A stretch of 64,000 nt of DNA from Natronorubrum texcoconense (GTDB lineage Archaea > Halobacteriota > Halobacteria > Halobacteriales > Natrialbaceae): positions 806,001 to 870,000 of the forward strand of contig NZ_FNFE01000001.1 of the NCBI RefSeq assembly GCF_900100335.1. Reading direction: 5' to 3'. Under the pieces are notes generated by a model that searched no databases, was not told the origin of the DNA, and saw nothing but the letters and a program-made list of their open reading frames with translations. Below are positions 1 through 64,000 of this stretch, one piece after another; within the stretch, counting starts at the first letter, position 1; each line of letters begins with the position of its first letter. The position numbers and the translations under genes were made by a program.

Positions 1-743
1 ACGACCTCTTCGTCGTCGTCCTCGTCGTCGCGGCTGACGGCTTTGAACGGCGAGCGTAGCGTCGGGTGGACGCTGTAGCCGGCCCGGGTGAGGACGGCGA
101 CGACCTGTTCGTCGTCCGGATCGGCGTCGGGGTCGTCCGGCGTCGAGTCGCTCTCGTGGACCTCGTCGGCGCCGTCGAGCACGTCGACGGGGCTCGTCAG
201 CGGCGCGTCGAACAGTTCTTGCAGGGTCATCGCGACCTCGACGGAGGCGTTCATCCCGTCTTCGTACTTCGAGACGGTTCGCCGGGAGACGCCGAGTTCG
301 GTCGCGAGTTGGCCGAGACTCCACTCTCTGTCCTGGCGTTCGTCGGCGAGTAAGTCGCCGTCGATGTTGACGTAGAGGCCGCCGGGTGCGGCGTAGATCA
401 GCGGCGGAACCTCCTCGATAAACAGGTTGTACGCGGTATCGGGACTGAGGACGGGGACGCCGTGGCGGAAGTAGGTCACGTCGGGTTTGAGATCCTCGTC
501 GCGACTTCGGAGACCGATGACCAGCGGCGTCGCCCGAAGGTAGGTCCCCAGACGACGCATCTCGTGGCCCGTGGCCTCGTTGAACGCGTCGATGTTGCCG
601 AGGATCTTGACCAGAATGAGGTCTTCACCCCGGCGTGCGGCGATATCGAAACTCTTCGGTCGGATCGCACACCGGTCGCTCACCACGAATCCCGCGTCCT
701 CGAGCATCGCGGTTACGTTGCCGACCAGTGCGGAGCGGGACAT
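1..743 (-). CDS. Archaeal HTH transcriptional regulator, C-terminus cut off by window edge
   Basis: The reading frame is open from an ATG at 743 to the window edge, giving 247 residues without a stop. Residues 1-120 form a mixed alpha/beta domain. Residues about 141-178 are a Cro/CI-type helix-turn-helix ([20 protein letters not shown]). An acidic linker follows, then a second small domain that is cut off. This layout matches the conserved archaeal family of putative HTH-type transcriptional regulators, usually a little over 300 residues, so roughly a fifth is missing. A TATA-like TTATAC lies about 30 bases upstream, which suggests a leaderless transcript. The target genes are unknown. Confidence 0.85.
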
Positions 744-824
744 ACGGGGATGTAAGCGATTCCTCGTATAAGACGTTTTCCCCGGGACATCCGGGTGCCG
801 TGTCGCGGTTCGGATACGTACCGG

Positions 825-842
825 CAGTATACTTTTATACTG
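825..842. promoter_or_regulatory. Perfect inverted repeat in divergent promoter region
   Basis: CAGTATA and TATACTG flank a 4-base spacer (CTTT) between the HTH regulator and tiaS. The arms are perfect and AT-rich in a GC-rich context. It could be an operator, possibly for the adjacent regulator, or a TATA-containing promoter. It lies about 80 bases from the regulator start and about 117 bases from tiaS, so the site may serve either gene or neither. Confidence 0.4.
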
Positions 843-958
843 GGTATCGGCCCCGCCGGTGATAGGTCGCTTCCGTTGATCGGTTCGATCTATTTCGAGC
901 GGGCGACTCGAGGAACCATCCCGAAAGCGGTTACTCGCTCCCGTCCCAACTCCGGGCG

Positions 959-2236
959 ATGACCGTCGTCGGCCTCGACGATACCGACTCCCGCGAGCGC
1001 GGGATGTGCACGACCTACGTCGCCGCTCAGATCGCAGCGCGACTGCGCCGACAGGGAGCGACGGTTTCGAGACTGCTGCTCGTTCGGCTCAACCCCGCCG
1101 TGCCCTACAAGACGCGGGGCAACGCCGCGCTCGCGGTACACACCGACGCCGATCCCGATCGGGCGTTCTCGATCGCTCGAGGCCGCCTCGAGTCGCTCTC
1201 GGAGACGGCCGACGAGCGCACCAATCCGGGGCTCGTCGTGGCCGAAGGCGGGATCGAGGACGTTTCGGACGACGTGAGCGCGTTTTCCCGTCGAGCGATC
1301 CGCGAACACCTCGAGATTGCAGAGGCGGCGACAGTGGTCGAGCGCCACGGCTACCGCTCGTGGCACGCGGGCGACGGACGCGGGCGGATCGGCGCGCTGG
1401 CCGCGATCGGCAGCCGGCGGGCGCTCTCGGAGTGGACGTACGAACACATCTCCTACAGAGACTCGAGCAGATGGGGAACCCCACGCGACGTCGACCGCGA
1501 GAGCGTCTTCGACGCGGCCGACTGTGGCTACCCCGACGTCTGGGACACCGTGGACCGCGGCGAGAACGAGACCGTCTGCGTGCCCCATACCCCCGGCCCG
1601 ATCCTGTACGGCATCCGGGGTGACGACCCCGGCACCGTTCGCGATGTCGCCGGGATGATCGAGAGCGAACCCGCGGCCTCGAGCCAGCTGTTCGTGACCA
1701 ATCAGGGGACGGACGTCCACCTGCGAGAGGGGGACCTCGAATCGGTCGCGGACGGCCGGGCATATCGCGTCGACGGACGGGTCGCGAGCGAGCCCGAAAC
1801 GCGTCGCGGGGGGCACGTCTTCTTCGATCTGGCGGCTGGGTCGGCCGACGCCTCTCGGCTCGAGTGTGCCGCCTTCGAACCCACGAAACGGTTCCGTGAC
1901 CGCGTGCGAGCGCTACGGGTCGGCGATCGGCTCACCGCCTGCGGCGAGGTGTCGCGGGGAACGCTCAAACTCGAGAAGTTCGCGGTCCGCGAGCTGGTGA
2001 CGACCGAGCGCGTGACGCCGACCTGTCCCGACTGCGAGCGAACGATGAAAAGTGCGGGGCGGAATCAGGGCTATCGCTGTCGGGACTGTGGGACCAACAG
2101 GGACGAAAAAGTCGAACGAGGACTCGAGCGCGACCTCGAGACGGGCTGGTACGAAGTGCCCCCGTGCGCACGGAGGCATATCTCGAAGCCGCTGGTCCGC
2201 GGCGGGTTCGATGCGCCGACCCACCCCGAGCGCTAA
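959..2236 (+). CDS. tiaS: tRNA(Ile2) 2-agmatinylcytidine synthetase TiaS
   Basis: The 425-residue protein starts with the family signature [18 protein letters not shown], which belongs to the ATP-using catalytic region. It continues with the TiaS core, an OB-fold-like segment around residues 275-340, and a zinc ribbon with CPDC and CRDC pairs around residues 355-375. TiaS attaches agmatine to C34 of the tRNA-Ile CAU anticodon so that it reads AUA, an essential archaeal function. Length and domain order fit the family. The ATG at 959 begins directly at the conserved N-terminus, so this start is secure. The gene is monocistronic and divergent from the HTH regulator. Confidence 0.93.
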
Positions 2237-2294
2237 CCCGTTCGTTGGCGGATTGGGTTCGTCATCGCGTTCTCGCCCCGACCGAATAACTCGA

Positions 2295-3593
2295 TCAGAT
2301 CCGCTTCTTGAGCGATCCGTAGACGGGGTACAGCGAGTTGTAGACGGGATACGGAATGTTACGCGCGACGCCGCGGATGACCTTGCGGTGTGTCGCTTCG
2401 GTGGCTGACTCCGTGATCGAGTCGATATCGACGGTTTCCAGCCACTGGAAGAATTCGGTCGCGCTATCGACCGGGAACTCCCGATCGTAGCGAACGTGGT
2501 CCTGAATGTCCCGCCAGTGGAAGACGGTGTGATCGTCCATCACGAACGTTCGCCGTTCGAAGCCCTCGCGAACCTCGTGGAACGTCCGCTCGTCCATCTC
2601 GTAGCCGAATCGGTTGGGATCGAGCCCCGCGAGGACCATCCCGACCATCGTCCGGTAGCACTTCTCGCACTCGTTGCAGTTGCCGCCGCGGTCCGCGTGC
2701 ACGCAGGTTCGTATCGGGAACGTCTCCGCTTCGGTCTCGGCGTAGTCGGCGATGAGTTCGACCTTCTTCTGTCTGCTCAGTACGTAGCCGTCGTGGTTAC
2801 CGCTCGTGTACGTCCAGCGGACGTTGTCGTCGATGCTGGGGTGTGATCCCCAGGGCTGGTCGAACTCGTCGGTGTGGCTCGAGGCGATGTGGATCGTCCC
2901 CAATCCGAGCGCGTGCGACAGGGGGGCACAGAGCGCGACGAGGCCGATGCCGTGGCCGACGGAGCTGTACCACGCGCCGTCGACGTAGCGCTTGTAGTGG
3001 GCCTGCAACATCGGCATGTCCAGACAGGAGAGCATGTTCGAACGGACGTTCTGCACGTCGAGGCCGCGATCCGCCGCGAACGTGTCGATATGCGTCATGG
3101 CTCCTTCCCACCGATCGTCCTGTTCAACGCCGACGACCCAGCCCTGAATGCTGATCAGGGTCGGCGTCTCCTCGCGTTGTCGCACGTAGCTCGCGACCGA
3201 GTCGATACCGCCGCTGAACAGCAGTCCGCTGTCGTCGAACTCGTCCGGCGAGCGGTCGGCTCGCGTGTCGACGACCTCGCCGACGCGAATCTCGCCGCCC
3301 TCGATGAACGACGGATACATCCGCCCCAACACCTCGCGGACTTCCTCGAGCGACTGGAGGAAGGTCTCGTCGACCGCCGACACCTCCACGTCGACGCCGT
3401 TAGCCCACGCGACCGGGCAGACGTGTGCGAGTGCGGGGATCGTCGCGATCTCCGTCGGCAGGCCCTCGAGATCGACGTCGTACTCCACGCGAAACGGCTC
3501 GCCGCTGAAGAACCGTCGCAGGTGACGCGGCGGGGTGATCTCGCACTCGATCGTCGAGCCCTCGACCGTGGGATCGTGTACGACGAGGCTCAT
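2295..3593 (-). CDS. Orphan QueC-like PP-loop ATPase with zinc motif, function unknown
   Basis: The 432-residue protein has a PP-loop ATP-binding motif (LLFSGGIDSVASY) near residue 125. Near residue 310 it has a Cys cluster with spacing C-x8-C-x2-C-x2-C, the same spacing as the zinc site of QueC (7-cyano-7-deazaguanine synthase). It is about twice the usual QueC length: about 120 residues precede the PP-loop and about 100 follow the zinc site. None of the neighbours belongs to archaeosine synthesis, so a standard QueC role is unlikely. QueC-like proteins also occur in anti-phage systems (QatC, CBASS accessory proteins) and in protein modification, but no partner genes are visible here. The substrate is unknown. 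It has its own AT-rich upstream region. Confidence 0.7.
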   Translation of the reverse strand: MSLVVHDPTVEGSTIECEITPPRHLRRFFSGEPFRVEYDVDLEGLPTEIATIPALAHVCPVAWANGVDVEVSAVDETFLQSLEEVREVLGRMYPSFIEGGEIRVGEVVDTRADRSPDEFDDSGLLFSGGIDSVASYVRQREETPTLISIQGWVVGVEQDDRWEGAMTHIDTFAADRGLDVQNVRSNMLSCLDMPMLQAHYKRYVDGAWYSSVGHGIGLVALCAPLSHALGLGTIHIASSHTDEFDQPWGSHPSIDDNVRWTYTSGNHDGYVLSRQKKVELIADYAETEAETFPIRTCVHADRGGNCNECEKCYRTMVGMVLAGLDPNRFGYEMDERTFHEVREGFERRTFVMDDHTVFHWRDIQDHVRYDREFPVDSATEFFQWLETVDIDSITESATEATHRKVIRGVARNIPYPVYNSLYPVYGSLKKRI

Positions 3594-3756
3594 CGGTGGC
3601 TCTGTCGTCGACTGTGCTCTGTGGCTCGCGACTGAATCGATCTCTCTGGTACAGGTATTGTCATTACAACCGCCGTCGAATGTCCAGTCTCGCTATACGC
3701 ACTAAGTTAGCGGCGAACTACGCAATGTATTGATACGGACTACATATTACTGAGGA

Positions 3757-3774
3757 AACAGGACGAACAGGACG
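3757..3774. repeat. Two tandem copies of a 9-bp unit
   Basis: AACAGGACG is repeated twice head to tail in the gap between the QueC-like gene and the small gene at 3832. The gap (3594-3831) is otherwise AT-rich and presumably holds the QueC-like gene promoter. No further feature is visible. Confidence 0.4.
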
Positions 3775-3831
3775 ATCCGTTTCGCCGGGTATTGCGATCG
3801 GTTAGGCCCGTTGGCGCGTGTCGGTGATATC

Positions 3832-4035
3832 TCACTGCACCGAGATTCCGCGACGAACGAGAAACTCGCTGGCCGCTTTGATCTCGACGGGGCTGCCGAT
3901 GATCCGACACCGATCCTCGCCGTCGGCGACGATGGTCACGGTAAACTCGTCGTCCAGCGGCGGCTCGAGGCCCTCGAGGACCGCTCGAGGGAGCACGATC
4001 TGGGTGCTATCGCGCAGCCGCGCCGCGTTTGACAT
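3832..4035 (-). CDS. Small conserved haloarchaeal protein, VNG_1110C type
   Basis: The 67-residue protein starts MSNAARLRDSTQIVLPRA and ends with a short alpha/beta region containing RIIGSPVEIKAASEFL. From memory this matches the haloarchaeal VNG_1110C family, whose function is not known. The STQIVLPRA segment resembles the beginning of AbrB-like swapped-hairpin folds, but the protein is too short to assign. I chose the ATG at 4035 over an upstream start at 4143, because the extension is not acidic, is of low complexity and looks noncoding. The gene stands alone. Confidence 0.65.
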   Translation of the reverse strand: MSNAARLRDSTQIVLPRAVLEGLEPPLDDEFTVTIVADGEDRCRIIGSPVEIKAASEFLVRRGISVQ

Positions 4036-4345
4036 CGTGTGAACGGTGCGTCGCGCGTCGTTTATTTGTGTCGAAGTCGTCGCCGTCGGTGCCGGAATCC
4101 GGTGGTAGTACCGCGTGTCGTTCGTGGTGTCCGTAGATACCATCCCGTTCGATGCGTCTCACCGACGAGAACGGTCACCAGTGTTCGTCCCGAAACTGGA
4201 CCGGAGCGTCTCGCTCACCGCTCGCGCCGGCTCTTCAGGGCCGCCATCGTCGCTGCCGTCGATCCATAAGGCCCTCATATCGTCGCTTTCGGACAGTGAA
4301 ACTGTCGAGTGAAACCGTTGCACCGTCCTAAGCGTCCGGGTAGTT

Positions 4346-4618
4346 ATGAGTGATACCGACGGCTCGAGAGTCATGGTCGAACTGCTCGCGAAATCGCTGA
4401 CGAAGAAGTCCGTCGTCGGTGTCGACGGCGTCGACTTCGGAACCGTTCACAACCTCACGCTGAACACGACGTCCGGGAAGCTCAACGATCTCGTCGTCGA
4501 CCCATCTGCGCGGATCAAGTCCCGGTCGCTCGACTTCGAAACCGACGAGAACGGTCGGCTGCTCGTCCCCGTCGATCGGATTCGAGTCGTGAAAGATACC
4601 ATCGTCGTCGACTACTGA
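4346..4618 (+). CDS. PRC-barrel domain protein
   Basis: The 90-residue protein is one PRC-barrel: SLTKKSVVGVDGVDFGTVHN, then a beta-rich stretch ending DRIRVVKDTIVVDY. PRC-barrel proteins of this size are common in haloarchaea; a role in RNA metabolism or membrane-associated assembly has been proposed, but none is established for this type. The ATG at 4346 gives a nine-residue lead, and an ATG at 4373 (MVELLAKS) is an equally plausible start that matches the usual family N-terminus. Stop at 4618. The following 228 bases up to the Drg gene hold no convincing gene. Confidence 0.85.
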   Translation: MSDTDGSRVMVELLAKSLTKKSVVGVDGVDFGTVHNLTLNTTSGKLNDLVVDPSARIKSRSLDFETDENGRLLVPVDRIRVVKDTIVVDY

Positions 4619-4846
4619 TCGAAGCGGATCGGCTCGGAGTTCCCAACGCCCGCCCTCGAGCGGCGATGTCGCATCGGCTGATCGCCGGTCCGAAGAGAAC
4701 CGTCACGTCGGCCGCCAGTCCGCCAGAAGAGCGGCGACTACACGGCGAAGGCGGTGTGCGACGATCGAGCGCACGACGGCGCCGCCGCCACCGCACTGCG
4801 GAGGGGTCGAAAGTGTTTTTCGGCACGGGCGGTTGGGTACAGACAA

Positions 4847-5956
4847 ATGGGGCTCGAGGAGGAGATCGAGAAGATCGAAGACGAAATCGCCAACACGCCC
4901 TACAACAAGTCGACGGAGGCCCACATCGGCCGGCTGAAGTCCAAACTCGCGGAGAAAAAGGAGAAGCTCCAGAATCAGAGCTCGGCCGGCGGCGGCACCG
5001 GCTACTCCGTCGAGAAACACGGCGACGCGACCGTCGCGCTGGTTGGCTTCCCGAGCGTCGGCAAGTCCTCGCTGTTGAACTCGCTGACCAACGCCGAGAG
5101 CGAGACGGGCTCCTACGAGTTCACGACGCTGGACGTCAACCCCGGCATGCTCCAGCACCGCGGGGCGAACATCCAGATGCTGGACGTGCCCGGACTGATC
5201 GAGGGCGCAGCGACGGGGAAGGGTGACGGCCAGCAGGTGCTGGCGGTCGTCCGGAACGCCGACCTGATCATCTTTACCCTCTCGGTGTTCGAGATCGAGC
5301 AGTACGATCGGCTGCAGGAAGAGCTGTACGACATCAACATCCGCGTCGATCAGGAACCGCCGCGGGTGACGGTCCGTCCGAAGATCAAAGACGGCATCAA
5401 GATCACCTCGAGCACCGAGCAGGACTTAGACGAGAAGACGATCTCGGACGTGTTGCGCGATCAGGGCTACGTGAACGCGGACCTCAACCTCCAGGAGAAC
5501 GTCGACATCGATCGACTGGTCGACGGCCTGATGGAAAACCGGGAGTACATCCCGTCGATCACCTGCGTGAACAAGGTCGACCTGATCGAACCCTCCTACA
5601 AGGAAACCGTGGACGAGCAACTCCGCGAGCGCGACTTAGATCCCGAGGAGGTGACGTTCATCAGCGCCGAGGAGGAGAAGGGACTGGACGTCCTCAAAGA
5701 TCGGATCTGGGACAACCTCGGACTCATTCGGGTTTACATGGAGAAACCCGGGCGCGGCATCGACTGGGAGGAGCCGCTCGTCATCGAAGAGGGCGCCACA
5801 GTCGAAGAGGCCATCGACAAACTCGGCGGCGAGATGGAAGAGCGGTTCCGCTTCGCTCGCGTGACGGGGCCCAGCGCGACTCACGACCAGCAACAGGTCG
5901 GCAAGGACCACGTGCTCGAGGACGAGGACGTGCTGAAACTGATTCTGCGGCGATAG
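4847..5956 (+). CDS. drg: Drg/Obg-family GTPase
   Basis: The 369-residue protein has the archaeal/eukaryotic Drg layout: an N-terminal helical region (residues 1-55), a G domain with G1 GFPSVGKSS near residue 66, G3 DVPGLIEG and G4 NKVD, an inserted S5D2L-like segment after the switch regions, and a C-terminal TGS domain (about residues 295-369). Drg proteins are ribosome-associated GTPases linked to translation; the exact role in haloarchaea is not known. The frame is open upstream to 4754, but I chose the ATG at 4847 because MGLEEEIEKIEDEI is the conserved family start. It is monocistronic. Confidence 0.93.
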   Translation: MGLEEEIEKIEDEIANTPYNKSTEAHIGRLKSKLAEKKEKLQNQSSAGGGTGYSVEKHGDATVALVGFPSVGKSSLLNSLTNAESETGSYEFTTLDVNPGMLQHRGANIQMLDVPGLIEGAATGKGDGQQVLAVVRNADLIIFTLSVFEIEQYDRLQEELYDINIRVDQEPPRVTVRPKIKDGIKITSSTEQDLDEKTISDVLRDQGYVNADLNLQENVDIDRLVDGLMENREYIPSITCVNKVDLIEPSYKETVDEQLRERDLDPEEVTFISAEEEKGLDVLKDRIWDNLGLIRVYMEKPGRGIDWEEPLVIEEGATVEEAIDKLGGEMEERFRFARVTGPSATHDQQQVGKDHVLEDEDVLKLILRR

Positions 5957-6124
5957 CCTCCGCGGTGTCGAGACGGTCCAGACGTAGCGGTGGTTTCGTC
6001 CGATGGTAGTGTGGACTCGAGCGACTGTCCACTCGATCGTTCAGTCTCTCAGGAATTCATTAGCAAGACGAGTGTACCGTTCCGATCGACTAGCGTTATT
6101 CGCCAGCACGATGGCTCGTCTACT

Positions 6125-7798
6125 ATGTCCGAATTCGGTGCACTGTCGCTGGTTCCGCCGCTGCTCGCGATCGTCCTCGCGATCGTGACCCGGCGGCCGA
6201 TGCTCTCGCTGTTCCTCGGCGTCTGGTCGGGGGCCGTCATCTACACCGAGAGCCTCGGTATCGCACAGACGTTCGACTGGATCGTCGGCGCGATCATCGC
6301 CGACGAGGGCTTTCACGTCCAGATCCTGCTGTTTACGATCCTGCTCGGCTCGGGCGTCGCGCTCATCTGGCGCCTCGGCGGCGCGACTGCGGTCCGTAAC
6401 TGGGCGACGGCTCGACTCGAGACCCAGCGGACCGTCGGGTTGACGACGTGGGTGCTTGGGCTGCTCATGTTCTTCGACGACTACGCGAACACCGCGATCG
6501 TGGGGAGTACGATGCGCGAGATCTCGGACCAGTTCCGCATCTCCCGCGAGAAGCTCTCCTACATCGTCGACTCGACGGCCGCGCCCGTGGCGACGATCGG
6601 ACTCTCGAGTTGGGTCGCCTTCCAGCTCTCGCTGATCGCCGCCGGCTACGACGACCTCGGCGTCGAGGAGGAGGCGCCGACGGCGTTCGAGACGTTCGTC
6701 TGGTCGATTCCGTACAACACCTACTCGCTGCTCGCGATCGCGATGGTCGGCATCGTCGTCTACACCCGCCGGGACTTCGGCGAGATGCTCGACGCGGAAC
6801 ACCGCGCGTGGACGACCGGGAAGGTCAGCCGCGAGGACGCCCAGCCGCTACAGGAAGTCGAGAAGGACCTCGGCGAACCGATCGACGACCGGCCGATGCT
6901 GCGGACGTTCTTCGCCCCCGTCGTCGTCCTCATCGCCGTCACGCTGGCCGGCGCGCTCTGGACCGGCTACGACGGGTGGACCGCCGAGCAGGCCGAGGAG
7001 GGGGCGCCGACGGCGGTCGGCGCTGCCGCGGGCGAGGACGGTTGGCTCCAGGTGCTCGTCGATATCGTCGGCGCGGGGGACTTTGCGGGTGCACTGGTCT
7101 GGGGCTCGTTCGCCATGGTCGCGACCGCGATCGCGATCGGCGTCGCCTACGACCTCTTCGATCTCGGCGACGGCGTCGACACCGTCATCGACGGCTTCCG
7201 GCTCATGGTGACCGCGGTCACGATCCTCGTCCTCGCGTGGGCGATCAGCGACGTCGCGTCGGCGCTCGAGACGGGCGACTACGTCGCGGGCGCCGTCGGG
7301 GATGCGATTCCGATCGCGCTGTTCCCGATCGCGATCCTCCTCGTGGCGGCCTTCATCGCGTTCACGATGGGATCGTCGTGGGCGACGATGGGGATCGTGA
7401 CGCCGCTCGCGATCGAACTCGCGTACAGCCTGACCGGATCGTTCGACCTCATGCCGGTCGTCGTCGGCGCCGTCTTTTCGGGGGCGATCTTCGGCGACCA
7501 CACCTCGCCGATCTCCGACACCTCCGTGCTGTCGTCGACGTTCACCGGGGCCGACCTGATCGACCACGTGCGCACGCAGATCTACTACGCCTCGACCGTC
7601 ATGGTCGTCGTGATCGTCTGCTACCTGCTCTACGGCTATCTCGACGTCTCGCCCGTCTTCTTCCTCCCGCTGGGGGTCGCACTCCTCTACGCGCTCGTCC
7701 GCGGGCTGTCCGAACTCGACGGCGCGCGCAAGGGACTCGATCCGATCGCGTCGCGAACGGACGCAGAGCGCACCGACGGCGACCGCGGGGGCGAGTAG
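6125..7798 (+). CDS. NhaC-family Na+/H+ antiporter
   Basis: The 557-residue membrane protein starts MSEFGALSLVPPLLAIVLAI and has about twelve hydrophobic segments. Conserved patches include FFDDYANTAIVGSTMR and FGDHTSPISDTSVLSSTF, which are typical of the NhaC/YfkN-type sodium:proton antiporters of haloarchaea. An acidic soluble loop lies near residues 235-260. It would expel sodium or exchange small ions at the cell membrane, which fits salt-in osmoadaptation. The frame runs back to 5990, but the upstream part is not acidic and does not look like a membrane segment, so I use the ATG at 6125. Confidence 0.88.
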   Translation: MSEFGALSLVPPLLAIVLAIVTRRPMLSLFLGVWSGAVIYTESLGIAQTFDWIVGAIIADEGFHVQILLFTILLGSGVALIWRLGGATAVRNWATARLETQRTVGLTTWVLGLLMFFDDYANTAIVGSTMREISDQFRISREKLSYIVDSTAAPVATIGLSSWVAFQLSLIAAGYDDLGVEEEAPTAFETFVWSIPYNTYSLLAIAMVGIVVYTRRDFGEMLDAEHRAWTTGKVSREDAQPLQEVEKDLGEPIDDRPMLRTFFAPVVVLIAVTLAGALWTGYDGWTAEQAEEGAPTAVGAAAGEDGWLQVLVDIVGAGDFAGALVWGSFAMVATAIAIGVAYDLFDLGDGVDTVIDGFRLMVTAVTILVLAWAISDVASALETGDYVAGAVGDAIPIALFPIAILLVAAFIAFTMGSSWATMGIVTPLAIELAYSLTGSFDLMPVVVGAVFSGAIFGDHTSPISDTSVLSSTFTGADLIDHVRTQIYYASTVMVVVIVCYLLYGYLDVSPVFFLPLGVALLYALVRGLSELDGARKGLDPIASRTDAERTDGDRGGE

Positions 7799-7846
7799 AC
7801 CGCCGGCTTCGCCACGCTTTTTGATCCCGCAGGCGTCGTGTCGCGT

Positions 7847-8635
7847 ATGGACGGAACGCTCGACCACACGATGATTCGCGTCGAGGATCTCGAGGAATCC
7901 CTCGACTGGTATCAGACGCACCTGGAGTACGAGGAGAAAGACCGCTACGAGGGCGACGGCTTCACCATCGTCTACCTCGGGCCCGAGGAGATGCACGAGG
8001 AGGGCGCGATGCTCGAGCTCACCCACAACGAGGGTGCGGACCTCGAACTGGGCGACGCCTGGGGGCACGTTGCGGTTCGCGTGCCCGAAGGCGAACTCGA
8101 GGAACACTACGAACAGCTGATGGACGGGGGCGTCGAGGACTACCGCGATCCCGAGAGCTGCGGCGGCCGCTACGCGTTCGTCAAAGACCCCGACGGCCAC
8201 GAGATCGAGATCGTCCAGCGCGATCAAGGGGCGACGTGGTCGCTCGACCACACCATGATCCGCGTCGAGGACGCCGACGAGGCCCTCGGCTTCTGGACCC
8301 GGAAGTTCGAGTACGACGAGGTCGGTCGCTGGGAGTCCGACTCGTTCGCGAACTACTTCGTCGAGCCGTCGGACGCCGCCGAGGAGGCGATGTCCGTCGA
8401 ACTGACGTACAACTACGACGGGCGAAGCTACGAGATGGGCGACGCCTGGGGCCACCTCTGCGTTCGGATGGACGACCTCGAGGAGGACTGGGACCAGTTG
8501 CTCGAGCGGGAGGCCGAGGACTACCGGGACCCCGAGAGCAACGACAACATGTACGCCTTCACGAAGGATCCAGACGGCCACGAGATCGAACTGATCGAGC
8601 GCGACCTCGAGGCCGACTCGCTGTTCCCGTTCTGA
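7847..8635 (+). CDS. Tandem VOC (glyoxalase-like) protein
   Basis: The 262-residue protein is a direct fusion of two vicinal-oxygen-chelate domains. Each begins LDHTMIRVED and ends in FxKDPDGHEIE (residues about 5-127 and 130-255). The halves are clearly homologous, showing an internal duplication. Each half keeps the first His of the usual metal set (LDHTMIRV), a second His (GDAWGHVAV or GDAWGHLCV) and a Glu near the end (HEIE). A lactoylglutathione lyase-like reaction is the usual annotation. Haloarchaea lack glutathione, so the true substrate is uncertain. A GTG start at 7838 is possible; ATG 7847 is preferred. Confidence 0.88.
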   Translation: MDGTLDHTMIRVEDLEESLDWYQTHLEYEEKDRYEGDGFTIVYLGPEEMHEEGAMLELTHNEGADLELGDAWGHVAVRVPEGELEEHYEQLMDGGVEDYRDPESCGGRYAFVKDPDGHEIEIVQRDQGATWSLDHTMIRVEDADEALGFWTRKFEYDEVGRWESDSFANYFVEPSDAAEEAMSVELTYNYDGRSYEMGDAWGHLCVRMDDLEEDWDQLLEREAEDYRDPESNDNMYAFTKDPDGHEIELIERDLEADSLFPF

Positions 8636-8776
8636 GCGGCGACGCGTTCGGAAGGACAGTCGATCGGGACGGCAAGACGGAGACTGACGCTATTTTTGCG
8701 AGGATACTCGAGCCGTCGACGAACCGTCGGTGCGGCGACGAGCGCGGTTCGACCTCGAGGCGAGGTGACTCTGTGA

Positions 8777-9874
8777 CTACTCGAGCGCCTCGTTATCCGC
8801 GTCCCACGACGCCCACGCGGTGACCCGATCGTCCTCGATATCGAGGGTTCGGTCGTCGGCCGTCGCGCCGAGTTCGGTCTCGAGTTCGCTTTCCGTTTCG
8901 TCGTCGATCGTCTCGAACGTCGCCGCGAAGTCGCCCTCGGCGCCGCCGTCCGCGTCGAACGTGAGCGAACTGACGATCGTGTTCGCCTCCTCGACGTCGT
9001 CGAGATCCTCCTCGCCGCCGTACCCGCCGAGGACGACGTGGCCCTCGCCGGCCGTCTCGAGGGTCCAGTCGAACTCCTCGCGCTCGTCGGTCGCACGCTC
9101 GCGGTCGCCCTCGGCGGCCTCGAGGACAGATCGAACGTGATCGACGCCGTCGACGTCTTCGGAGTCGTTGGCGAGAAGTATCGCGTCCGCGCCGACGGCC
9201 ACGGCCTGACTCGAGGCCGCTCCGAACCCGTCGTCGTCGGTCTCGCTCTCGTAGAGTTCAAAGTCGCCGACGTCGTCGACGTGGTCGAACGTCGCTCCGG
9301 CGGCGTACGGATCGTCGTCAGGCTCGGTGAGCGCGTCGACGACTTCGTCGGTCGCGACGTCGCCCAGGAAGAGCAGCGTCTCGTTGACGAACAGCAGTTC
9401 GTCGAGCGTCGTTTCGGCGTCGTCCGCCGCCAGCGTGTCGTCTTCCAGATCGACGATCGGGCCGAGTCCGGCGCTCGGAGCCGCAAAGCCCGCAGACATC
9501 GCCGCGATGAGCGCGCCGACCATCGGCAGTTCGATCATCGGATCCTCCACGTCGGCGTCGTCCTCGTCCGGTACTGGTTCGTCATCGTCGTCCTCGAACT
9601 CGCCGAGCCCGGCCCAGTCGACGTAGCTGAACAGCAGTTCGCCGTCGGCGTCGCTCGTCAGCCACCGCTCGTAGTCGTGGAGTCCGGCGGACTCGCCGGT
9701 CTCGTCCTCCGAGTCGGTTTCCGTCTCGGTGTCGCCGTTTTCGTCGTTGTCGTCGGCCCCGTTTTCGTCGTCATCATCGCCGTCGTCGGCGCTCGTACAG
9801 CCGGCCAGTGCGGCCATCGAGGCGGTCGCGGTCGCCCCGGTGAGTCGTAGCACGCGTCGTCGGTCCAGATCCAT
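8777..9874 (-). CDS. Acidic Tat-type lipoprotein, unknown function
   Basis: The 365-residue protein begins MDLDRRRVLRLTGATATASM with a twin-arginine motif, followed by a lipobox LAGC at residues 23-26, so it is predicted to be Tat-exported and lipid-anchored outside the membrane. Residues about 30-65 are a very acidic Asp/Glu/Asn linker. The remainder is an alpha/beta-rich region without a motif I recognise. Lipoproteins of this size and composition are frequent and poorly characterised in haloarchaea. It stands alone, convergent with the VOC gene and divergent from the S-layer gene. Confidence 0.8.
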   Translation of the reverse strand: MDLDRRRVLRLTGATATASMAALAGCTSADDGDDDDENGADDNDENGDTETETDSEDETGESAGLHDYERWLTSDADGELLFSYVDWAGLGEFEDDDDEPVPDEDDADVEDPMIELPMVGALIAAMSAGFAAPSAGLGPIVDLEDDTLAADDAETTLDELLFVNETLLFLGDVATDEVVDALTEPDDDPYAAGATFDHVDDVGDFELYESETDDDGFGAASSQAVAVGADAILLANDSEDVDGVDHVRSVLEAAEGDRERATDEREEFDWTLETAGEGHVVLGGYGGEEDLDDVEEANTIVSSLTFDADGGAEGDFAATFETIDDETESELETELGATADDRTLDIEDDRVTAWASWDADNEALE

Positions 9875-10291
9875 AGCGTCCGTGTTCCGAGGGAGTTAGT
9901 AAAACGATTCTGGTCAGGACTGTCTCCGTTCGTTACTAGATCGAAGCGGTATCGTCGCGACGATTGTAGGTTGGTGTCGCCTCGCTCGAGGCAGGGGTCA
10001 GTTGTCGTGAACGAAACTGGTGTTCGTGTCGGTTCTCGAGGTAGTAATCAGAAGTTAGGCGAAACGGACTCGCGAGTGTGGGGCGATCAGAACGAGTAAC
10101 AGTGAGTGAATATCTACACCAGCTCGAGATAGTCAGAATTCTTTATGAGTAATACTGGGTTAGAATCGATGTTCACGAGGTGGTATCAATTGGTGGCTCG
10201 AGCCACCGACAATCGCCACGTCATGCGATTTCGTGTAATTACACTCGAAGTAATCGAACACTGAGTGTTCCAGAAAGCTTATTACGTGATG
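9875..10291. other. AT-rich gap upstream of the S-layer gene, no gene seen
   Basis: No convincing reading frame is present. The stretch is AT-richer than its surroundings. A second TATA-like element (TTCTTTATGAG, about 10138-10148) lies about 270 bases before the S-layer start, so an additional distal promoter is possible. Confidence 0.5.
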
Positions 10292-10300
10292 CTTTATACA
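10292..10300 (+). promoter_or_regulatory. TATA box of the S-layer gene
   Basis: CTTTATACA lies about 115 bases before the S-layer start codon. Transcription would begin near 10318-10322 and leave an untranslated leader of about 90-95 bases. This is long for a haloarchaeon, where most messages are leaderless, but is consistent with a very highly expressed gene. Confidence 0.6.
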
Positions 10301-10413
10301 TTTCTGATACCCCTACCCGGTGCGAGACAGTGCGGCGGTTTGCACTGGTCGCTCACTCGCACTCCTGTCGTATCGATCGCAGACCAACCAACACAAAACA
10401 CAAGACAACATAA

Positions 10414-12735
10414 ATGACAAACGAAATCTCATATCGCGAAAAGGGACGCGCAGTGTTCCTGGCCGCGCTTATGGTTATGTCGGTTGTTGCCATGTCCGCA
10501 GCGTTTGCGGGGGCAGCGGCGGCAAACCATGCTGACGAAGAATACGAAGTCAGCGACAACGGTACCGCGTGGCAAGGACAAGCAGTTCTCGTAACTGGCG
10601 TTGACGAAGGCGACGGAACTGCCGATCTGTACCAAGGCACTCCGGATAATGGCGGCGACTTCATCCGTGAAGTTGACGTGGATTCCGATGGTGTCGAACT
10701 TGACACGAGTGACCTTGAACAGGATAGCTATTACATCACAGGTGACGATGGGGAAGATACGGTATTCAACATCCGAGGTCAGAGTCTGGATGCCTCCTTC
10801 GATGTTGACTCTGTCTCTGCAGATGGTGACGCAACTCTGGACATCGACTCCAACCGTGGTAATTTCCACGCTGAAGTGAGTTCAGAAGCGTTCAGCCAGA
10901 GTGAACTCAGTGACCTGTTCGAGAGCTATAACAGCTCGGCAACTGATGAACACGACGATGAAGATTACATCGTTGTCGACGCACGTGACGAGTTTGACCT
11001 CGACTTCAGCAATGTCGATGTCGACGATGGTGATGAGATCGAGTTCACCATCGAAGCAGCCGACACGACTGCTGAAGACACTGCCTCGGTTCAGATCATC
11101 GACGCAGATATCGATTACTACTTCGTCGACGTTGACACCGTCTCTCAGGGAGACCTCGCTGAGATCACCATCGGTGTCGAAGGTACTGACGAAGCCGCTG
11201 TGATGCTCGGTTACGAGGATGACTTCTCGACGGTCGCTAACATCACTGGAATCGAAGACGACGAAGTCGTTCTCCAGTACAACACGTACAACACTACCGA
11301 CGCGTGGAGCGTCGTTGAGGGTGCAGACGGAATTGACACCCAGAACACGAGCGGTCAGCTCGGCGAGCACGAACCACTCCCTGCATGGGACTGGAACCTG
11401 AACGTCGGTAACGCACTGGACGAGTCCGAGACCGGTCTCGAAAGCGATTTCGACCGTGACCGTCTCATCGTTCAGGACCGTGAAGACATCGGTGGTGTCT
11501 CTACCCACACCGCTCCAGCTGACGATGATGTCTACGATGGATTCGACAACTACGATGATGCAACGGTCACTGAGACCGACACGTTCGCAATGGAAGATGG
11601 CATCATCTTCGTTCTCGAAGATTACGGTGCAGCGGGCGGACTCGATAACATCGAGAACGAAGGCATTAGCTTCGAGGCTTCACCACAGAGTACTGGTCCT
11701 GTCGACAGTAGCGAACCCGTCGACCTTGACCTTGAACTGCTCACCGACGACCTCGAAAACTACGATGGCGACCTGGTTTACGCTGTCAACCTGACAGCGG
11801 CAGACCTTGTTGCTGGTCAGACCTACGACGGTGAGCTGACCATCGATGCCGACGCAAACACCTTCATGAGCGCAGACGATGACAACGTCACTGAGGAATT
11901 CGAGTTCTCCGTTGTCGACCGTGAACTCGAGTGGGACGACATCGACTCGCTCCCAGCTGACTCGGATGCAACCGCAACGGGTACGACGACGATCGCACCC
12001 GGTACGGTAATCGACGCTAACGCAGACTCCGCAAGCGATCAGGGTGGATTCGTTGACTACACCGACACTGTCGTTGACGATGACTACGCGTTCGCTGCCG
12101 AGTTCGATCTCGAAGGCGAAGAAGTCGGTGTCCTCTTCGACATCACCGCCGAAGACCTTACGGTCGATAACAACGCAGATGACGCGGTTCTCGAGGGACT
12201 GACTCTCACTTCGCCATCTGATGAGGATGCATCCGGCATCGACCTCGGCGCTGACTACGACGCAGAGATCACCACCGAAGAGTCGACCGACATCGACGCA
12301 GTCGTTACGAACAACGACGGCGACGAAGTGACGGTCGACCTCGAGCTCGAGCTCGACGGTGAGGTCTACACGGACGAAGTGACGGTTGACGGAGACGACT
12401 CCGAGACCGTGACGCTCACCACCGCCGACGGCGCAGACCTCGGCGAGGGTGACTTCGACTTCACCATCACCGCAGAGAGCGGCTCTGACGACGCCTCCTA
12501 CGACGGTACGCTGACCGTCACCGAGGCTGACGATGGCGAAGACGACTCTGACGACTCGGACGACTCCGACGCTGACGACGGCGACGCCGACGACGGCGAC
12601 GCTGACGACGGCGACGCTGACGACTCCGACGACGACGCTGACGACGACGATGACGGAACGCCCGGCTTCGGTGTCGCTGTCGCTGTCGTCGCTCTGCTCG
12701 CAGCCGCCATGCTGGCCCTGCGACGCCAGAACTAA
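10414..12735 (+). CDS. csg: Major S-layer glycoprotein (PGF-CTERM)
   Basis: The 773-residue exported protein starts MTNEISYREKGRAVFLAALM, the signal-peptide type specific to haloarchaeal surface glycoproteins, with probable cleavage after AGAAA near residue 36. The ectodomain has Ig-like beta-rich repeats and many N-x-S/T sequons (for example YNSSA, ANITG, YNTTD, QNTSG, VNLTA, DNVTE) for AglB glycosylation. The C-terminus has an Asp-rich linker (about residues 710-748), then PGFG, a membrane helix and basic residues (RRQN), the archaeosortase A signal. It is acidic and forms the cell wall. Codons in the first 1.8 kb use A and T endings more often than its neighbours do. Confidence 0.95.
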   Translation: MTNEISYREKGRAVFLAALMVMSVVAMSAAFAGAAAANHADEEYEVSDNGTAWQGQAVLVTGVDEGDGTADLYQGTPDNGGDFIREVDVDSDGVELDTSDLEQDSYYITGDDGEDTVFNIRGQSLDASFDVDSVSADGDATLDIDSNRGNFHAEVSSEAFSQSELSDLFESYNSSATDEHDDEDYIVVDARDEFDLDFSNVDVDDGDEIEFTIEAADTTAEDTASVQIIDADIDYYFVDVDTVSQGDLAEITIGVEGTDEAAVMLGYEDDFSTVANITGIEDDEVVLQYNTYNTTDAWSVVEGADGIDTQNTSGQLGEHEPLPAWDWNLNVGNALDESETGLESDFDRDRLIVQDREDIGGVSTHTAPADDDVYDGFDNYDDATVTETDTFAMEDGIIFVLEDYGAAGGLDNIENEGISFEASPQSTGPVDSSEPVDLDLELLTDDLENYDGDLVYAVNLTAADLVAGQTYDGELTIDADANTFMSADDDNVTEEFEFSVVDRELEWDDIDSLPADSDATATGTTTIAPGTVIDANADSASDQGGFVDYTDTVVDDDYAFAAEFDLEGEEVGVLFDITAEDLTVDNNADDAVLEGLTLTSPSDEDASGIDLGADYDAEITTEESTDIDAVVTNNDGDEVTVDLELELDGEVYTDEVTVDGDDSETVTLTTADGADLGEGDFDFTITAESGSDDASYDGTLTVTEADDGEDDSDDSDDSDADDGDADDGDADDGDADDSDDDADDDDDGTPGFGVAVAVVALLAAAMLALRRQN
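12541..12660 (+). repeat. Tandem repeat encoding the Asp-rich linker
   Basis: A degenerate 15-base unit (GACGCTGACGACGGC) repeats within the S-layer gene and encodes D-A-D-D-G runs. Such repeats can expand or contract by slippage and would change the length of the linker between the ectodomain and the PGF-CTERM anchor. Confidence 0.7.
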
Positions 12736-12751
12736 GTCAGCTGACTAACCA

Positions 12752-12790
12752 CCGGACTTCGTCCGGCTCCGACGCACTTTCATTTCTTTC
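12752..12790 (+). terminator. Probable terminator of the S-layer gene
   Basis: A stem of CCGGAC/GTCCGG with loop TTC (12752-12766) is followed by T-rich sequence (CACTTTCATTTCTTTC, 12775-12790). Just upstream is a perfect 12-bp palindrome AGTCAGCTGACT (12735-12746). A strong terminator is expected after so highly expressed a gene. Confidence 0.6.
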
Positions 12791-13297
12791 GGACGCTACA
12801 CCACCCAGCGACAGCCATCGCTGTCGGCTCTGGTTCGTCTCGAAATTTGATCTTCTTCTCGGATAGATTCGCTACTGCTCGAGTCAGTCCAGCGTACCAA
12901 TTTCGAACCGGATACGCGAGCCGAGTCAACTCGAGTGCTCGAGCCCGCCGCGTCGATCGAACCACTGTTTTCGATCCGAGACTCGAAGTCCGTCGCCGAC
13001 GACAGCGGAGCGCGCGGTTCGGCCACGCTCACCGTCCGGCGACGATAATTCTATCACATTGGATACTGATAAAACATGTTTGGTTATTGGTGTACTGCAT
13101 CCGTGGGATGAATAATTACCGTGTCGAATTTCCAGATGGTTGCGTTAGTAGCCTTCTACCTTCGACGGAGGCCACTGTAGATGATTCGGATCACTCAGAA
13201 CGGTGCCCGAAAAGCGACCGTTGTGACACCGACCCATTCCCGGATTGACACTGCTTTCAACAAAGTTATGACACTGCCGACTCGTTCATCATAACGA
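12791..13297. other. Gap between S-layer gene and sugar transferase, no gene seen
   Basis: An open frame at 12847-13248 exists, but its translation is basic, Ser/Arg-rich and lacks the acidic character of the other proteins. I treat it as noncoding. The AT-rich part at about 13045-13125 and the region just before 13298 presumably hold the promoter of the sugar transferase. Confidence 0.5.
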
Positions 13298-14809
13298 ATG
13301 CTTACTGGGTGGCGGTATCGGATCGCGAGCGTCCTCGGCGTGGTCGGGTTGACCATCGCCGCCGTGGTCGCCACCAACCACCCGTTCGCCCAACACGTCT
13401 TCACGACGTACGTCCCGCTGTTCAATCGCCTCGAGGTAACCGTCCTCTCCGGCGGCTCGCTCTACTGGGCGATTGCCCTCTCCGTCGTCGCCGTCACGGC
13501 GTGTCTCCTGCCGCTCTATCGACCGCGGCCGCGCCGACTCCTGGATACCGTCGTGCTAGCCCAGAAACGGCTGCTGGTCGCCGGACTCGCGCTCGCGGCC
13601 CTGGGCTACTTCAAGTGGTCCCATAGGCTGCCTCGAGCGACGCTGGTCATGATCGTCGGGCTCCTGGCGATACTGATTCCGGCGTGGTTCGTCTGGATCC
13701 GTCACCGACCGACCGAGTCGGACGGCCGTACGCTGTTCGTCGGCGACGATCTGGCCCAGATCGAGCGCATCGCGCCGGCCGTCGACGCCCCCGTGTTGGG
13801 CTACCTCTGCCCGTCGAACGTCGGCTCCTACGGCTTCGACGAGGACGATATCGACGGTCACACCCCCCGAGCAAGAACCGGTGACGTCAGGGCCGACGGT
13901 GGCGTCGCCGTAGAACGCCGCGAGTCGATCGGTGGCGCCGGACCGAACGACCGGCTCGAGTCGACGCCCGACGAGCCGCGAGCGCTCGCCGGACTGGCAC
14001 GACTCGGTGGGCTCTCGCGACTCGAGGACGTGCTCGTCGAGCGCGACGTCGACACCGTCGTGCTCGCGTTTCGAGAGGCCGACCGGGCGGAGTTCTTCGG
14101 CGCGCTCGACGCCTGTCACGAGCACGGCGTCAACGCCAAGGTCCACCGGGAGTACGCCGACAGCGTGCTCGTCTCCGCGGGGGACGTCGGCGAACTGGTC
14201 GACGTCGATCTCGAGCCCTGGGATCCGTTGGACCACCTGTTCAAGCGCGTGTTCGACGTTCTGTTCGCGACGGTCGGGTTGCTCGTCTTCGCACCGCTAA
14301 TGCTGGTGATCGCCGCCGCGATCAAGTACGACAGTCCGGGTCCGGTCCTCTACAGCCAGGATCGGACGGCCGGACTCGGCGAGACCTTCTCGGTCTACAA
14401 GTTCCGGTCGATGGTTCCCGAGGGCGAGGACGCGACGCCCACCGACGACGAAACCAACGACCGGATCACGCGCGTCGGCCGCGTGCTGCGGAGGACGCAC
14501 CTGGACGAACTGCCGCAACTGTGGTCGATCTTCGTCGGCGACATGAGCGTCGTCGGCCCGCGCGCCGTCTGGACGGAAGAGGAGGTGTTGCTCGAGCGGG
14601 ACGCGCCGGCGTGGCGCAAGCGGTGGTTCGTAAAGCCGGGGCTGACCGGGCTGGCACAGATCAACGACGCGAACAGCACCGATCCGAACGCGAAGCTGCG
14701 GTACGACCTCGAGTACATCCGCCGACAGTCCTTCTGGATCGACGTAAAGATCGTCCTCCGACAGGTTTGGAACGTGCTCGCTGACGTCCGGGAGATGATC
14801 CGCGGGTAG
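13298..14809 (+). CDS. Polyprenyl-phosphate sugar-1-phosphate transferase (WcaJ/PglC type)
   Basis: The 503-residue protein has about four to five N-terminal membrane helices (residues 1-130) and a soluble nucleotide-binding-like middle region. Its C-terminal catalytic domain (about residues 308-503) has the signature KRVFDVLFATVGLLVFAPLM, KFRSM, DELPQLWSIFVGDMSVVGPR and KPGLTGLAQI. Such enzymes move a sugar-1-phosphate from a nucleotide sugar to a lipid phosphate, the first step of glycan assembly at the inner membrane face. Its position beside the S-layer gene and an AglB-like gene suggests that it starts a surface glycan. Which sugar it transfers cannot be read from the sequence. Confidence 0.9.
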   Translation: MLTGWRYRIASVLGVVGLTIAAVVATNHPFAQHVFTTYVPLFNRLEVTVLSGGSLYWAIALSVVAVTACLLPLYRPRPRRLLDTVVLAQKRLLVAGLALAALGYFKWSHRLPRATLVMIVGLLAILIPAWFVWIRHRPTESDGRTLFVGDDLAQIERIAPAVDAPVLGYLCPSNVGSYGFDEDDIDGHTPRARTGDVRADGGVAVERRESIGGAGPNDRLESTPDEPRALAGLARLGGLSRLEDVLVERDVDTVVLAFREADRAEFFGALDACHEHGVNAKVHREYADSVLVSAGDVGELVDVDLEPWDPLDHLFKRVFDVLFATVGLLVFAPLMLVIAAAIKYDSPGPVLYSQDRTAGLGETFSVYKFRSMVPEGEDATPTDDETNDRITRVGRVLRRTHLDELPQLWSIFVGDMSVVGPRAVWTEEEVLLERDAPAWRKRWFVKPGLTGLAQINDANSTDPNAKLRYDLEYIRRQSFWIDVKIVLRQVWNVLADVREMIRG

Positions 14810-15011
14810 CCCCGAATCGAACCGGAATACGAGTTTACTGACCCCGAGGAGAGACGGCTCGATACCGGCCACCGATTTTGCGGATCGCGTCCCCCCGAAT
14901 ATCGACGGCCGTCTCGAGCCGCGTGTGACGACGTCAGTCGTTCGAAAACGAGGGTCGGTTCGAGAGCGGATGTCCGGGGTGGTCGGGGCGTATCCGCTCG
15001 TGATGGTGACT

Positions 15012-15557
15012 CTATCGCTTTTCGGGCGGCTCGGGTGGCTCGAACGCGGCAGCGAGCACCGTCCACGCCCGCGTTTCGGTAAGTTCCTCGAGCGTCCGCT
15101 CCGAACGCAGACCCAGAAGTGAAACCAACACGAGGGCCGCGTGTGTGACGAGCAGCGCCGTCCCCAGTCGACCTAGCGCGACGGAGACGAGCAGCGAGAC
15201 GAGTACTGTCACGGCCGTCGCGAGTCCGACGACCGTCAGCGGCCGATTCCGAAACGCCGTCTCGAGTCGAGCGACGACGTCGGCCGTTTTGGAGTCGGTC
15301 GCGGCGTCCGAAAGCCCCTCGAGACAGCGGTCGAGAAGTCGGATGAACGGGCCAACCGTGTACGTCTCGCGAAGGTCGATGACGATCACGTTCGGCTCGG
15401 GCTCGGTCGTGAACCAGCGGTAGAGCCGCGAGTGGCGAACGAAGCGTACGAGCGTTCGAACGCCGCCGCCGAGCCGTGACGCCGAAAGTCCCTGGCGAAC
15501 TCGGTCTCCGAGGGTTTCGAGCGTTGATCTGGGAGTTCCGGGGTTCGAATCGACCAT
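15012..15557 (-). CDS. Two-helix membrane protein of the surface-glycan locus
   Basis: The 181-residue protein has a soluble N-terminal part (residues 1-105, with NVIVIDLRETYTVGPFI) and two membrane helices (about 107-128 and 132-150), ending in an acidic/Pro-rich tail. I do not recognise the family by function. It starts two bases after the stop of the DUF4330 gene, so the two are one operon and probably co-translated. The frame extends to 15803, but the upstream part overlaps the DUF4330 gene, so the ATG at 15557 is chosen. A role in surface or glycan assembly is inferred from the neighbours only. Confidence 0.75.
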   Translation of the reverse strand: MVDSNPGTPRSTLETLGDRVRQGLSASRLGGGVRTLVRFVRHSRLYRWFTTEPEPNVIVIDLRETYTVGPFIRLLDRCLEGLSDAATDSKTADVVARLETAFRNRPLTVVGLATAVTVLVSLLVSVALGRLGTALLVTHAALVLVSLLGLRSERTLEELTETRAWTVLAAAFEPPEPPEKR

Positions 15558-15559
15558 GG

Positions 15560-16678
15560 TCAGCCCTCGACGAGCCAGATCCGTTCCTCGATAGACGTCA
15601 CGCCGAAGTCGAGGTAGACGGTGTCTCCGTTGTTGAGAGACGCGCCCTGGAATCGGGGCCCCAGTTCGGTGTTTCGAGTCTGTAGCTCGACGGTGAGCGT
15701 CACGTCGTCTCGCGTCGGATGGTCGTGCTTCTGAAGCTCGCCGTCTTCGCTTTCGACGACGACCGACGCGGGTTCGCGCTCGACGTCCTGGATCGTCGCC
15801 CACGTCTCGCTGCCGGCGGTCTCGGTCAGCCCGGGTTCGAACAGACTCGCCTCGCGGTCGCTCAGTTTCTCGAGGTCGATCTCGACGGTCGTCGTCGCCG
15901 GTTCGCCGGCCTCCTCGATGACCCCCGTCTCGAGCACACCGAGCGCGAGATCGTAGTCCGCCGTCGAGATCGGAATCATCGATTCGGATTCGACTGGTAC
16001 GTGTCCGTACCGGAGATCCGCTCCACGTTCGAGCGTCGTCAACGTCGCGCCGACGAACACTCGGTGGTGCTCGTCACCGACGGGGTAGACGGAGACCGTT
16101 TCGACCGTCGCGACGGTCTCCTCACCGAACGCGACCTCGTCGCCGGCCCGAACGTCCGCGGCGGCGGACGGCGAGAGCGTCGCCTCGAGCAGCACATCGG
16201 TCTCGGTTCGCGGGAGTTCGGCTCCCTCCTCCTCGACGGTCTCGATGCTGCCAGTCGTGGCGTACTCGCCGGTGTCGATCGAGACGTTCTGTCCGGCTGT
16301 GAACTCGTCGTCGCCGAAGGCGTACGCGCCGTTCTCGAGGTGGGTTCCCGAGACCTCCGCGCGGACGGTTACGTGGGTCTCGCCGCTCGAGACCGGCGGC
16401 GCGTACACGTCGGTGACGGTGAGCGTGTGGGGGTGGTCGTCGTGAGCCATCTCGTCGCCGACCGAGACGTCCTCGGCCGTCGACGACGGCTGCGTCCCGA
16501 GGTCGATGGTCGCGTAGCGGATCTCGTTCGCGGAGTCGTCATCGGCGTCGGCTCCCCCTCCGAGCGCCCCGACGGCCGCGACGCCGGCGACGAGGACCGC
16601 GAGGACGAGACAGACGGCGAGCGCATCGACGACGTTGACGGTCCCGAAGAGGTTCCCGTTCTCGTCGATTAGCTCCAT
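15560..16678 (-). CDS. DUF4330 family membrane-anchored protein
   Basis: The 372-residue protein begins MELIDENGNLFGTVNVVDAL with a single membrane helix (about residues 17-40), followed by a beta-rich extracytoplasmic region built of repeated segments. The start and topology match DUF4330, a family found beside glycosylation genes in haloarchaea and in some bacteria. Its function is not known. It is the first gene of a two-gene operon with the two-helix membrane protein. The likely site of action is the outer face of the membrane, between membrane and S-layer; this is inference. Confidence 0.8.
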   Translation of the reverse strand: MELIDENGNLFGTVNVVDALAVCLVLAVLVAGVAAVGALGGGADADDDSANEIRYATIDLGTQPSSTAEDVSVGDEMAHDDHPHTLTVTDVYAPPVSSGETHVTVRAEVSGTHLENGAYAFGDDEFTAGQNVSIDTGEYATTGSIETVEEEGAELPRTETDVLLEATLSPSAAADVRAGDEVAFGEETVATVETVSVYPVGDEHHRVFVGATLTTLERGADLRYGHVPVESESMIPISTADYDLALGVLETGVIEEAGEPATTTVEIDLEKLSDREASLFEPGLTETAGSETWATIQDVEREPASVVVESEDGELQKHDHPTRDDVTLTVELQTRNTELGPRFQGASLNNGDTVYLDFGVTSIEERIWLVEG

Positions 16679-16780
16679 GGCACACCCGAGTCGTTCATAT
16701 CAGTGGTGAGTTTCTTGCATCCACATAGGTATTGTGACCTGACGGGAGACGCGGCTTCGCGTCCGTTCCGACGACCGCAC

Positions 16781-17272
16781 CTACCGCTCCTCGCCTCGAG
16801 TGCGGTCAGTCCACCAGACGAGAAGCGCCGTAACGCCGACAACCGCGAGGACGGCCGGATCGGACGAGACGTATAGGTTCGGGGTCGGGTGGCGGGCCCA
16901 GGTCACGGGATAGAGCCACGCGCCGGCAGCACCGTCGGCGTACGCCTTGACCGCGTCAACGAGCAGATGCGAGAGCGCGCCGGCGAGCAACACGCCGAAC
17001 ACCCGCCGGTGCTGGTCGGCGACGACCATCGCGCCGATAGCCGAAAGCAGAACGACGCCACCGAGCGTGTGGATCGCGTCGACACTGAAGGGGACGCCGA
17101 GGACGCTCTCGAGCGTCGCATCCGTGACGAAGAGTCCGATGCGGTTGAGATCCGGCAGGAGCGCGCCGATCATCGCGACGGCGACCCAGCGCTTTGTCAC
17201 CCACTCGAGACGCCAACTCACGACGGTACCGAGGGCGTAGGCGGCGAGGACGTGCGAGAGGAGTTCAGCCAT
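16781..17272 (-). CDS. YdjM-like membrane-bound putative metal-dependent hydrolase
   Basis: The 163-residue protein has four hydrophobic segments and His/Asp motifs typical of the DUF457/YdjM group: MAELLSHVLAAYAL, GALLPDLNRIG, DAIHTLGGVVL and GALSHLLVDAVK. The family is annotated as membrane-bound metal-dependent hydrolase; the substrate is unknown. Its start overlaps the end of the upstream gene by 8 bases, so it is translationally coupled to the OB-like membrane protein. Length is near normal for the short members of the family. Confidence 0.82.
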   Translation of the reverse strand: MAELLSHVLAAYALGTVVSWRLEWVTKRWVAVAMIGALLPDLNRIGLFVTDATLESVLGVPFSVDAIHTLGGVVLLSAIGAMVVADQHRRVFGVLLAGALSHLLVDAVKAYADGAAGAWLYPVTWARHPTPNLYVSSDPAVLAVVGVTALLVWWTDRTRGEER

Positions 17273-17780
17273 CGTCTGCCCCCTCCACGAGTTCGGTGGT
17301 CTCCGTCTCTCGCGGTTCGACGGCGAGCGTTCGCGGGTTCACGGTCCAGTGGCGACCGAAGTAACCGATCGCGAGCAGGACGCCGACGATGGAGGTCCCG
17401 AGTTTGTAGCCGTACGCGTTCGCGTCGCGGTCGACGACGACCGTTTCGTCGGCCGTCATCGTTCGATCGGACTCGAGCACCCCGTAGACCTGGACGGTCC
17501 CGCCGGGGGCCACCGGCTCGTCGACGCCGTCGATCTCGAGTTCGGCCGCGACCTCGTCGGCGGAGTCCGTGACGTGAATCACGATCGTCTCGCCGTCGAC
17601 CGACTGGACGCTCCCGATCAACAGGACGCGTTCGCCCGCGTAGGCGTCGTACTCCGCTCCCAACTGATCGCCCGTCGGATGGGGCCAGTTGTCGTCGTAG
17701 GCCCCACCGTAGTGGACACAGAGGCCGAAAAGTGCCGCAAGTAAGAGCGTGGAGACGACGATTCTGACGACGAGACGCAT
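17265..17780 (-). CDS. Membrane protein with OB-like extracytoplasmic domain, unknown
   Basis: The 171-residue protein has an N-terminal membrane segment (residues 5-25), a beta-rich domain (about 48-115, with RVLLIGSVQSVDGETIVIHV) that looks like an OB-fold, and a second helix near residues 128-143. I do not know a function. Its last 8 bases overlap the hydrolase gene downstream, so they form a two-gene operon in the surface locus. It lies next to the AglB-like gene, so a role in envelope processes is possible but unproven. Confidence 0.75.
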   Translation of the reverse strand: MRLVVRIVVSTLLLAALFGLCVHYGGAYDDNWPHPTGDQLGAEYDAYAGERVLLIGSVQSVDGETIVIHVTDSADEVAAELEIDGVDEPVAPGGTVQVYGVLESDRTMTADETVVVDRDANAYGYKLGTSIVGVLLAIGYFGRHWTVNPRTLAVEPRETETTELVEGADDG

Positions 17781-17839
17781 TCGTCTCCGTGTTGGGCCGT
17801 CGTCGTCTTGATGATATCGATCGAATCGCGATCAGCGAC

Positions 17840-20296
17840 TCAATTCGAGTCCCCGTCGCCGTCCGCACCGACCTCGAGGACCGCCCCTTCCAGCACGTCC
17901 GACTCGCTGACGTCGACGTCGTCGTCGCCGACCGCGTACGTCCCGTCGTAGGGAACCGTCGCCTCGAGTCGGCCGTCGTCTCCGACGGTCACGTCGCGTT
18001 CGTACGTGAGCGACTCGCCGTCGACCGAGACGGACGTACTGACGGTCACCGTCTCGCCCGGTTCGGCGTCCGCTTCGATCGTCGCCCCCGGAACGACGGC
18101 GAACGCCGCTACGGACCGATCGTCGTCCGCGTAGAGCAACTGGTAGTGGACGAGCGCCTCGCCGCCGTCGCCGCCGGTTCCGAGGTCCTCGAGCAGTTGC
18201 GCGTGCGTGCTCTCAGCCGGTAACTCGGTCTCTCGCTCGGTTACGACGACGTAGCCGACCCTGTCCTCGAACTGGCTGTAGTTGCCGTCCGGATCGTCGC
18301 CGAACCGGAAGTCGTCGAAGTTCGCCATCGCGTACGCGTAGCTTTCGGACTCCCCACTCGCGTGATAGTTGTACATTCGGTTGTCGCCCCACTCGCTCAG
18401 CACGAAGCTGTCGGGGTATTCCCGATCCGCGCCGGCCGCGTGCTCGTCGATCGTCAGCGCGGCCTCGAACGCCGAATCGTCGTGGGCGACCTGCCCGGAG
18501 AGTCCGGGGACGTAGAGCAGACTAAAGCCGCAGACGAGGAGCCCGATGCCGAGGACGTACCCGAACTTCCGTGCGTCGGGCAGCGTGATCGAGGGCTCGT
18601 CGCGGCCGCCGTCCGCGGCCACCGCGTTCGGTCGTTCGGTCCCTCGTCGGAACGGGAGCGGTCGCCGCGCGAGGTCGACCGTCGATAGGGCGTAGACGAA
18701 GCCGACGCCGCCCAGAACGGACAGCGGAACCGCGAACTGTGCGGCGAATCGCACCTGAATCGCGGCGAGTAGCATGAGAGTCGACGTGTACACCGCGAGA
18801 AGCAACCACGCCGGTTCGTACTGTCGAGAGACGTGCCAGACGGCCCAGATCAGTACCGCGACTCCGAGATAGAAGCCGACCCCGAGCTGGATCAGCGGTC
18901 CGAAAATCACCGCGTACTCGGGAGTGAACAGCGACGACGTCTCCGTGATGCCTTCCCGGAGGAGCAGATCGTCGGCTCGAGACCGCGCCTCCGCCCAGTC
19001 GCCCGGTCGAAGCCGGCGGAGCGCGTAGAGTCCCGCAGCGACGACGGCCGCCTCGAGCGCGAGGAGTCCGCCGACGTGGAGCTCGAACTGTCGCCACAGA
19101 TCGCCGAGCGCGAGCACAACGACGGCACCGCCGAGGACCATCGCGGGCGTGTAGGCGACGAAACCGGAGTGCCAGCCCCAGTTGGTGTGGAGCCAGACCG
19201 AGATCGCCGTTCCGATTCCGATCCCGACCAATACGGGGAGGTTCGCCAGCGTCGGCGAGATGTCCTCGCGGGCGTCGATGACGGCCCGAAGCCCGACGTA
19301 GGCAGCCAGCGGCACGAACAGCAGGGAGGAGCCGCCCCACAGATGAGCCGACGCACCCAACGCCACGCCCAGCCCCACCGCGACGAGCCACGTGGCCGGC
19401 GACGAGAGGTGGTCGCGAACCGCGTCCCGATCGGCGCTCGTCTCGCGTCGCCGCGTCAGATCGACGGCGAGCCACGCCAGCGCGAGGAGCGTCGCACCGA
19501 GCCAGAAGTACTGGTGGAGCCGGTGCTCGAGGAATCCCACCTGCGTGTACACGGCGTGGACGGGCGTAACCGCGAGCAACACCACGGAGGCGATGCCGAC
19601 CCTGACGTCTCTCGTCACCACGACCGCCAGCGCGTAGATAACGACCGCGAGCGCGACGGAGGCGACGACGGGGAGCCAGGCCGCGACCGCGTCGGCGGCC
19701 CACTGGTCCCCGCCTAGCAGCGTCGCGAACCACCAGTTCAACGCGTGGGTCAGCGGCCGCCGAGCGGCGGCGCCGGCCGGCAGCTCCGCGAGAACGCCGA
19801 TATCCGTCGGACTCGTCGACTCGGCCAGTAACTCGTTCGTCCAGTACCGGTAGTAGTACGGATCGTTCCCCGGCGAGACGACGTGGTCGCCGCGGAACAC
19901 CGACCGAAACTGCGTGAGCCGCATCGCGACGACCAGCAACAGCGCGCCGGCGAGTCCGGCGAGGGCCCGTCGATCGCCCCAGATTCCGAGGTCGACTGCC
20001 GAACGGAAGTCGCGGGAGCCACTGTCGCCGGTATCCGACTCCACGGCCTCCCCCGACAGCACGGCCCGGACGACCGCCGCGTCGGCGACCCGGTACTCCC
20101 CGTCGGCCTTCTCGACGATCCCTCGAGAGACGAGTTCACCGAACGTTCCCGAGTCAAGGGGAACGTCGTCGAACGTCCAGGTTTCGGCTTCGGAGTCGAC
20201 CTCGAGCACGGTCTCGAGCGCCCGTTCCGCCTCGTCGTGATCCGCGAGAAACGAGGCGGTCGCATCGGCGAGCGCGCTCGAGTCGGCGTCGGTCAT
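17840..20296 (-). CDS. AglB/STT3-like oligosaccharyltransferase with N-terminal winged-helix-like segment
   Basis: The 818-residue protein has a soluble N-terminal segment (residues 1-85, GTFGELVSRGIVEKADGEYR) that looks like a small winged helix. About twelve membrane helices follow, then a C-terminal soluble domain. STT3 features are GNDPYYYRYW in the first loop and FLEHRLHQYFW where AglB proteins carry their second acidic motif. The place of the canonical WWDYG motif is taken by SEWGDNRMYNYHASG. STT3 enzymes move lipid-linked glycan to Asn of exported proteins. This is a divergent haloarchaeal branch, shorter than classical AglB. It may glycosylate the nearby S-layer protein. The acceptor is not proven. 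Confidence 0.8.
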   Translation of the reverse strand: MTDADSSALADATASFLADHDEAERALETVLEVDSEAETWTFDDVPLDSGTFGELVSRGIVEKADGEYRVADAAVVRAVLSGEAVESDTGDSGSRDFRSAVDLGIWGDRRALAGLAGALLLVVAMRLTQFRSVFRGDHVVSPGNDPYYYRYWTNELLAESTSPTDIGVLAELPAGAAARRPLTHALNWWFATLLGGDQWAADAVAAWLPVVASVALAVVIYALAVVVTRDVRVGIASVVLLAVTPVHAVYTQVGFLEHRLHQYFWLGATLLALAWLAVDLTRRRETSADRDAVRDHLSSPATWLVAVGLGVALGASAHLWGGSSLLFVPLAAYVGLRAVIDAREDISPTLANLPVLVGIGIGTAISVWLHTNWGWHSGFVAYTPAMVLGGAVVVLALGDLWRQFELHVGGLLALEAAVVAAGLYALRRLRPGDWAEARSRADDLLLREGITETSSLFTPEYAVIFGPLIQLGVGFYLGVAVLIWAVWHVSRQYEPAWLLLAVYTSTLMLLAAIQVRFAAQFAVPLSVLGGVGFVYALSTVDLARRPLPFRRGTERPNAVAADGGRDEPSITLPDARKFGYVLGIGLLVCGFSLLYVPGLSGQVAHDDSAFEAALTIDEHAAGADREYPDSFVLSEWGDNRMYNYHASGESESYAYAMANFDDFRFGDDPDGNYSQFEDRVGYVVVTERETELPAESTHAQLLEDLGTGGDGGEALVHYQLLYADDDRSVAAFAVVPGATIEADAEPGETVTVSTSVSVDGESLTYERDVTVGDDGRLEATVPYDGTYAVGDDDVDVSESDVLEGAVLEVGADGDGDSN

Positions 20297-20396
20297 TGGC
20301 CATCATGTGAGTGTACGGACTCATCACGTTTTCGCTCCGAGTCGGTAGCGACGACCGCGTTTCGCCGCGTTAGGGCGAGGACTTCAGTCCGAGCCA

Positions 20397-22190
20397 TCAC
20401 TCCACCGTGACGCTCTTCGCGAGGTGTCGCGGTTTGTCGATCGACCGACCCAAGCGATGGGCGACCCAGTAGGCGAGCAACTGCAACTGGACGTTCGCGG
20501 TGACCGCCGCACCGATCTCGTTCGACGCCGGTACCTCGAGGACGTGATCCGCGTAGCGTTCGACGTCGGTCCGGCCGTCCGTCACCGCCACGACGGGCGC
20601 GTCGCGAGCCTCGACCTCCTTGACGTTACTGACCGTCTTGCGCGCCTGTTCGTCGTCGCCAGTGACGAGCGCGAACACCGGCGTCTCCTCGGTTACCAGT
20701 GCCAGCGGGCCGTGTTTCAACTCGCCCGCGGCGAACCCCTCGGCGTGGCGGTAGCTAATCTCTTTCAGTTTGAGTGCACCTTCGAGCGCGACGGGATACT
20801 GGTAGCCCCGGCCGATGAAAAAGAAGGCGTCCGACTCGGCGTACTCCGCGGCGATCTCGGTCGCCTGCGACGTATCGAGGACGGTCTGGACCTGATCGGG
20901 AACGTCGCGCAACGCACGAATCACGCCGTGGCACGACCCGTTGCTCAGCCGACACGCGAGCAGCGTCAACGCCACCTGCTGGCTCGCGAACGTCTTGGTC
21001 GCGGCGACGCCGATCTCCGGTCCGGCACGAATGTACAGCGCGTGGTCACACTCCCGCGCTGCCGAACTCCCAACGGTGTTCGTCACGGCGACCGTCTCCG
21101 CGCCGGCGCGGTTCGCCTCGCGTAACGCGCGCATCGTATCTGCAGTCTCGCCGCTCTGCGTGACGCCGACGACGAGCGTCGACGGGTCGACGGGAATCCG
21201 GTCGGTCGAGTACTCGCTGGCGAGAAACGACTGAGCTGGAACGCCGCGGTCGCGTAACAGCGTGGCCCCGAACAGGGCGGCGTGGTAGGACGTTCCGCAG
21301 GCGACGAACTGCACCGGCGACGACGACTCGAGCGCGTCGAGTTCCTCGAGCGTCACCGTCCCGGTCAGTTCGTCCACGCGACCGCGAAGACACTGCCGCA
21401 GTGCCGTCGGCTGCTCGTGGATCTCCTTGAGCATGTAGTGGTCGTACCCGCTCTTACCCGCGTCCTCGGCGTCCCACTCGATCGTCTCGACGGACGGTTC
21501 GACGACGGTCCCGCTCGAGTCCGTGACGACGACCGCCTCGGGCGAGAGTCGAGCGAACTCACCGTCTTCCAGATAGACGACGCGGTCGGTGTACTCGATA
21601 AAGGCCGGCGCGTCGCTCGCGAGGTAGTAGCCGTCGTCGCCGATACCGAGCACCAGCGGAGATGCCTGTCGAGCGGCGTGAATCGTCTCCGAACCGGCGA
21701 AGACGGCCGCGACGGCGTAACTCCCCTCGATTCGATCGATGGCGGCGCGAAACGCCGTTTCGGGGGCCATCCCCTCCTCGAGGGCGCGGGCGATCAGGTG
21801 GGGAACGACCTCGGTGTCGGTCTCGCTCTGGAACGTGACGCCGTCCGCTGTGAGTTCGTCGCGCAGCGACTGATAGTTCTCGATGATTCCGTTGTGGACG
21901 ACGGCGACTCGTCCTTCGCCGTCGGTGTGCGGATGCGCGTTGAGGTTCGAGGGCGGCCCGTGCGTACTCCAGCGCGTGTGACCGATGCCGATCGAGTGTC
22001 CGCGCAGTTGTTCGGTCGGCAGTGCAGACTCGAGCGCGGAGAGCTCGCCCTCCCGCTTGTGAACCGCGAGCGTTCCGTTCGCCAGCGCTACACCTGCAGA
22101 ATCGTAGCCGCGGTACTCGAGGCCGGAGAGCCCGTTCAGCAGAACGTCGATCGCGTCGTTCGATCCGACGTAGCCGACGATGCCGCACAT
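20397..22190 (-). CDS. glmS: Glutamine-fructose-6-phosphate aminotransferase
   Basis: The 597-residue enzyme makes glucosamine-6-phosphate from fructose-6-phosphate and glutamine, the entry to amino sugars. The catalytic Cys2 follows the start (MCGIVGYVGS). The glutaminase domain (about 1-215) contains HTRWSTHG and NGIIENY, and two SIS domains follow (CGTSYHAALFGA near residue 300, GRGYQYPVALEGALKLKE near residue 475). The end KPRHLAKSVTVE is the family signature. The ATG is fixed by the required Cys2. The start overlaps the stop of the upstream GlmU-type gene by one base (ATGA), so both are one operon. Length is typical. Confidence 0.96.
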   Translation of the reverse strand: MCGIVGYVGSNDAIDVLLNGLSGLEYRGYDSAGVALANGTLAVHKREGELSALESALPTEQLRGHSIGIGHTRWSTHGPPSNLNAHPHTDGEGRVAVVHNGIIENYQSLRDELTADGVTFQSETDTEVVPHLIARALEEGMAPETAFRAAIDRIEGSYAVAAVFAGSETIHAARQASPLVLGIGDDGYYLASDAPAFIEYTDRVVYLEDGEFARLSPEAVVVTDSSGTVVEPSVETIEWDAEDAGKSGYDHYMLKEIHEQPTALRQCLRGRVDELTGTVTLEELDALESSSPVQFVACGTSYHAALFGATLLRDRGVPAQSFLASEYSTDRIPVDPSTLVVGVTQSGETADTMRALREANRAGAETVAVTNTVGSSAARECDHALYIRAGPEIGVAATKTFASQQVALTLLACRLSNGSCHGVIRALRDVPDQVQTVLDTSQATEIAAEYAESDAFFFIGRGYQYPVALEGALKLKEISYRHAEGFAAGELKHGPLALVTEETPVFALVTGDDEQARKTVSNVKEVEARDAPVVAVTDGRTDVERYADHVLEVPASNEIGAAVTANVQLQLLAYWVAHRLGRSIDKPRHLAKSVTVE

Positions 22191-23392
22191 CAGGACCGAA
22201 CCTCCGTCTCGGAGTCGATCGTCCCGCTGACGGTCGTTCCGGGGCCGATGACGGCGTTCGAGCCGACGATCGTTCCCGGCGCGTACGTCACGCCGCCCCC
22301 GTCGCGGACGCGGTCCGCGATGAGCGCGCCGAGTCCCTCGTTTCGGTGGATCCGATCGCCGACGTGGACGTCGCCCGGCCCGCCGACGACGGTCGAGCCG
22401 GCGCCGATCCGGACGCCGCGGCCGGTCACGCAGTCGACGAGCGTGGCGTTCGGACCGATCCGCGTATCGGCGTCGACGACGCTGTGCTCGCAGACGACGT
22501 TCGAGCCGACGGTGACGTTCTCGCCGAGACAGACGTTGGGCCCGATCACCGCGCCGGGCCCGACCACGCAATCGTCCGCGATGACGACGGGGCCACGGAT
22601 CGTCGCGCGCTCGTGAATTCGAGCGGACGCCGCGGTCGTGCTCTCGACGCCGCCATCGCTCTCGAGGAGGGCGTCGGCAACCTCGAGTAAGTCCCAGGGA
22701 TAGGTCGCGTCGATCCAAATACCCTTCGAGCGCACGCCTCGAACCGGCTCGTCGCCGTCGATCAACGCGGTGAGCCCGTCTACGAGCGAGTGTTCCCCAC
22801 CACGTGAGTTCGCGCTCCGGACGGTATCGAACGCGCGCGTCTCGAGGGCGTAAACGCCCGCGTTAAGCAGATAGCTTCGGTCGTCGGTCGGATTCTCGAC
22901 GATTTCGGTGACGCGGCGGGACGAGACCCCCGCGTCGTCGGGCTCGAGGAGGACGCCGCCGTACTCGGAGACGTCGCGGTGCTGGATCGTGCCGATGGTC
23001 GCCGCGGCGTCGTCGGTCTCGCCGTGTGCGTCGATGACGTCCTCGACGATCCGTCGGTCGACGAGCTGGTCGCCGTTCACGACGAGGGTCGACCCCGACA
23101 CCGTCGATTCGGCAGCCGCCAGCGCGTGACCGCTCCCGAGCTGTTTCTCCTGGGTCACGTAGGCCACGGGGACGTCGCGGTACGTCGGGCCGAACTGCGA
23201 CTGGACGCGGTTCCGTCCGTAGCCGACGACCACCGTCAGCTCCGAGATTCCGGCCGCGATCAGCGCGTCGAAGACGTGGGCCAGTATCGGCTCGGTGGCG
23301 GCGGGGAGCATGGGTTTCGGTCGGTGTTCCGTCAGCGGTCGGAGCCGCTTTCCCTCCCCCGCGGCGAGGACGATAGCGGATCGAACAGTCAT
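22190..23392 (-). CDS. glmU: GlmU-type sugar-1-phosphate nucleotidylyltransferase/acetyltransferase
   Basis: The 400-residue protein has an N-terminal nucleotidyltransferase domain with LAAGEGKRLRPLTEHRPKPM and a C-terminal left-handed beta-helix of hexapeptide repeats (about residues 250-395, for example VVIADDCVVGPGAVIGPNV). It probably acetylates glucosamine-1-phosphate and couples it to UTP to give UDP-GlcNAc. Some haloarchaeal relatives act on glucose-1-phosphate (AglF type). The coupling with glmS supports the GlcNAc role. It is the first gene of the glmU-glmS operon. Its product would feed the surface glycan genes upstream. Confidence 0.88.
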   Translation of the reverse strand: MTVRSAIVLAAGEGKRLRPLTEHRPKPMLPAATEPILAHVFDALIAAGISELTVVVGYGRNRVQSQFGPTYRDVPVAYVTQEKQLGSGHALAAAESTVSGSTLVVNGDQLVDRRIVEDVIDAHGETDDAAATIGTIQHRDVSEYGGVLLEPDDAGVSSRRVTEIVENPTDDRSYLLNAGVYALETRAFDTVRSANSRGGEHSLVDGLTALIDGDEPVRGVRSKGIWIDATYPWDLLEVADALLESDGGVESTTAASARIHERATIRGPVVIADDCVVGPGAVIGPNVCLGENVTVGSNVVCEHSVVDADTRIGPNATLVDCVTGRGVRIGAGSTVVGGPGDVHVGDRIHRNEGLGALIADRVRDGGGVTYAPGTIVGSNAVIGPGTTVSGTIDSETEVRS

Positions 23393-23636
23393 GTAGCTCC
23401 CTCGTCACACGGTCGGTGTAGGTCTTCCGGTCTTTCGACCGACGAACGGCCGTAAACCCTATCTATCGGGCTTGAAACGCCGTCTCGACCGGCCGACGTC
23501 GAGTTCACAAGCGTCGTCGAGACGACTCGGCAATTTCGCGCCGTCACCCCGCTTTCACTCGTCCGCTCCGGTAGCAGTTCCTCGCGAGTCATCGGAATCC
23601 GACGCAAAAACAGTCGTTCGGGGGCTCGACGGCCGA

Positions 23637-24962
23637 TCAGTCGTCCGCGGCGACGGCCTCGCCCTCGCTCGTCGACTCCGCGCGTTCGAGATCCTCGAGA
23701 TACTCGTCGGCGTCGAGTGCGGCCTTCGATCCCATTCCGGCGGCCGTCACGGCCTGCTGGTAGTGGAAGTCGACGACGTCGCCGGCGCCGAAGATGCCGG
23801 GGACGTCGGTCTCGGTCTGGCCGCCGCCGTCGCCGCCCTGGGTCCGAAGGTAGCCCTCGTCGTCCATCTGGACGCCGGTGCCCTCGAGATACGCCGTGTT
23901 CGGCGTGTGGCCGATCGCGAAGAAGACGGCGCCGACGTCGAACTCGAACTCCTCGGTCTCGGGGTCGTCGAGGCGGTCCGTTGGGTGGCCCTTGTCGTTG
24001 CGGACGAGGGTGACGTGGTCGACGCCCTCCGCCTGCGAGCCGTGGAGCTCGGTCACTTCCGTGTTCTTCATGATCTCGATCTCGCCCGCGTCGACCTTCT
24101 CCTGGACGCGGTTGACCCAGTACTGTTCGGCGCGGAACTCCTCGCGTCGGTGGGCGATGTAGACCGTGTCGGCGAACTTGGTCAGGAAGGTCGCCTCCTC
24201 CATCGCGGCGTCGCCGCCACCGACGACGAGCATGTCCTCGTCGCGGAAGAACGCGCCGTCACAGGTGGCACAGGTCGAGAGACCGTAGCCCATCAGTTCG
24301 TCCTCGCCGGGGATGCCGAGCGTTCGCGCGCTCGCACCGGAGGCGGCGATCACCGCGTCGGCGGTGTAGACGTCGCCGTTGGTCAGTTCGACGCGGAACG
24401 GCTTGGTGTCCGCGTCGACGTTCTCGATGATGCCGTTTTTCAGGTCGGCGCCGAACTGTGTGGCCTGCTCTTTCATGTTGTTGACCAGTTCCGGCCCGCT
24501 GATCCCCTCGGGGAAGCCGGGGTAGTTCGCCACGTCGGTGGTCAGCGTGAGCTGGCCGCCGGGTTCGTCGCCCTCGATGACCAGCGGCTCGTTGTCCCCG
24601 CGGCCGGCGTAGATCGCTGCGGTCAGTCCGGCGATTCCGGTCCCGGCGATGATGAGTTTGCGGTGTTCGAGGACTTCACCGTCCTCGGTGTCGCTTTCGA
24701 TCCCGAGTTTCGCGTCTAGTTCGCCCGTCTCGTCGAGCGCGCTGGTTTCGTCCCAGCCGCCGATCAGTTCGTCGTCGATGAACACTTCGGGAGCCGTCTT
24801 GCGACCGTTCGCTCGCTCGACCATCTCCTCGAACAGGTCGTCGTCGCCCGTGACGTTGTACGTCTCGTACTCGACTCCCTTCGCGTCGAAGAGATCCTTG
24901 GCTTTGTCGCAGTACGGACAGTCCTCTTTGGTATAGATCTCGACTCGAGGCTGTTCGCTCAT
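23637..24962 (-). CDS. Glutaredoxin-thioredoxin reductase fusion
   Basis: The 441-residue protein fuses a glutaredoxin domain (residues 1-80, active site CPYC at 15-18, TAPEVFID cis-Pro loop) to a TrxB-like FAD/NAD(P) oxidoreductase. The second part has IAGTGIAGLTAAIYAG, the redox pair CATC, the nucleotide site VVGGGDAAMEEA and GIFGAGDVVD. It would pass electrons from NAD(P)H through FAD to the Cys pair and perhaps directly to its own glutaredoxin. Haloarchaea use gamma-glutamylcysteine and have many such reductases. I use the ATG at 24962; a GTG two codons earlier is less likely. Confidence 0.92.
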   Translation of the reverse strand: MSEQPRVEIYTKEDCPYCDKAKDLFDAKGVEYETYNVTGDDDLFEEMVERANGRKTAPEVFIDDELIGGWDETSALDETGELDAKLGIESDTEDGEVLEHRKLIIAGTGIAGLTAAIYAGRGDNEPLVIEGDEPGGQLTLTTDVANYPGFPEGISGPELVNNMKEQATQFGADLKNGIIENVDADTKPFRVELTNGDVYTADAVIAASGASARTLGIPGEDELMGYGLSTCATCDGAFFRDEDMLVVGGGDAAMEEATFLTKFADTVYIAHRREEFRAEQYWVNRVQEKVDAGEIEIMKNTEVTELHGSQAEGVDHVTLVRNDKGHPTDRLDDPETEEFEFDVGAVFFAIGHTPNTAYLEGTGVQMDDEGYLRTQGGDGGGQTETDVPGIFGAGDVVDFHYQQAVTAAGMGSKAALDADEYLEDLERAESTSEGEAVAADD

Positions 24963-25044
24963 GAGCACGAGTTGGGACAGAGTGCCTAAACCGCTTGCGT
25001 TCTCAGCAACGCGAGGATGGCTCCTGTGACGTGCTGTGGCATCG

Positions 25045-26340
25045 TTAGGCCTCGGTAGACCGCCCCGCGTCGACGAACTCGACGACGACGGCGACGTCGC
25101 GGTCGGTTCGATCCTCGAGCGTCGTCTCGAGATCGGCGACGAGATTCGGGTACGGCGCGTCGGCGGGCCGCTGAACGACGACCGTCACCGCCGATTCGTC
25201 GTCGACGCCGACGCCGACGAATTCGGTTCGCACCTCGACGAGTTCGAGGTCGGCGTACTCGTCGTCGTCGAGAACGGTGCGAACTTCGTCGTTGACGCTG
25301 TTCTCGTAGAGGACGTACTGCCCCAACACGAGCCCGCCCATGGAGAGCACGATCACGCCTAGAACGACGGCAACGGCGAGCGTGTCGACCCACTCACTGG
25401 AGAGATTCTCCCGAATCGAGCCGCGGGTCCAGCCGTCGGGTCGATATCCCAGATACCAGAAGACGGCGAGCCCGGAGAACAGGATCGACGTGGCGTTGAC
25501 TGCGACCAGGACGAACGCGCCGAGGGCGACCGAGGGGTCACCCCAGGCCATCCCGATACCGACCGCCGCGGCCGCCGGGATGAGTGCGACAGCGATCATC
25601 ACGCCGACCAGCGAAACGGGGATCGCCGTCGCGAGACCGAACGCACCCGCTGCACCGGCACAGATCCCGACGACGATCGCGAGTAGCCCGGGCGAGATTC
25701 GGTTCTGGACCTGGACGATGGCCGTGATGTCGATCGTCGACGGGACGACGCCGCCGGAGCGAACGATCCAGGCGAAGACGAACGCACTGACGATGGCGAC
25801 GCCGAGCCCGAACGCCAGCGACGTGAGCCCGTCGATGACCATCTCGCGGTCGTCGAGCACGAGGCCAACGGTGCCCGTCAGCGCCGCGCTGACCTGCGGG
25901 GCGATCACCATCGAACCGACGACGATCGCCGGCGAGTCGAGGAGGAGTCCCGCGGTCGCGACGATCGCGCTCAACACGGTCATCGCGTAGTACGTGACCC
26001 GACCCGGCGTCATGTTCATCGCTCGAGACCGGATCTCTTCGTGGGCGATGCTGTCGTCTTCCTCCTGGCCGTTGACGTACCGCTCCTCGAGTTCGTCGAT
26101 CCGCGGCGTTCGCGCCGTCTCGATCGAGGAAACGACGACGAACTGGTCGTCGATTCCGGCCTCACGAAGTGACGACAGCACGCGTTCGACCGCCTGGGGC
26201 GGAAGCGGGAAGCTCACGAGTTCGCCGTCGGTCCCGTCGCCGGCTTCGGCGGTCCGAACGTAGTCGATCCCCTCGTCGTCGAGGACCGACAACGCGTCGT
26301 CGGATCTGTCGTCCGGCACGAACAGTTCGATCTGGCGCAC
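25045..26340 (-). CDS. DUF389 (TIGR00341) membrane protein
   Basis: The protein of about 431 residues has a soluble N-terminal domain (RQIELFVPDDRSDDALSVLD), a membrane domain with about six to seven helices (SPAIVVGSMVIAPQVSAALTG is the family signature), and a C-terminal soluble part. The function of DUF389 is not known; transport has been suggested. Known relatives start at the first beta-strand, so I chose a GTG start at 26340 (VRQIELF). A frame up to 26490 is open but its extra 50 residues are not family-like. It is divergent from the DUF357 gene with a 165-base spacer. Confidence 0.85.
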   Translation of the reverse strand: MRQIELFVPDDRSDDALSVLDDEGIDYVRTAEAGDGTDGELVSFPLPPQAVERVLSSLREAGIDDQFVVVSSIETARTPRIDELEERYVNGQEEDDSIAHEEIRSRAMNMTPGRVTYYAMTVLSAIVATAGLLLDSPAIVVGSMVIAPQVSAALTGTVGLVLDDREMVIDGLTSLAFGLGVAIVSAFVFAWIVRSGGVVPSTIDITAIVQVQNRISPGLLAIVVGICAGAAGAFGLATAIPVSLVGVMIAVALIPAAAAVGIGMAWGDPSVALGAFVLVAVNATSILFSGLAVFWYLGYRPDGWTRGSIRENLSSEWVDTLAVAVVLGVIVLSMGGLVLGQYVLYENSVNDEVRTVLDDDEYADLELVEVRTEFVGVGVDDESAVTVVVQRPADAPYPNLVADLETTLEDRTDRDVAVVVEFVDAGRSTEA

Positions 26341-26505
26341 GCTCGAGTACAGCACGCCCGGTTTCAAACCTATGAAGGCGTTAACGCCGTTGAACGTGTT
26401 CCCTACGTGTTTACGGTCGAACCGTTCGGTATCTGGGACCGTCCCTGCCACTGGGACGCGACTCGCTGACGACACTGTTACGGTGCCCACGGCCGATCAC
26501 CGGGT

Positions 26506-26790
26506 ATGGCTGCGGATCTCGAGGAGAAAACGGATCGCTACGGGGAGTTACTCGCGGACGCGCTCGAGGAAGCGTCGGTCGCCCCGCCGGACGGAACGCC
26601 GATGGCCGAAGCGGCCGAGGAGTGTTACGAGATGGCGGCCTCGTATCTGGAGGACGGTCAGCACTTCCGCGAGGAAGGCGACCGCGTCAACGCGCTGGCG
26701 TCGTTTTCCTACGGCCACGCGTGGCTCGATGCCGGCGCGCGCGTCGGATTGTTCGACGTTCCGACGGAGGGACATCTGTTCACGGTCTGA
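26506..26790 (+). CDS. DUF357 domain protein
   Basis: The 94-residue all-helical protein contains the DUF357 pattern: ECYEMAASYLEDGQHFREEG followed by DRVNALASFSYGHAWLDAGARVG. Members are archaeal, small and of unknown function, and the helices resemble TPR-like pairs. The single ATG at 26506 fits the family start. The gene is short, monocistronic and divergent from the DUF389 gene. Confidence 0.85.
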   Translation: MAADLEEKTDRYGELLADALEEASVAPPDGTPMAEAAEECYEMAASYLEDGQHFREEGDRVNALASFSYGHAWLDAGARVGLFDVPTEGHLFTV

Positions 26791-26994
26791 GTTCGAGCGC
26801 CGTCCTCACGGGACGGGACCGGGTCGAAGCGGTGACTCCCAACATGTTTTGACGATAGCTTTCTGTAGCTGGTCGACGTTGGGTTGCGTGACGTGACGGC
26901 ACGCCGAGTCGGACGGCGTTCACGATCGCCGGTCTGCAGCGGCCGCGAAGGCGAGTAGTCGGCCGCTGCGATACGCATCGATAACGATTAATCG

Positions 26995-27122
26995 CTATAT
27001 AACCAAAGCGTATATAAAAGTTTTCCCGATTAGTTTATAAAGGAGACGAAATCTTTATATGCCTTCCGGCCTAACTATACGTTAGCCGAGGCGACCGGGT
27101 TTCTTCTGGTTTCCCCACCCGG
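26995..27122 (+). promoter_or_regulatory. Complex promoter and leader of tfb
   Basis: Five TATA-like elements lie within about 90 bases: CTATATAACC (26995), GTATATAAAA (27010, preceded by an AACCAAAGC purine-rich BRE-like stretch), TTTATAAAG (27034), CTTTATATG (27053) and ACTATACG (27075). The leader also has an inverted repeat CCGGGT...ACCCGG (27095-27122) with a T-rich loop. The rest of the 26791-27150 gap shows no gene. Several start sites or self-regulation by TFB are possible. Confidence 0.55.
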
Positions 27123-27150
27123 GAGCCCCGAGTAACCGTCCCGATACACC

Positions 27151-28122
27151 ATGACAGACACGACAATTAGAACCTATACGAGCGAGGAAGAGCGCGAAGA
27201 AACGACCGAGGAGTCGGGTGAGCGAGAGACCTGCCCCGAGTGTGGCGGCCGAGTCCTCTCGGACGCCGAACACGCGGAGACGGTCTGTGAGGACTGCGGA
27301 CTCGTCGTCGAGGAAGACGAGATCGATCGCGGTCCCGAGTGGCGCGCGTTCGACGCCGCCGAGAAGGACAAGAAGTCCCGCGTCGGCGCGCCCACGACGA
27401 ACATGATGCACGACCAGGGGCTGTCGACCAACATCGGCTGGCAGGACAAAGACGCCTACGGCCGCGCCCTCTCGAGTCGTCAGCGCCAGAAGATGCAGCG
27501 GCTTCGCACCTGGAACGAGCGCTTCCGCACCCGCGACTCGAAGGAGCGCAACCTCAAGCAGGCCCTCGGCGAGATCGACCGGATGGCCAGCGCGCTCGGC
27601 CTTCCGGAGAACGTCCGCGAGACCGCCAGCGTGATCTACCGCCGCGCCCTCGAGGAGGATCTCCTCCCCGGCCGTTCGATCGAGGGCGTCGCGACGGCGT
27701 CGCTGTACGCCGCTGCGCGCCAGGCGAGCACGCCCCGCAGTCTCGACGAGATCTCGGCCGTCAGCCGCGTCGAGAAGATGGAACTGACCCGAACCTACCG
27801 GTACATCATCCGGGAACTCGGTCTCGAGGTCAAGCCCGCTGACCCCGAGCAGTACGTCCCGCGGTTCGTCAGCGATCTCGACCTCTCGGACGAGACCGAA
27901 CGTATGGCCCGCGAACTGCTCGAGTCCGCGCGCCAGGAAGGCGTCCACAGCGGCAAGTCGCCGGTCGGCCTCGCGGCCGCCGCCGTCTACGCCGCCGCGC
28001 TGTTGACGAACGAGAAGGTCACCCAGAACGACGTCAGCGAGGTCGCGAGCATCTCCGAGGTCACCATCCGAAACCGCTACAAGGAGCTCCTCGAAGCCTC
28101 CGACACGGCAGCCCCCGCGTAA
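27151..28122 (+). CDS. tfb: Transcription initiation factor IIB (TFB)
   Basis: The 323-residue protein has a zinc ribbon (CPECGGR and CEDCGL, residues about 28-52), a B-reader/linker region (EWRAFDAAEKDKKSRVGAP, TNIGWQDKDAYGRALS) and two cyclin-fold repeats (about 120-210 and 215-310). It recruits RNA polymerase to TBP-bound promoters. Haloarchaea have many TFB paralogues, so this is one of several, and which genes it serves cannot be told. The sequence looks complete, with no change in the reader loop visible. Its upstream region contains an unusual number of TATA elements. Confidence 0.96.
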   Translation: MTDTTIRTYTSEEEREETTEESGERETCPECGGRVLSDAEHAETVCEDCGLVVEEDEIDRGPEWRAFDAAEKDKKSRVGAPTTNMMHDQGLSTNIGWQDKDAYGRALSSRQRQKMQRLRTWNERFRTRDSKERNLKQALGEIDRMASALGLPENVRETASVIYRRALEEDLLPGRSIEGVATASLYAAARQASTPRSLDEISAVSRVEKMELTRTYRYIIRELGLEVKPADPEQYVPRFVSDLDLSDETERMARELLESARQEGVHSGKSPVGLAAAAVYAAALLTNEKVTQNDVSEVASISEVTIRNRYKELLEASDTAAPA

Positions 28123-28242
28123 CCGACGTCGTTCGGGGATCTGTCATCGGTGGTATCGGTGTGACGTCGGGAGGTGCGGATCGGTCGTTTCGTGAGTAAC
28201 CGTGCGGCAACACTTTTGAGGCGTGGTGTGTAATACCGTGCC

Positions 28243-28422
28243 ATGGACCAGACGACCGTCCAGCTGTTGTGTCCTGAATGTACGAAAGAGTGGCAGATTA
28301 CTCCGGGTGACCTCCCTGGATCCACCTCGATGTTTCACTGCCCGAACTGTCACGCATCCCGACGGCTCTCCGAGTTCATGCGAACGGACCGTGATCTCCA
28401 GACGCTGAAACAACTCGGCTAA
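28243..28422 (+). CDS. Small zinc-ribbon protein (59 residues)
   Basis: This short gene encodes MDQTTVQLLCPECTKEW at the N-terminus, a second Cys pair (FHCPNCHASRRL) and ends in LKQLG. Two CPxC knuckles make a complete four-Cys zinc ribbon. I recall near-identical proteins throughout haloarchaea (DUF7836-like), with no known function. The ATG at 28243 is preceded by an AT-richer stretch, and the stop is TAA at 28420-28422. It may act in transcription or translation, but that is a guess based on size and fold. Confidence 0.82.
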   Translation: MDQTTVQLLCPECTKEWQITPGDLPGSTSMFHCPNCHASRRLSEFMRTDRDLQTLKQLG

Positions 28423-28543
28423 CGGCGATCGACGTCACCACGTCTCGCGTTCGGTCCAGCAGTAGTGACCGTTTAACTCTCCGAAGTAGTGCCATTGGAA
28501 ACTGAGACGAACTTGTGATTTACGACGGTAATACTTGCTTGTA

Positions 28544-28565
28544 GCCGCCCCCTTCGGGTGGTTTT
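28544..28565 (+). terminator. Hairpin followed by T-run
   Basis: GCCGCCC pairs with GGGTGGT (two G-T wobbles) around loop CCTTC and is followed by TTTT. It lies 120 bases after the small zinc-ribbon gene, so it may end that transcript or a short RNA made from the gap. Confidence 0.4.
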
Positions 28566-28649
28566 CGAGTGGTAGGGACGACCTTCGTTGTCATCTAGCC
28601 GGTGACATACCCTCGTCCAAGTACGGGTTGCGTGTTAACGCGACTCAAG

Positions 28650-28662
28650 ATAATAATATAAC
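28650..28662 (+). promoter_or_regulatory. TATA box of the UPF0058 gene
   Basis: ATAATAATATAAC lies about 27-39 bases before the ATG at 28689, so the transcript should have almost no leader. The element stands out as AT-only sequence. Confidence 0.5.
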
Positions 28663-28688
28663 CCTGCAGTGGGTAGGATTGGATGGTT

Positions 28689-28925
28689 ATGAAGAAGCAG
28701 GAGCTCATTCACCTTCACGGCCTTCTCGCGGAGGTATCGAACCAGTGTGCGGCGTGGGACGACTGTCAGATTGATCTCGAGGAGTACGAAACGCTCGGGA
28801 TCCGACCGACATCGATTCACAAATCGAAAACAGATCACAAAGCTGCTGTCTTTGCACTCGCGGGGGGAATCACGATGAACATGCGCGAGGGGGAGCAGGA
28901 AGCAGTTGCCGCTACTGCAGACTGA
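28689..28925 (+). CDS. UPF0058 family protein
   Basis: The 78-residue protein starts MKKQELIHLHGLLAEVSNQC, the characteristic UPF0058 opening, and continues with YETLGIRPTSIHKSKTDHKA. The family is widespread in haloarchaea and small, and its function is unknown. A histidine-rich, helical N-terminus is visible. An ATG two codons earlier (28683) would add MV; I prefer 28689 because family members begin MKKQEL. It is convergent with the UPF0212 gene, and the 202-base gap between them shows nothing. Confidence 0.87.
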   Translation: MKKQELIHLHGLLAEVSNQCAAWDDCQIDLEEYETLGIRPTSIHKSKTDHKAAVFALAGGITMNMREGEQEAVAATAD

Positions 28926-29127
28926 GAAACACGTCGTCTCCTTCGGGTACGCAATAATTGACTGACGAGACGTATCTTCTGATCGACCGTTTCGGTCGGT
29001 TTCGTCGACGATATCCAGTTTTGGTCCACTCAATTCGAGTCAACGGATCGTTCCAGCAGGCAACGATCGATGGCCCGACGAAAAACGAGGCTCGGGTACT
29101 CACTCGATCCGCGTACTCGGGAACGAC

Positions 29128-29619
29128 TTATTCGACTAAATCTTCGAACTCGGGAAGGATCTCGTCGTCATCGTCGTCAGTCGCTTCGGAGCTCCCCTCG
29201 GTCGACGTCGATTCGTCCGATTCCGTCTCGTCGGTCGATTCCGTCTCGTCGTCCGTCGTCGACTCGTCGTCGTCTTCGTCCTCGTCCTCGAACTCCTCGA
29301 TACTAATGACCTCGAGCGGGATGTTCTCGAGTCGCTGTCCGATCTCCTTGCGAGCGATTCGCGAGGCGTGTTCCTCGCGCTCGACGTTGAAGACGGACAT
29401 CTCCAACTCGAGTGCGACGAGTGCTTCGTCGGCCGCGATGAAAGCGGGCGGCAGCTCCTCCCCCGATGGAGTCGTGCGCTCGCCCATGTTGATCTCGACG
29501 TAATTTAAATCAGGGTTCAACATCTCGCCCGTCTTCGAGATGGCGATACGGATCGCCTCGTCTTCCGTCTCAACGTCGAACACCGGCACGGCGGCTTCGA
29601 CGACGACCCTGCAGTGCAT
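29128..29619 (-). CDS. UPF0212 (DUF555) protein with acidic tail
   Basis: Residues 1-110 (MHCRVVVEAAVPVFDVETED, LNPDLNYVEI, EEHASRIARKEIGQRL) match UPF0212, an archaeal family of unknown function. Residues about 112-163 are an Asp/Glu/Ser/Thr tail that is much more acidic than usual. The frame extends upstream to 29661, but ATG 29619 gives the conserved family start. It is divergent from the 8-oxoguanine glycosylase gene (166-base spacer). Confidence 0.87.
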   Translation of the reverse strand: MHCRVVVEAAVPVFDVETEDEAIRIAISKTGEMLNPDLNYVEINMGERTTPSGEELPPAFIAADEALVALELEMSVFNVEREEHASRIARKEIGQRLENIPLEVISIEEFEDEDEDDDESTTDDETESTDETESDESTSTEGSSEATDDDDDEILPEFEDLVE

Positions 29620-29784
29620 ACCTAGACATTGTGTCGCCTGCAGTATGAAGGTTCGCCTCATTTCAGTCCGATTCCACGAACGGCTGCGCCGTCCCTCGGT
29701 CTACGCTTCGATCACGACGACCGACGACGTCGGTCGCCGGCCAGTTCGAAAGGCAAAAGCCTCCGCTCCCGAAGGGTCGGACAG

Positions 29785-30666
29785 ATGGACACAGGGACGA
29801 TTCCGGTCGACAGCCTCTCCGGCGGGCTCGACCTGTACCGGACGCTCGAGAGCGGCCAGAGCTACTGCTGGCGACGCAGCGACGGCGAGATGTACCACGG
29901 CGCGGAACCGGAGGACTCGTGGTACGCCACCGTCGTCGACGGGGACGTAATCCGTATTCGACAAGAAAATGGCATCCTCGAGTGGGAGTCGACCACCGAC
30001 GCCGAGGCGGCCGTCCGTCGACTGGTACGGCTGGACGACGACCTCGAGGCCATCGTGGCGGCCGCGCCGGACGATCCGCTCCTCCGGGACGCCTACGACG
30101 CCCATCGGGGGATGCGACTGGTCGAGGACCCGCCCTTTGGCTGTCTGATCTCGTTTATCTGCTCCGCCCAGATGCGCGTCAGTCGGATCCACACGATGGT
30201 CTCGACGCTGGCTCGCGAGTACGGCGAGCCGATCGAATTCGACGGTAAAACCTACCACGCGTTTCCGACGCCGGACCAGCTCGCGGCGGCGACCGAAGCC
30301 GAACTCCGGGAGCTCGGTCTGGGCTATCGTGCGCCGTACGTCGTCCGCACGGCCGAGATGGTGGCGAGCGGTGACGCGGATCCGGCTGCGGCTCGAGGGT
30401 TCGAGTACGAGGCCGCCCGGGACTATCTCACGCAGTTCGTCGGCGTCGGCGACAAGGTAGCCGACTGCGTCCTGTTGTTCTCGCTGGGCTTCGACGAGGC
30501 CGTTCCGCTGGACACCTGGATCAAGTCGGCCATCGAGGAGTACTACCCCGACTGCGATCGAGGCTCCTACGCCGACACGTCGCGGGCGATCCGCGAGCGA
30601 TTAGGCGGGGAGTACGCGGGCTACGCCCAGACGTACATCTTCCATCACCTGCGAACCGGGGAGTAA
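29785..30666 (+). CDS. 8-oxoguanine DNA glycosylase, Ogg1 type
   Basis: The 293-residue enzyme removes oxidised guanine from DNA in base-excision repair. It has the Ogg1 N-terminal domain (LDLYRTLESGQSYCWRR), a FICSAQMRVSRIHTMV helix and the HhH-GPD core: hairpin FVGVGDKVADCVLLFSL with the Schiff-base Lys, then VPLDTWIK with the catalytic Asp. Length is typical. The frame runs back to 29629, but ATG 29785 is the natural start. Haloarchaea face strong oxidative and UV stress, so an Ogg is expected. It is monocistronic. Confidence 0.93.
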   Translation: MDTGTIPVDSLSGGLDLYRTLESGQSYCWRRSDGEMYHGAEPEDSWYATVVDGDVIRIRQENGILEWESTTDAEAAVRRLVRLDDDLEAIVAAAPDDPLLRDAYDAHRGMRLVEDPPFGCLISFICSAQMRVSRIHTMVSTLAREYGEPIEFDGKTYHAFPTPDQLAAATEAELRELGLGYRAPYVVRTAEMVASGDADPAAARGFEYEAARDYLTQFVGVGDKVADCVLLFSLGFDEAVPLDTWIKSAIEEYYPDCDRGSYADTSRAIRERLGGEYAGYAQTYIFHHLRTGE

Positions 30667-30741
30667 CGAACCGGTCGGTCGCGCTCTCGGTGTGACAGAT
30701 GCTGAAGGGCCTGTTAGCCAATTTGTCTGCACCGCGAGAAG

Positions 30742-30990
30742 CTACTTTCTGTAGTCGTCGCGCCCGGTCGCGGCCCAGTACGCCTGCGAGACGAGCGTGA
30801 CGGCGAAGATCACCGCGAGAATCGCCGTGACGGCGAGGGCGACAGTTCGGCCGAGCAGATAGTACGCGAGAACGCTCGCGCCGAGTACGAAGACGATCGA
30901 ACCGACGAACAGCTCGAGTAACTCACGAATCGTCGCGCGGCTACTCGAGACGTCGAGATACTCGTCCTCGAAGCGGTCGATGATGCCCAT
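30742..30990 (-). CDS. Small two-helix membrane protein
   Basis: The 82-residue protein begins MGIIDRFEDEYLDVSSSRAT, followed by two membrane helices (about residues 28-47 and 49-71) and a short basic end. It has no recognised family function, although such proteins occur beside housekeeping genes in many haloarchaea. ATG 30990 is chosen because the upstream extension to 31116 is basic and runs into the divergent promoter region shared with the acylphosphatase gene. Confidence 0.7.
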   Translation of the reverse strand: MGIIDRFEDEYLDVSSSRATIRELLELFVGSIVFVLGASVLAYYLLGRTVALAVTAILAVIFAVTLVSQAYWAATGRDDYRK

Positions 30991-31092
30991 CTCTCGTCGT
31001 CGAGTGTGTAGCGCCCGGCGTATATCGTAATCGCCTCGATACCGGGGTGACGCGAAGCCGGATTTTTGACGGTCGCGGTCGATGGCTTGCAC

Positions 31093-31371
31093 ATGACAGA
31101 GCGAATCCGCGCGCACGTCTTCGTCACGGGCACGGTCCAGGGCGTCTACTACCGTGCGAACACCCGCGATACGGCACGGGAGAAGGGAATCGCTGGCTGG
31201 GTGAAGAACCTCGAGGACGGCCGCGTCGAGGCGATCTTCGAGGGGCCCGAAGACGCCGTCGAGTCGATGATCGAGTGGTGTCAGACGGGGAGTCCCGCGG
31301 CCGAAGTCGAGAACGTCGAGGCAGAGTACGAGGAGCCACAGGGCGAGGACGGGTTCGAGATTCGGTACTAG
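31093..31371 (+). CDS. acyP: Acylphosphatase
   Basis: The 92-residue enzyme hydrolyses acylphosphates such as carbamoyl phosphate. The signature VTGTVQGVYYRANTRDTA contains the catalytic Arg, and GWVKNLEDGRVE contains the catalytic Asn. The family ferredoxin-like fold and the usual 90-100 residues are complete. ATG 31093 (MTERIRAHVFV) is the natural start; a nine-codon upstream extension exists. It is divergent from the two-helix membrane protein, with a gap of about 100 bases. Confidence 0.94.
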   Translation: MTERIRAHVFVTGTVQGVYYRANTRDTAREKGIAGWVKNLEDGRVEAIFEGPEDAVESMIEWCQTGSPAAEVENVEAEYEEPQGEDGFEIRY

Positions 31372-31411
31372 AAGCCACGGCGACGGACGAGTACGGCCTT
31401 CTGGCGATCGA

Positions 31412-31909
31412 TCACTCGAGGTCGGCCAGATACCCTGCGAGCCACGGCGGCTCGTCGCAGTAGTTCCACTCGGCCCAGTCGGCCTTCTCGCCGGCGTAGT
31501 AGGCCCGGTAGGCCGCGACCGGATCGTCGGGTCGCCTGTACTCGTCGGGCATCGCCTGCGGGCGAGGCGTCGGCTCGTCGCTCGGAAACGCGATTCGATC
31601 GGGATCGATCCGCTCGATCACTTCCCAGGAAGCGTGGTCGTCGTCCTTCTCGTATCGTTCGACGAACTCCGCGTTGAGCGCCTCGGCGTGCTCGCGCAGT
31701 CGGAGCCAGTTGGCTCGAGACTCGATCGCCCACTGCGTCACCGGATGACCGGTGTGGGTCGGTTTGTAGAGAAAGTCCGCCTCGAAGCCGTTCTCGCGGG
31801 CCGCGGTACAGAGCACTTGGGCGGCCTCGAGCAGCAGTTTGTTCACGTGCTGGTCGCAGTGATACCGCGCCGCGAGCCGCGGGTCCTCGTCGAGCCAGAA
31901 GACGTTCAC
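31412..31909 (-). CDS. Conserved hypothetical protein with phage-like relatives
   Basis: The protein of about 165 residues starts VNVFWLDEDPRLAARYHCDQ and includes HVNKLLLEAAQVL, KPTHTGHPVTQWAIESRANW and TPRPQAMPDEYRR. I recall close relatives in bacteria and phages that are annotated only as hypothetical; conserved His, Asp and Glu suggest an enzyme, perhaps acting on nucleic acid. The family begins at NVFWLDEDP, so I chose a GTG start at 31909 over the frame opening at 31963. It is convergent with the acylphosphatase gene. Confidence 0.72.
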   Translation of the reverse strand: MNVFWLDEDPRLAARYHCDQHVNKLLLEAAQVLCTAARENGFEADFLYKPTHTGHPVTQWAIESRANWLRLREHAEALNAEFVERYEKDDDHASWEVIERIDPDRIAFPSDEPTPRPQAMPDEYRRPDDPVAAYRAYYAGEKADWAEWNYCDEPPWLAGYLADLE

Positions 31910-32226
31910 AGCGGTGCTGGGGGACACGAGAACTTGAGCGTATTGGCGATGCAAGTAGGCCAATCGCGCGGTTTGGTGTGTCGAGCGGTGTTCGGCGATC
32001 GATTCGGTTCGGTCGACCAGCGGCGCTCAACGGTGTGGATCGACACCGCCGTCCGCACTCTTCGGCGGGCGGCCGATGAATCTAGAGGGCTGTCGGTCTC
32101 GTACCGATTTTCGTGAAGTGTCGTGAAGAGCGTCTCTACAGGCTCGAACAGCATGCCCATAGTGCGCTGATTACGTTGCTATTCCCACAACAGAATATAC
32201 TTAAATGTTGACGTATTGTATTGAAC
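31910..32226. other. Gap before the low-GC lipoprotein gene
   Basis: No gene is convincing here. The right side is AT-rich and has a probable TATA box (AATATACTTAAA, about 32194-32205) for the lipoprotein at 32227. The left side holds the promoter for the gene at 31412. Confidence 0.5.
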
Positions 32227-32769
32227 ATGAATCGGCGAGCACTACTGTCGATCACTGTGTCCAGTTTCTCTATCACAGTAGCAGGGTGCCAATCAATGGA
32301 TGATTCGGAGAGCGATCGTTCTTGCCCGGAACCAGATATCGAGGAAGGCGACACGTTGTCCTACGAAACGCTGCATTTCGAACATCTCGACGATGATTGG
32401 ATAGGGGTCTATCTGTTCACCGAGCGAGAGCAGCTATCGGAAATCGATCTTCTCGATGAACGAGATCTCAGTACCGAAGAGAGGCAGTGGATCGACGAGA
32501 CGGATTTCACACAGCATTCCATTCTTGCGATACAAGTCGCCCCGTCAACTGACTCGAGTGAATTACAGCCAATCGATGTAACGCGCGAGGAAATTATTGG
32601 CGACCACGATTCGTACAAAATGCACGCATATACGTGTATTAGCGACCCAGGAGACGATGAAAATCGGAAACGTTCCGCTCGGCTTCTTCGGGTGTCGCAC
32701 AACGGCGAAGCGCCGAGTGACGCCGACCTCACACACTGGAAAGGTGACAGCTCGGTTTTCTACGCGTAG
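32227..32769 (+). CDS. Small lipoprotein, low-GC, possibly acquired
   Basis: The 180-residue protein begins MNRRALLSITVSSFSITVAG with lipobox VAGC near residue 20 and is predicted to be exported and lipid-anchored. The mature part is acidic, with no recognised domain. Its GC content and codon use (many A- and T-ending codons) are lower than those of both neighbours, and its flanks are AT-rich, which suggests transfer or weak selection. It is flanked by unrelated genes. The ATG at 32227 is preferred over a TTG at 32221. Confidence 0.68.
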   Translation: MNRRALLSITVSSFSITVAGCQSMDDSESDRSCPEPDIEEGDTLSYETLHFEHLDDDWIGVYLFTEREQLSEIDLLDERDLSTEERQWIDETDFTQHSILAIQVAPSTDSSELQPIDVTREEIIGDHDSYKMHAYTCISDPGDDENRKRSARLLRVSHNGEAPSDADLTHWKGDSSVFYA

Positions 32770-32946
32770 ATTTGTCGAGCCATCTCCCGCGCTGGACGCG
32801 GTTGAGGAACTGTTCTGCACCTCAAATACAGTTGTAAGGTCAATTTGTGATTTGTTGAGAAATTAACGTCAACCGAGTTGAAAGGGTGGGTGAAATCCGG
32901 CGTGTCGTCCGCAATCTTCAACGGTCGGCCCGTCGAACGCTTCCGC

Positions 32947-34374
32947 ATGATTACTGGCGAGCGGATGGCCGCCGTCGACGAGAACGCCGCGGCGCTCGGC
33001 GTGGCACAAAAGCAGCTGATGGAGTCGAGCGGGCACGCGGTCGCCCGCGCGGTTCGGGAGGTCGCCGAACCGGGCTCGAGCGTCGCCATCGTCGCCGGCC
33101 GCGGGAACAACGGCGGCGACGCGTTCGTCACCGCGCGGTTTCTGGACGATTACGACACTACGACCCTCCTGCTCGGGAAGTCCGAGACCATCGGAACCGA
33201 GATCGCTCGCGAGAACTGGGACGCCCTCCAGCAAAGCGAGTACGAGACGCGGGAGCTCACGGACTCGAGTCAGTTCAACCTCCCCGACTGCGACGTCGTC
33301 GTCGACGCGATGCTCGGCACCGGAATCAGCGGCGACCTTCGAGAGCCTGCCGCGACCGCAGCCGAGGCGATCAACGACGCCGATGCGACCGTCGTCGCCG
33401 TCGACGTCCCCTCCGGCTTCGACGCGAACGAGGGTGACCACGCGGACAACGGTGTCGAGGCCGATCGGGTCGTCACCTTCCACGATACGAAACCGGGGCT
33501 CGAGGAACTCGACGCCGACGTCACCGTCGCGGACATCGGCATTCCGGCCGCGGCCGAGCGCTACGTTGGCCCGGGCGATATCTCGCTCGCCCGACCCGAC
33601 GGTCGAGACGGCCGACCCTACGTCATCGGCGGCGGTCCCTACACCGGCGCGCCGGCGCTCGCCGCGCAGGGTGCGCTTCGAGCCGGCGCGGAACTCGCCT
33701 TCGTCGCCGCCCCCGACGCTGTCGCGGGCGAGATTCAGGGCTACAGCGAAGACCTCATCGTCCAGCCCTACGCGGAGGACGTGCTCACGCCCGAGCGGGC
33801 CGAAGAACTCCTCGAGACCGCCCAACAGTACGACAACGTCGTCGTGCTTGGGCCGGGACTGGGTATCGCCGACGAGACGCTCGAGGCCGCAGCGAAGTTC
33901 CTCGAGTCCTATTCCGGCCGCGTCGTCGTCGACGCGGACGCCTTGCGGGTCGTGCCCGACCTCGAGACCGACGCGACGCTGGTCTGTACGCCTAATCGCG
34001 GCGAGTTGGCCCGGATGGGGGGCCCCGATACCGACGATCTGGCCGCCGCAGCGGACGAGATCGAATCCTTCGCGGCCGAGCTGGGTCACATCGTCCTCGC
34101 GAAGGGCGCGACCGACGTGATCACGGACGGCGAGCGGACACGGATCAGCCGCTCGGGCACCGTCGGCATGAAAGTCGGCGGGACCGGCGACACGTTAGCC
34201 GGCATCGTCGCGGCCTTGATGGAACACGCCGAACCGTTCGACGCCGCGGCGGCGGGCGCGCAGGTCAACGGCCTCGCGGGTGAACGAATCGCAAGCACTG
34301 AGACGTTCGGCTTCCTCGCCTCCGATATGCTCGACGAGATTCCTGCGGCACTCTGGGGTGGGGACGATGAGTGA
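32947..34374 (+). CDS. nnr: Bifunctional NAD(P)H-hydrate epimerase/dehydratase Nnr
   Basis: The 475-residue enzyme repairs damaged NAD(P)H hydrates. Residues 1-210 are the YjeF_N epimerase (AIVAGRGNNGGDAFVTARFL). Residues about 215-475 are the ADP-dependent dehydratase with a ribokinase-like fold (VVLGPGLGI, TPNRGELARM, GGTGDTLAGIVAAL). Length is typical of the fusion. The frame opens at 32878, but ATG 32947 (MITGERMAAVDENAAALG) is the conserved start. Its last 8 bases overlap the moaC start, so the two form an operon. Confidence 0.94.
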   Translation: MITGERMAAVDENAAALGVAQKQLMESSGHAVARAVREVAEPGSSVAIVAGRGNNGGDAFVTARFLDDYDTTTLLLGKSETIGTEIARENWDALQQSEYETRELTDSSQFNLPDCDVVVDAMLGTGISGDLREPAATAAEAINDADATVVAVDVPSGFDANEGDHADNGVEADRVVTFHDTKPGLEELDADVTVADIGIPAAAERYVGPGDISLARPDGRDGRPYVIGGGPYTGAPALAAQGALRAGAELAFVAAPDAVAGEIQGYSEDLIVQPYAEDVLTPERAEELLETAQQYDNVVVLGPGLGIADETLEAAAKFLESYSGRVVVDADALRVVPDLETDATLVCTPNRGELARMGGPDTDDLAAAADEIESFAAELGHIVLAKGATDVITDGERTRISRSGTVGMKVGGTGDTLAGIVAALMEHAEPFDAAAAGAQVNGLAGERIASTETFGFLASDMLDEIPAALWGGDDE

Positions 34375-34897
34375 GACACCTGACGAACCGTCGAACGCGG
34401 CGGGGTCGTCCGAGGCGGCCGCGGCCGACGAACTCACCCACACCACCGACGACGGCGACGTTCAGATGGTCGACGTCGGCGACAAACCGGACAGCGAACG
34501 CCGGGCCGTCGCGGTCGGGGAGATCCACCTCCAGCCGTCGACGATCGAGGCGATTCGGGAGGATCAGGTCGGCAAGGGCGACGTGCTCGCGACCGCCCGC
34601 ATCGGCGCGATCCAGGCCGTCAAACACACCTGGGAGACGATCCCGATGTGTCACCAGATTCCGATTACCAACGTCGACACCGATTTCTCGCTCGCAGAGG
34701 GCCGTATCGAACTCGAGGTTGGCGTCGAAACGACGGGGAAAACGGGCTGCGAGATGGAGGCGCTCGAGGGCGTGACGACGGGCCTGAACGTCGTCTGGGA
34801 TATGGTGAAAGCCGTCGAGAAGGACGACGACGGACAGTATCCCTCGACGGGCATCGAGAACGTGCGGGTGCTCGCGAAGGAGAAAGAACGGACCTGA
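34367..34897 (+). CDS. moaC: Cyclic pyranopterin monophosphate synthase MoaC
   Basis: The 176-residue enzyme carries out the second step of molybdenum cofactor synthesis, converting 3',8-cyclo-7,8-dihydro-GTP to cyclic pyranopterin monophosphate. The MoaC core starts near residue 25 (VQMVDVGDKPDSERRAVA) and includes IPMCHQIPIT and KTGCEMEALEGVTTGL, the conserved active-site stretches. The first 25 residues are an acidic Ala/Ser-rich extension. It overlaps nnr by 8 bases, so translation is probably coupled. Confidence 0.95.
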   Translation: MSETPDEPSNAAGSSEAAAADELTHTTDDGDVQMVDVGDKPDSERRAVAVGEIHLQPSTIEAIREDQVGKGDVLATARIGAIQAVKHTWETIPMCHQIPITNVDTDFSLAEGRIELEVGVETTGKTGCEMEALEGVTTGLNVVWDMVKAVEKDDDGQYPSTGIENVRVLAKEKERT

Positions 34898-34910
34898 GCC
34901 GCGGTTACCG

Positions 34911-35315
34911 TCAGTCCAGATACTCGAGCAGTTCGATCCGCGTTCCCGCGGGGTCCTCGAAGAACGCGACCTTTAGCTCGCCGAAGACGGTGGGTTCCAT
35001 GACGAACGAGACGTCGTCTGCGAGATCCGTGACCGCCGCATCGACGTCGTCGACGGTGTAGCCGAAGTGGAGCACCCCGTACGGTAGCTCGTCGACCAGT
35101 CCTGCGGCCTCGTACGGTGCTCGATCGAAGACGTAGAGGTGTTTGTCGCCGATCATCAGTGCGGCGTGCTCGACGGCTGTCGCGCCCGTGGCTTCCTCGT
35201 CGGGTTGTTCGTGCTCGATGAGGTCGCCGCCGAGAGTATCGCGATAGAACGCGACGGCGTCGCCGACGTCCGGGACTTTCAGTGCGACGTGATAGAACGC
35301 GTCTGGCGTGACCAT
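34911..35315 (-). CDS. Single-domain VOC (glyoxalase-like) protein
   Basis: The 134-residue protein is one VOC domain: DAFYHVALKVPDVGDAVAFY, HAALMIGDKHLYVF, GVLHFGYTVDD and FFEDPAGTRIELLEYLD. His and Glu residues of the usual metal set are present (YHVAL, LHFGY, IELLE). The substrate is unknown; relatives include dioxygenases and methylmalonyl-CoA epimerases. ATG 35315 is chosen over a GTG at 35324. It is convergent with moaC and divergent from the regulator at 35448. Confidence 0.85.
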   Translation of the reverse strand: MVTPDAFYHVALKVPDVGDAVAFYRDTLGGDLIEHEQPDEEATGATAVEHAALMIGDKHLYVFDRAPYEAAGLVDELPYGVLHFGYTVDDVDAAVTDLADDVSFVMEPTVFGELKVAFFEDPAGTRIELLEYLD

Positions 35316-35447
35316 ACTGGACACTTTTCGTCCCGTTTGATAAGTGTGCGCACGGGTGAACGCGAGCCGACGTTAGCCACGATCGACAGTCCGATTCACT
35401 TGCCGCACGCGGAACCTACTTTGGTACTCGGACCCAAACCCCGCGGC

Positions 35448-36473
35448 ATGTCCTTCGAGGACACGGACGAGCCGTCGGCTACCGCAGAAGGGAACAAATC
35501 CGGGACCGAACCGGTGGATTCGCCTCTCGGGCCCGACCTCGAGACCGCCCGGACCGAACAGTTATCGACTCCAAGCGACGCCTTCCAGGCGCTCGGCAAC
35601 GAGATCCGGATGGGAATTCTCGAGACGATGCTCGAGCGAACCGACGGCGACGAGCCGTCGCGAGCCACGTTCTCGAACCTGTTCGACGCCTCCGAGGTAG
35701 ACACGTCGGCCGGCTTCGCCTATCACCTCGAGCAGCTCGTCGGTCCGTATCTCCGAAAGGACGCGGCGGACGAACGCGAGGGGGCCGGTGAACGCACGGC
35801 GGGCTACGAACTCACCTACGCCGGACTGCAGATCGCCCGGGCGATCGCAACCGGTACCTACACCCACCGGGTCGACCACCCGCCGATCGCGCTCGAGGAG
35901 GCGTGTCCGTTCTGCGAGCGCGACGCGCTCGAGGCCGAGTCGACCGACAACGTCGTGACCGTGGCTTGTGCCGACTGCGAGCGCCGACTGGTTCAACTCG
36001 GCTTCCCGCCGTCGGGACTCGAGGCCCACGGACGAGAGTTTCCCGAGGCGTTCGACCGCCACCACCGTCACCGGCTCGCGCTCATGCGCGACGGCGTCTG
36101 CCCCGAGTGTGCCGGCGCCGTCGACACCCGACTCGAAACGCCATCGGCTGCGGTCGCCGACGAGTTGCCATCCGAGCACGCGGATCACGTCCAGGCCGTC
36201 CTCGAGTGTTCCACCTGCGGCACCGAAGCGCGCTGTCCCGTCACGCTGGCGCTGCTCGAACAGCCGGCGGTCGTCTCGTTCTACCACGAGCACGACCGGA
36301 ACGTCGGCGACCGCCCCATCTGGAACGTCGGCCACGAGTGGGCCGAAACGGTGCTCTCGGAGGATCCGCTCGCTGTTCGGGTCGTCGTCGAACTCGAGGA
36401 TGCGGTACTCCCGCTGTACGTCGACGACGGGCTCGACGTGGTCGACGTCCAGCGGGCGACAGTCGAGGGATAA
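35448..36473 (+). CDS. ArsR-like winged-helix regulator with zinc ribbons
   Basis: The 341-residue protein has an acidic N-terminal tail (residues 1-40) and a winged helix (about 42-130, DAFQALGNEIRMGILETMLE, FAYHLEQLVGPYLRK). Two CxxC-type zinc ribbons follow (CPFCERDALEA with CADCERR, CPECAGA with CSTCGTEARC). The layout matches a common haloarchaeal regulator family (ArsR-like, DUF7351 type). The target is unknown. It is convergent with the proteasome alpha gene. Confidence 0.83.
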   Translation: MSFEDTDEPSATAEGNKSGTEPVDSPLGPDLETARTEQLSTPSDAFQALGNEIRMGILETMLERTDGDEPSRATFSNLFDASEVDTSAGFAYHLEQLVGPYLRKDAADEREGAGERTAGYELTYAGLQIARAIATGTYTHRVDHPPIALEEACPFCERDALEAESTDNVVTVACADCERRLVQLGFPPSGLEAHGREFPEAFDRHHRHRLALMRDGVCPECAGAVDTRLETPSAAVADELPSEHADHVQAVLECSTCGTEARCPVTLALLEQPAVVSFYHEHDRNVGDRPIWNVGHEWAETVLSEDPLAVRVVVELEDAVLPLYVDDGLDVVDVQRATVEG

Positions 36474-36495
36474 GCCAGGGTCTCGAGCAGTTCGG

Positions 36496-37248
36496 CTAGG
36501 ACTCGAGTTCAGCCAGTACCGCCGCGATCTCGTCGGCGGACAGCCGCTCGACCGTCGCCGCGTCCGAATCGATCGTCCACACGTCGAGGCTTTCCGGCTC
36601 GAGGTCGCTCTCCGCCGTCGTCGCGAGCGCCTCGAGTGCCGTGGCTATTCCCCGTTGCGTCTCTCCCGGGAGGTCGCCCTCGAGTCGGTCCTCGAAGAAT
36701 CTCCTGATCCCGTCGGTGCCGTTCCCGATCGAGACGGCCCGCCAGCCGTAGGGGGTGCCGCTGGGATCGACTTCGAAGAGCCGCGGCTGCCCGACGCCCT
36801 CGCCCGGTCGGCCGGGATCGACGCCCCCGACGAGCAGCGCCGCACCGAACGGACGCGAGCCGCCCGTCTGGGTGTGCTCCTGAACGTGATCCGCGAGGTG
36901 GGTCGCGAGCGATTCCACGCCGACTGGCTCGCCGTATCGTACCCGGTGGTGCTGGGCGACCCGCCGCGCGACGTCGACGAGCTGTCGCGCGTCGGCCGCG
37001 TGGCCCGCGGACGCGATCGCGAGGTGGTCGTCGACCTCGTGGATCTTCTCGATCGTGTCCGCCTCGAGCAGCGGCGAGCGAACGCGCTTTCGCGCCGCGA
37101 GGACGACGCCGTCGTCGGTCACGACGCCGACGCTCGGCGAGCCGCGTTCGACGGCTTCGCGAGCGTACTCGACCTGGTAGAGCCGGCCGTCTGGCGAGAA
37201 GATCGTATTACCGCGGTCGTAGGCCTGCTGTGGTGCACTCGAGTCCAT
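36496..37248 (-). CDS. 20S proteasome alpha-type subunit (paralogue)
   Basis: The 250-residue protein has the alpha-subunit N-terminus (YDRGNTIFSPDGRLYQVEYA) that forms the gate and contacts the regulatory ATPase, followed by the Ntn-hydrolase fold without a catalytic Thr. It begins one base after the stop of the beta gene, so the two are cotranscribed and coupled. Haloarchaea usually keep psmA and psmC elsewhere; this beta-alpha pair looks like an extra, divergent set. The canonical copies cannot be checked here. It should form alpha rings in the cytoplasm. Confidence 0.9.
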   Translation of the reverse strand: MDSSAPQQAYDRGNTIFSPDGRLYQVEYAREAVERGSPSVGVVTDDGVVLAARKRVRSPLLEADTIEKIHEVDDHLAIASAGHAADARQLVDVARRVAQHHRVRYGEPVGVESLATHLADHVQEHTQTGGSRPFGAALLVGGVDPGRPGEGVGQPRLFEVDPSGTPYGWRAVSIGNGTDGIRRFFEDRLEGDLPGETQRGIATALEALATTAESDLEPESLDVWTIDSDAATVERLSADEIAAVLAELES

Positions 37249-37249
37249 C

Positions 37250-38047
37250 TCAGCGCACCTCCTCGTCGGACTCCTCGATCGCGTTCGGATCGTTCGACCC
37301 GACGTTTCCAGCCCCGTCGCCCGTCGACGCGACGCCGTCGGCGACGCTCCCGAACTGCTCGAGGTCGAGCGAGTCGGCGGTAATCGTCGCGATCGTCATC
37401 CCATCGCCGCTGGCGGTGTCGCGTTCGGTGGCACTCTGCACGGCGATCGCAACGACGCGACGGAGGTCCGCAAGCGGGAGGTCGGGCTCGTAGCCCCCCT
37501 CGAGCGAGCCGTAGGCGAGTTGCATGCCGCTGCCGCTGGCCGCGTACGCGGTGTCCATGACGCCACCGCCGCCGCCGATCTGGTAGACCGCCGGGCCGTC
37601 GTCGACGCCGGCGAGCACGAGGTCGAGGATTCGGTAGGGACCCCGTCGAACGAGATCGCCGGCCACGGTCGCGGCGGTTTCGACCGACGCGGCGTCGCCG
37701 TGGCGCAACTCGTAGCCTCGGAGTTCGGCCCGGAGGTGGCGAACGAACGACTGTGCGTCGCTGACGCTGCCCGAGAAGGCGACGGCCGTTCGGTCGGCGA
37801 CGGGTTCGATCTTCCGTGCCGACTGATTCGTCACGAACTTTCCACCGAGGCTCGCCCGCCTGTCCGCCGCGAGGACGACGCCGTCCGTACCGACGGCACC
37901 GACCGTCGTGGTTCCCGTCGTGATCTCGTTCGGTAGGGTGTGCGGGTCGGTCCCCCCGTCGTCTCGGTCGGATCGTCTCCCGTTGCCGCTCGGCTGGATG
38001 CCGCTCGACCCGAGGAAACTCGTCTTGACGTTCATTGGTGATTGCAT
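37250..38047 (-). CDS. 20S proteasome beta-type subunit with propeptide (paralogue)
   Basis: The 265-residue protein has a propeptide of about 45 residues ending in G, then the mature N-terminus TTTVGAVG with the catalytic Thr. Asp17 (AADRRAS), a Lys (SARKIEP, one residue later than the usual position 33), the GSGMQ loop and ERDTASGDG are present, so it should be active. It is the first gene of the pair with the alpha subunit. The C-terminal tail is an extra Asp/Ser/Asn-rich stretch. A second ATG at 38035 could also be used. A perfect palindrome lies 36 bases upstream. Confidence 0.9.
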   Translation of the reverse strand: MQSPMNVKTSFLGSSGIQPSGNGRRSDRDDGGTDPHTLPNEITTGTTTVGAVGTDGVVLAADRRASLGGKFVTNQSARKIEPVADRTAVAFSGSVSDAQSFVRHLRAELRGYELRHGDAASVETAATVAGDLVRRGPYRILDLVLAGVDDGPAVYQIGGGGGVMDTAYAASGSGMQLAYGSLEGGYEPDLPLADLRRVVAIAVQSATERDTASGDGMTIATITADSLDLEQFGSVADGVASTGDGAGNVGSNDPNAIEESDEEVR

Positions 38048-38082
38048 CAGTAACGAAGAGGAGTCCCGACGGAATAGATGTT

Positions 38083-38102
38083 AGCTAAAATATATTTTAG
38101 CT
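38083..38102. promoter_or_regulatory. Perfect 20-bp palindrome at the proteasome promoter
   Basis: AGCTAAAATATATTTTAGCT is a perfect palindrome whose centre is the TATA-like core (ATATAT), 36-55 bases upstream of the beta-subunit start. A protein bound here would block TBP/TFB or be recruited beside them. No regulator gene that would obviously bind it is next door. Some strictly symmetric AT-rich TATA regions occur by chance, but 20 perfect bases are unlikely in this GC-rich genome. Confidence 0.65.
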
Positions 38103-38218
38103 GCGAGGGTGTACGAACTCGTCTCGAGCGTCGAACGGAATCAACAGCGCACGAACGACGGCAACCGAACACCGTACGCGCTCGACAACTCGGGAGTAAA
38201 TCCGCGTTACGACGCCGG

Positions 38219-38962
38219 CTAGAGGTCCATCCCGCCGTTGACGTCGATCACTTCGCCCGTCACGTAACTCGAGTCCTCGCTGGCGAGGAAGCGAACGACG
38301 GCGGCGATGTCCTCGACTTCCGCCAGCCGCTCGAGCGGAATGCCCGAGATGATTCGCTCGAGGACGTGATCCGGAACGCTCTTGAGCATATCAGTCGCGG
38401 TGAAGCCGGGCGCGACGCAGTTGGCCGTCGACCCGCCTTTGGCGAGTTCGAGGGCGATGGTGCGGGTGAAGCCGAACATCCCACTTTTGGCGGCGGCGTA
38501 GTTGGCCTGTCCGAAGTTGCCCTGTTTGCCGACGACGCTCGAGATGTTGACCAGTCTCCCCTCGTCGGCGTTCCAAATGTCGTCGTAGAACTCCTGGGTA
38601 CAGTTGAACATTCCGCCGAGGTTGACGTCCATGACTCGATCCCACTCCTCGCGGGTCATCTCGGTGAACTGTTCGTCGGCCGTGATCCCGGCGTTGTTGA
38701 CCAAGACGTCGGCCGGGCCGAACGCGTCGTGACAGACTTCACGCATGTGTACGACCTCCTCACGGTCGGCGACGTCGGCCCGTGCGGTGACGGCGCTCCC
38801 ACCCGCCGATTCGATGGCGTCGACCGCCTCGAGCGCCGATTCCTTCGACGATCGGTAGTTGATCACGACGTTTGCACCCTCCGCGCCGAGGTACTCCGCG
38901 ATACCGCGTCCGATCCCGCGCGCCGAGCCGGTGATAACACAGGTTCGCCCATCCATAGACAT
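38219..38962 (-). CDS. phaB: Acetoacetyl-CoA/beta-ketoacyl reductase (SDR), PhaB/FabG type
   Basis: The 247-residue short-chain dehydrogenase has the NAD(P) motif TGSARGIGRGIAEYLG, NNAG (VLVNNAGITADEQ), catalytic Ser (NISSVVGKQGNFGQ), and YAAAK with Tyr and Lys. It reduces acetoacetyl-CoA to 3-hydroxybutyryl-CoA for PHA; FabG-like activity cannot be excluded. It lies after the phaRPEC operon and has its own TATA-like element (TTATTTATC, about 38985-38993 on the minus strand), so it may be separately transcribed. MSMDG at 38962 is the preferred start; MDG at 38956 is also possible. Confidence 0.88.
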   Translation of the reverse strand: MSMDGRTCVITGSARGIGRGIAEYLGAEGANVVINYRSSKESALEAVDAIESAGGSAVTARADVADREEVVHMREVCHDAFGPADVLVNNAGITADEQFTEMTREEWDRVMDVNLGGMFNCTQEFYDDIWNADEGRLVNISSVVGKQGNFGQANYAAAKSGMFGFTRTIALELAKGGSTANCVAPGFTATDMLKSVPDHVLERIISGIPLERLAEVEDIAAVVRFLASEDSSYVTGEVIDVNGGMDL

Positions 38963-39105
38963 GGTACACCCGTTCAACGTCCGGCGATAAATAACAACAT
39001 GTTGGGTATCAGGAGATACAGCGACGAGAGGAAGTGACGACACACACGCGAGGGATGGTTCGATAGCACGGTGCGGTCACGCAAACCGTCGGCTATTACC
39101 GTATG

Positions 39106-40680
39106 CTACCGGTTCTGGGCCTGCTCGATCCAGTCTTCGATTCGGCTGGGCGAGATACCGGTTTCGGTGGCCAACTCCGCGGTGTCGGCATCGGCCAACT
39201 GATCGAAGGTTTCGATACCGGCTTCGGTGAGATCGTCCGCGTACGCCTGCCCGACGCCGCTGAGATCGGTCAGATCGTCGGTCTCGGACTCGATTTCGGA
39301 GGCGGCGTCCTCGCCGGCGACCTCCTCGACGACGTCTTCGTCGACGGCCATCTCGCCCGGCTCTGCGGGCGCTTCCTGAACGTCGTCTTCACCGCGCGCG
39401 GCGACTTCCGCGTCGGTTCGATCGGTCGTCTCCGCGTCGATGCCGGCCGATTCGGTCTCGACACCGGCGTCGGTTTCGACCGCCGCGCCGCCGTCCGTCA
39501 GATCCGCAGGACCGGATTCGTCTCCGGCGACGTCCTCGGCGAGTGCGGCGTCCTTTTCCTCGGGCTCCGGGGTCTCCGGTTCGGCCTCGATATCCGTTCC
39601 GTTCGAGCGCGCCTCGAACCACTCGCTGACCTGCGGCCAGAGTTCGTCGTGGCTTCGCGAGGAGACGGACATCCCGATGTGGCCCGTCGCGAACTCGAGG
39701 ATCTCGGTGTCCTCGGAACTGACGACGTCGTTGAACGGTTTCGACGCCTCCGGTGGGATGAGGTGGTCGTACTCCGCGACGATCTGGAGGACGGGCATGT
39801 CGATCTTCGTGAGGTCGACGTGTTCGCCGTTCAGGTAGAGCTCGTTCTCGTAGAGCTTGTTCTCCTGGTAGATGTCACGGATGAACTCCTCGTAGGCCTT
39901 GCCGGCGACGTCGATCCCCTCGTCGAGCCAGCGCTCCATGCGGGCGAAGTTCTCGACGAAGTCCTCGTCTTCCATGTTGTCGTAGAAGCGGACGTACTTC
40001 GTCATGTTGTTCGCGACAGGATCCATCAGCGCGAAGCCGACGTCGAGGAATTCGGCGGGAACGTTGTCGAAGGTGTCGGTGACTGTCTCGGGGTCGTAGT
40101 AATCGTCGGCGCCCCAGAGCTCGAGTACGCCGCCGTCGCCGGCGAAGCAGAGGCCGGCGGCCATCAGCGCGAGGTTTTTGACCTTCTCGGGGTAGAGCGC
40201 GGCGTACATGGCCGACTTCGTGCCACCCATACAGTAGCCGAGGATGTTGATCGAGTCCTGGCCGGAGCGCTCGCGGACCACGTCGACGCAGTTGTCGATG
40301 TAGCGGTTGACGTAGTCGTCGAGTCCGAGCGTGCGGTCGAGCCTGGAGGGCTCGCCCCAGTCGATCAGGTAGACGTCGAAGCCGGACTCGAGCAGCGTCT
40401 GGACGACCGAGCGGTCGGGCTGGAGGTCGAGGATGTACGGTTTGTTGATCAGCGCGTACGTGACGAGGATCGGCACGTCGTGTTGCTCCTCCGTCATCGG
40501 CTCGTAGTGGAGGAGTTTGAGCTTGTTCTCCTCGTAGACGACCTCACTCGGCGTCTGGCCGACCTCGACGTTCTCGAGCGTTTCGGTCCGATCGGGTGTG
40601 ACTTTGCTCTTGTCGGCCAGATCGGCGGCCGCCTCCCAGGTCTGGCGCTGCATGTCCATGACGGATGTGAACGGGTTCAT
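39106..40680 (-). CDS. phaC: PHA synthase subunit PhaC with acidic tail and helix-hairpin-helix end
   Basis: The protein of about 524 residues polymerises 3-hydroxyacyl-CoA on the granule surface. The catalytic triad is visible: Cys150 in GYCMGG, Asp305 in AEYDHLIP and His334 in ATGHIGMS. The catalytic part ends near residue 358. An acidic low-complexity linker (about 360-465) follows, then a 55-residue segment ([20 protein letters not shown]) with a helix-hairpin-helix-like pattern. Bacterial class III PhaC lacks this tail. The start overlaps the phaE stop; ATG at 40680 or 40683 are both possible. Confidence 0.93.
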
Positions 40681-41225
40681 CATTCCTCCTCGAGATGGTC
40701 CAGAACGCGGTCGAGTTTCCCCTCGACGGCGTGCTGGCGGCGTTCGAGTTCGACGAGGCGGTCGCCGACTTCGACGACGTCGTCTCTGGTCGCGAAACCG
40801 AGCTGGCTGAGCGTCTCCTGTGAGGCCTCGTCTGCCTGTTGCTGGAGTTCGAGGATGTCGCCGACGGTCTCGCCGGTCATTTTCGCGAAGGCGGTCGTCG
40901 ACATGACGTCCTTGAACGCCTCGTTGGCCGTGTTGAGCCAAATGTCACGGAACTCCTCCATGTCGACGTCCTCGCCCTCCACGCTGTCGTTCATCCGCTC
41001 GACCATCTGCTGGGAGGCGTTCATCCACGTTTCGTAGGCCCGCGCGTAGCCCTCGACGCCCTCGGAGATCTCGTTCTCGTCGGTGGCGTCGCCGACGGCC
41101 TCGGACCAGCTCTCGACGAACTGGGCCTGGGCTTCCATGTTCTCCTCGATCGCGTCCATAAACTGTTCGTTCCACTGTTCGACGACTGCGTTCCAGTTCT
41201 GGTCCTGGGGCTGTGAATCTGTCAT
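40680..41225 (-). CDS. phaE: PHA synthase subunit PhaE
   Basis: The 181-residue mainly helical protein is the noncatalytic partner of class III PhaC. It starts [20 protein letters not shown] and ends in a coiled-coil-like segment ([20 protein letters not shown]). Haloarchaeal PhaE proteins are short like this one. Its stop overlaps the start of phaC, so the two are co-translated and probably form a complex. Order in the operon is phaR, phaP, phaE, phaC. Confidence 0.9.
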
Positions 41226-41277
41226 TGTGCTAAAATTGGGGGTGCGGCGCTGAAAAGGCTGCGCCTGATGCTGCGGT

Positions 41278-41763
41278 CTACGCCGAGACGTCGAACTCTT
41301 CGGCGGCTTCCTCGACGTTGTCGGCGACGGACGTCACGTTCGCTTCGACCTGTTCGTGGGCCTCGAGTGCGGCGTCGAACGAGCTGTCGACGACTTCGGA
41401 GTAGTTGGCGGCGAACTCGTCGTAGGCGGCTTCGGACTCGTCGATGGCCTCGACGACGGCCTCGAGCGACTGGTGCTGTGCGTCGGTTGCGGAGTCGAAG
41501 CCTTCGTCGACGAGTTCGCGGAGGTCGTCGAACTCGGCGGCCTGCTCGGGCATGGAGGCCTCGAGGGCGTCGAAGTAGGCGTGGACGGCGCCCTTGGTCA
41601 GTTCGGCGTTGGATTCGAACATCGCGCCGGAGCTCTCGACGGCGTCGCCGAAGGCGCTGATCGAGGACTTCTGGGCCTCGAGGGCGTCGTGGGTGAGGTT
41701 CTGGGACTGTTCGAGTGCGGTGCGCTGTGCGTCGAAGACGGCGGTGAATGGGTTCTGAGTCAT
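41278..41763 (-). CDS. phaP: Phasin PhaP, granule coat protein
   Basis: The 161-residue all-helical acidic protein begins MTQNPFTAVFDAQRTALEQS, typical of haloarchaeal phasins that coat PHA granules and control their size. Its start overlaps the stop of phaR by 4 bases (ATGA), so it is co-translated with its likely regulator. A gap of 52 bases separates it from phaE. Length matches known haloarchaeal PhaP proteins. Confidence 0.9.
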   Translation of the reverse strand: MTQNPFTAVFDAQRTALEQSQNLTHDALEAQKSSISAFGDAVESSGAMFESNAELTKGAVHAYFDALEASMPEQAAEFDDLRELVDEGFDSATDAQHQSLEAVVEAIDESEAAYDEFAANYSEVVDSSFDAALEAHEQVEANVTSVADNVEEAAEEFDVSA

Positions 41764-42080
41764 GATTGATCTTCTCGGTTTCGCTTGACGGGTACGACGA
41801 TCGTCTGGACGATATCGCCCTCTTCGATGTCGAGGGCTTCCCGTTCCGGGCCGGGAATGCTGATCCGACCGCCGCTCTGGACGCGAGCTTTGAACGTCGC
41901 CGTTCCCATGTTCATCGGGCCGAAGCTGGAACCGGTATCGAACGGGTTCGAGCCGCTGGCCTGCATCATCTTCTTCATCATCTCCTGCTGGGATTCGGCA
42001 ACCTGCTCGCCTGCCTCCTGCATCTGTTCGGTGAACATCGCAGGCGGGAACCAGAGCGATCGGTCGGAGTCGTCCGTCAT
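41760..42080 (-). CDS. phaR: AbrB-type PHA regulator PhaR
   Basis: The 106-residue protein has a helical Met/Gln-rich N-terminal part (residues 14-50) and a C-terminal AbrB/SpoVT swapped-hairpin domain (FKARVQSGGRISIPGPEREA). In Haloferax mediterranei an AbrB-type PhaR upstream of phaP binds granules and represses the phaRP genes. Same gene order here supports the same job. It heads the phaR-phaP-phaE-phaC operon. ATG 42080 is used; an upstream TTG would add one residue. Confidence 0.88.
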   Translation of the reverse strand: MTDDSDRSLWFPPAMFTEQMQEAGEQVAESQQEMMKKMMQASGSNPFDTGSSFGPMNMGTATFKARVQSGGRISIPGPEREALDIEEGDIVQTIVVPVKRNREDQS

Positions 42081-42123
42081 CAACAGAACGTACGGGCTCG
42101 GACCTGATAAGAGTTTCCACTAG

Positions 42124-42146
42124 ATACCATCTAATACCATCCAATG
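42124..42146. promoter_or_regulatory. Repeated ATACCAT/ATGGTAT half-sites upstream of phaR
   Basis: Two ATACCAT copies are spaced 10 bases apart, and the second makes an inverted repeat ACCAT-CCA-ATGGT with a third half-site. They lie just upstream of the BRE/TATA-like GGAAACTCTTATC of phaR (minus strand, about 42097-42119). The helical-turn spacing suggests an operator or activator site for the PHA operon, or for divergent phaJ. Confidence 0.45.
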
Positions 42147-42343
42147 GTTCGGAGCGTATCGGACGTGCTCTCGCGGTCTTCAGACGGGCGACGAGTCGGC
42201 GATGCCGATCGAACGAGGGTACGGGAATCACCCGATCGAGCGAGTCGGGCGAACGAAAATAGCTAATAATCGTGTACAATACGGTTAAAATCGTCCAGGT
42301 CAGCCAAAGAAGTCATAACCACCACACACCTACCGGCCCGTAG

Positions 42344-42979
42344 ATGTCCCACGAGAAGCCTGCGAAACATAACTTCGCTGCCATGACCGACGCGTGGACG
42401 TCGATGGCCCAGACTCTCTTCGAAAGTGCGACTGCTGCCAACCGCGCGGCGATGTCCGCCATGTTGGCACCCGGCGTTTCGAACGGCTCCGATACCGAGA
42501 CCGTCGCCGCGTCGATTCCGTCCATCGATCACTCCCACCTCGACTGGCAGTTCGACCGAACGGTCGACGACCCGGCCCACATCAGCGTCGGCGACACCGT
42601 CACCTTCGAGAAAGTCCTGAGCGAGGACGACGTCCGGGCCTTCGCCCACGTCAGCGGCGACACGAACCGACTCCACCTGGACGAGGACTTCGCCGCCGGC
42701 ACCCGGTTCGGCGAGCGAATCGTCCACGGGACCCTCGTTTCCGGTCTCATCAGCGCCGCGCTAGCGCGACTCCCCGGACTCACGATCTACCTCTCCCAGG
42801 ACCTCGAGTTCAGCGGGCCAGTCGGCATCGGCGACCGCGTCTCCGCCCGCGTCGAGATCGTCGAGGACCTCGGAAACAGGCAGTTCCGCCTCGAGACGAT
42901 CATCCGGAACGAGAGCGAGGACGCGACCGTTATCAACGGCGAAGCGGTCGTCCTCATCGACGACATGCCGGAAGAGTAG
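42344..42979 (+). CDS. phaJ: (R)-specific enoyl-CoA hydratase, MaoC/PhaJ type
   Basis: The 211-residue protein has a phasin-like helical N-terminal part (FAAMTDAWTSMAQTLFESAT, residues 11-45) and a MaoC hotdog domain (about 75-205). The hydratase motif D-x4-H is present (SGDTNRLHLDEDFA), as is FGERIVHGTLVSGL. It turns 2-enoyl-CoA into (R)-3-hydroxyacyl-CoA for PhaC. The helical N-terminus may bind the granule surface, which would place precursor supply at the granule. It is divergent from phaR across a 263-base spacer. Confidence 0.9.
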   Translation: MSHEKPAKHNFAAMTDAWTSMAQTLFESATAANRAAMSAMLAPGVSNGSDTETVAASIPSIDHSHLDWQFDRTVDDPAHISVGDTVTFEKVLSEDDVRAFAHVSGDTNRLHLDEDFAAGTRFGERIVHGTLVSGLISAALARLPGLTIYLSQDLEFSGPVGIGDRVSARVEIVEDLGNRQFRLETIIRNESEDATVINGEAVVLIDDMPEE

Positions 42980-43089
42980 TCGACGTTCCACGCCGTCGAC
43001 CGACCGTTCAGGCAGTTTAGCAGCCTCTCGTTTTCAGCCCAGCCCTCCCCCGCCCGCCGATTCCGTATAGTAGCCACTGAAAGTCAACG

Positions 43090-43126
43090 CACACCCGATC
43101 GCAGGACGGCGTTGCGATCGGTGTGT
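43090..43126. repeat. Long inverted repeat between phaJ and glmM
   Basis: The arms CACACCCGATCGCA and TGCGATCGGTGTG pair over 13 bases with a single bulged C around loop GGACGGCGT. This strong hairpin, 110 bases after phaJ and 85 bases before glmM, could be a terminator, a processing site or a protein-binding site. Confidence 0.55.
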
Positions 43127-43210
43127 AAATCGTTTCAGTTGTTACTATAGCGACGGCGCTTCCGAATCGGGTGCAACGTTGCTAAGTAGTTCCTCGCGGA
43201 ACGGCCTGCT

Positions 43211-44608
43211 ATGACGCTCTTCGGGACTGCAGGGATCCGCGGCCCGGTCGAAGAGGTAACGCCAGCACTCGCGCTCGCGGTCGGACAGGCCGCCGGCGAT
43301 CCCGACACGACGTTCGTCGTCGGCCGAGACGGCCGAGAAACCGGACCCGCACTCGCCGCGGCGGTCGAAGCCGGCCTCGAGAGCGCCGGCTCAGACGTCG
43401 TTCGAATCGGCGAAGTACCGACGCCGACGCTGGCGTTTGCCTCGCGCGGCCGCAAGGGCGTGATGCTCACCGCGAGCCACAACCCGCCCCAGGACAACGG
43501 CATCAAACTCTTCGCGAACGGCGTCGAGTTCGACCGCAACGCCGAACGCGCCGTCGAGGATCTGGTCGAGAGCGACGGCGAAATCGAGTCCGTCCGCTGG
43601 GACCAGTGGGGCGAGTCGTCGACGCTCGAGGTCCTCGACGCGTATCGGGACGCCGTCGTCGCCTACGTGCGCGAGCAGTTCACGTCGTCGAGCGATGCCG
43701 CGGCCGACGACGCGCCGCTCGAGGGGCTCGAGATCGCCGTCGACTGCGGCAACGGGATGGGATCGCTCGCGACGCCCCACGTCCTCGGACGACTCGGCGC
43801 CGACGTCGTCGCGCTCAACGCGAACGTCGACGGCCACTTTATCGCCCGCGAGAGCAAGCCGACGCCGGAGACGCTGTCGGACTTTTCGGCCTTTTTAGAG
43901 ACGAGCTCGTTCGACCTCGGACTGGCCCACGACGGCGACGCCGATCGACTGGTCGTGCTCGGTCCCGACGGCGAGGTGATCCACGAGGACACCGTGCTCG
44001 CCCTCGTTGCGGCCCACTACACGGCGGCGAGCGACGCCGACGATCCCGTCGTCGTGACGACGCCCAACGCATCGGCGCGCATCGACGAACAGGTCCGAAA
44101 CGCGGGCGGGCGCGTCGAACGGGTCCGTCTCGGCGCGCTTCACGAGGGGATCGCTCGAGAGCGCCGTGCGGCGGCGGACGACGACGAGACGGCCGTCGTC
44201 TTCGCCGCGGAGCCGTGGAAACACATCCACACGGCCTTCGGTGGGTGGATCGACGGCGTCGCGAGCGCGGCCGTCGTCAGCGCCCTCGTCGCCGCGGCCG
44301 GCGATACGGAGACGCTCCGCGCGCCCGTCACCGAACGGCCCTACCGCAAGGTCAGCGTCGACTGCCCGGACGACGCCAAAGCCGGCGCGATGGCCGCCCT
44401 CGAGACCGACCTCTCCGACGCGTTCCCGGCGGCGGCCGTCGACACGAGCTACGGCGTTCGACTCGAGTTCGAGGACGCCTCGTGGGTCCTCGTCCGCCCG
44501 AGCGGGACCGAGCCCTACGTGCGGATCTACGCCGAGAGCGACACCGTCGACGACCTGGTCGCGGACGCTCGCGATGTCGTCGAGGCCGCGATCGCGGCTT
44601 CCCGGTGA
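43211..44608 (+). CDS. glmM: Phosphoglucosamine mutase-type phosphohexomutase
   Basis: The 465-residue enzyme has the alpha-D-phosphohexomutase features: phosphoserine loop TASHNPPQDNGIK (Ser89), metal loop DGDADR near residue 239, sugar loop and the C-terminal phosphate loop RPSGTEPYVRIY. It fits GlmM (glucosamine-6-P to glucosamine-1-P), completing the path with glmS and glmU in this window. It precedes a nucleoside transport block, so a phosphopentomutase role acting on ribose phosphates is a real alternative. It has no operon partner; the next gene starts 229 bases on. Confidence 0.85.
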   Translation: MTLFGTAGIRGPVEEVTPALALAVGQAAGDPDTTFVVGRDGRETGPALAAAVEAGLESAGSDVVRIGEVPTPTLAFASRGRKGVMLTASHNPPQDNGIKLFANGVEFDRNAERAVEDLVESDGEIESVRWDQWGESSTLEVLDAYRDAVVAYVREQFTSSSDAAADDAPLEGLEIAVDCGNGMGSLATPHVLGRLGADVVALNANVDGHFIARESKPTPETLSDFSAFLETSSFDLGLAHDGDADRLVVLGPDGEVIHEDTVLALVAAHYTAASDADDPVVVTTPNASARIDEQVRNAGGRVERVRLGALHEGIARERRAAADDDETAVVFAAEPWKHIHTAFGGWIDGVASAAVVSALVAAAGDTETLRAPVTERPYRKVSVDCPDDAKAGAMAALETDLSDAFPAAAVDTSYGVRLEFEDASWVLVRPSGTEPYVRIYAESDTVDDLVADARDVVEAAIAASR

Positions 44609-44837
44609 GCGAATCGGATCCGAAGCGCCGAAACCCGATTCGACGCTTCGGTCGGGTTCACGACGGCGGAGTCGAACCGGATCGGGTTTCGTGAAAGCCG
44701 GGCGATTTCGATTCCGGCTATGCGTTTCACGCCGCTCGTGTTCGGAACGAATAACAAGTGTAGACAGACTAGTTCTGTTACTATTACATTCGTCGATTCC
44801 GACGAGTATAAACCGAATGTCTACGCTATTCAGGGCT

Positions 44838-45902
44838 ATGGCGCAGAATCGACGGCGGTTCCTTACTGGTGCAGGTGTCGCAGGACTAACCACGTTAGCC
44901 GGCTGTGTGGGCGGATTCGGCGAAGACGCCGACACGGAGTTCAACGTCGGCATGATCTACGCGAGCGGCGGGCTCGGCGACAACTCGTTCAACGACATGG
45001 CGCAGTCGGGGATCGAGGACGCACAGGACGAGTTCGACCTCAGCTACGATCAAGCCGAACCCGACGACGAGGGTGAGTTCGACGGCCACCAGCGCGACTT
45101 CGCGGAGGGTGGCGAGTACGATCTGATCACCTGTGTCGGCTTCGCACAGGAGGACGCGCTCGCGGAGAACGCCCCCGAGTACCCCGATCAGAACTTCATG
45201 ATCATCGATACCGCGGGTATCGAGGAAGACAACGTCCGAAACTACGTCTTCGACGAGCCGGGCGGCTCGTTCCAGGTCGGCCACCTGGCGGGACTGTTGA
45301 CCGCCGAGGAGTTCTCGGCCGGCGACGGAGAGACGAACCCGGACGAGGACGTCGTCGGCTTCGTCGGCGGCGTCGAATCACCCCTGATCGAGTCGTTCGA
45401 GGCCGGCTTCACCGCCGGCGTCGAGTACGCGAACGACGACGCCGAGGTCATCTCCTCGTACGTCGGCGACTTCAACGACACGAGCGGCGGTCAAGAGGCC
45501 GCACTCTCGATGTATCAGGACCACGGCGCCGATATCGTCTTCCACGCCGCGGGTGCGACCGGCGTGGGCGTCTTCCAGGCCGCCGAATCCGAAGGTCGGT
45601 TCGCGATCGGCGTCGACTCCGATCAGTCGCTCGAGGAGGAAGACTACGCCGACGTGATCCTCGCGAGCATGGTCAAGCGCGTCGACGAGGCCGTCTACAC
45701 GGCCGTCGAGTCGATCGTCAACGACGAGTTCGAGGGCGGCGAAACCGAGGAGCTCGGACTCGAGGACGGCGGCGTCGAGGCGGTCTACGGCGACACGATC
45801 GGCGACGAGATCCCCGACGAGATCACGGAGCAGGTCGACCAATCCAGACAGGAACTCATCGACGGCGAGATCGAGGTTCCGGACGATCCCGACGACGTCT
45901 GA
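44838..45902 (+). CDS. BMP-family nucleoside-binding lipoprotein (ABC transporter)
   Basis: The 354-residue protein has a Tat motif (RRRFLTGAGVAGL) and lipobox LAGC, then a periplasmic-binding fold with BMP/PnrA features (NVGMIYASGGLGDNSFNDMA, GEYDLITCVGFAQEDALAE, VGFVGGVESPLIESFEAGF). BMP proteins bind nucleosides outside the membrane and hand them to the ABC permease. The start could be 44817, but MAQNRRRFL at 44838 fits Tat signals better. It heads a four-gene operon; the ABC ATPase starts six bases downstream. Confidence 0.92.
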   Translation: MAQNRRRFLTGAGVAGLTTLAGCVGGFGEDADTEFNVGMIYASGGLGDNSFNDMAQSGIEDAQDEFDLSYDQAEPDDEGEFDGHQRDFAEGGEYDLITCVGFAQEDALAENAPEYPDQNFMIIDTAGIEEDNVRNYVFDEPGGSFQVGHLAGLLTAEEFSAGDGETNPDEDVVGFVGGVESPLIESFEAGFTAGVEYANDDAEVISSYVGDFNDTSGGQEAALSMYQDHGADIVFHAAGATGVGVFQAAESEGRFAIGVDSDQSLEEEDYADVILASMVKRVDEAVYTAVESIVNDEFEGGETEELGLEDGGVEAVYGDTIGDEIPDEITEQVDQSRQELIDGEIEVPDDPDDV

Positions 45903-45908
45903 TCGCGC

Positions 45909-47555
45909 ATGACCGAGCCGGGAACGGAACACACCGACGACGCGGGCGGAGTCGAGACAGCGACTGCGGGCGATCTCGCGGTGCATCTCGACGGAATCAC
46001 CAAACGGTTTCCGGGCGTCGTCGCGAACGACGACGTCGACCTGCTGGTCGAGCGAGGGAGCGTCCACGCCCTGCTAGGGGAGAACGGGGCCGGAAAGACG
46101 ACGCTGATGAACGTCCTCTACGGGCTCTACGAGCCGAACGAGGGTCGCGTGGTCGTCGACGGCACCGAACGGGCGTTCGGTTCGCCGCGCGATGCCATCG
46201 ACGCGGGGATCGGCATGATCCACCAGCACTTCATGCTGGTCGACACGATGACCGTCGCGGAGAACATCGCACTCGGTAACGAGCCGCGAAAGTGGTTCGG
46301 GATGGCGGTCGACCGCGAGCGTATCGAGCGCGAGATCCGGGATCTCTGCGATCGCTACGGGTTCGACGTCGATCCGACGGCGACGATCGCCGACTGTAGC
46401 GTCGGCGTCCAGCAGCGCGTCGAGATCCTCAAAGCGCTCTACCGTGGCGCCGACGTTCTCATTCTCGACGAGCCGACGGCCGTCCTCACGCCCCAGGAGG
46501 TCGAGGGGCTCTACGACGTGCTCGAGGAGCTAACGGCCCAGGGGAAGACGATCATTTTCATCACGCACAAACTCGGCGAGGCGACCCACGCCGCGGACGC
46601 GATCACCGTCCTCCGGGACGGGGAATCCGTCGGCACGGTCGATCCGAACCGGACGACGCGAGAAGAACTGGCCGAGTACATGGTCGGCCGAGAGGTCCTC
46701 CTCGAGGCCGAAACCGAGCCGAACGAGGTCGGCGAGACGATCCTCTCCGTCGAGGATATTGCCGTCGAAGACGCGCGCGGCGTCGAGGTCGTCTCGGGCA
46801 TCGATCTCGAGGTCCGGGCCGGCGAGATCCTCGGCATCGCCGGGGTCGACGGCAACGGTCAGGCCGAACTGATCGAAGCGATCACGGGGCTTCGAGCGCC
46901 CGAACGCGGGTCGGTCGTCTTCGACGACGCGGACGTGACCGACTGGTCGCGCCGCGATCGAATCGACGCCGGCATGTCGTACATCCCGGAGGATCGCCAC
47001 GAGCGCGGGCTCGTGATGTCGTTCGATCTCGTCGAAAACGGCGTGCTCGGAAGCCAGCGCTCCGAGGAGTTCTCCGAGTCCGGACGCATCGACTGGCAGG
47101 GGGTCCGGGACCACTCCGAGGAGATCATCGAGACCTACGACGTTCGCCCGCCCGACGCGGAGGCGGACGCCGAATCCCTCTCGGGCGGCAACCAGCAGAA
47201 GTTCATCGTCGGCCGCGAGTTCGAACGCGATCCGCGGCTGGTCGTCGCGACCCACCCGACCCGCGGCGTCGACATCGGGTCGACCGAGTTCATCCACGAA
47301 CGGCTGCTCGAACTCCGTCGGGCGGGTATCGCCATCCTGCTGGTCTCGTCGAATCTGGACGAGGTGCGGAGCCTCTCCGACCGGCTGGCGGTCATCTACG
47401 AGGGCTCGTTCATGGACGTCACCGATCCCGACGATCTCACCGAGGAGGGACTCGGCTTGCTCATGGCCGGCGAACGGCCGGAGTCACGAGCCGCGTCCGA
47501 CTCCGCCGACGGAATGTCACCGACCACCGACGCCGATTCCGGAGGTGACGCATGA
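45909..47555 (+). CDS. Nucleoside ABC transporter, double ATPase
   Basis: The 548-residue protein has two nucleotide-binding domains in one chain, as in YufO/NupA and sugar importers. The first has Walker A LLGENGAGKTTLMNV, a SVGVQQRVEILKA signature and LILDEPTAVLTPQE. The second has a degenerate Walker A (GIAGVDGNGQAELIEAITGL) and LSGGNQQKFIVGRE. It powers import of nucleosides bound by the BMP lipoprotein. The stop overlaps the next start by 4 bases. An acidic Asp/Ser/Thr tail ends the protein. Confidence 0.94.
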   Translation: MTEPGTEHTDDAGGVETATAGDLAVHLDGITKRFPGVVANDDVDLLVERGSVHALLGENGAGKTTLMNVLYGLYEPNEGRVVVDGTERAFGSPRDAIDAGIGMIHQHFMLVDTMTVAENIALGNEPRKWFGMAVDRERIEREIRDLCDRYGFDVDPTATIADCSVGVQQRVEILKALYRGADVLILDEPTAVLTPQEVEGLYDVLEELTAQGKTIIFITHKLGEATHAADAITVLRDGESVGTVDPNRTTREELAEYMVGREVLLEAETEPNEVGETILSVEDIAVEDARGVEVVSGIDLEVRAGEILGIAGVDGNGQAELIEAITGLRAPERGSVVFDDADVTDWSRRDRIDAGMSYIPEDRHERGLVMSFDLVENGVLGSQRSEEFSESGRIDWQGVRDHSEEIIETYDVRPPDAEADAESLSGGNQQKFIVGREFERDPRLVVATHPTRGVDIGSTEFIHERLLELRRAGIAILLVSSNLDEVRSLSDRLAVIYEGSFMDVTDPDDLTEEGLGLLMAGERPESRAASDSADGMSPTTDADSGGDA

Positions 47556-48817
47556 GACAGCGACTCGAGGCGCTTCTCGAGCGACTCGTCCGTGCGTCGA
47601 TCGTAGAGCGGATCGCCATCAGTATCGCGGCCCTGTTCGCGTCGATTCTGGTCGGCGGCGTGCTCGTGTTCGTTTCGGGCGCCTTCGCCTCCTGTCAGAC
47701 CGGGCTGAACGTCGCCGGCTGGACCTTCTGTTACAACCCGATGCAGGTCTACTACGAGCTGTTCTTGGGCGCGCTCGGCCACCCGCTCGAGGGCGGCTGG
47801 AGTCCGGGGAACCACCGACTGGCGACGACGCTCCAGCAGACGACGCTGCTGATCTTCACCGGACTGTCGTTCGCGGTGGCCTACCGGGCCGGCCTGTTCA
47901 ACATCGGGACGCAGGGACAGTTAGTCGTCGGCGGTCTCGCGACGGCGGTCACCGTCGTCTACGCCTCGCTGGTCGTTCCCAGCGGCGTCGTCGGGACGGT
48001 CGTGCTCATCCCGCTCGGCGTGCTCGCCGGTGCGGTCGCGGGTGGGTTCTTCGGCGCGATTCCGGGTGCGCTCAAAGCCTACGCCGACGCGAACGAGGTC
48101 ATCACGACCATCATGCTCAACTTCGTCGCCGTCGGGATCACCTCGACGCTGCTATCGTGGCAGTTCCAGGACCCCGACAGCCCCAATCCGGGGACTCGGC
48201 GAATTCCCGAGTACGCCGAGATTCCGAACATCCCGCTCGTCGGCTTCAGTAGCCGGGCGAACTTCTCGCTGCTCGCGCTCGCGTTCGCGATCGCGCTCAT
48301 GATCGGGATCGCCTGGCTGCTCGCGCGTACTTCCTTCGGCTACGAACTCCGGACGAGCGGCGTCCAGCCGGAGGCGGCCGCCTACAGCGGCGTCGACGAG
48401 AAACGGATGATCGTCACGAGCATGACCCTCTCCGGCGCGCTCGGCGGCATCGGCGGCGCGCTCTGGGTGCTCATGCAACACGGCCGCTGGCTCGAGAGCG
48501 TGCCGCCGCTCGGCTTCGACGGCATCGCCGTCTCGATCCTCGCGGCTAACAACCCGCTGGGTATCGGCGTGTCGGCGCTCCTCTTCGGCGTCCTCGACAG
48601 CGGCTCGAGCGCGATCGGGACCGCGACGGCCGTCCCGCCGGAGTTGGTGGGGATTCTGAGCGGTCTCATCATCCTGTTCGTCGCGATGCCGGAGTTCTTC
48701 CGTATGATCGGCACACGATACGTCGAAGTCGGCAGTAGCGACCTCGTCCGCACAGACGGCGGTGAACTCGCCGAAGACGGTGCAACGGCCGACGACGGAG
48801 GTGAACGCGATGATTGA
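47552..48817 (+). CDS. Nucleoside ABC transporter permease 1
   Basis: The 421-residue protein has about nine to ten membrane helices. The BPD_transp_2 signature segments are FNIGTQGQLVVGGL, GALKAYADANEVITTIMLNF and GGIGGALWVLM. It is one of the two membrane halves of the transporter. Its start overlaps the ATPase gene by 4 bases and its stop overlaps the second permease by 8 bases, so the complex is made from one message. An acidic soluble tail follows the last helix. Confidence 0.93.
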   Translation: MRQRLEALLERLVRASIVERIAISIAALFASILVGGVLVFVSGAFASCQTGLNVAGWTFCYNPMQVYYELFLGALGHPLEGGWSPGNHRLATTLQQTTLLIFTGLSFAVAYRAGLFNIGTQGQLVVGGLATAVTVVYASLVVPSGVVGTVVLIPLGVLAGAVAGGFFGAIPGALKAYADANEVITTIMLNFVAVGITSTLLSWQFQDPDSPNPGTRRIPEYAEIPNIPLVGFSSRANFSLLALAFAIALMIGIAWLLARTSFGYELRTSGVQPEAAAYSGVDEKRMIVTSMTLSGALGGIGGALWVLMQHGRWLESVPPLGFDGIAVSILAANNPLGIGVSALLFGVLDSGSSAIGTATAVPPELVGILSGLIILFVAMPEFFRMIGTRYVEVGSSDLVRTDGGELAEDGATADDGGERDD

Positions 48818-49877
48818 CGGACTCTCACGCTGGACCGTCATCGCGATAACTGCCTCGGTTGCGGTCCTCTGGATCGCGCTCGGTGTCGTCTTCCCCGATT
48901 CGTGGGCGGGCGTTACGCTGTCGGTCGCCGCCAGCCCGGGAACGCACACGGCGATGCTCCGGCTGGCCGTCCCCATCGCGCTCGCCGCGATCGGGGGGAT
49001 CTTCGCGGAGAAGAGCGGCGTGATCAACATCGGAATCGAGGGTCTGCTCATCGTCTCGGCGTTCAGCGCGGTGATCGTCACCTTCTGGCTGGGCTCCGGC
49101 GAGTCGACGTTCGCGGTCTCACACCACTGGTGGGGACTGCTCGCGGGCGTGCTCGTGAGCACGCTGTTCGCGCTGCTGTTCGCGGTCGTCTGCATCGAGT
49201 ACAAGGCGGACCAGATCATCGCGGGACTGGCGCTCTGGCTCATCGCGCTCGGGCTGGCACCGTTCGTCTCGCGGATCGTCTTCGACAGCCCGAACACCGG
49301 CAACGTCGGTACGTTCGACAACGTGACGATCCCGGTGCTGTCCGAGATTCCGCTGCTCGGCTATCTGCTGTTCGACACGCCGCCGCAGGTCTACCTCATG
49401 TTCGGGGCCGTCCTCGTCGGCTGGTACGTACTCAACTGGACGAGCTTCGGGCGCTGGGTCGTCGCCAGCGGCGAGAATCCCAAGGCGCTCGACACGGCCG
49501 GCGTCGACGTCCGAAAGGTCCGCTACGCGGCGGTCATCCTCTCGGGCGTGTTCGCCGGCCTCGGCGGTGCAGGGTTCGCTCTCGGCCAGCTCGGCACCTT
49601 CGCCGGCGGCGGCGAAACCGACATGCAGGGCCGCGGATTCATCGCCATCGCGACCTACCTGTTCGCGAACTACCACCCCCTCGGCGCGCTCGCGGGCTCG
49701 TTCCTCTTCGCGGGCCTCGACGCGTTCCAGCTTCGGATTCAGAACATCGGCTACGCCGTCCCGTCGGAGCTCATCCGCACGATTCCCTACGTGACGGTGA
49801 TCCTCGTGATCACCTTCGTCGGGAAGACCCGGCTGCCGGACGCCGCCGGCGAGAACTACGAGTCCGGCGAGGACTGA
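48810..49877 (+). CDS. Nucleoside ABC transporter permease 2
   Basis: The 355-residue protein has about eight membrane helices and the permease signature AAIGGIFAEKSGVINIGIEGLL and YKADQIIAGLALWLIALGL. It pairs with permease 1 to form the pore. ATG 48810 is chosen since MIDGLSRWTVIAITASV starts the first helix; the frame opens at 48762. The operon appears to end here, with a structured 119-base gap before cdd. Confidence 0.93.
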   Translation: MIDGLSRWTVIAITASVAVLWIALGVVFPDSWAGVTLSVAASPGTHTAMLRLAVPIALAAIGGIFAEKSGVINIGIEGLLIVSAFSAVIVTFWLGSGESTFAVSHHWWGLLAGVLVSTLFALLFAVVCIEYKADQIIAGLALWLIALGLAPFVSRIVFDSPNTGNVGTFDNVTIPVLSEIPLLGYLLFDTPPQVYLMFGAVLVGWYVLNWTSFGRWVVASGENPKALDTAGVDVRKVRYAAVILSGVFAGLGGAGFALGQLGTFAGGGETDMQGRGFIAIATYLFANYHPLGALAGSFLFAGLDAFQLRIQNIGYAVPSELIRTIPYVTVILVITFVGKTRLPDAAGENYESGED

Positions 49878-49996
49878 GCACCGCTTCGCGTCTGGCAGCG
49901 GTTCTACAGGCGGCCGAGGCAGAGTGCCTCGGGGTTCAACCCCGAGCGGTTCACGGCCGTCGGTGCCTTCTTGTCCGCGCTCGAGCTAGCACCGCT
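49877..49996 (+). other. Hairpin-rich segment flanked by 9-bp direct repeats before cdd
   Basis: AGCACCGCT occurs at 49877-49885 and 49988-49996. Inside, CCGAGGCA/TGCCTCGG (49914-49932) and CTCGGGG/CCCCGAG (49928-49946) are two hairpins that share bases and cannot form together. AGCGGTTC also repeats (49897 and 49945). It looks like an attenuator-type leader of cdd or the relic of a small inserted element with a 9-bp target duplication. No coding capacity. Confidence 0.45.
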
Positions 49997-50395
49997 ATGA
50001 ACGAAACCGAACTCCTCGAGATCGCCCGCGACGTCCAGTCCGACGCCCACGTTCCCTACTCCGAGTACCCCGTTGGCGCCGCCCTCGAGACGGCCGACGG
50101 CGAGGTCTTCGTCGGTTGCAACCTCGAAAACGCGAACTACAGCAACAGCCTCCACGCGGAGGAGGTAGCCGTCGCCGAGGCGGTCAAGAACGGTCACCGC
50201 GACTTTACGCGGCTCGCCGTCAGCTCCGGCCGCCGGGACGGGGTCACCCCCTGCGGGATGTGTCGCCAGACGCTCGCGGAGTTCTGCGACGACGACCTCC
50301 TCGTGATCTGCGACGAGGGAGAGGACGAGGAGCCAACGGAGTACACGCTCGGTGGCCTGCTGCCGAACACGATCACCGAGGAGATGCTCGAGTAA
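49997..50395 (+). CDS. cdd: Cytidine deaminase
   Basis: The 132-residue enzyme converts cytidine and deoxycytidine to uridine and deoxyuridine. It has the zinc motif HAEEVAVAEA with catalytic Glu and PCGMCRQTL, and the N-terminal YPVGAALETADGEVFVGCN segment. Length is typical of the homotetrameric form. It sits right after the nucleoside transporter and before the uridine phosphorylase gene, which supports a salvage role. The ATG at 49997 is clear. Because the structured segment lies directly before it, expression may be separately controlled. Confidence 0.94.
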   Translation: MNETELLEIARDVQSDAHVPYSEYPVGAALETADGEVFVGCNLENANYSNSLHAEEVAVAEAVKNGHRDFTRLAVSSGRRDGVTPCGMCRQTLAEFCDDDLLVICDEGEDEEPTEYTLGGLLPNTITEEMLE

Positions 50396-50423
50396 CGAGT
50401 CGAGTCGTCCACACGCTATTCGG

Positions 50424-51023
50424 TCAGAACTGGCGTTCGAACTCCACCGGATCGGAGACCGTGTAGTACGGCCCGCCCAGCCGGCCGACGGTCGGGAGGT
50501 CCCGCATATCGAGTTTTCCGTCACCCTCGGCGAGCAGTTCCTCGTCGACGTGGACGTGCTGGACGTCGCCGAGGATCATCAGTTTGTCGTGGACCTCGAG
50601 CGAGTCGTGCAGCGTACACTCCATCGAAACGGCCGCGTTCGCGACGCGCGACGCCGACACGGTCCGACAGTCGGCGCGCTCGACGTCGGCGAGATCGAAC
50701 TCGCTCTCCTCTGATGGGATCGCGGCCGAGGTGTGGTCCATCCGTTCGATCTCGGACTCGGTGACAACGTTGACGACGAACTCGCCGGTGTCAAGGGCGT
50801 TTCGCGCGGTGTCTTTCAGTTCGTCGCGGTCGCCGTTTGGCGTGTTGAACAGCACCGTCGGTTCCTTCAACGAGACGTAGTTGTAGGAGCTAAAGGGAGC
50901 CAGGTTGTCGACGCCGTCTTCGGTTCGCGTGCTGATCCAGGCGATGGGACGGGGGGTGACGACCGTCTTGACGAACCGCGCGATTTCGTCTTCGGACCGC
51001 TCGTCCGTGTCGAACTCGTGCAT
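50424..51023 (-). CDS. Flavin reductase-like FMN-binding protein
   Basis: The 199-residue protein has the split-barrel FMN-binding fold: VVTPRPIAWISTRTEDGVDN at the start, LAPFSSYNYVS, GEFVVNVVTESEIERMDHTS and LEVHDKLMILGDVQ. Such proteins reduce flavin with NAD(P)H or use bound FMN; the partner oxygenase is not visible here. Length is typical. It is convergent with cdd and lies 59 bases after the DUF488 gene on the same strand, so the two might be cotranscribed. Confidence 0.88.
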   Translation of the reverse strand: MHEFDTDERSEDEIARFVKTVVTPRPIAWISTRTEDGVDNLAPFSSYNYVSLKEPTVLFNTPNGDRDELKDTARNALDTGEFVVNVVTESEIERMDHTSAAIPSEESEFDLADVERADCRTVSASRVANAAVSMECTLHDSLEVHDKLMILGDVQHVHVDEELLAEGDGKLDMRDLPTVGRLGGPYYTVSDPVEFERQF

Positions 51024-51082
51024 GGATCGCGGATAGGGGTGCTACCATATCAGTTCGACGGGTTCCGGCGAGTTGGTGAGGG

Positions 51083-51649
51083 TCAGGCTCGTTCCGCGAG
51101 CACGTCCCGAAGCACCGTCCGGTGGCAGCGCTTCTTCGCGGTGTTCTCGAAACAGACCAGCGCCAGCGACTCGCCGTCCGCGAGTCGGGTTTCGAGGCCC
51201 TCGAGCGCCGCCCGCGCGTCGGCCGACTCCTCGAGGTGGTCTCGATACGCCTCCTCGAACCCGACCTCGTCCCACGCGGCGTTGTGCGCACCCTCCTCGC
51301 AGACGCCGCGCATCTTGAGGTCGTCGACGGTCGTCCGGAACGACTCGAGCAACTCGGTGGGCGGCCCGAGTTCCGGCTGATTCTCGTCGACGGCCGCGTG
51401 AAACCACGGCGTCGGTTTCCGAACGACGCCGACGAGCGTCGTCTCGGGCGGGAGATCGACGAGATCGTGTTGCAATGCGGCGACGTAGGTGTCCGCGAGC
51501 GTGCCCTCGATCCCGGCCGCATCGTCGGCTCCGGCTGTACCGCCAGGTTCGCCCGCACCGTCGGCACCAGCCGTACCGTTAGCCCCGGCTGCACCGTCGG
51601 CCTCGGCCGTGTCGTCAGGTTCGTCCGGTCCCTCGAATCCGCGTGCCAT
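51083..51649 (-). CDS. DUF488 protein with Gly/Ala-rich N-terminal spacer
   Basis: The 188-residue protein has an N-terminal region (residues about 10-45) of imperfect Ala-Gly-Asp repeats, such as GADGAGEPGGTAGADDAAG. A DUF488-like domain follows with TTLVGVVRKPTPWFHAA and LALVCFENTAKKRCHRTVL, the conserved Cys-His end of the family. The function of DUF488 is unknown. The spacer is a species-variable expansion. It is divergent from udp, sharing a 60-base promoter region with it. The ATG at 51649 is used. Confidence 0.8.
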   Translation of the reverse strand: MARGFEGPDEPDDTAEADGAAGANGTAGADGAGEPGGTAGADDAAGIEGTLADTYVAALQHDLVDLPPETTLVGVVRKPTPWFHAAVDENQPELGPPTELLESFRTTVDDLKMRGVCEEGAHNAAWDEVGFEEAYRDHLEESADARAALEGLETRLADGESLALVCFENTAKKRCHRTVLRDVLAERA

Positions 51650-51672
51650 ACCGGTCGGTACGTCGGCCCTGC

Positions 51673-51682
51673 AGTTATATAC
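51673..51682 (+). promoter_or_regulatory. TATA box between DUF488 and udp
   Basis: GTTATATACG lies 28-37 bases before the udp ATG, consistent with a leaderless udp message. As it is nearly symmetric, it may also serve the divergent DUF488 gene. Confidence 0.55.
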
Positions 51683-51709
51683 GGCGGCGGTGCGAATCAC
51701 CGCGTCTGA

Positions 51710-52537
51710 ATGACCGGCGACAGCGAAGATCCGAACGCCGACGTACAGTACCACCTCGAGGTCGGCTCCGACGACGTCGCGGAGACCGTGCTCCTCCCGG
51801 GGAATCCGGAGCGACTCGAGAAGATCGTCGACTTCTGGGACGACCACGAAGTCACGGCCCACCACCGCGAGTACCGGACCGCGACGGGGACAACCGAGGG
51901 AACGCCGATTTCGGTCACGTCGACGGGGATCGGCAGTCCGTCGGCGGCCATCGCCGTCGAGGAACTCGCCCGCGTCGGCTGTGACACGTTTATTCGTGTC
52001 GGCTCCTGTGGCGCAATCCAGCCCGAGATGGACGTCGGCGATCTGGTGATCACGACCGGTGCGGTCCGCCAGGAGGGGACCAGCGACGAGTACGTTCGGG
52101 AGGATTACCCCGCCGCGGCCGATCACGAGGTCGTCTGCGCGCTGATCGCGGCCGCCGAGCGACTCGGCTACGACTACCACACGGGCATCACGATGAGCGC
52201 GGACTCCTTCTACGCGGGGCAGGGGCGACCCGGCTTCGACGGCTTCGAGGCGGCTAACGCGGACGATCTCGTCGACCAGTTGAAGGAGGCGAACGTCAAA
52301 AATATCGAGATGGAAGCCAGCGCGATCGTGACCATCGCGAACATCTACGGTCTTCGCGCCGGTGCCGTCTGTACCGTCTACGCGAACCGCGAAACCGGCG
52401 AGTTCCGAACGGAAGGCGAATCACGCGCCGCCGAGACGGCGACGCTCGCGACCCACCTGCTCGCGAAGATGGACGCCGTCAAGCGCGAGGCCGGCGCGGA
52501 TCGCTGGCACGCCGGGCTCTCGCTCGAGGACGCGTGA
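51710..52537 (+). CDS. udp: Uridine phosphorylase (nucleoside phosphorylase)
   Basis: The 275-residue protein has the NP-I phosphorylase pattern: LLPGNPERLEKI, STGIGSPSAAIAVEEL, FIRVGSCGAIQPEMDVGDLV and the C-terminal NIEMEASAIVTIANIYGLRA. The NxEMExxA segment is the ribose-binding signature. It splits uridine (and perhaps other pyrimidine nucleosides) into base and ribose-1-phosphate. With the transporter and cdd it forms a pathway of uptake, deamination and phosphorolysis. In haloarchaea the ribose-1-phosphate may enter the pentose bisphosphate route, though those genes are not here. Confidence 0.91.
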   Translation: MTGDSEDPNADVQYHLEVGSDDVAETVLLPGNPERLEKIVDFWDDHEVTAHHREYRTATGTTEGTPISVTSTGIGSPSAAIAVEELARVGCDTFIRVGSCGAIQPEMDVGDLVITTGAVRQEGTSDEYVREDYPAAADHEVVCALIAAAERLGYDYHTGITMSADSFYAGQGRPGFDGFEAANADDLVDQLKEANVKNIEMEASAIVTIANIYGLRAGAVCTVYANRETGEFRTEGESRAAETATLATHLLAKMDAVKREAGADRWHAGLSLEDA

Positions 52538-52587
52538 ACGGCGGTCGGCCGAAAACCGGTCGCTGATTCGAATCGCCTACGACTCGT

Positions 52588-53961
52588 CTATAACTGCTCG
52601 TTCTCGTGGAGGCGTTTCATCCGGTTCTCGAGGTCGACGCCGCGCTTCTCGAAGTACGCGATTCGGGCCCGGTAGAAGAGGTAGCCGAGAATCATCCAGC
52701 CGGCGAGGACGGCGACCATCACGGGCAGTTGCGTCGACACCAGCACCCAGAGGATCACGGCGGAGACGACGGCGCCCGCGGCGGTGATCTTGAGCAGCCA
52801 CGGCGGCAGCTTGTACAGCGAGTACTCGTAGCGGTCGGGAAACACCTTCGGCAGGTTCCACAGCGCGACGCCGGCGACCGCGAGTCCGAACAGGATCGTC
52901 AGCGAGAGCGCCACGGAGAGCGTGACGGTTCCCGGCGAGATCGGCGCGACGAGCAGCGGCGGGACGCCCAGCAGGAGGACGGCCACGTACGGCGAGTCGT
53001 AGCGGTCGTGGATGCGGGCGATCGCCCCCGGAATGATGTTGTCACGCCCGGCCCGCATCAGGAGCCTCGAGTAGGCGGTGTAGGTCATGTTAATCGACGT
53101 CAGCGCACCCATCGCCGCGGCCATCAGGACGAGTGCGGTCAGTGCCGTCGGGAAGTTCTGTAGGGACACCTCCGCAACGGCTGCGTCCATGCCGCCGAGG
53201 AGTTCGTAGTTCGTCGAGCCGACGAGAACGACGACGAGTCCGACCAGCAGCGAGAGCGAGATCGCGGCCGAGAGCCCGAGCACGCGCGGGATGTTCTTCG
53301 CGGGATTCTCCATCTCCTCGCCGAGTTCGACGACGAGTCGGAAGCCTCGAAGCGGGAAGTACAGCGAGACGACGGCGACGATAGCCGGGCCGGTTCCCTC
53401 CGGGAACAGCGGCGTGTAGTTGTTCGTATCGACGATGAACGTGCCGGGAACGATGAACGCGAGCATTCCGACGACGATAATCGACACCATGATGAACTGG
53501 ACGATAGCGACCATCTTGATCCCGAGTACGTTCAAAACGATAAACGGGATCAGTAGCCCGTAGATCAACCAGATATCGGGAATCGCCGGAATCGCCGAGA
53601 TGTTGTCGGCGACGAACCCGGCGTACTCGGCGAAGCCGAGTCCGATGAACAGCATGCCGGCCCAGACGCCGGGGATCGTGATCCAGGGGAGCAAAAAGCC
53701 CCAGAACGGACCCACGAGCCGCGACGCGTAGACGTAGCTCCCTCCGGCGACGGGTATTGCACTGCCCAGCTGCAGCGACATGAGGATCCCGAAGGTCAGC
53801 GGGATCAACGCGAGCAACAGCGCGAAGATGATCCCCGGGCCGGCATCCCCCGCCAGCGGGCCGGGAAGCACGAACGCACTCACTCCGATGACGTTCCCGA
53901 TTATCAGTACCGTGGCCCCTATCAGCCCAACTTTCTGATCGATTATCCCGTGTTCAGACAT
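52588..53961 (-). CDS. APC-family amino acid permease
   Basis: The 457-residue membrane protein has about twelve helices. The APC opening IGATVLIIGNVIGVSAFVLP contains the GxG-type substrate-binding unwound helix. PVAGGSYVYASRLVGPFWGF and LRGFRLVVELGEEMENPAKN are other family segments. It probably imports amino acids or a related solute by cation symport. ATG 53961 is chosen because residues 1-10 (MSEHGIIDQK) precede helix 1; the frame extends to 54183 without membrane logic. A TATA-like GATATATC lies about 30 bases upstream. Confidence 0.88.
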   Translation of the reverse strand: MSEHGIIDQKVGLIGATVLIIGNVIGVSAFVLPGPLAGDAGPGIIFALLLALIPLTFGILMSLQLGSAIPVAGGSYVYASRLVGPFWGFLLPWITIPGVWAGMLFIGLGFAEYAGFVADNISAIPAIPDIWLIYGLLIPFIVLNVLGIKMVAIVQFIMVSIIVVGMLAFIVPGTFIVDTNNYTPLFPEGTGPAIVAVVSLYFPLRGFRLVVELGEEMENPAKNIPRVLGLSAAISLSLLVGLVVVLVGSTNYELLGGMDAAVAEVSLQNFPTALTALVLMAAAMGALTSINMTYTAYSRLLMRAGRDNIIPGAIARIHDRYDSPYVAVLLLGVPPLLVAPISPGTVTLSVALSLTILFGLAVAGVALWNLPKVFPDRYEYSLYKLPPWLLKITAAGAVVSAVILWVLVSTQLPVMVAVLAGWMILGYLFYRARIAYFEKRGVDLENRMKRLHENEQL

Positions 53962-54319
53962 TGTATCTATCTCGAGAGATTGTTCGTGATATATCCGGTA
54001 GTGGATAACAGTGTTACGGATTATCGATGCATGCGGTAACAGTGGTTGTAATATTTGCCAGCAGGGATTCCATAGCGGGTCGCTGGGTGATCTCGAGGGA
54101 AAAAGTAGCGGACTCGAGTTCGGCAAGTCAGCGAGCAACAGTTCGATCGGTATTTGAGATGCGCACGAGACACTCGGCAGCAATCGGGCCCGCAGGTCAG
54201 TACACGAGCCCGCATTGCGCTACCGATTCGTCGGACTCGTTCGATAGCGGAGTCTCTGATTCTTTTCGACTCACGGGTCGTTTCACTCCCCGTTCGTAAG
54301 CGGTTCTTTCCGAACCGCT
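53962..54319. other. Gap between APC permease and MscS gene, no gene seen
   Basis: The open frames in this gap have poor codon use and no acidic bias. The left 100 bases are AT-rich with the APC promoter and contain two copies of TAACAGTG about 32 bases apart (near 54008 and 54035). Nothing else is visible. Confidence 0.5.
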
Positions 54320-55084
54320 CTACTCACGAATCCGGACGATTCCATCCTCGAAGACCTTCCGATTGGGGACGATATACTCCTCGGACTCGTCTTCGATTTT
54401 CGTCACGAACAGGTCGACTTCCTGGACGATTCCCGTCTGCTCGCCGATCCGGATCCGGTCTCCGATCCCGTAGGGCTGGTTGAGCAACAGGTAAATGCCC
54501 GCTGCACTCGAGACGAGAAAGTCCTTGAACGCGAGGGATCCCACGAAGACGAGTCCGAGAGCGTACACCGTCAACAGGATCAGCAACGCGACGACGTGCA
54601 CTCCGATCTGACCCAGCGCGATGATGAGGGTCACGTACAGGACGGTGTACTTGACGAGTTTGGGGAGGACCGACACCTCCGGGAGTTTGACGCCGCGGAG
54701 ATACTCGCCGACGACCAGCTCCGCCTTGTCCGCGACGATGAAGCCGATGATGAGCACGAGGACGGCGATGAACACCTGCGGGATGAACTCCGTCACGCGC
54801 AGCCAGAACGCGTCCGTATCCAGCAACTGCGCGATGTGAATCGCCGTGAGCACGGCGATCCCGTAGATGAACCACGAACTCAATCGCGCGACGATGCCGA
54901 CCGTGGAGGTGCCGATCGACTGGGCGGTTCGCTCGAACGGCGTCCCCTCGACCGTCTCCGGCACGCCGGATGCCGTCAACAACTCCTCGTTGAGCCGTCC
55001 GACCAGATAGCCGACGACGATTCCGAGCGCCAGCACTGCTGCGGCTATCACGGCCGGTTCGTCGATGAGGGTCTGCCAATCCAT
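54320..55084 (-). CDS. MscS-type mechanosensitive channel
   Basis: The 254-residue protein has five or so membrane helices and the MscS beta domain (about residues 180-250): LVFVGSLAFKDFLVSSAAGIY, NQPYGIGDRIRIGEQTGIVQ and EEYIVPNRKVFEDGIVRI. It would open on membrane tension and let solutes or ions out. The beta domain is short, with little cytoplasmic C-terminal cage. It follows dacZ with one spare base, so channel and c-di-AMP synthase are coupled. The ATG at 55084 is clear. Confidence 0.88.
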   Translation of the reverse strand: MDWQTLIDEPAVIAAAVLALGIVVGYLVGRLNEELLTASGVPETVEGTPFERTAQSIGTSTVGIVARLSSWFIYGIAVLTAIHIAQLLDTDAFWLRVTEFIPQVFIAVLVLIIGFIVADKAELVVGEYLRGVKLPEVSVLPKLVKYTVLYVTLIIALGQIGVHVVALLILLTVYALGLVFVGSLAFKDFLVSSAAGIYLLLNQPYGIGDRIRIGEQTGIVQEVDLFVTKIEDESEEYIVPNRKVFEDGIVRIRE

Positions 55085-55085
55085 A

Positions 55086-55898
55086 TCAGTACGCCTCCGG
55101 ATCGACCTCCAGAATGAGCTCGCCGGCCTTGAACGCCCGCACGAGTCCGTCGCTCTCGGAGAGGACGATCGTTATCGCGTTCGTATCCCGCGTGATCGCC
55201 CCACCCGCCATGTGGCGCGCGCCGAGCCCCTTCGGAATGTCGACTCCCTCGGCGGACGGCTCGAGGTACCGATACGCCGAGACGATCTTCCCCGCATCGG
55301 AGATGACGAACGCCCCGTCGAGCCGCGAGAACTCCTTCAACATCACGTTCACGATCGGGTCGCCGACGTGAACGTGAGATTTCTCGAAGGGGTTGTACGA
55401 CAGCGGCCGGGACTTGTTCATCACCTTGCCCGCGTCGCCGACGACGAACAGCGCGCCGACCGGTTTCCCCTTCTGTCCTTTCTTTCCGAGTTCGATGGCC
55501 AACTCGAGAACCGCCTTGACGACCTCCGGCTCCGCCCGGGATTTGACGAAGAGGTCGTAGATTCCCGTGTGGGCTTCGGCATCCGCGCGGACGCGAGAGA
55601 GCGTGTCGATACTGTCCGAGAAGGTGTTCGTCGCACACAGGAGTTCGTCGCCACCGTCGATCAAGTCCTGCTCTAACGCGCCCTCGAGGCCGAACTTGAT
55701 TCGCTCTCTGATGTCGTCGAACGCCAGGGGAAGTTCGACGAACGTCTCCGCGCCGACGGCGTTTTCGGTGCCGATGACGATCAGATCGAGGTCCTCGATG
55801 TCCGTAAACCGCTCGTAGTACGAGCCGCTCGGCGAAAAGAGAACGACCGCATCGACATTCGCGTAGAGATCCCCGAACACGTCGTCTAACCCGTCCAT
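55086..55898 (-). CDS. dacZ: Diadenylate cyclase DacZ
   Basis: The 270-residue enzyme makes cyclic di-AMP from two ATP. The N-terminal half (residues 1-115) is the archaeal regulatory domain; the C-terminal half is the DAC domain with LDGAFVISDAGKI (DGA motif) and LGARHMAGGAITR (ARH motif). In Haloferax volcanii DacZ is essential and c-di-AMP levels influence cell volume in low salt. It is the first gene of a two-gene operon with the MscS channel. A TATA-like CTTATTC about 27 bases upstream suggests a leaderless message. Confidence 0.93.
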   Translation of the reverse strand: MDGLDDVFGDLYANVDAVVLFSPSGSYYERFTDIEDLDLIVIGTENAVGAETFVELPLAFDDIRERIKFGLEGALEQDLIDGGDELLCATNTFSDSIDTLSRVRADAEAHTGIYDLFVKSRAEPEVVKAVLELAIELGKKGQKGKPVGALFVVGDAGKVMNKSRPLSYNPFEKSHVHVGDPIVNVMLKEFSRLDGAFVISDAGKIVSAYRYLEPSAEGVDIPKGLGARHMAGGAITRDTNAITIVLSESDGLVRAFKAGELILEVDPEAY

Positions 55899-56167
55899 TG
55901 ATCATACAAGTCGGTCCCGCGTGAATAAGCGTTGTGGACCGTCTGACGTGCGTCTGTCGCGTGGCATCCGGTTTCGCCGGTCAGAAGGCCGCTCCCGGCC
56001 GTGACGGGGGCTCGGCGACGGTCGGGTCACCGATTCGGATCGGTCCTCGAGTGTCGGCGGACGCTCGCAGCGTGGGCCTCGATGGTTGTTGGGTGGGTTG
56101 CTCGAGTGGTATCGTACTCGACTGTGCGGGGCCGGATTCTCCGCCCACGACGTAGTTCGTGTAGTAA

Positions 56168-56188
56168 GCGCGGGACCGGATTCGAACC
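56168..56188. repeat. Extra copy 1 of the tRNA-Leu 3' end
   Basis: These 21 bases are identical to the complement of the T-arm and acceptor 3' strand of the tRNA-Leu at 56409. The sequence around them does not extend into a tRNA. It lies downstream of the tRNA (which is on the minus strand), the usual place of attachment-site remnants. A more degenerate copy lies at 56124-56139. Confidence 0.7.
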
Positions 56189-56246
56189 ACGTGAAGACGT
56201 GCTCGCGACGCTGCGCGCGTCTTCTCTCGTTCGAATCCTCTTCGCG

Positions 56247-56280
56247 ATGCTTCTCCTCGCGTCATTGCTCGGAGAAGCAT
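56247..56280. repeat. Inverted repeat beside the tRNA-end copies
   Basis: ATGCTTCTCC and GGAGAAGCAT form a perfect 10-bp stem around a 14-base loop, directly before tRNA-end copy 2. Confidence 0.55.
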
Positions 56281-56303
56281 GCGCGGGACCGGATTCGAAC
56301 CGG
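56280..56303. repeat. Extra copy 2 of the tRNA-Leu 3' end
   Basis: These 24 bases again match the end of the tRNA-Leu gene, including the discriminator and both sides of the T-loop. Copies 1, 2 and the true tRNA are spaced 113 and 129 bases apart. No integrase gene is visible nearby. Confidence 0.7.
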
Positions 56304-56408
56304 AGCAAGAAATGCTCGCTCCCGATAGTCGCTGCGCGTTCCTTGCAAGATCCGAATCCTGTCCTGCTCCTTCACTCGTTTTCTCGCTGCGCTCGAAAAC
56401 TCGTTCAG

Positions 56409-56493
56409 TGCGCGGGACCGGATTCGAACCGGCGGACCCCTACGGGACAGCGTCCTAAGCGCTGCGCCGTTGGCCTGGCTTGGCTACCCGCGC
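56409..56493 (-). tRNA. tRNA-Leu (anticodon TAG)
   Basis: The 85-base gene folds with acceptor stem GCGCGGG/CCCGCGC, discriminator A, anticodon stem CAGCG/CGCTG around loop CTTAGGA (anticodon TAG), a class II variable arm (TCCCGTAGGGG region) and T-arm with GGTTCGAATCC. CCA is not encoded. No intron is visible. It reads CUA and probably other CUN leucine codons. Two exact extra copies of its 3' end lie downstream. Confidence 0.93.
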
Positions 56494-56539
56494 GCACTCT
56501 CAGCTATCCACGAACTCAGTAAGAAACTGTCGATACGCA

Positions 56540-56713
56540 CTACGGGTGTGTCACCGGCTCCTCGGGTGACCAGTCCGGCGGAACGATGAACGTCACGTGC
56601 TCCGAGTCCCGGAGTTGATGTAGCTCCGCCGCTTGTTCGGCCAGCGATCGATCCCGGTACGGCATTTCTAAACCGCACCCGGTGCAGACGAGCTTGCAGG
56701 TTGGCTCTTTCAT
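56540..56713 (-). CDS. Small protein with Cys knuckle (57 residues)
   Basis: The frame ATG 56713 to TAG 56540 encodes MKEPTCKLVCTGCGLEMPYR at the start and a short acidic remainder ending EEPVTHP. Cys6, Cys10 and Cys13 form a zinc-knuckle-like cluster. The remainder (EQAAELHQLRDSEHVTFIVP) is helical then strand-like. I do not recognise the family, but coding character is good and the position next to the tRNA is similar to other small haloarchaeal genes. A further ATG inside gives a 41-residue alternative without the Cys cluster. Confidence 0.65.
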   Translation of the reverse strand: MKEPTCKLVCTGCGLEMPYRDRSLAEQAAELHQLRDSEHVTFIVPPDWSPEEPVTHP

Positions 56714-56974
56714 AGACGAGACGCAGCCGCGGATCGTACCCGGTCGACGAGCGTCTATTGGAATGGCGGGACAGCGACGGTTTAGTAGTTGTATCCTAGT
56801 GAAACTGACAGTGAACGGCCAGTTCGCCTACTCGTTCGTAGCTGAACATTGTCCGGGACAGCGCCGCGCTGGTCGATCGTTTCGCCGAGTATATGTCTCG
56901 AGTCCTATCGATATACTCAACTTTTGATACACCTATTCCGTAGCTTTATCGGCGATGCACCGATACCCTCTCGT

Positions 56975-57283
56975 ATGCACAGCGCTCGAGATCGTATCGA
57001 ATACGAACAGTGGCTCGATGAACTCGAGTGCGTCGCGGACCGACTGGAGCTCTCGACCGACGCTCGGTCGTGTGCGGTGGATCTCTTTTTAGCCGACGTT
57101 CCCGACGAAGACCGGTCGAAACGGGCGGTTCTCGCGGCGAGCGTCTACGCCGGATCGCTCGTCGCGGGCGACGGCCGAACGCAGGGGGCCGTCGCCGACG
57201 CTGCGGACGTCTCGCGACTCTCGATTCAATCCCGCTGGAAGGAGTTACTCGAGACCGCGGGTCTCGAACCACCGCGGTGGTAG
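56975..57283 (+). CDS. Single-cyclin-repeat TFB-like protein
   Basis: The 102-residue acidic protein resembles the second half of TFB: about residues 28-95 (DLFLADVPDEDRSKRAVLAA, DAADVSRLSIQSRWKELLE) form one cyclin-like repeat ending in a helix-turn-helix-type segment. The zinc ribbon and the first repeat are absent. It could bind DNA or compete with TFB. A TATA-like CTTTATC 25-32 bases upstream implies a leaderless message. ATG 56975 is chosen over an upstream start at 56849. Confidence 0.75.
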   Translation: MHSARDRIEYEQWLDELECVADRLELSTDARSCAVDLFLADVPDEDRSKRAVLAASVYAGSLVAGDGRTQGAVADAADVSRLSIQSRWKELLETAGLEPPRW

Positions 57284-57424
57284 GTCGATCTAAGCCACCG
57301 TTTCGACCGTTTCAGGGGGACAGTTTCACACTGAGACACTGTAAGTAGACGATACGCAGCCGAAATCGGATACAACAGCGGTGAACAGTCACCTACATCG
57401 CAGACGATGGGGAATTTCTCCGAC

Positions 57425-57916
57425 TCACTCGGAGCGGCCCGTCTCGCTGTCCGCGTCCTCGAGGACGTTCCCGTGTTCGTCGATTTCGCCCATGACGATT
57501 CGCGTACTCGAGATAATGTCACCGTCGTCGGCCCGCAGGTGCGGAACGACGACGACCTCGAGTGGGTCGTGGCCTCGTTCACGTCGGATTTCGTTGATCC
57601 GCTCGCCGCCGTCTTTGGTTTCGGGCGAGACGACCAGATAGTCGAACTGCGGTTCGGTCGCGATGCCGGTCGGTCCGTCGAGGCGTCGAATCTCGAACTC
57701 GCGGTCGTAGTCGGCGGCGATCGATTCGAGTTCGTCCTCGAGCGCCGCTTTTCGCTCGTCGAACGCTCTGACTCGTCGCTCGACGTGTCGTGTCTTCGGT
57801 GCGAGTTCGTCGCTCGTCAGTCCCACAGTCACGTCCCCGAGTTCGAACGCCCGTTCGAACAGCCGTCGATGGCCATCGTGGACGGGGTCGAACGTCCCAC
57901 CAAGCGCGACGTCCAT
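57425..57916 (-). CDS. coaD: Phosphopantetheine adenylyltransferase, archaeal type
   Basis: The 163-residue enzyme makes dephospho-CoA from phosphopantetheine and ATP. The nucleotidyltransferase signature [18 protein letters not shown] has the HxGH motif, and [12 protein letters not shown] the SSTR(I) motif. It has the family length. [11 protein letters not shown] at 57916 is the natural start; the frame extends to 58006 over the promoter region. It is divergent from maeB and convergent with the TFB-like gene. Confidence 0.94.
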
Positions 57917-58060
57917 ACTCCACCTCACTCGAGCGGTGCGTATAAAACGGTCGAATCGGGGAACGACGCGATGCGAGGGGGAGAGACCAATCGATATGTT
58001 CGACAATTGTCGTACCTCCCCTTCGCATTGTTTTTAGTAGTCGCCCGCAGTGTCCCCGAT

Positions 58061-60316
<2,256 letters not shown>

Positions 60317-60340
60317 CGTGATTCGGAGCGAACGCGGTTC

Positions 60341-60540
60341 GGAGCGAACGAAGTGAGCGAGAACCGCGGCAAAGCGAACGGGGAACGCAGTGACCCGTGA
60401 GCGAACGAAGTGAGCGAGAACCGCGAATTGCGAACGGGGAGCGCAAGCGACCCGTGAGCCGGAAATGAGCGAGAATCACGAGACACGAACGGGTAACGAA
60501 GGAAACCGTGAGCGAGCGAAGTGAGCAGGAACCGCCAAGT
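60341..60540. repeat. Degenerate tandem repeat after maeB
   Basis: About three and a half units of 55-60 bases follow the maeB stop. Each begins GTGAGCGAACGAAGTGAGCG (or a variant) and ends near GAACGGGG...GACCC. The 291-base gap (60317-60607) contains nothing else except the promoter of the next gene. Such GCGAACGAAGTGAGCGAG repeats are scattered through haloarchaeal genomes; their function is not known. Confidence 0.7.
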
Positions 60541-60607
60541 GACGAACGAGCGGCGATCGATCACCGCGTTTTAGCTGTCGCGGGTACCGAGTGTCAGTAG
60601 AACCCGA

Positions 60608-61960
60608 ATGCAACGTCCGAACAACTCCTCCGTGTCGGAGACCGATCGAGACCGCGCTGCTGGCTTCTCCCGCCGGCGACTGCTCGCCGCGAGCGGCGCG
60701 GCCGCGGCGACGGGACTCGCCGGCTGTGTCGACCTTCCGACGTCGCTCGGCAACCGCCTCGAGGGCACCGAGGACGTCTCGCTGTTCCACGGCGGACTCC
60801 GTCGACTTGGGTACTACCCAGACGAAACCGTCCCGGAGTCGGTGACCGTCAACTGGGAGTTCCCGCTCAACTACGTCGAGCACACGGCGGCCAAATCCAG
60901 CCCCGTGCCGACCCCCGACGGGGAGACGATCCTGTTTGCGGGCGATACGGGCTGGGTCTACGGCTACACGCCGGGAGGCGAACTGCGCTGGTCGACGCGA
61001 ACGGGCGCGACGGACCTCGGCTTCCACGGCTCGGCGGCCGTCGTCGGCGACACCGCCTACATCGGGGGCTACGACGGCGACCTCTACGCTCTCGATATCG
61101 AGGGCGGCGAGATCGTCTGGCGGACTCGATCCGCGGATCTCGACGACGCGCTCGCGATCGGCTCGAGCCCGGCCTACCACGACGGCTCGCTGTACGTCGT
61201 CTCCGAGTACGGCTCGCCCTCTACGGGGACGCTTTGGGAAATCGATCCGAACACGGGCGAGCCGACCTGGAAGGACGACCGCATGTGGGGCCAGCCCCAT
61301 CCCTCGCCCACGATCGACCTTGAGACGGGGCGAATCCTCGCCGGCTCGAACGACGGCGTCCTCTACTGCTGGGAGTACCCCTCCCTCGAGTTCGCGTGGG
61401 AGTTCCAGGCCGAAGCCGACGGTGAGGAACGGGAGGACGGCGCCTTTCGCGCGGGCGCCGAAATCAAGGGCACGCTCGCGGCCCACGACGGCTACGGCTA
61501 TTTCGGTAGTTGGGACGATACCTTCTACTGCCTCGATCTCGAGGACGGCTCTCAGGAGTGGGCGTTCGAGGCGGGCAGATCGATCATGTCGAACCCGGCG
61601 GTCGATGTCGAGACGGATATCGTCTACATGGGAAGCGACGACGGCTTCGTCTACGCGCTCGACGCCGCCTCCGGCGAGGAGATCTGGTCGACAGATGTCG
61701 ACGGCCGCGTCATCGGTGCGCTGACGATCACCGCGGAGACGGTACTCGTCGGCTCGTACGATTCGCATCTCTACGCGCTGGACAAGGAAACCGGCGACCG
61801 AAACTGGCGCGTCGAGAACCGGGGGCGCGTCACCAGCGCACCGGTCCCCGTCGACGGGCGAATCTACTACGCGGAACGGGCCGTCGTATCGACGGACGAC
61901 GAAAACGAGGAGACGACCGAGGTTCCGGGCCACGCGTACTGTCTGGTCGGAGACGAGTGA
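60608..61960 (+). CDS. PQQ-type beta-propeller Tat lipoprotein
   Basis: The 450-residue protein has a Tat signal (FSRRRLLAASGAAAATGLAG) with lipobox LAGC near residue 38. The rest is built of seven or so PQQ-like propeller blades (for example GDLYALDIEGGEIVW, GFVYALDAASGEEIW, SHLYALDKETGDRNW). It is anchored outside the cell membrane. Propellers of this kind bind ligands or act in envelope processes; a PQQ-dependent dehydrogenase is unlikely because no catalytic partner motif is seen. It is monocistronic. Confidence 0.88.
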   Translation: MQRPNNSSVSETDRDRAAGFSRRRLLAASGAAAATGLAGCVDLPTSLGNRLEGTEDVSLFHGGLRRLGYYPDETVPESVTVNWEFPLNYVEHTAAKSSPVPTPDGETILFAGDTGWVYGYTPGGELRWSTRTGATDLGFHGSAAVVGDTAYIGGYDGDLYALDIEGGEIVWRTRSADLDDALAIGSSPAYHDGSLYVVSEYGSPSTGTLWEIDPNTGEPTWKDDRMWGQPHPSPTIDLETGRILAGSNDGVLYCWEYPSLEFAWEFQAEADGEEREDGAFRAGAEIKGTLAAHDGYGYFGSWDDTFYCLDLEDGSQEWAFEAGRSIMSNPAVDVETDIVYMGSDDGFVYALDAASGEEIWSTDVDGRVIGALTITAETVLVGSYDSHLYALDKETGDRNWRVENRGRVTSAPVPVDGRIYYAERAVVSTDDENEETTEVPGHAYCLVGDE

Positions 61961-62099
61961 GATCGGTTGCGGACGAACGAAGACTGGTGAGACGGGGACA
62001 GACCAACGAGGACGAGCGAATTCGGCTCGAACGCGACGACCGCGATACCGTGTGAGCACGGCGCACGGCTGTCGTTCATCGCCGGCGTCCATCCCGTTG

Positions 62100-62109
62100 C
62101 ATATAAATA
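62100..62109 (+). promoter_or_regulatory. TATA box of rps8e
   Basis: CATATAAATA is centred about 27 bases before the ATG at 62132, so transcription probably begins at or next to the start codon (leaderless). Confidence 0.6.
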
Positions 62110-62131
62110 TCCGCCGAGATTGTTTGCGGGT

Positions 62132-62503
62132 ATGCAAGACCAGGGTAGCTCTACGCGCAAGCGAACCGGTGGCCGACTGAAGAACGTCCGCAAACGCCGA
62201 AAGGACGAACTCGGTCGCCTGCCGACCGAGACGCAGGTCGGCGAACAGCGATTCCGAACCGTCGACGTCCGTGGAAACGGAACGAAGACGCGCGCACTCG
62301 CAACGAACGTCGCGAGCGTCAACAAGGGCGACGAGACCGTCTCGGCCGACATCGAAGACGTCGTCGAGAACGACGCCAACCCGAACTACGTCCGCCGAAA
62401 CATCATCACGAAGGGCGCCGTCATCGACACTTCGGAAGGACAGGCCCGCGTCACGTCCCGACCCGGCCAGACCGGTCAGGTCAACGCCGTTCTCCTCGAG
62501 TAA
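62132..62503 (+). CDS. rps8e: 30S ribosomal protein S8e
   Basis: The 123-residue protein begins MQDQGSSTRKRTGGRLKNVR and continues KRKDELGRLPTETQVGE, the S8e signature, ending in a short beta-barrel with RRNIITKGAVIDTSEG. It is a small-subunit component specific to archaea and eukaryotes. It is more basic than its neighbours, as expected of a ribosomal protein. Length is typical. The ATG at 62132 is supported by the TATA position. Confidence 0.96.
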   Translation: MQDQGSSTRKRTGGRLKNVRKRRKDELGRLPTETQVGEQRFRTVDVRGNGTKTRALATNVASVNKGDETVSADIEDVVENDANPNYVRRNIITKGAVIDTSEGQARVTSRPGQTGQVNAVLLE

Positions 62504-62520
62504 CGTCTCGATTATCGGTT

Positions 62521-62539
62521 CGTCCGGCGGAGTCGGACG
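62521..62539 (+). terminator. Hairpin after rps8e
   Basis: CGTCCG and CGGACG form a 6-bp stem around a 7-base loop, 18 bases after the stop. No T-run follows, so its role as terminator is tentative. It lies between convergent rps8e and phoU. Confidence 0.35.
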
Positions 62540-62640
62540 ACACTCGTACCGTTCGTTCGACCGCGAGTGACGACGCTCTCGAGCGCGGCGTCGCGGTGAC
62601 GGGAGAGACAAAGAGTTGGGTTTCCAGCCGAATACCGGGC

Positions 62641-63636
62641 TCAGGGCCGCGGCGCGGCCTTTTGCAGCGCCGTCTCCGCGATGTTGCCGCCGTAGTCGGC
62701 GCTTCGTGAGAGCGAGTCGACGATCAAGCCGAGCGACTGGGCCTGGACGGGGTCTAAGTCGCGCAGCATGTCGTCGATCCGCCGGGTGTGTTCGTCGATC
62801 TCGAGGACGGACTCGAGGGCGGCGTGGCCCAGTCGCGTGGCCTCCTCGGACTCCTCGGCGACCAGCGCGTCCATCGCCTTCTCGAGGATGTCGGAGGCGT
62901 CCCCGTGGAGTTCGACGAGCGCGTCGGCGACGTCCTCGGGGATCTCATCGAGCTTGAACGCGAGATTGGAGATCTTGGCCGCGTGATCGGCCACTCGTTC
63001 GAGTTGGCGCGCGCTCGAGTGGTAGTCGAAACAGTCCTCGCGGGGAACGCCGAGTTCCTCCGCGGCGCGGGGCGAGCGCAGCGTGGCGCGGAAGATTCGG
63101 GAGACGACGAGCCAGAGCCGGTCGACGTCGTCGTCGCGCTCGATAACGTCCTGTGCGATGTCGTCGTCGTTCTCGACGAGCGCAGTGACGGCGTCCTCGA
63201 GCATCGATCGGGCGATCAGGCGCATTCGGCTCACCGCGTTGACGATCGAGAGCTCCGCGGAGTCGAGGAGGTCCTGAATGACGACGCTGTCGGTCGTCTC
63301 CTCTAACACTTCGACTCCGACGAGACTCTGGGTCGCACTCCTGATCGCGCTGCGCTGGTCGGTCGTGATTCGGCCCGCCTCGAGTCGGATGATGTCGAAC
63401 CCGCTGACGTACATCGTCATGACGGCCCGCGTGAGTCGTTCGCCCTCGAGGTCGGTGATTTCGAGGGTCCCCTCCTGACGGTCGGTCTCGCTCTGGGGCG
63501 TCAACAGGAGCGAATCGTTCTCGGGGTAGAATTCGACCGTCGTTCCTGCGCTGACGCCGTTGTCGGTCGCCCAGGATTTCGGCAGTGAGACGGTGTACGT
63601 CGAACCGCCCGTTACCTGCACTTTGCGCGTCTCCAT
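62641..63636 (-). CDS. phoU: PhoU-type phosphate regulator with AbrB domain
   Basis: The 331-residue protein has an N-terminal AbrB/SpoVT swapped hairpin (residues 1-48, VTGGSTYTVSLPKSWATDNG) and two PhoU helical bundles (about 105-330; repeated RQLERVADHAAKISNLAFKL and SLSRSADYGGNIAE segments). This fusion is common in haloarchaea and links phosphate-transport control with DNA binding. It is divergent from the PstS gene, with a 202-base regulatory gap. The C-terminal GNIAE element is the metal-binding part of PhoU. Confidence 0.93.
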   Translation of the reverse strand: METRKVQVTGGSTYTVSLPKSWATDNGVSAGTTVEFYPENDSLLLTPQSETDRQEGTLEITDLEGERLTRAVMTMYVSGFDIIRLEAGRITTDQRSAIRSATQSLVGVEVLEETTDSVVIQDLLDSAELSIVNAVSRMRLIARSMLEDAVTALVENDDDIAQDVIERDDDVDRLWLVVSRIFRATLRSPRAAEELGVPREDCFDYHSSARQLERVADHAAKISNLAFKLDEIPEDVADALVELHGDASDILEKAMDALVAEESEEATRLGHAALESVLEIDEHTRRIDDMLRDLDPVQAQSLGLIVDSLSRSADYGGNIAETALQKAAPRP

Positions 63637-63780
63637 GCGAGACGCTTTCGGGAGGGTACGTATAAATTCACTCCTCTCTATAGATGTCGTCTCTCGGATC
63701 AGGGGGACAACGTGGCGATAATCCGACGTATGTAACCGTTCTACGGCAGGAACTCGCTCCTGTTACTCCGTGTCGAACAT

Positions 63781-63814
63781 AGAGATATATAGATAACATA
63801 GTAGGGTATTTAGA
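63781..63814 (+). promoter_or_regulatory. AT-rich promoter of the pstS gene
   Basis: Two TATA-like elements, GAGATATATAGATA (about 63781-63794) and GGGTATTTAG (about 63805-63814), lie 45 and 30 bases before the ATG. The second fits a leaderless start. The upstream CAGGA/TCCTG inverted repeat in the gap may be a regulatory site. A phosphate-starvation response is expected. Confidence 0.5.
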
Positions 63815-63838
63815 CTGGACGTGCGCTATACCTACTCG

Positions 63839-64000
63839 ATGGGTACCGAGCCGATGTCCGGTGCGGACGGCGTCTCTCGTCGTCGCGTTTTACTCGGTGT
63901 CGCAGGATCGAGTCTGATGGGACTGTCGGGGTGTATCGTTCACGGCGAAGATAGCGGTCTCGAGGGCGAGATCGTTATCGACGGATCGAACACGTTGTTG
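63839..64000 (+). CDS. pstS: Phosphate-binding lipoprotein PstS, N-terminus only
   Basis: The window contains the first 54 residues: a Tat signal (SRRRVLLGVAGSSLMG), lipobox LSGC and the start of the mature protein (EGEIVIDGSNTLL). GEIVIDGSNT is the usual first strand and anion-binding loop of PstS. Its position beside phoU supports phosphate binding as part of the Pst importer. An internal ATG at 63854 could also start it. The rest lies outside the window. Confidence 0.8.
   Translation, partial: MGTEPMSGADGVSRRRVLLGVAGSSLMGLSGCIVHGEDSGLEGEIVIDGSNTLL

Follow-up and report, generated by a model that had tools for sequence, protein, structure and literature searches.

The window, as we call the whole 64-kb stretch of Natronorubrum texcoconense DNA analyzed here, encodes on its minus strand a second 20S proteasome beta subunit (beta2) and, directly after it, a second alpha subunit (alpha2). 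A perfect palindrome lies upstream of the pair, and a gene for a candidate regulator, overlooked in the original prediction, is convergent to it. The features are as follows.

35448-36473, plus strand: convergent regulator candidate, 341 aa, with an N-terminal winged helix (DUF7347) and a C-terminal DUF7351 (PF24038, PF24042, presence at 51 of 52 loci, AlphaFold2)
36496-37248, minus strand: alpha2, second 20S proteasome alpha subunit, 250 aa (NF003075, TIGR03633, PF10584, alignment)
37250-38047, minus strand: beta2, second 20S proteasome beta subunit, 265 aa (PF00227, TIGR03634, invariant catalytic residues, separate clade)
38073-38078 (approximately), minus strand: probable TATA box, TCTATT here, some 27 nt ahead of the start codon; relatives have an A/T block at constant spacing
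38079-38084, minus strand: CTAACA, probable BRE as judged by its position, adjoining the palindrome core on its downstream side (identity 0.83 across the 52 loci)
38083-38102, no strand assigned: putative operator, a perfect palindrome of 20 bp, AGCTAAAATATATTTTAGCT (core identity 0.956 across the 52 loci)
38085-38100, no strand assigned: 16-bp palindrome core CTAAAATATATTTTAG, unique in the genome

A polyhydroxyalkanoate (PHA) gene cluster comprising phaC-like, phaE-like and reductase genes lies further upstream, at 38219-42279 of the window; the C-terminus of the phaC-like protein is a helix-hairpin-helix domain.

The beta2-alpha2 pair and the resident proteasome

A single base separates the beta2 and alpha2 ORFs, as originally predicted for these coupled genes, and at nearly all loci the spacing between beta and alpha ranges from -4 to +2 nt. 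Beta2 scored 146.6 bits against the Pfam Proteasome domain (PF00227; cut-off, 22.4) and 177 bits against TIGR03634, the NCBIfam equivalog model of canonical PsmB, which has a cut-off of 224. By these scores, beta2 is a divergent paralog and not a PsmB equivalog. A propeptide of about 45 aa precedes Thr1 (T46), and alignment bore out the claim of intact catalytic residues: T46, D62, R64, K79, S173, D210 and S213 are the equivalents of Thr1, Asp17, Arg19, Lys33, Ser129, Asp166 and Ser169, and are invariant in 36 relatives. Alpha2 exceeded the cut-offs of its N-terminal signature (PF10584; 49.5 bits, cut-off 27.7) and of the subfamily model (NF003075; 295.4 bits, cut-off 219), and scored 278.1 bits against TIGR03633, the equivalog model of canonical PsmA (cut-off, 287.35). 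Judged by these models, both subunits fall under the equivalog cut-offs for PsmA and PsmB, yet are clear family members. Alpha2 retains the gate motif YDR and the HbYX-pocket lysine (K68) in the alignment. In other archaea, this pocket lysine of the alpha subunit takes the HbYX tail of PAN, and the window's genome has two PAN-like ATPase ORFs. The product of the pair would be an active threonine protease that is still able to dock the PAN ATPase.

Five proteasome-family proteins are encoded in the genome. Besides the pair, these are canonical psmA (C4:174k), next to ORFs that we take to be SBDS-like and RNase P-like, canonical psmB (C4:323k) and a lone third beta (C3:14k). Because these three genes are present elsewhere, the pair is an addition to the resident proteasome, in support of the predicted paralogous second core-particle operon, for which a check for psm genes elsewhere had been proposed. 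The third beta (G000:C3:14k; L005:1450-2133) sits on a very long branch and has no palindrome. An alpha-then-beta paralogous arrangement, likewise free of the palindrome, was observed in several genomes of the window's family (L215-L218 and L222, plus L026, L029, L048 and L050); it is a second kind of duplicated proteasome operon.

Conservation and uniqueness of the palindrome

The predicted perfect 20-bp palindrome is located at 38083-38102, and its end is 35 nt from the beta2 ATG, not the 36 bases given previously. It is AT-rich and gapless, and no perfect palindrome in the window is longer; those ranking next measure 16 bp. No second match with up to three mismatches was found in the window, and none of 100 shuffles gave any. 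In the 4.64-Mb genome, the 16-bp core occurs once at up to two mismatches, on which ground we rejected a wider regulon.

The core, with at most one mismatch, was searched in 392 genomes of the order, and the reversed pattern served as a control. Core carriers numbered 81, nearly always with a single copy, and the reversed pattern was found in nine. Loci were then inspected at 57 scan places and at three further places found via the protein. All 37 exact copies inspected, which span seven families, lie directly upstream of beta2, as do 12 of the 20 one-mismatch copies; the three additional beta2-alpha2 pairs found via the protein have a palindrome with two or three mismatches. The eight one-mismatch copies not followed by beta2 resemble background, given that the reversed control was found in 9/392 genomes. 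Across 52 operon loci, the mean pairwise identity of the core was 0.956 versus 0.28-0.44 in the flanks, and the core stays nearly constant while beta2 proteins diverge to about 40% identity. Conservation of the palindrome in relatives, which had been set as a check, was thus confirmed.

A 22-bp extended motif was also searched in about 85,000 prokaryote species, a scan that shares some genomes with that of the order and is not independent of it. It was found at 32 places, 28 of them haloarchaeal and all before beta2, and four in low-GC bacteria without beta2. These four bacterial records, together with two low-GC viral contigs, carry the motif without a proteasome gene and were judged to be chance matches. 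A second conserved stretch, approximately GGTTCGTACGCCCCCG, lies upstream of the palindrome at 38103-38125 of the window. It is confined to one branch of the window's family, and similar stretches are present at L097, L099-L105, L110, L146, L149 and L150.

The linked winged-helix gene and inheritance of the module

To find genes associated with the operon, all neighbours were compared; besides the subunits, the regulator gene was the sole neighbour kept, at 51 of the 52 operon loci. The candidate scored 75.4 bits against PF24038 and 163.3 bits against PF24042, so that both Pfam domains are present, and its DUF7351 carries four conserved C-x-x-C pairs. A Foldseek search with the confident AlphaFold2 model (mean pLDDT, 85.8) yielded weak winged-helix matches of the MarR type, the best being a MepR-DNA complex (E 0.019), and nothing convincing for DUF7351; a sequence search found no solved structure of a relative. 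At the operon loci, promoters of the regulator gene lack the palindrome, and autoregulation was rejected for this reason.

Among 80 relatives surveyed, with the window's own genome counted among ten genus members, the beta-then-alpha pair was present in 23. With kinship ignored, the palindrome accompanied the pair in 20 of these 23 genomes versus 0 of the 57 others (Fisher p 5e-16), and a regulator ortholog was found at the operon in 22/23 versus 0/57 (Fisher p 8e-19). Eight of the 80 relatives were outside the 392-genome scan; the palindrome was searched for separately in these eight and gave no match. Within the genus, two of the ten members (G000 and G009) have all the parts, and the other eight lack the pair, the palindrome and the regulator ortholog alike.

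Paralogous DUF7347-DUF7351 proteins are numerous in haloarchaea and make up a large family, with up to about a dozen per genome; examples in G000 are at C7:231k, C2:40k, C6:195k and C10:255k, and others occur in other genomes. Each paralog may have its own target. In the 80 genomes, paralogs of the regulator with at most 41% identity are common, and the operon-linked regulators form one clade (support 100/100). The recognition helix reads A-G-F-(A/S)-Y-H-L in the operon regulators versus A-Q-F-N-Y-H-L in most paralogs; some positions of this helix vary (at position 89, Q in L110, K in L146 and R in L115), while the operator hardly varies. At six loci of family f12 (L115, L132, L138, L139, L140 and L152), the regulator consists of the winged helix only, at 118-135 aa, and still lies beside the palindrome and the same operon. 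This form is a natural minimal version, in which the constants are palindrome, winged helix and proteasome.

Taken together, co-inheritance and the recognition helix suggest that the regulator binds the palindrome sequence-specifically. Alternatively, the palindrome could be a dedicated operator bound by an unlinked transcription factor, with the neighbour regulating, or being kept for, something else; the absence of the palindrome from the regulator's own promoter leaves room for this explanation. We nevertheless regard it as improbable, since no other neighbour is kept at 51/52 loci, the regulator's clade is missing from all 57 genomes without the pair, and parallel transfer of the unlinked factor would be needed on every occasion.

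The original prediction had also connected the operon with the PHA genes next door. A link of the proteasome operon to PHA metabolism would accord with the phaC and reductase genes found upstream of the pair here, as also at eight related loci. However, the PHA synthase adjoins only 9 of the 52 operon loci, and these nine belong to a single branch of one family; the other 43 have no phaC nearby, and the beta gene has its own promoter. We dropped the link on the basis of the 9/52 count, and consider it very unlikely.

In the beta tree, 51 operon betas fall on one side of a single branch (84/97), apart from the canonical betas of the same genomes. A single alpha2 clade was not rejected (AU p 0.44, in an alpha tree from which duplicate rows were left out). 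In the beta tree and in the regulator tree alike, several carriers from the window's own family cluster with family f4 carriers (L112, L113, L114 and L147), which fits transfer of the module as a unit. At four loci of family f5 (L133, L134, L136 and L137), the palindrome, beta2 and regulator are present without an adjacent alpha. Because these genomes hold other proteasome genes elsewhere, their beta2 may work with resident alpha subunits.

Promoter geometry, mode of control and known systems

The palindrome had been predicted to overlap the TATA region. Instead, a conserved TATA-like block lies just downstream of it, at about 38073-38078, and the palindrome abuts the likely BRE. Palindrome and A/T block align without gaps across the 52 loci, with four A/T at offset 23 in 88%, and the center of the A/T block is 25.5-29.5 nt before the start codon in 44/52 loci; the intervening CTAACA block has a mean pairwise identity of 0.83. 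In Haloferax volcanii, 72% of protein-coding transcripts are leaderless (PMC4983044), and archaeal TATA boxes are found at about -26/-27 (PMC4158304), so that the A/T block is probably the TATA box and CTAACA the BRE. The earlier view of a regulated operon gains support from the conserved site, which suits specific control, and is corrected as regards placement of the TATA box inside the palindrome.

This geometry also bears on whether the palindrome is simply an unusually strong core promoter, an extended BRE/TATA read by TFB/TBP without a specific regulator. Its AT-richness and its fixed spacing from the adjoining TATA-like block would agree with such a role. However, other promoters should carry a basal element too, whereas each genome has the core only once; an asymmetric BRE/TATA needs no 16-bp dyad, and a separate TATA-like block is found downstream at leaderless distance. 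This explanation is accordingly rather remote.

We consider it likely that the locus specifies an accessory, horizontally transferable second 20S core particle controlled by the neighbouring regulator. Beta2 and alpha2 would be co-translated from a single, probably leaderless mRNA. The DUF7347-DUF7351 winged-helix protein would bind, as a dimer, to the palindrome just upstream of BRE/TATA and would control the beta2-alpha2 promoter alone; its zinc-ribbon domain is probably the signal-sensing part. The two subunits may assemble into alpha2-beta2 particles or into mixed particles with resident subunits. Weighing against this reading are the variable recognition-helix positions beside a near-constant operator, the lack of the palindrome at the regulator's promoter and the f5 loci without an adjacent alpha. 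As for the sign of control, the same module could operate under repression, with the regulator covering the BRE and blocking TFB until a signal removes it. This alternative is plausible, if less favored: taken at its full 20 bp, the palindrome extends over the first bases of CTAACA, and in Pyrococcus furiosus a palindrome at BRE/TATA is the site from which TrmB represses malE (PMC4158304). On the other hand, the whole of the core is upstream of BRE/TATA, from which it keeps a rigid distance, as in archaeal activators such as GvpE (PMC4390858). Because of this site position, which by analogy is that of an archaeal activator, activation via TFB/TBP recruitment, as by GvpE, appears somewhat likelier than repression.

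GvpE acts on haloarchaeal gas-vesicle genes via a 20-nt two-armed element next to the BRE, and the close spacing is essential (PMC4390858). The operon resembles that system in having a 20-nt two-armed site adjoining a BRE, here assigned by position, a local regulator and a presumed dimer. Unlike GvpE, which resembles a leucine zipper, the candidate combines a winged helix and a zinc-ribbon domain, and its palindrome is gapless; at most, the regulator may work like GvpE, and it would not be a member of the GvpE-type system. TrmB-family proteins are likewise winged-helix proteins acting on palindromes near BRE/TATA, and the position of the site tracks the sign of control, activated promoters having the site upstream of BRE/TATA and repressed promoters having it downstream (PMC4158304). 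The candidate differs from them in belonging to another sequence family and in having a single target promoter rather than a sugar regulon.

Alternative core-particle composition is already known in H. volcanii. According to the available part of PMC2910475, its 20S subtypes draw on alpha1, alpha2/PsmC and beta, alongside PAN-A and PAN-B, and the amounts of alpha2 and PAN-B protein increase in stationary phase; that part describes no promoter mechanism for the subunits. Both haloarchaea thus have alternative core-particle subunits, but H. volcanii combines one beta with an extra alpha, whereas here an extra beta and alpha share one operon with its own operator and a linked regulator. No such operon appears in the available part of a survey of new proteasome homologs (PMC8665760). 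Our literature search, which covered only a minor share of subscription papers, found no published description of the operon, operator or regulator family, no paper naming DUF7347 or DUF7351 and no dedicated promoter switch for archaeal proteasomes; we regard the novelty of operon, operator and regulator as moderate.

The vertebrate immunoproteasome has inducible alternative catalytic subunits. The likeness, which lies in the alternative catalytic subunits, is an analogy only; the control is unrelated, and any mixing of subunits is hypothetical here. More speculatively, the module might be a mobile, self-contained archaeal counterpart, in which a zinc-ribbon sensor turns on an alternative core particle through one private promoter under redox or protein-damage stress and the whole is passed between haloarchaeal families as a unit; we put this forward as a tentative idea.

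The locus presents a single-target system, with one operator, one neighbouring regulator and one operon across seven families, and offers the uncharacterised DUF7347-DUF7351 family its first candidate target. Its natural absences and its minimal, winged-helix-only version make it directly testable why archaea keep alternative core particles and how they switch between them.
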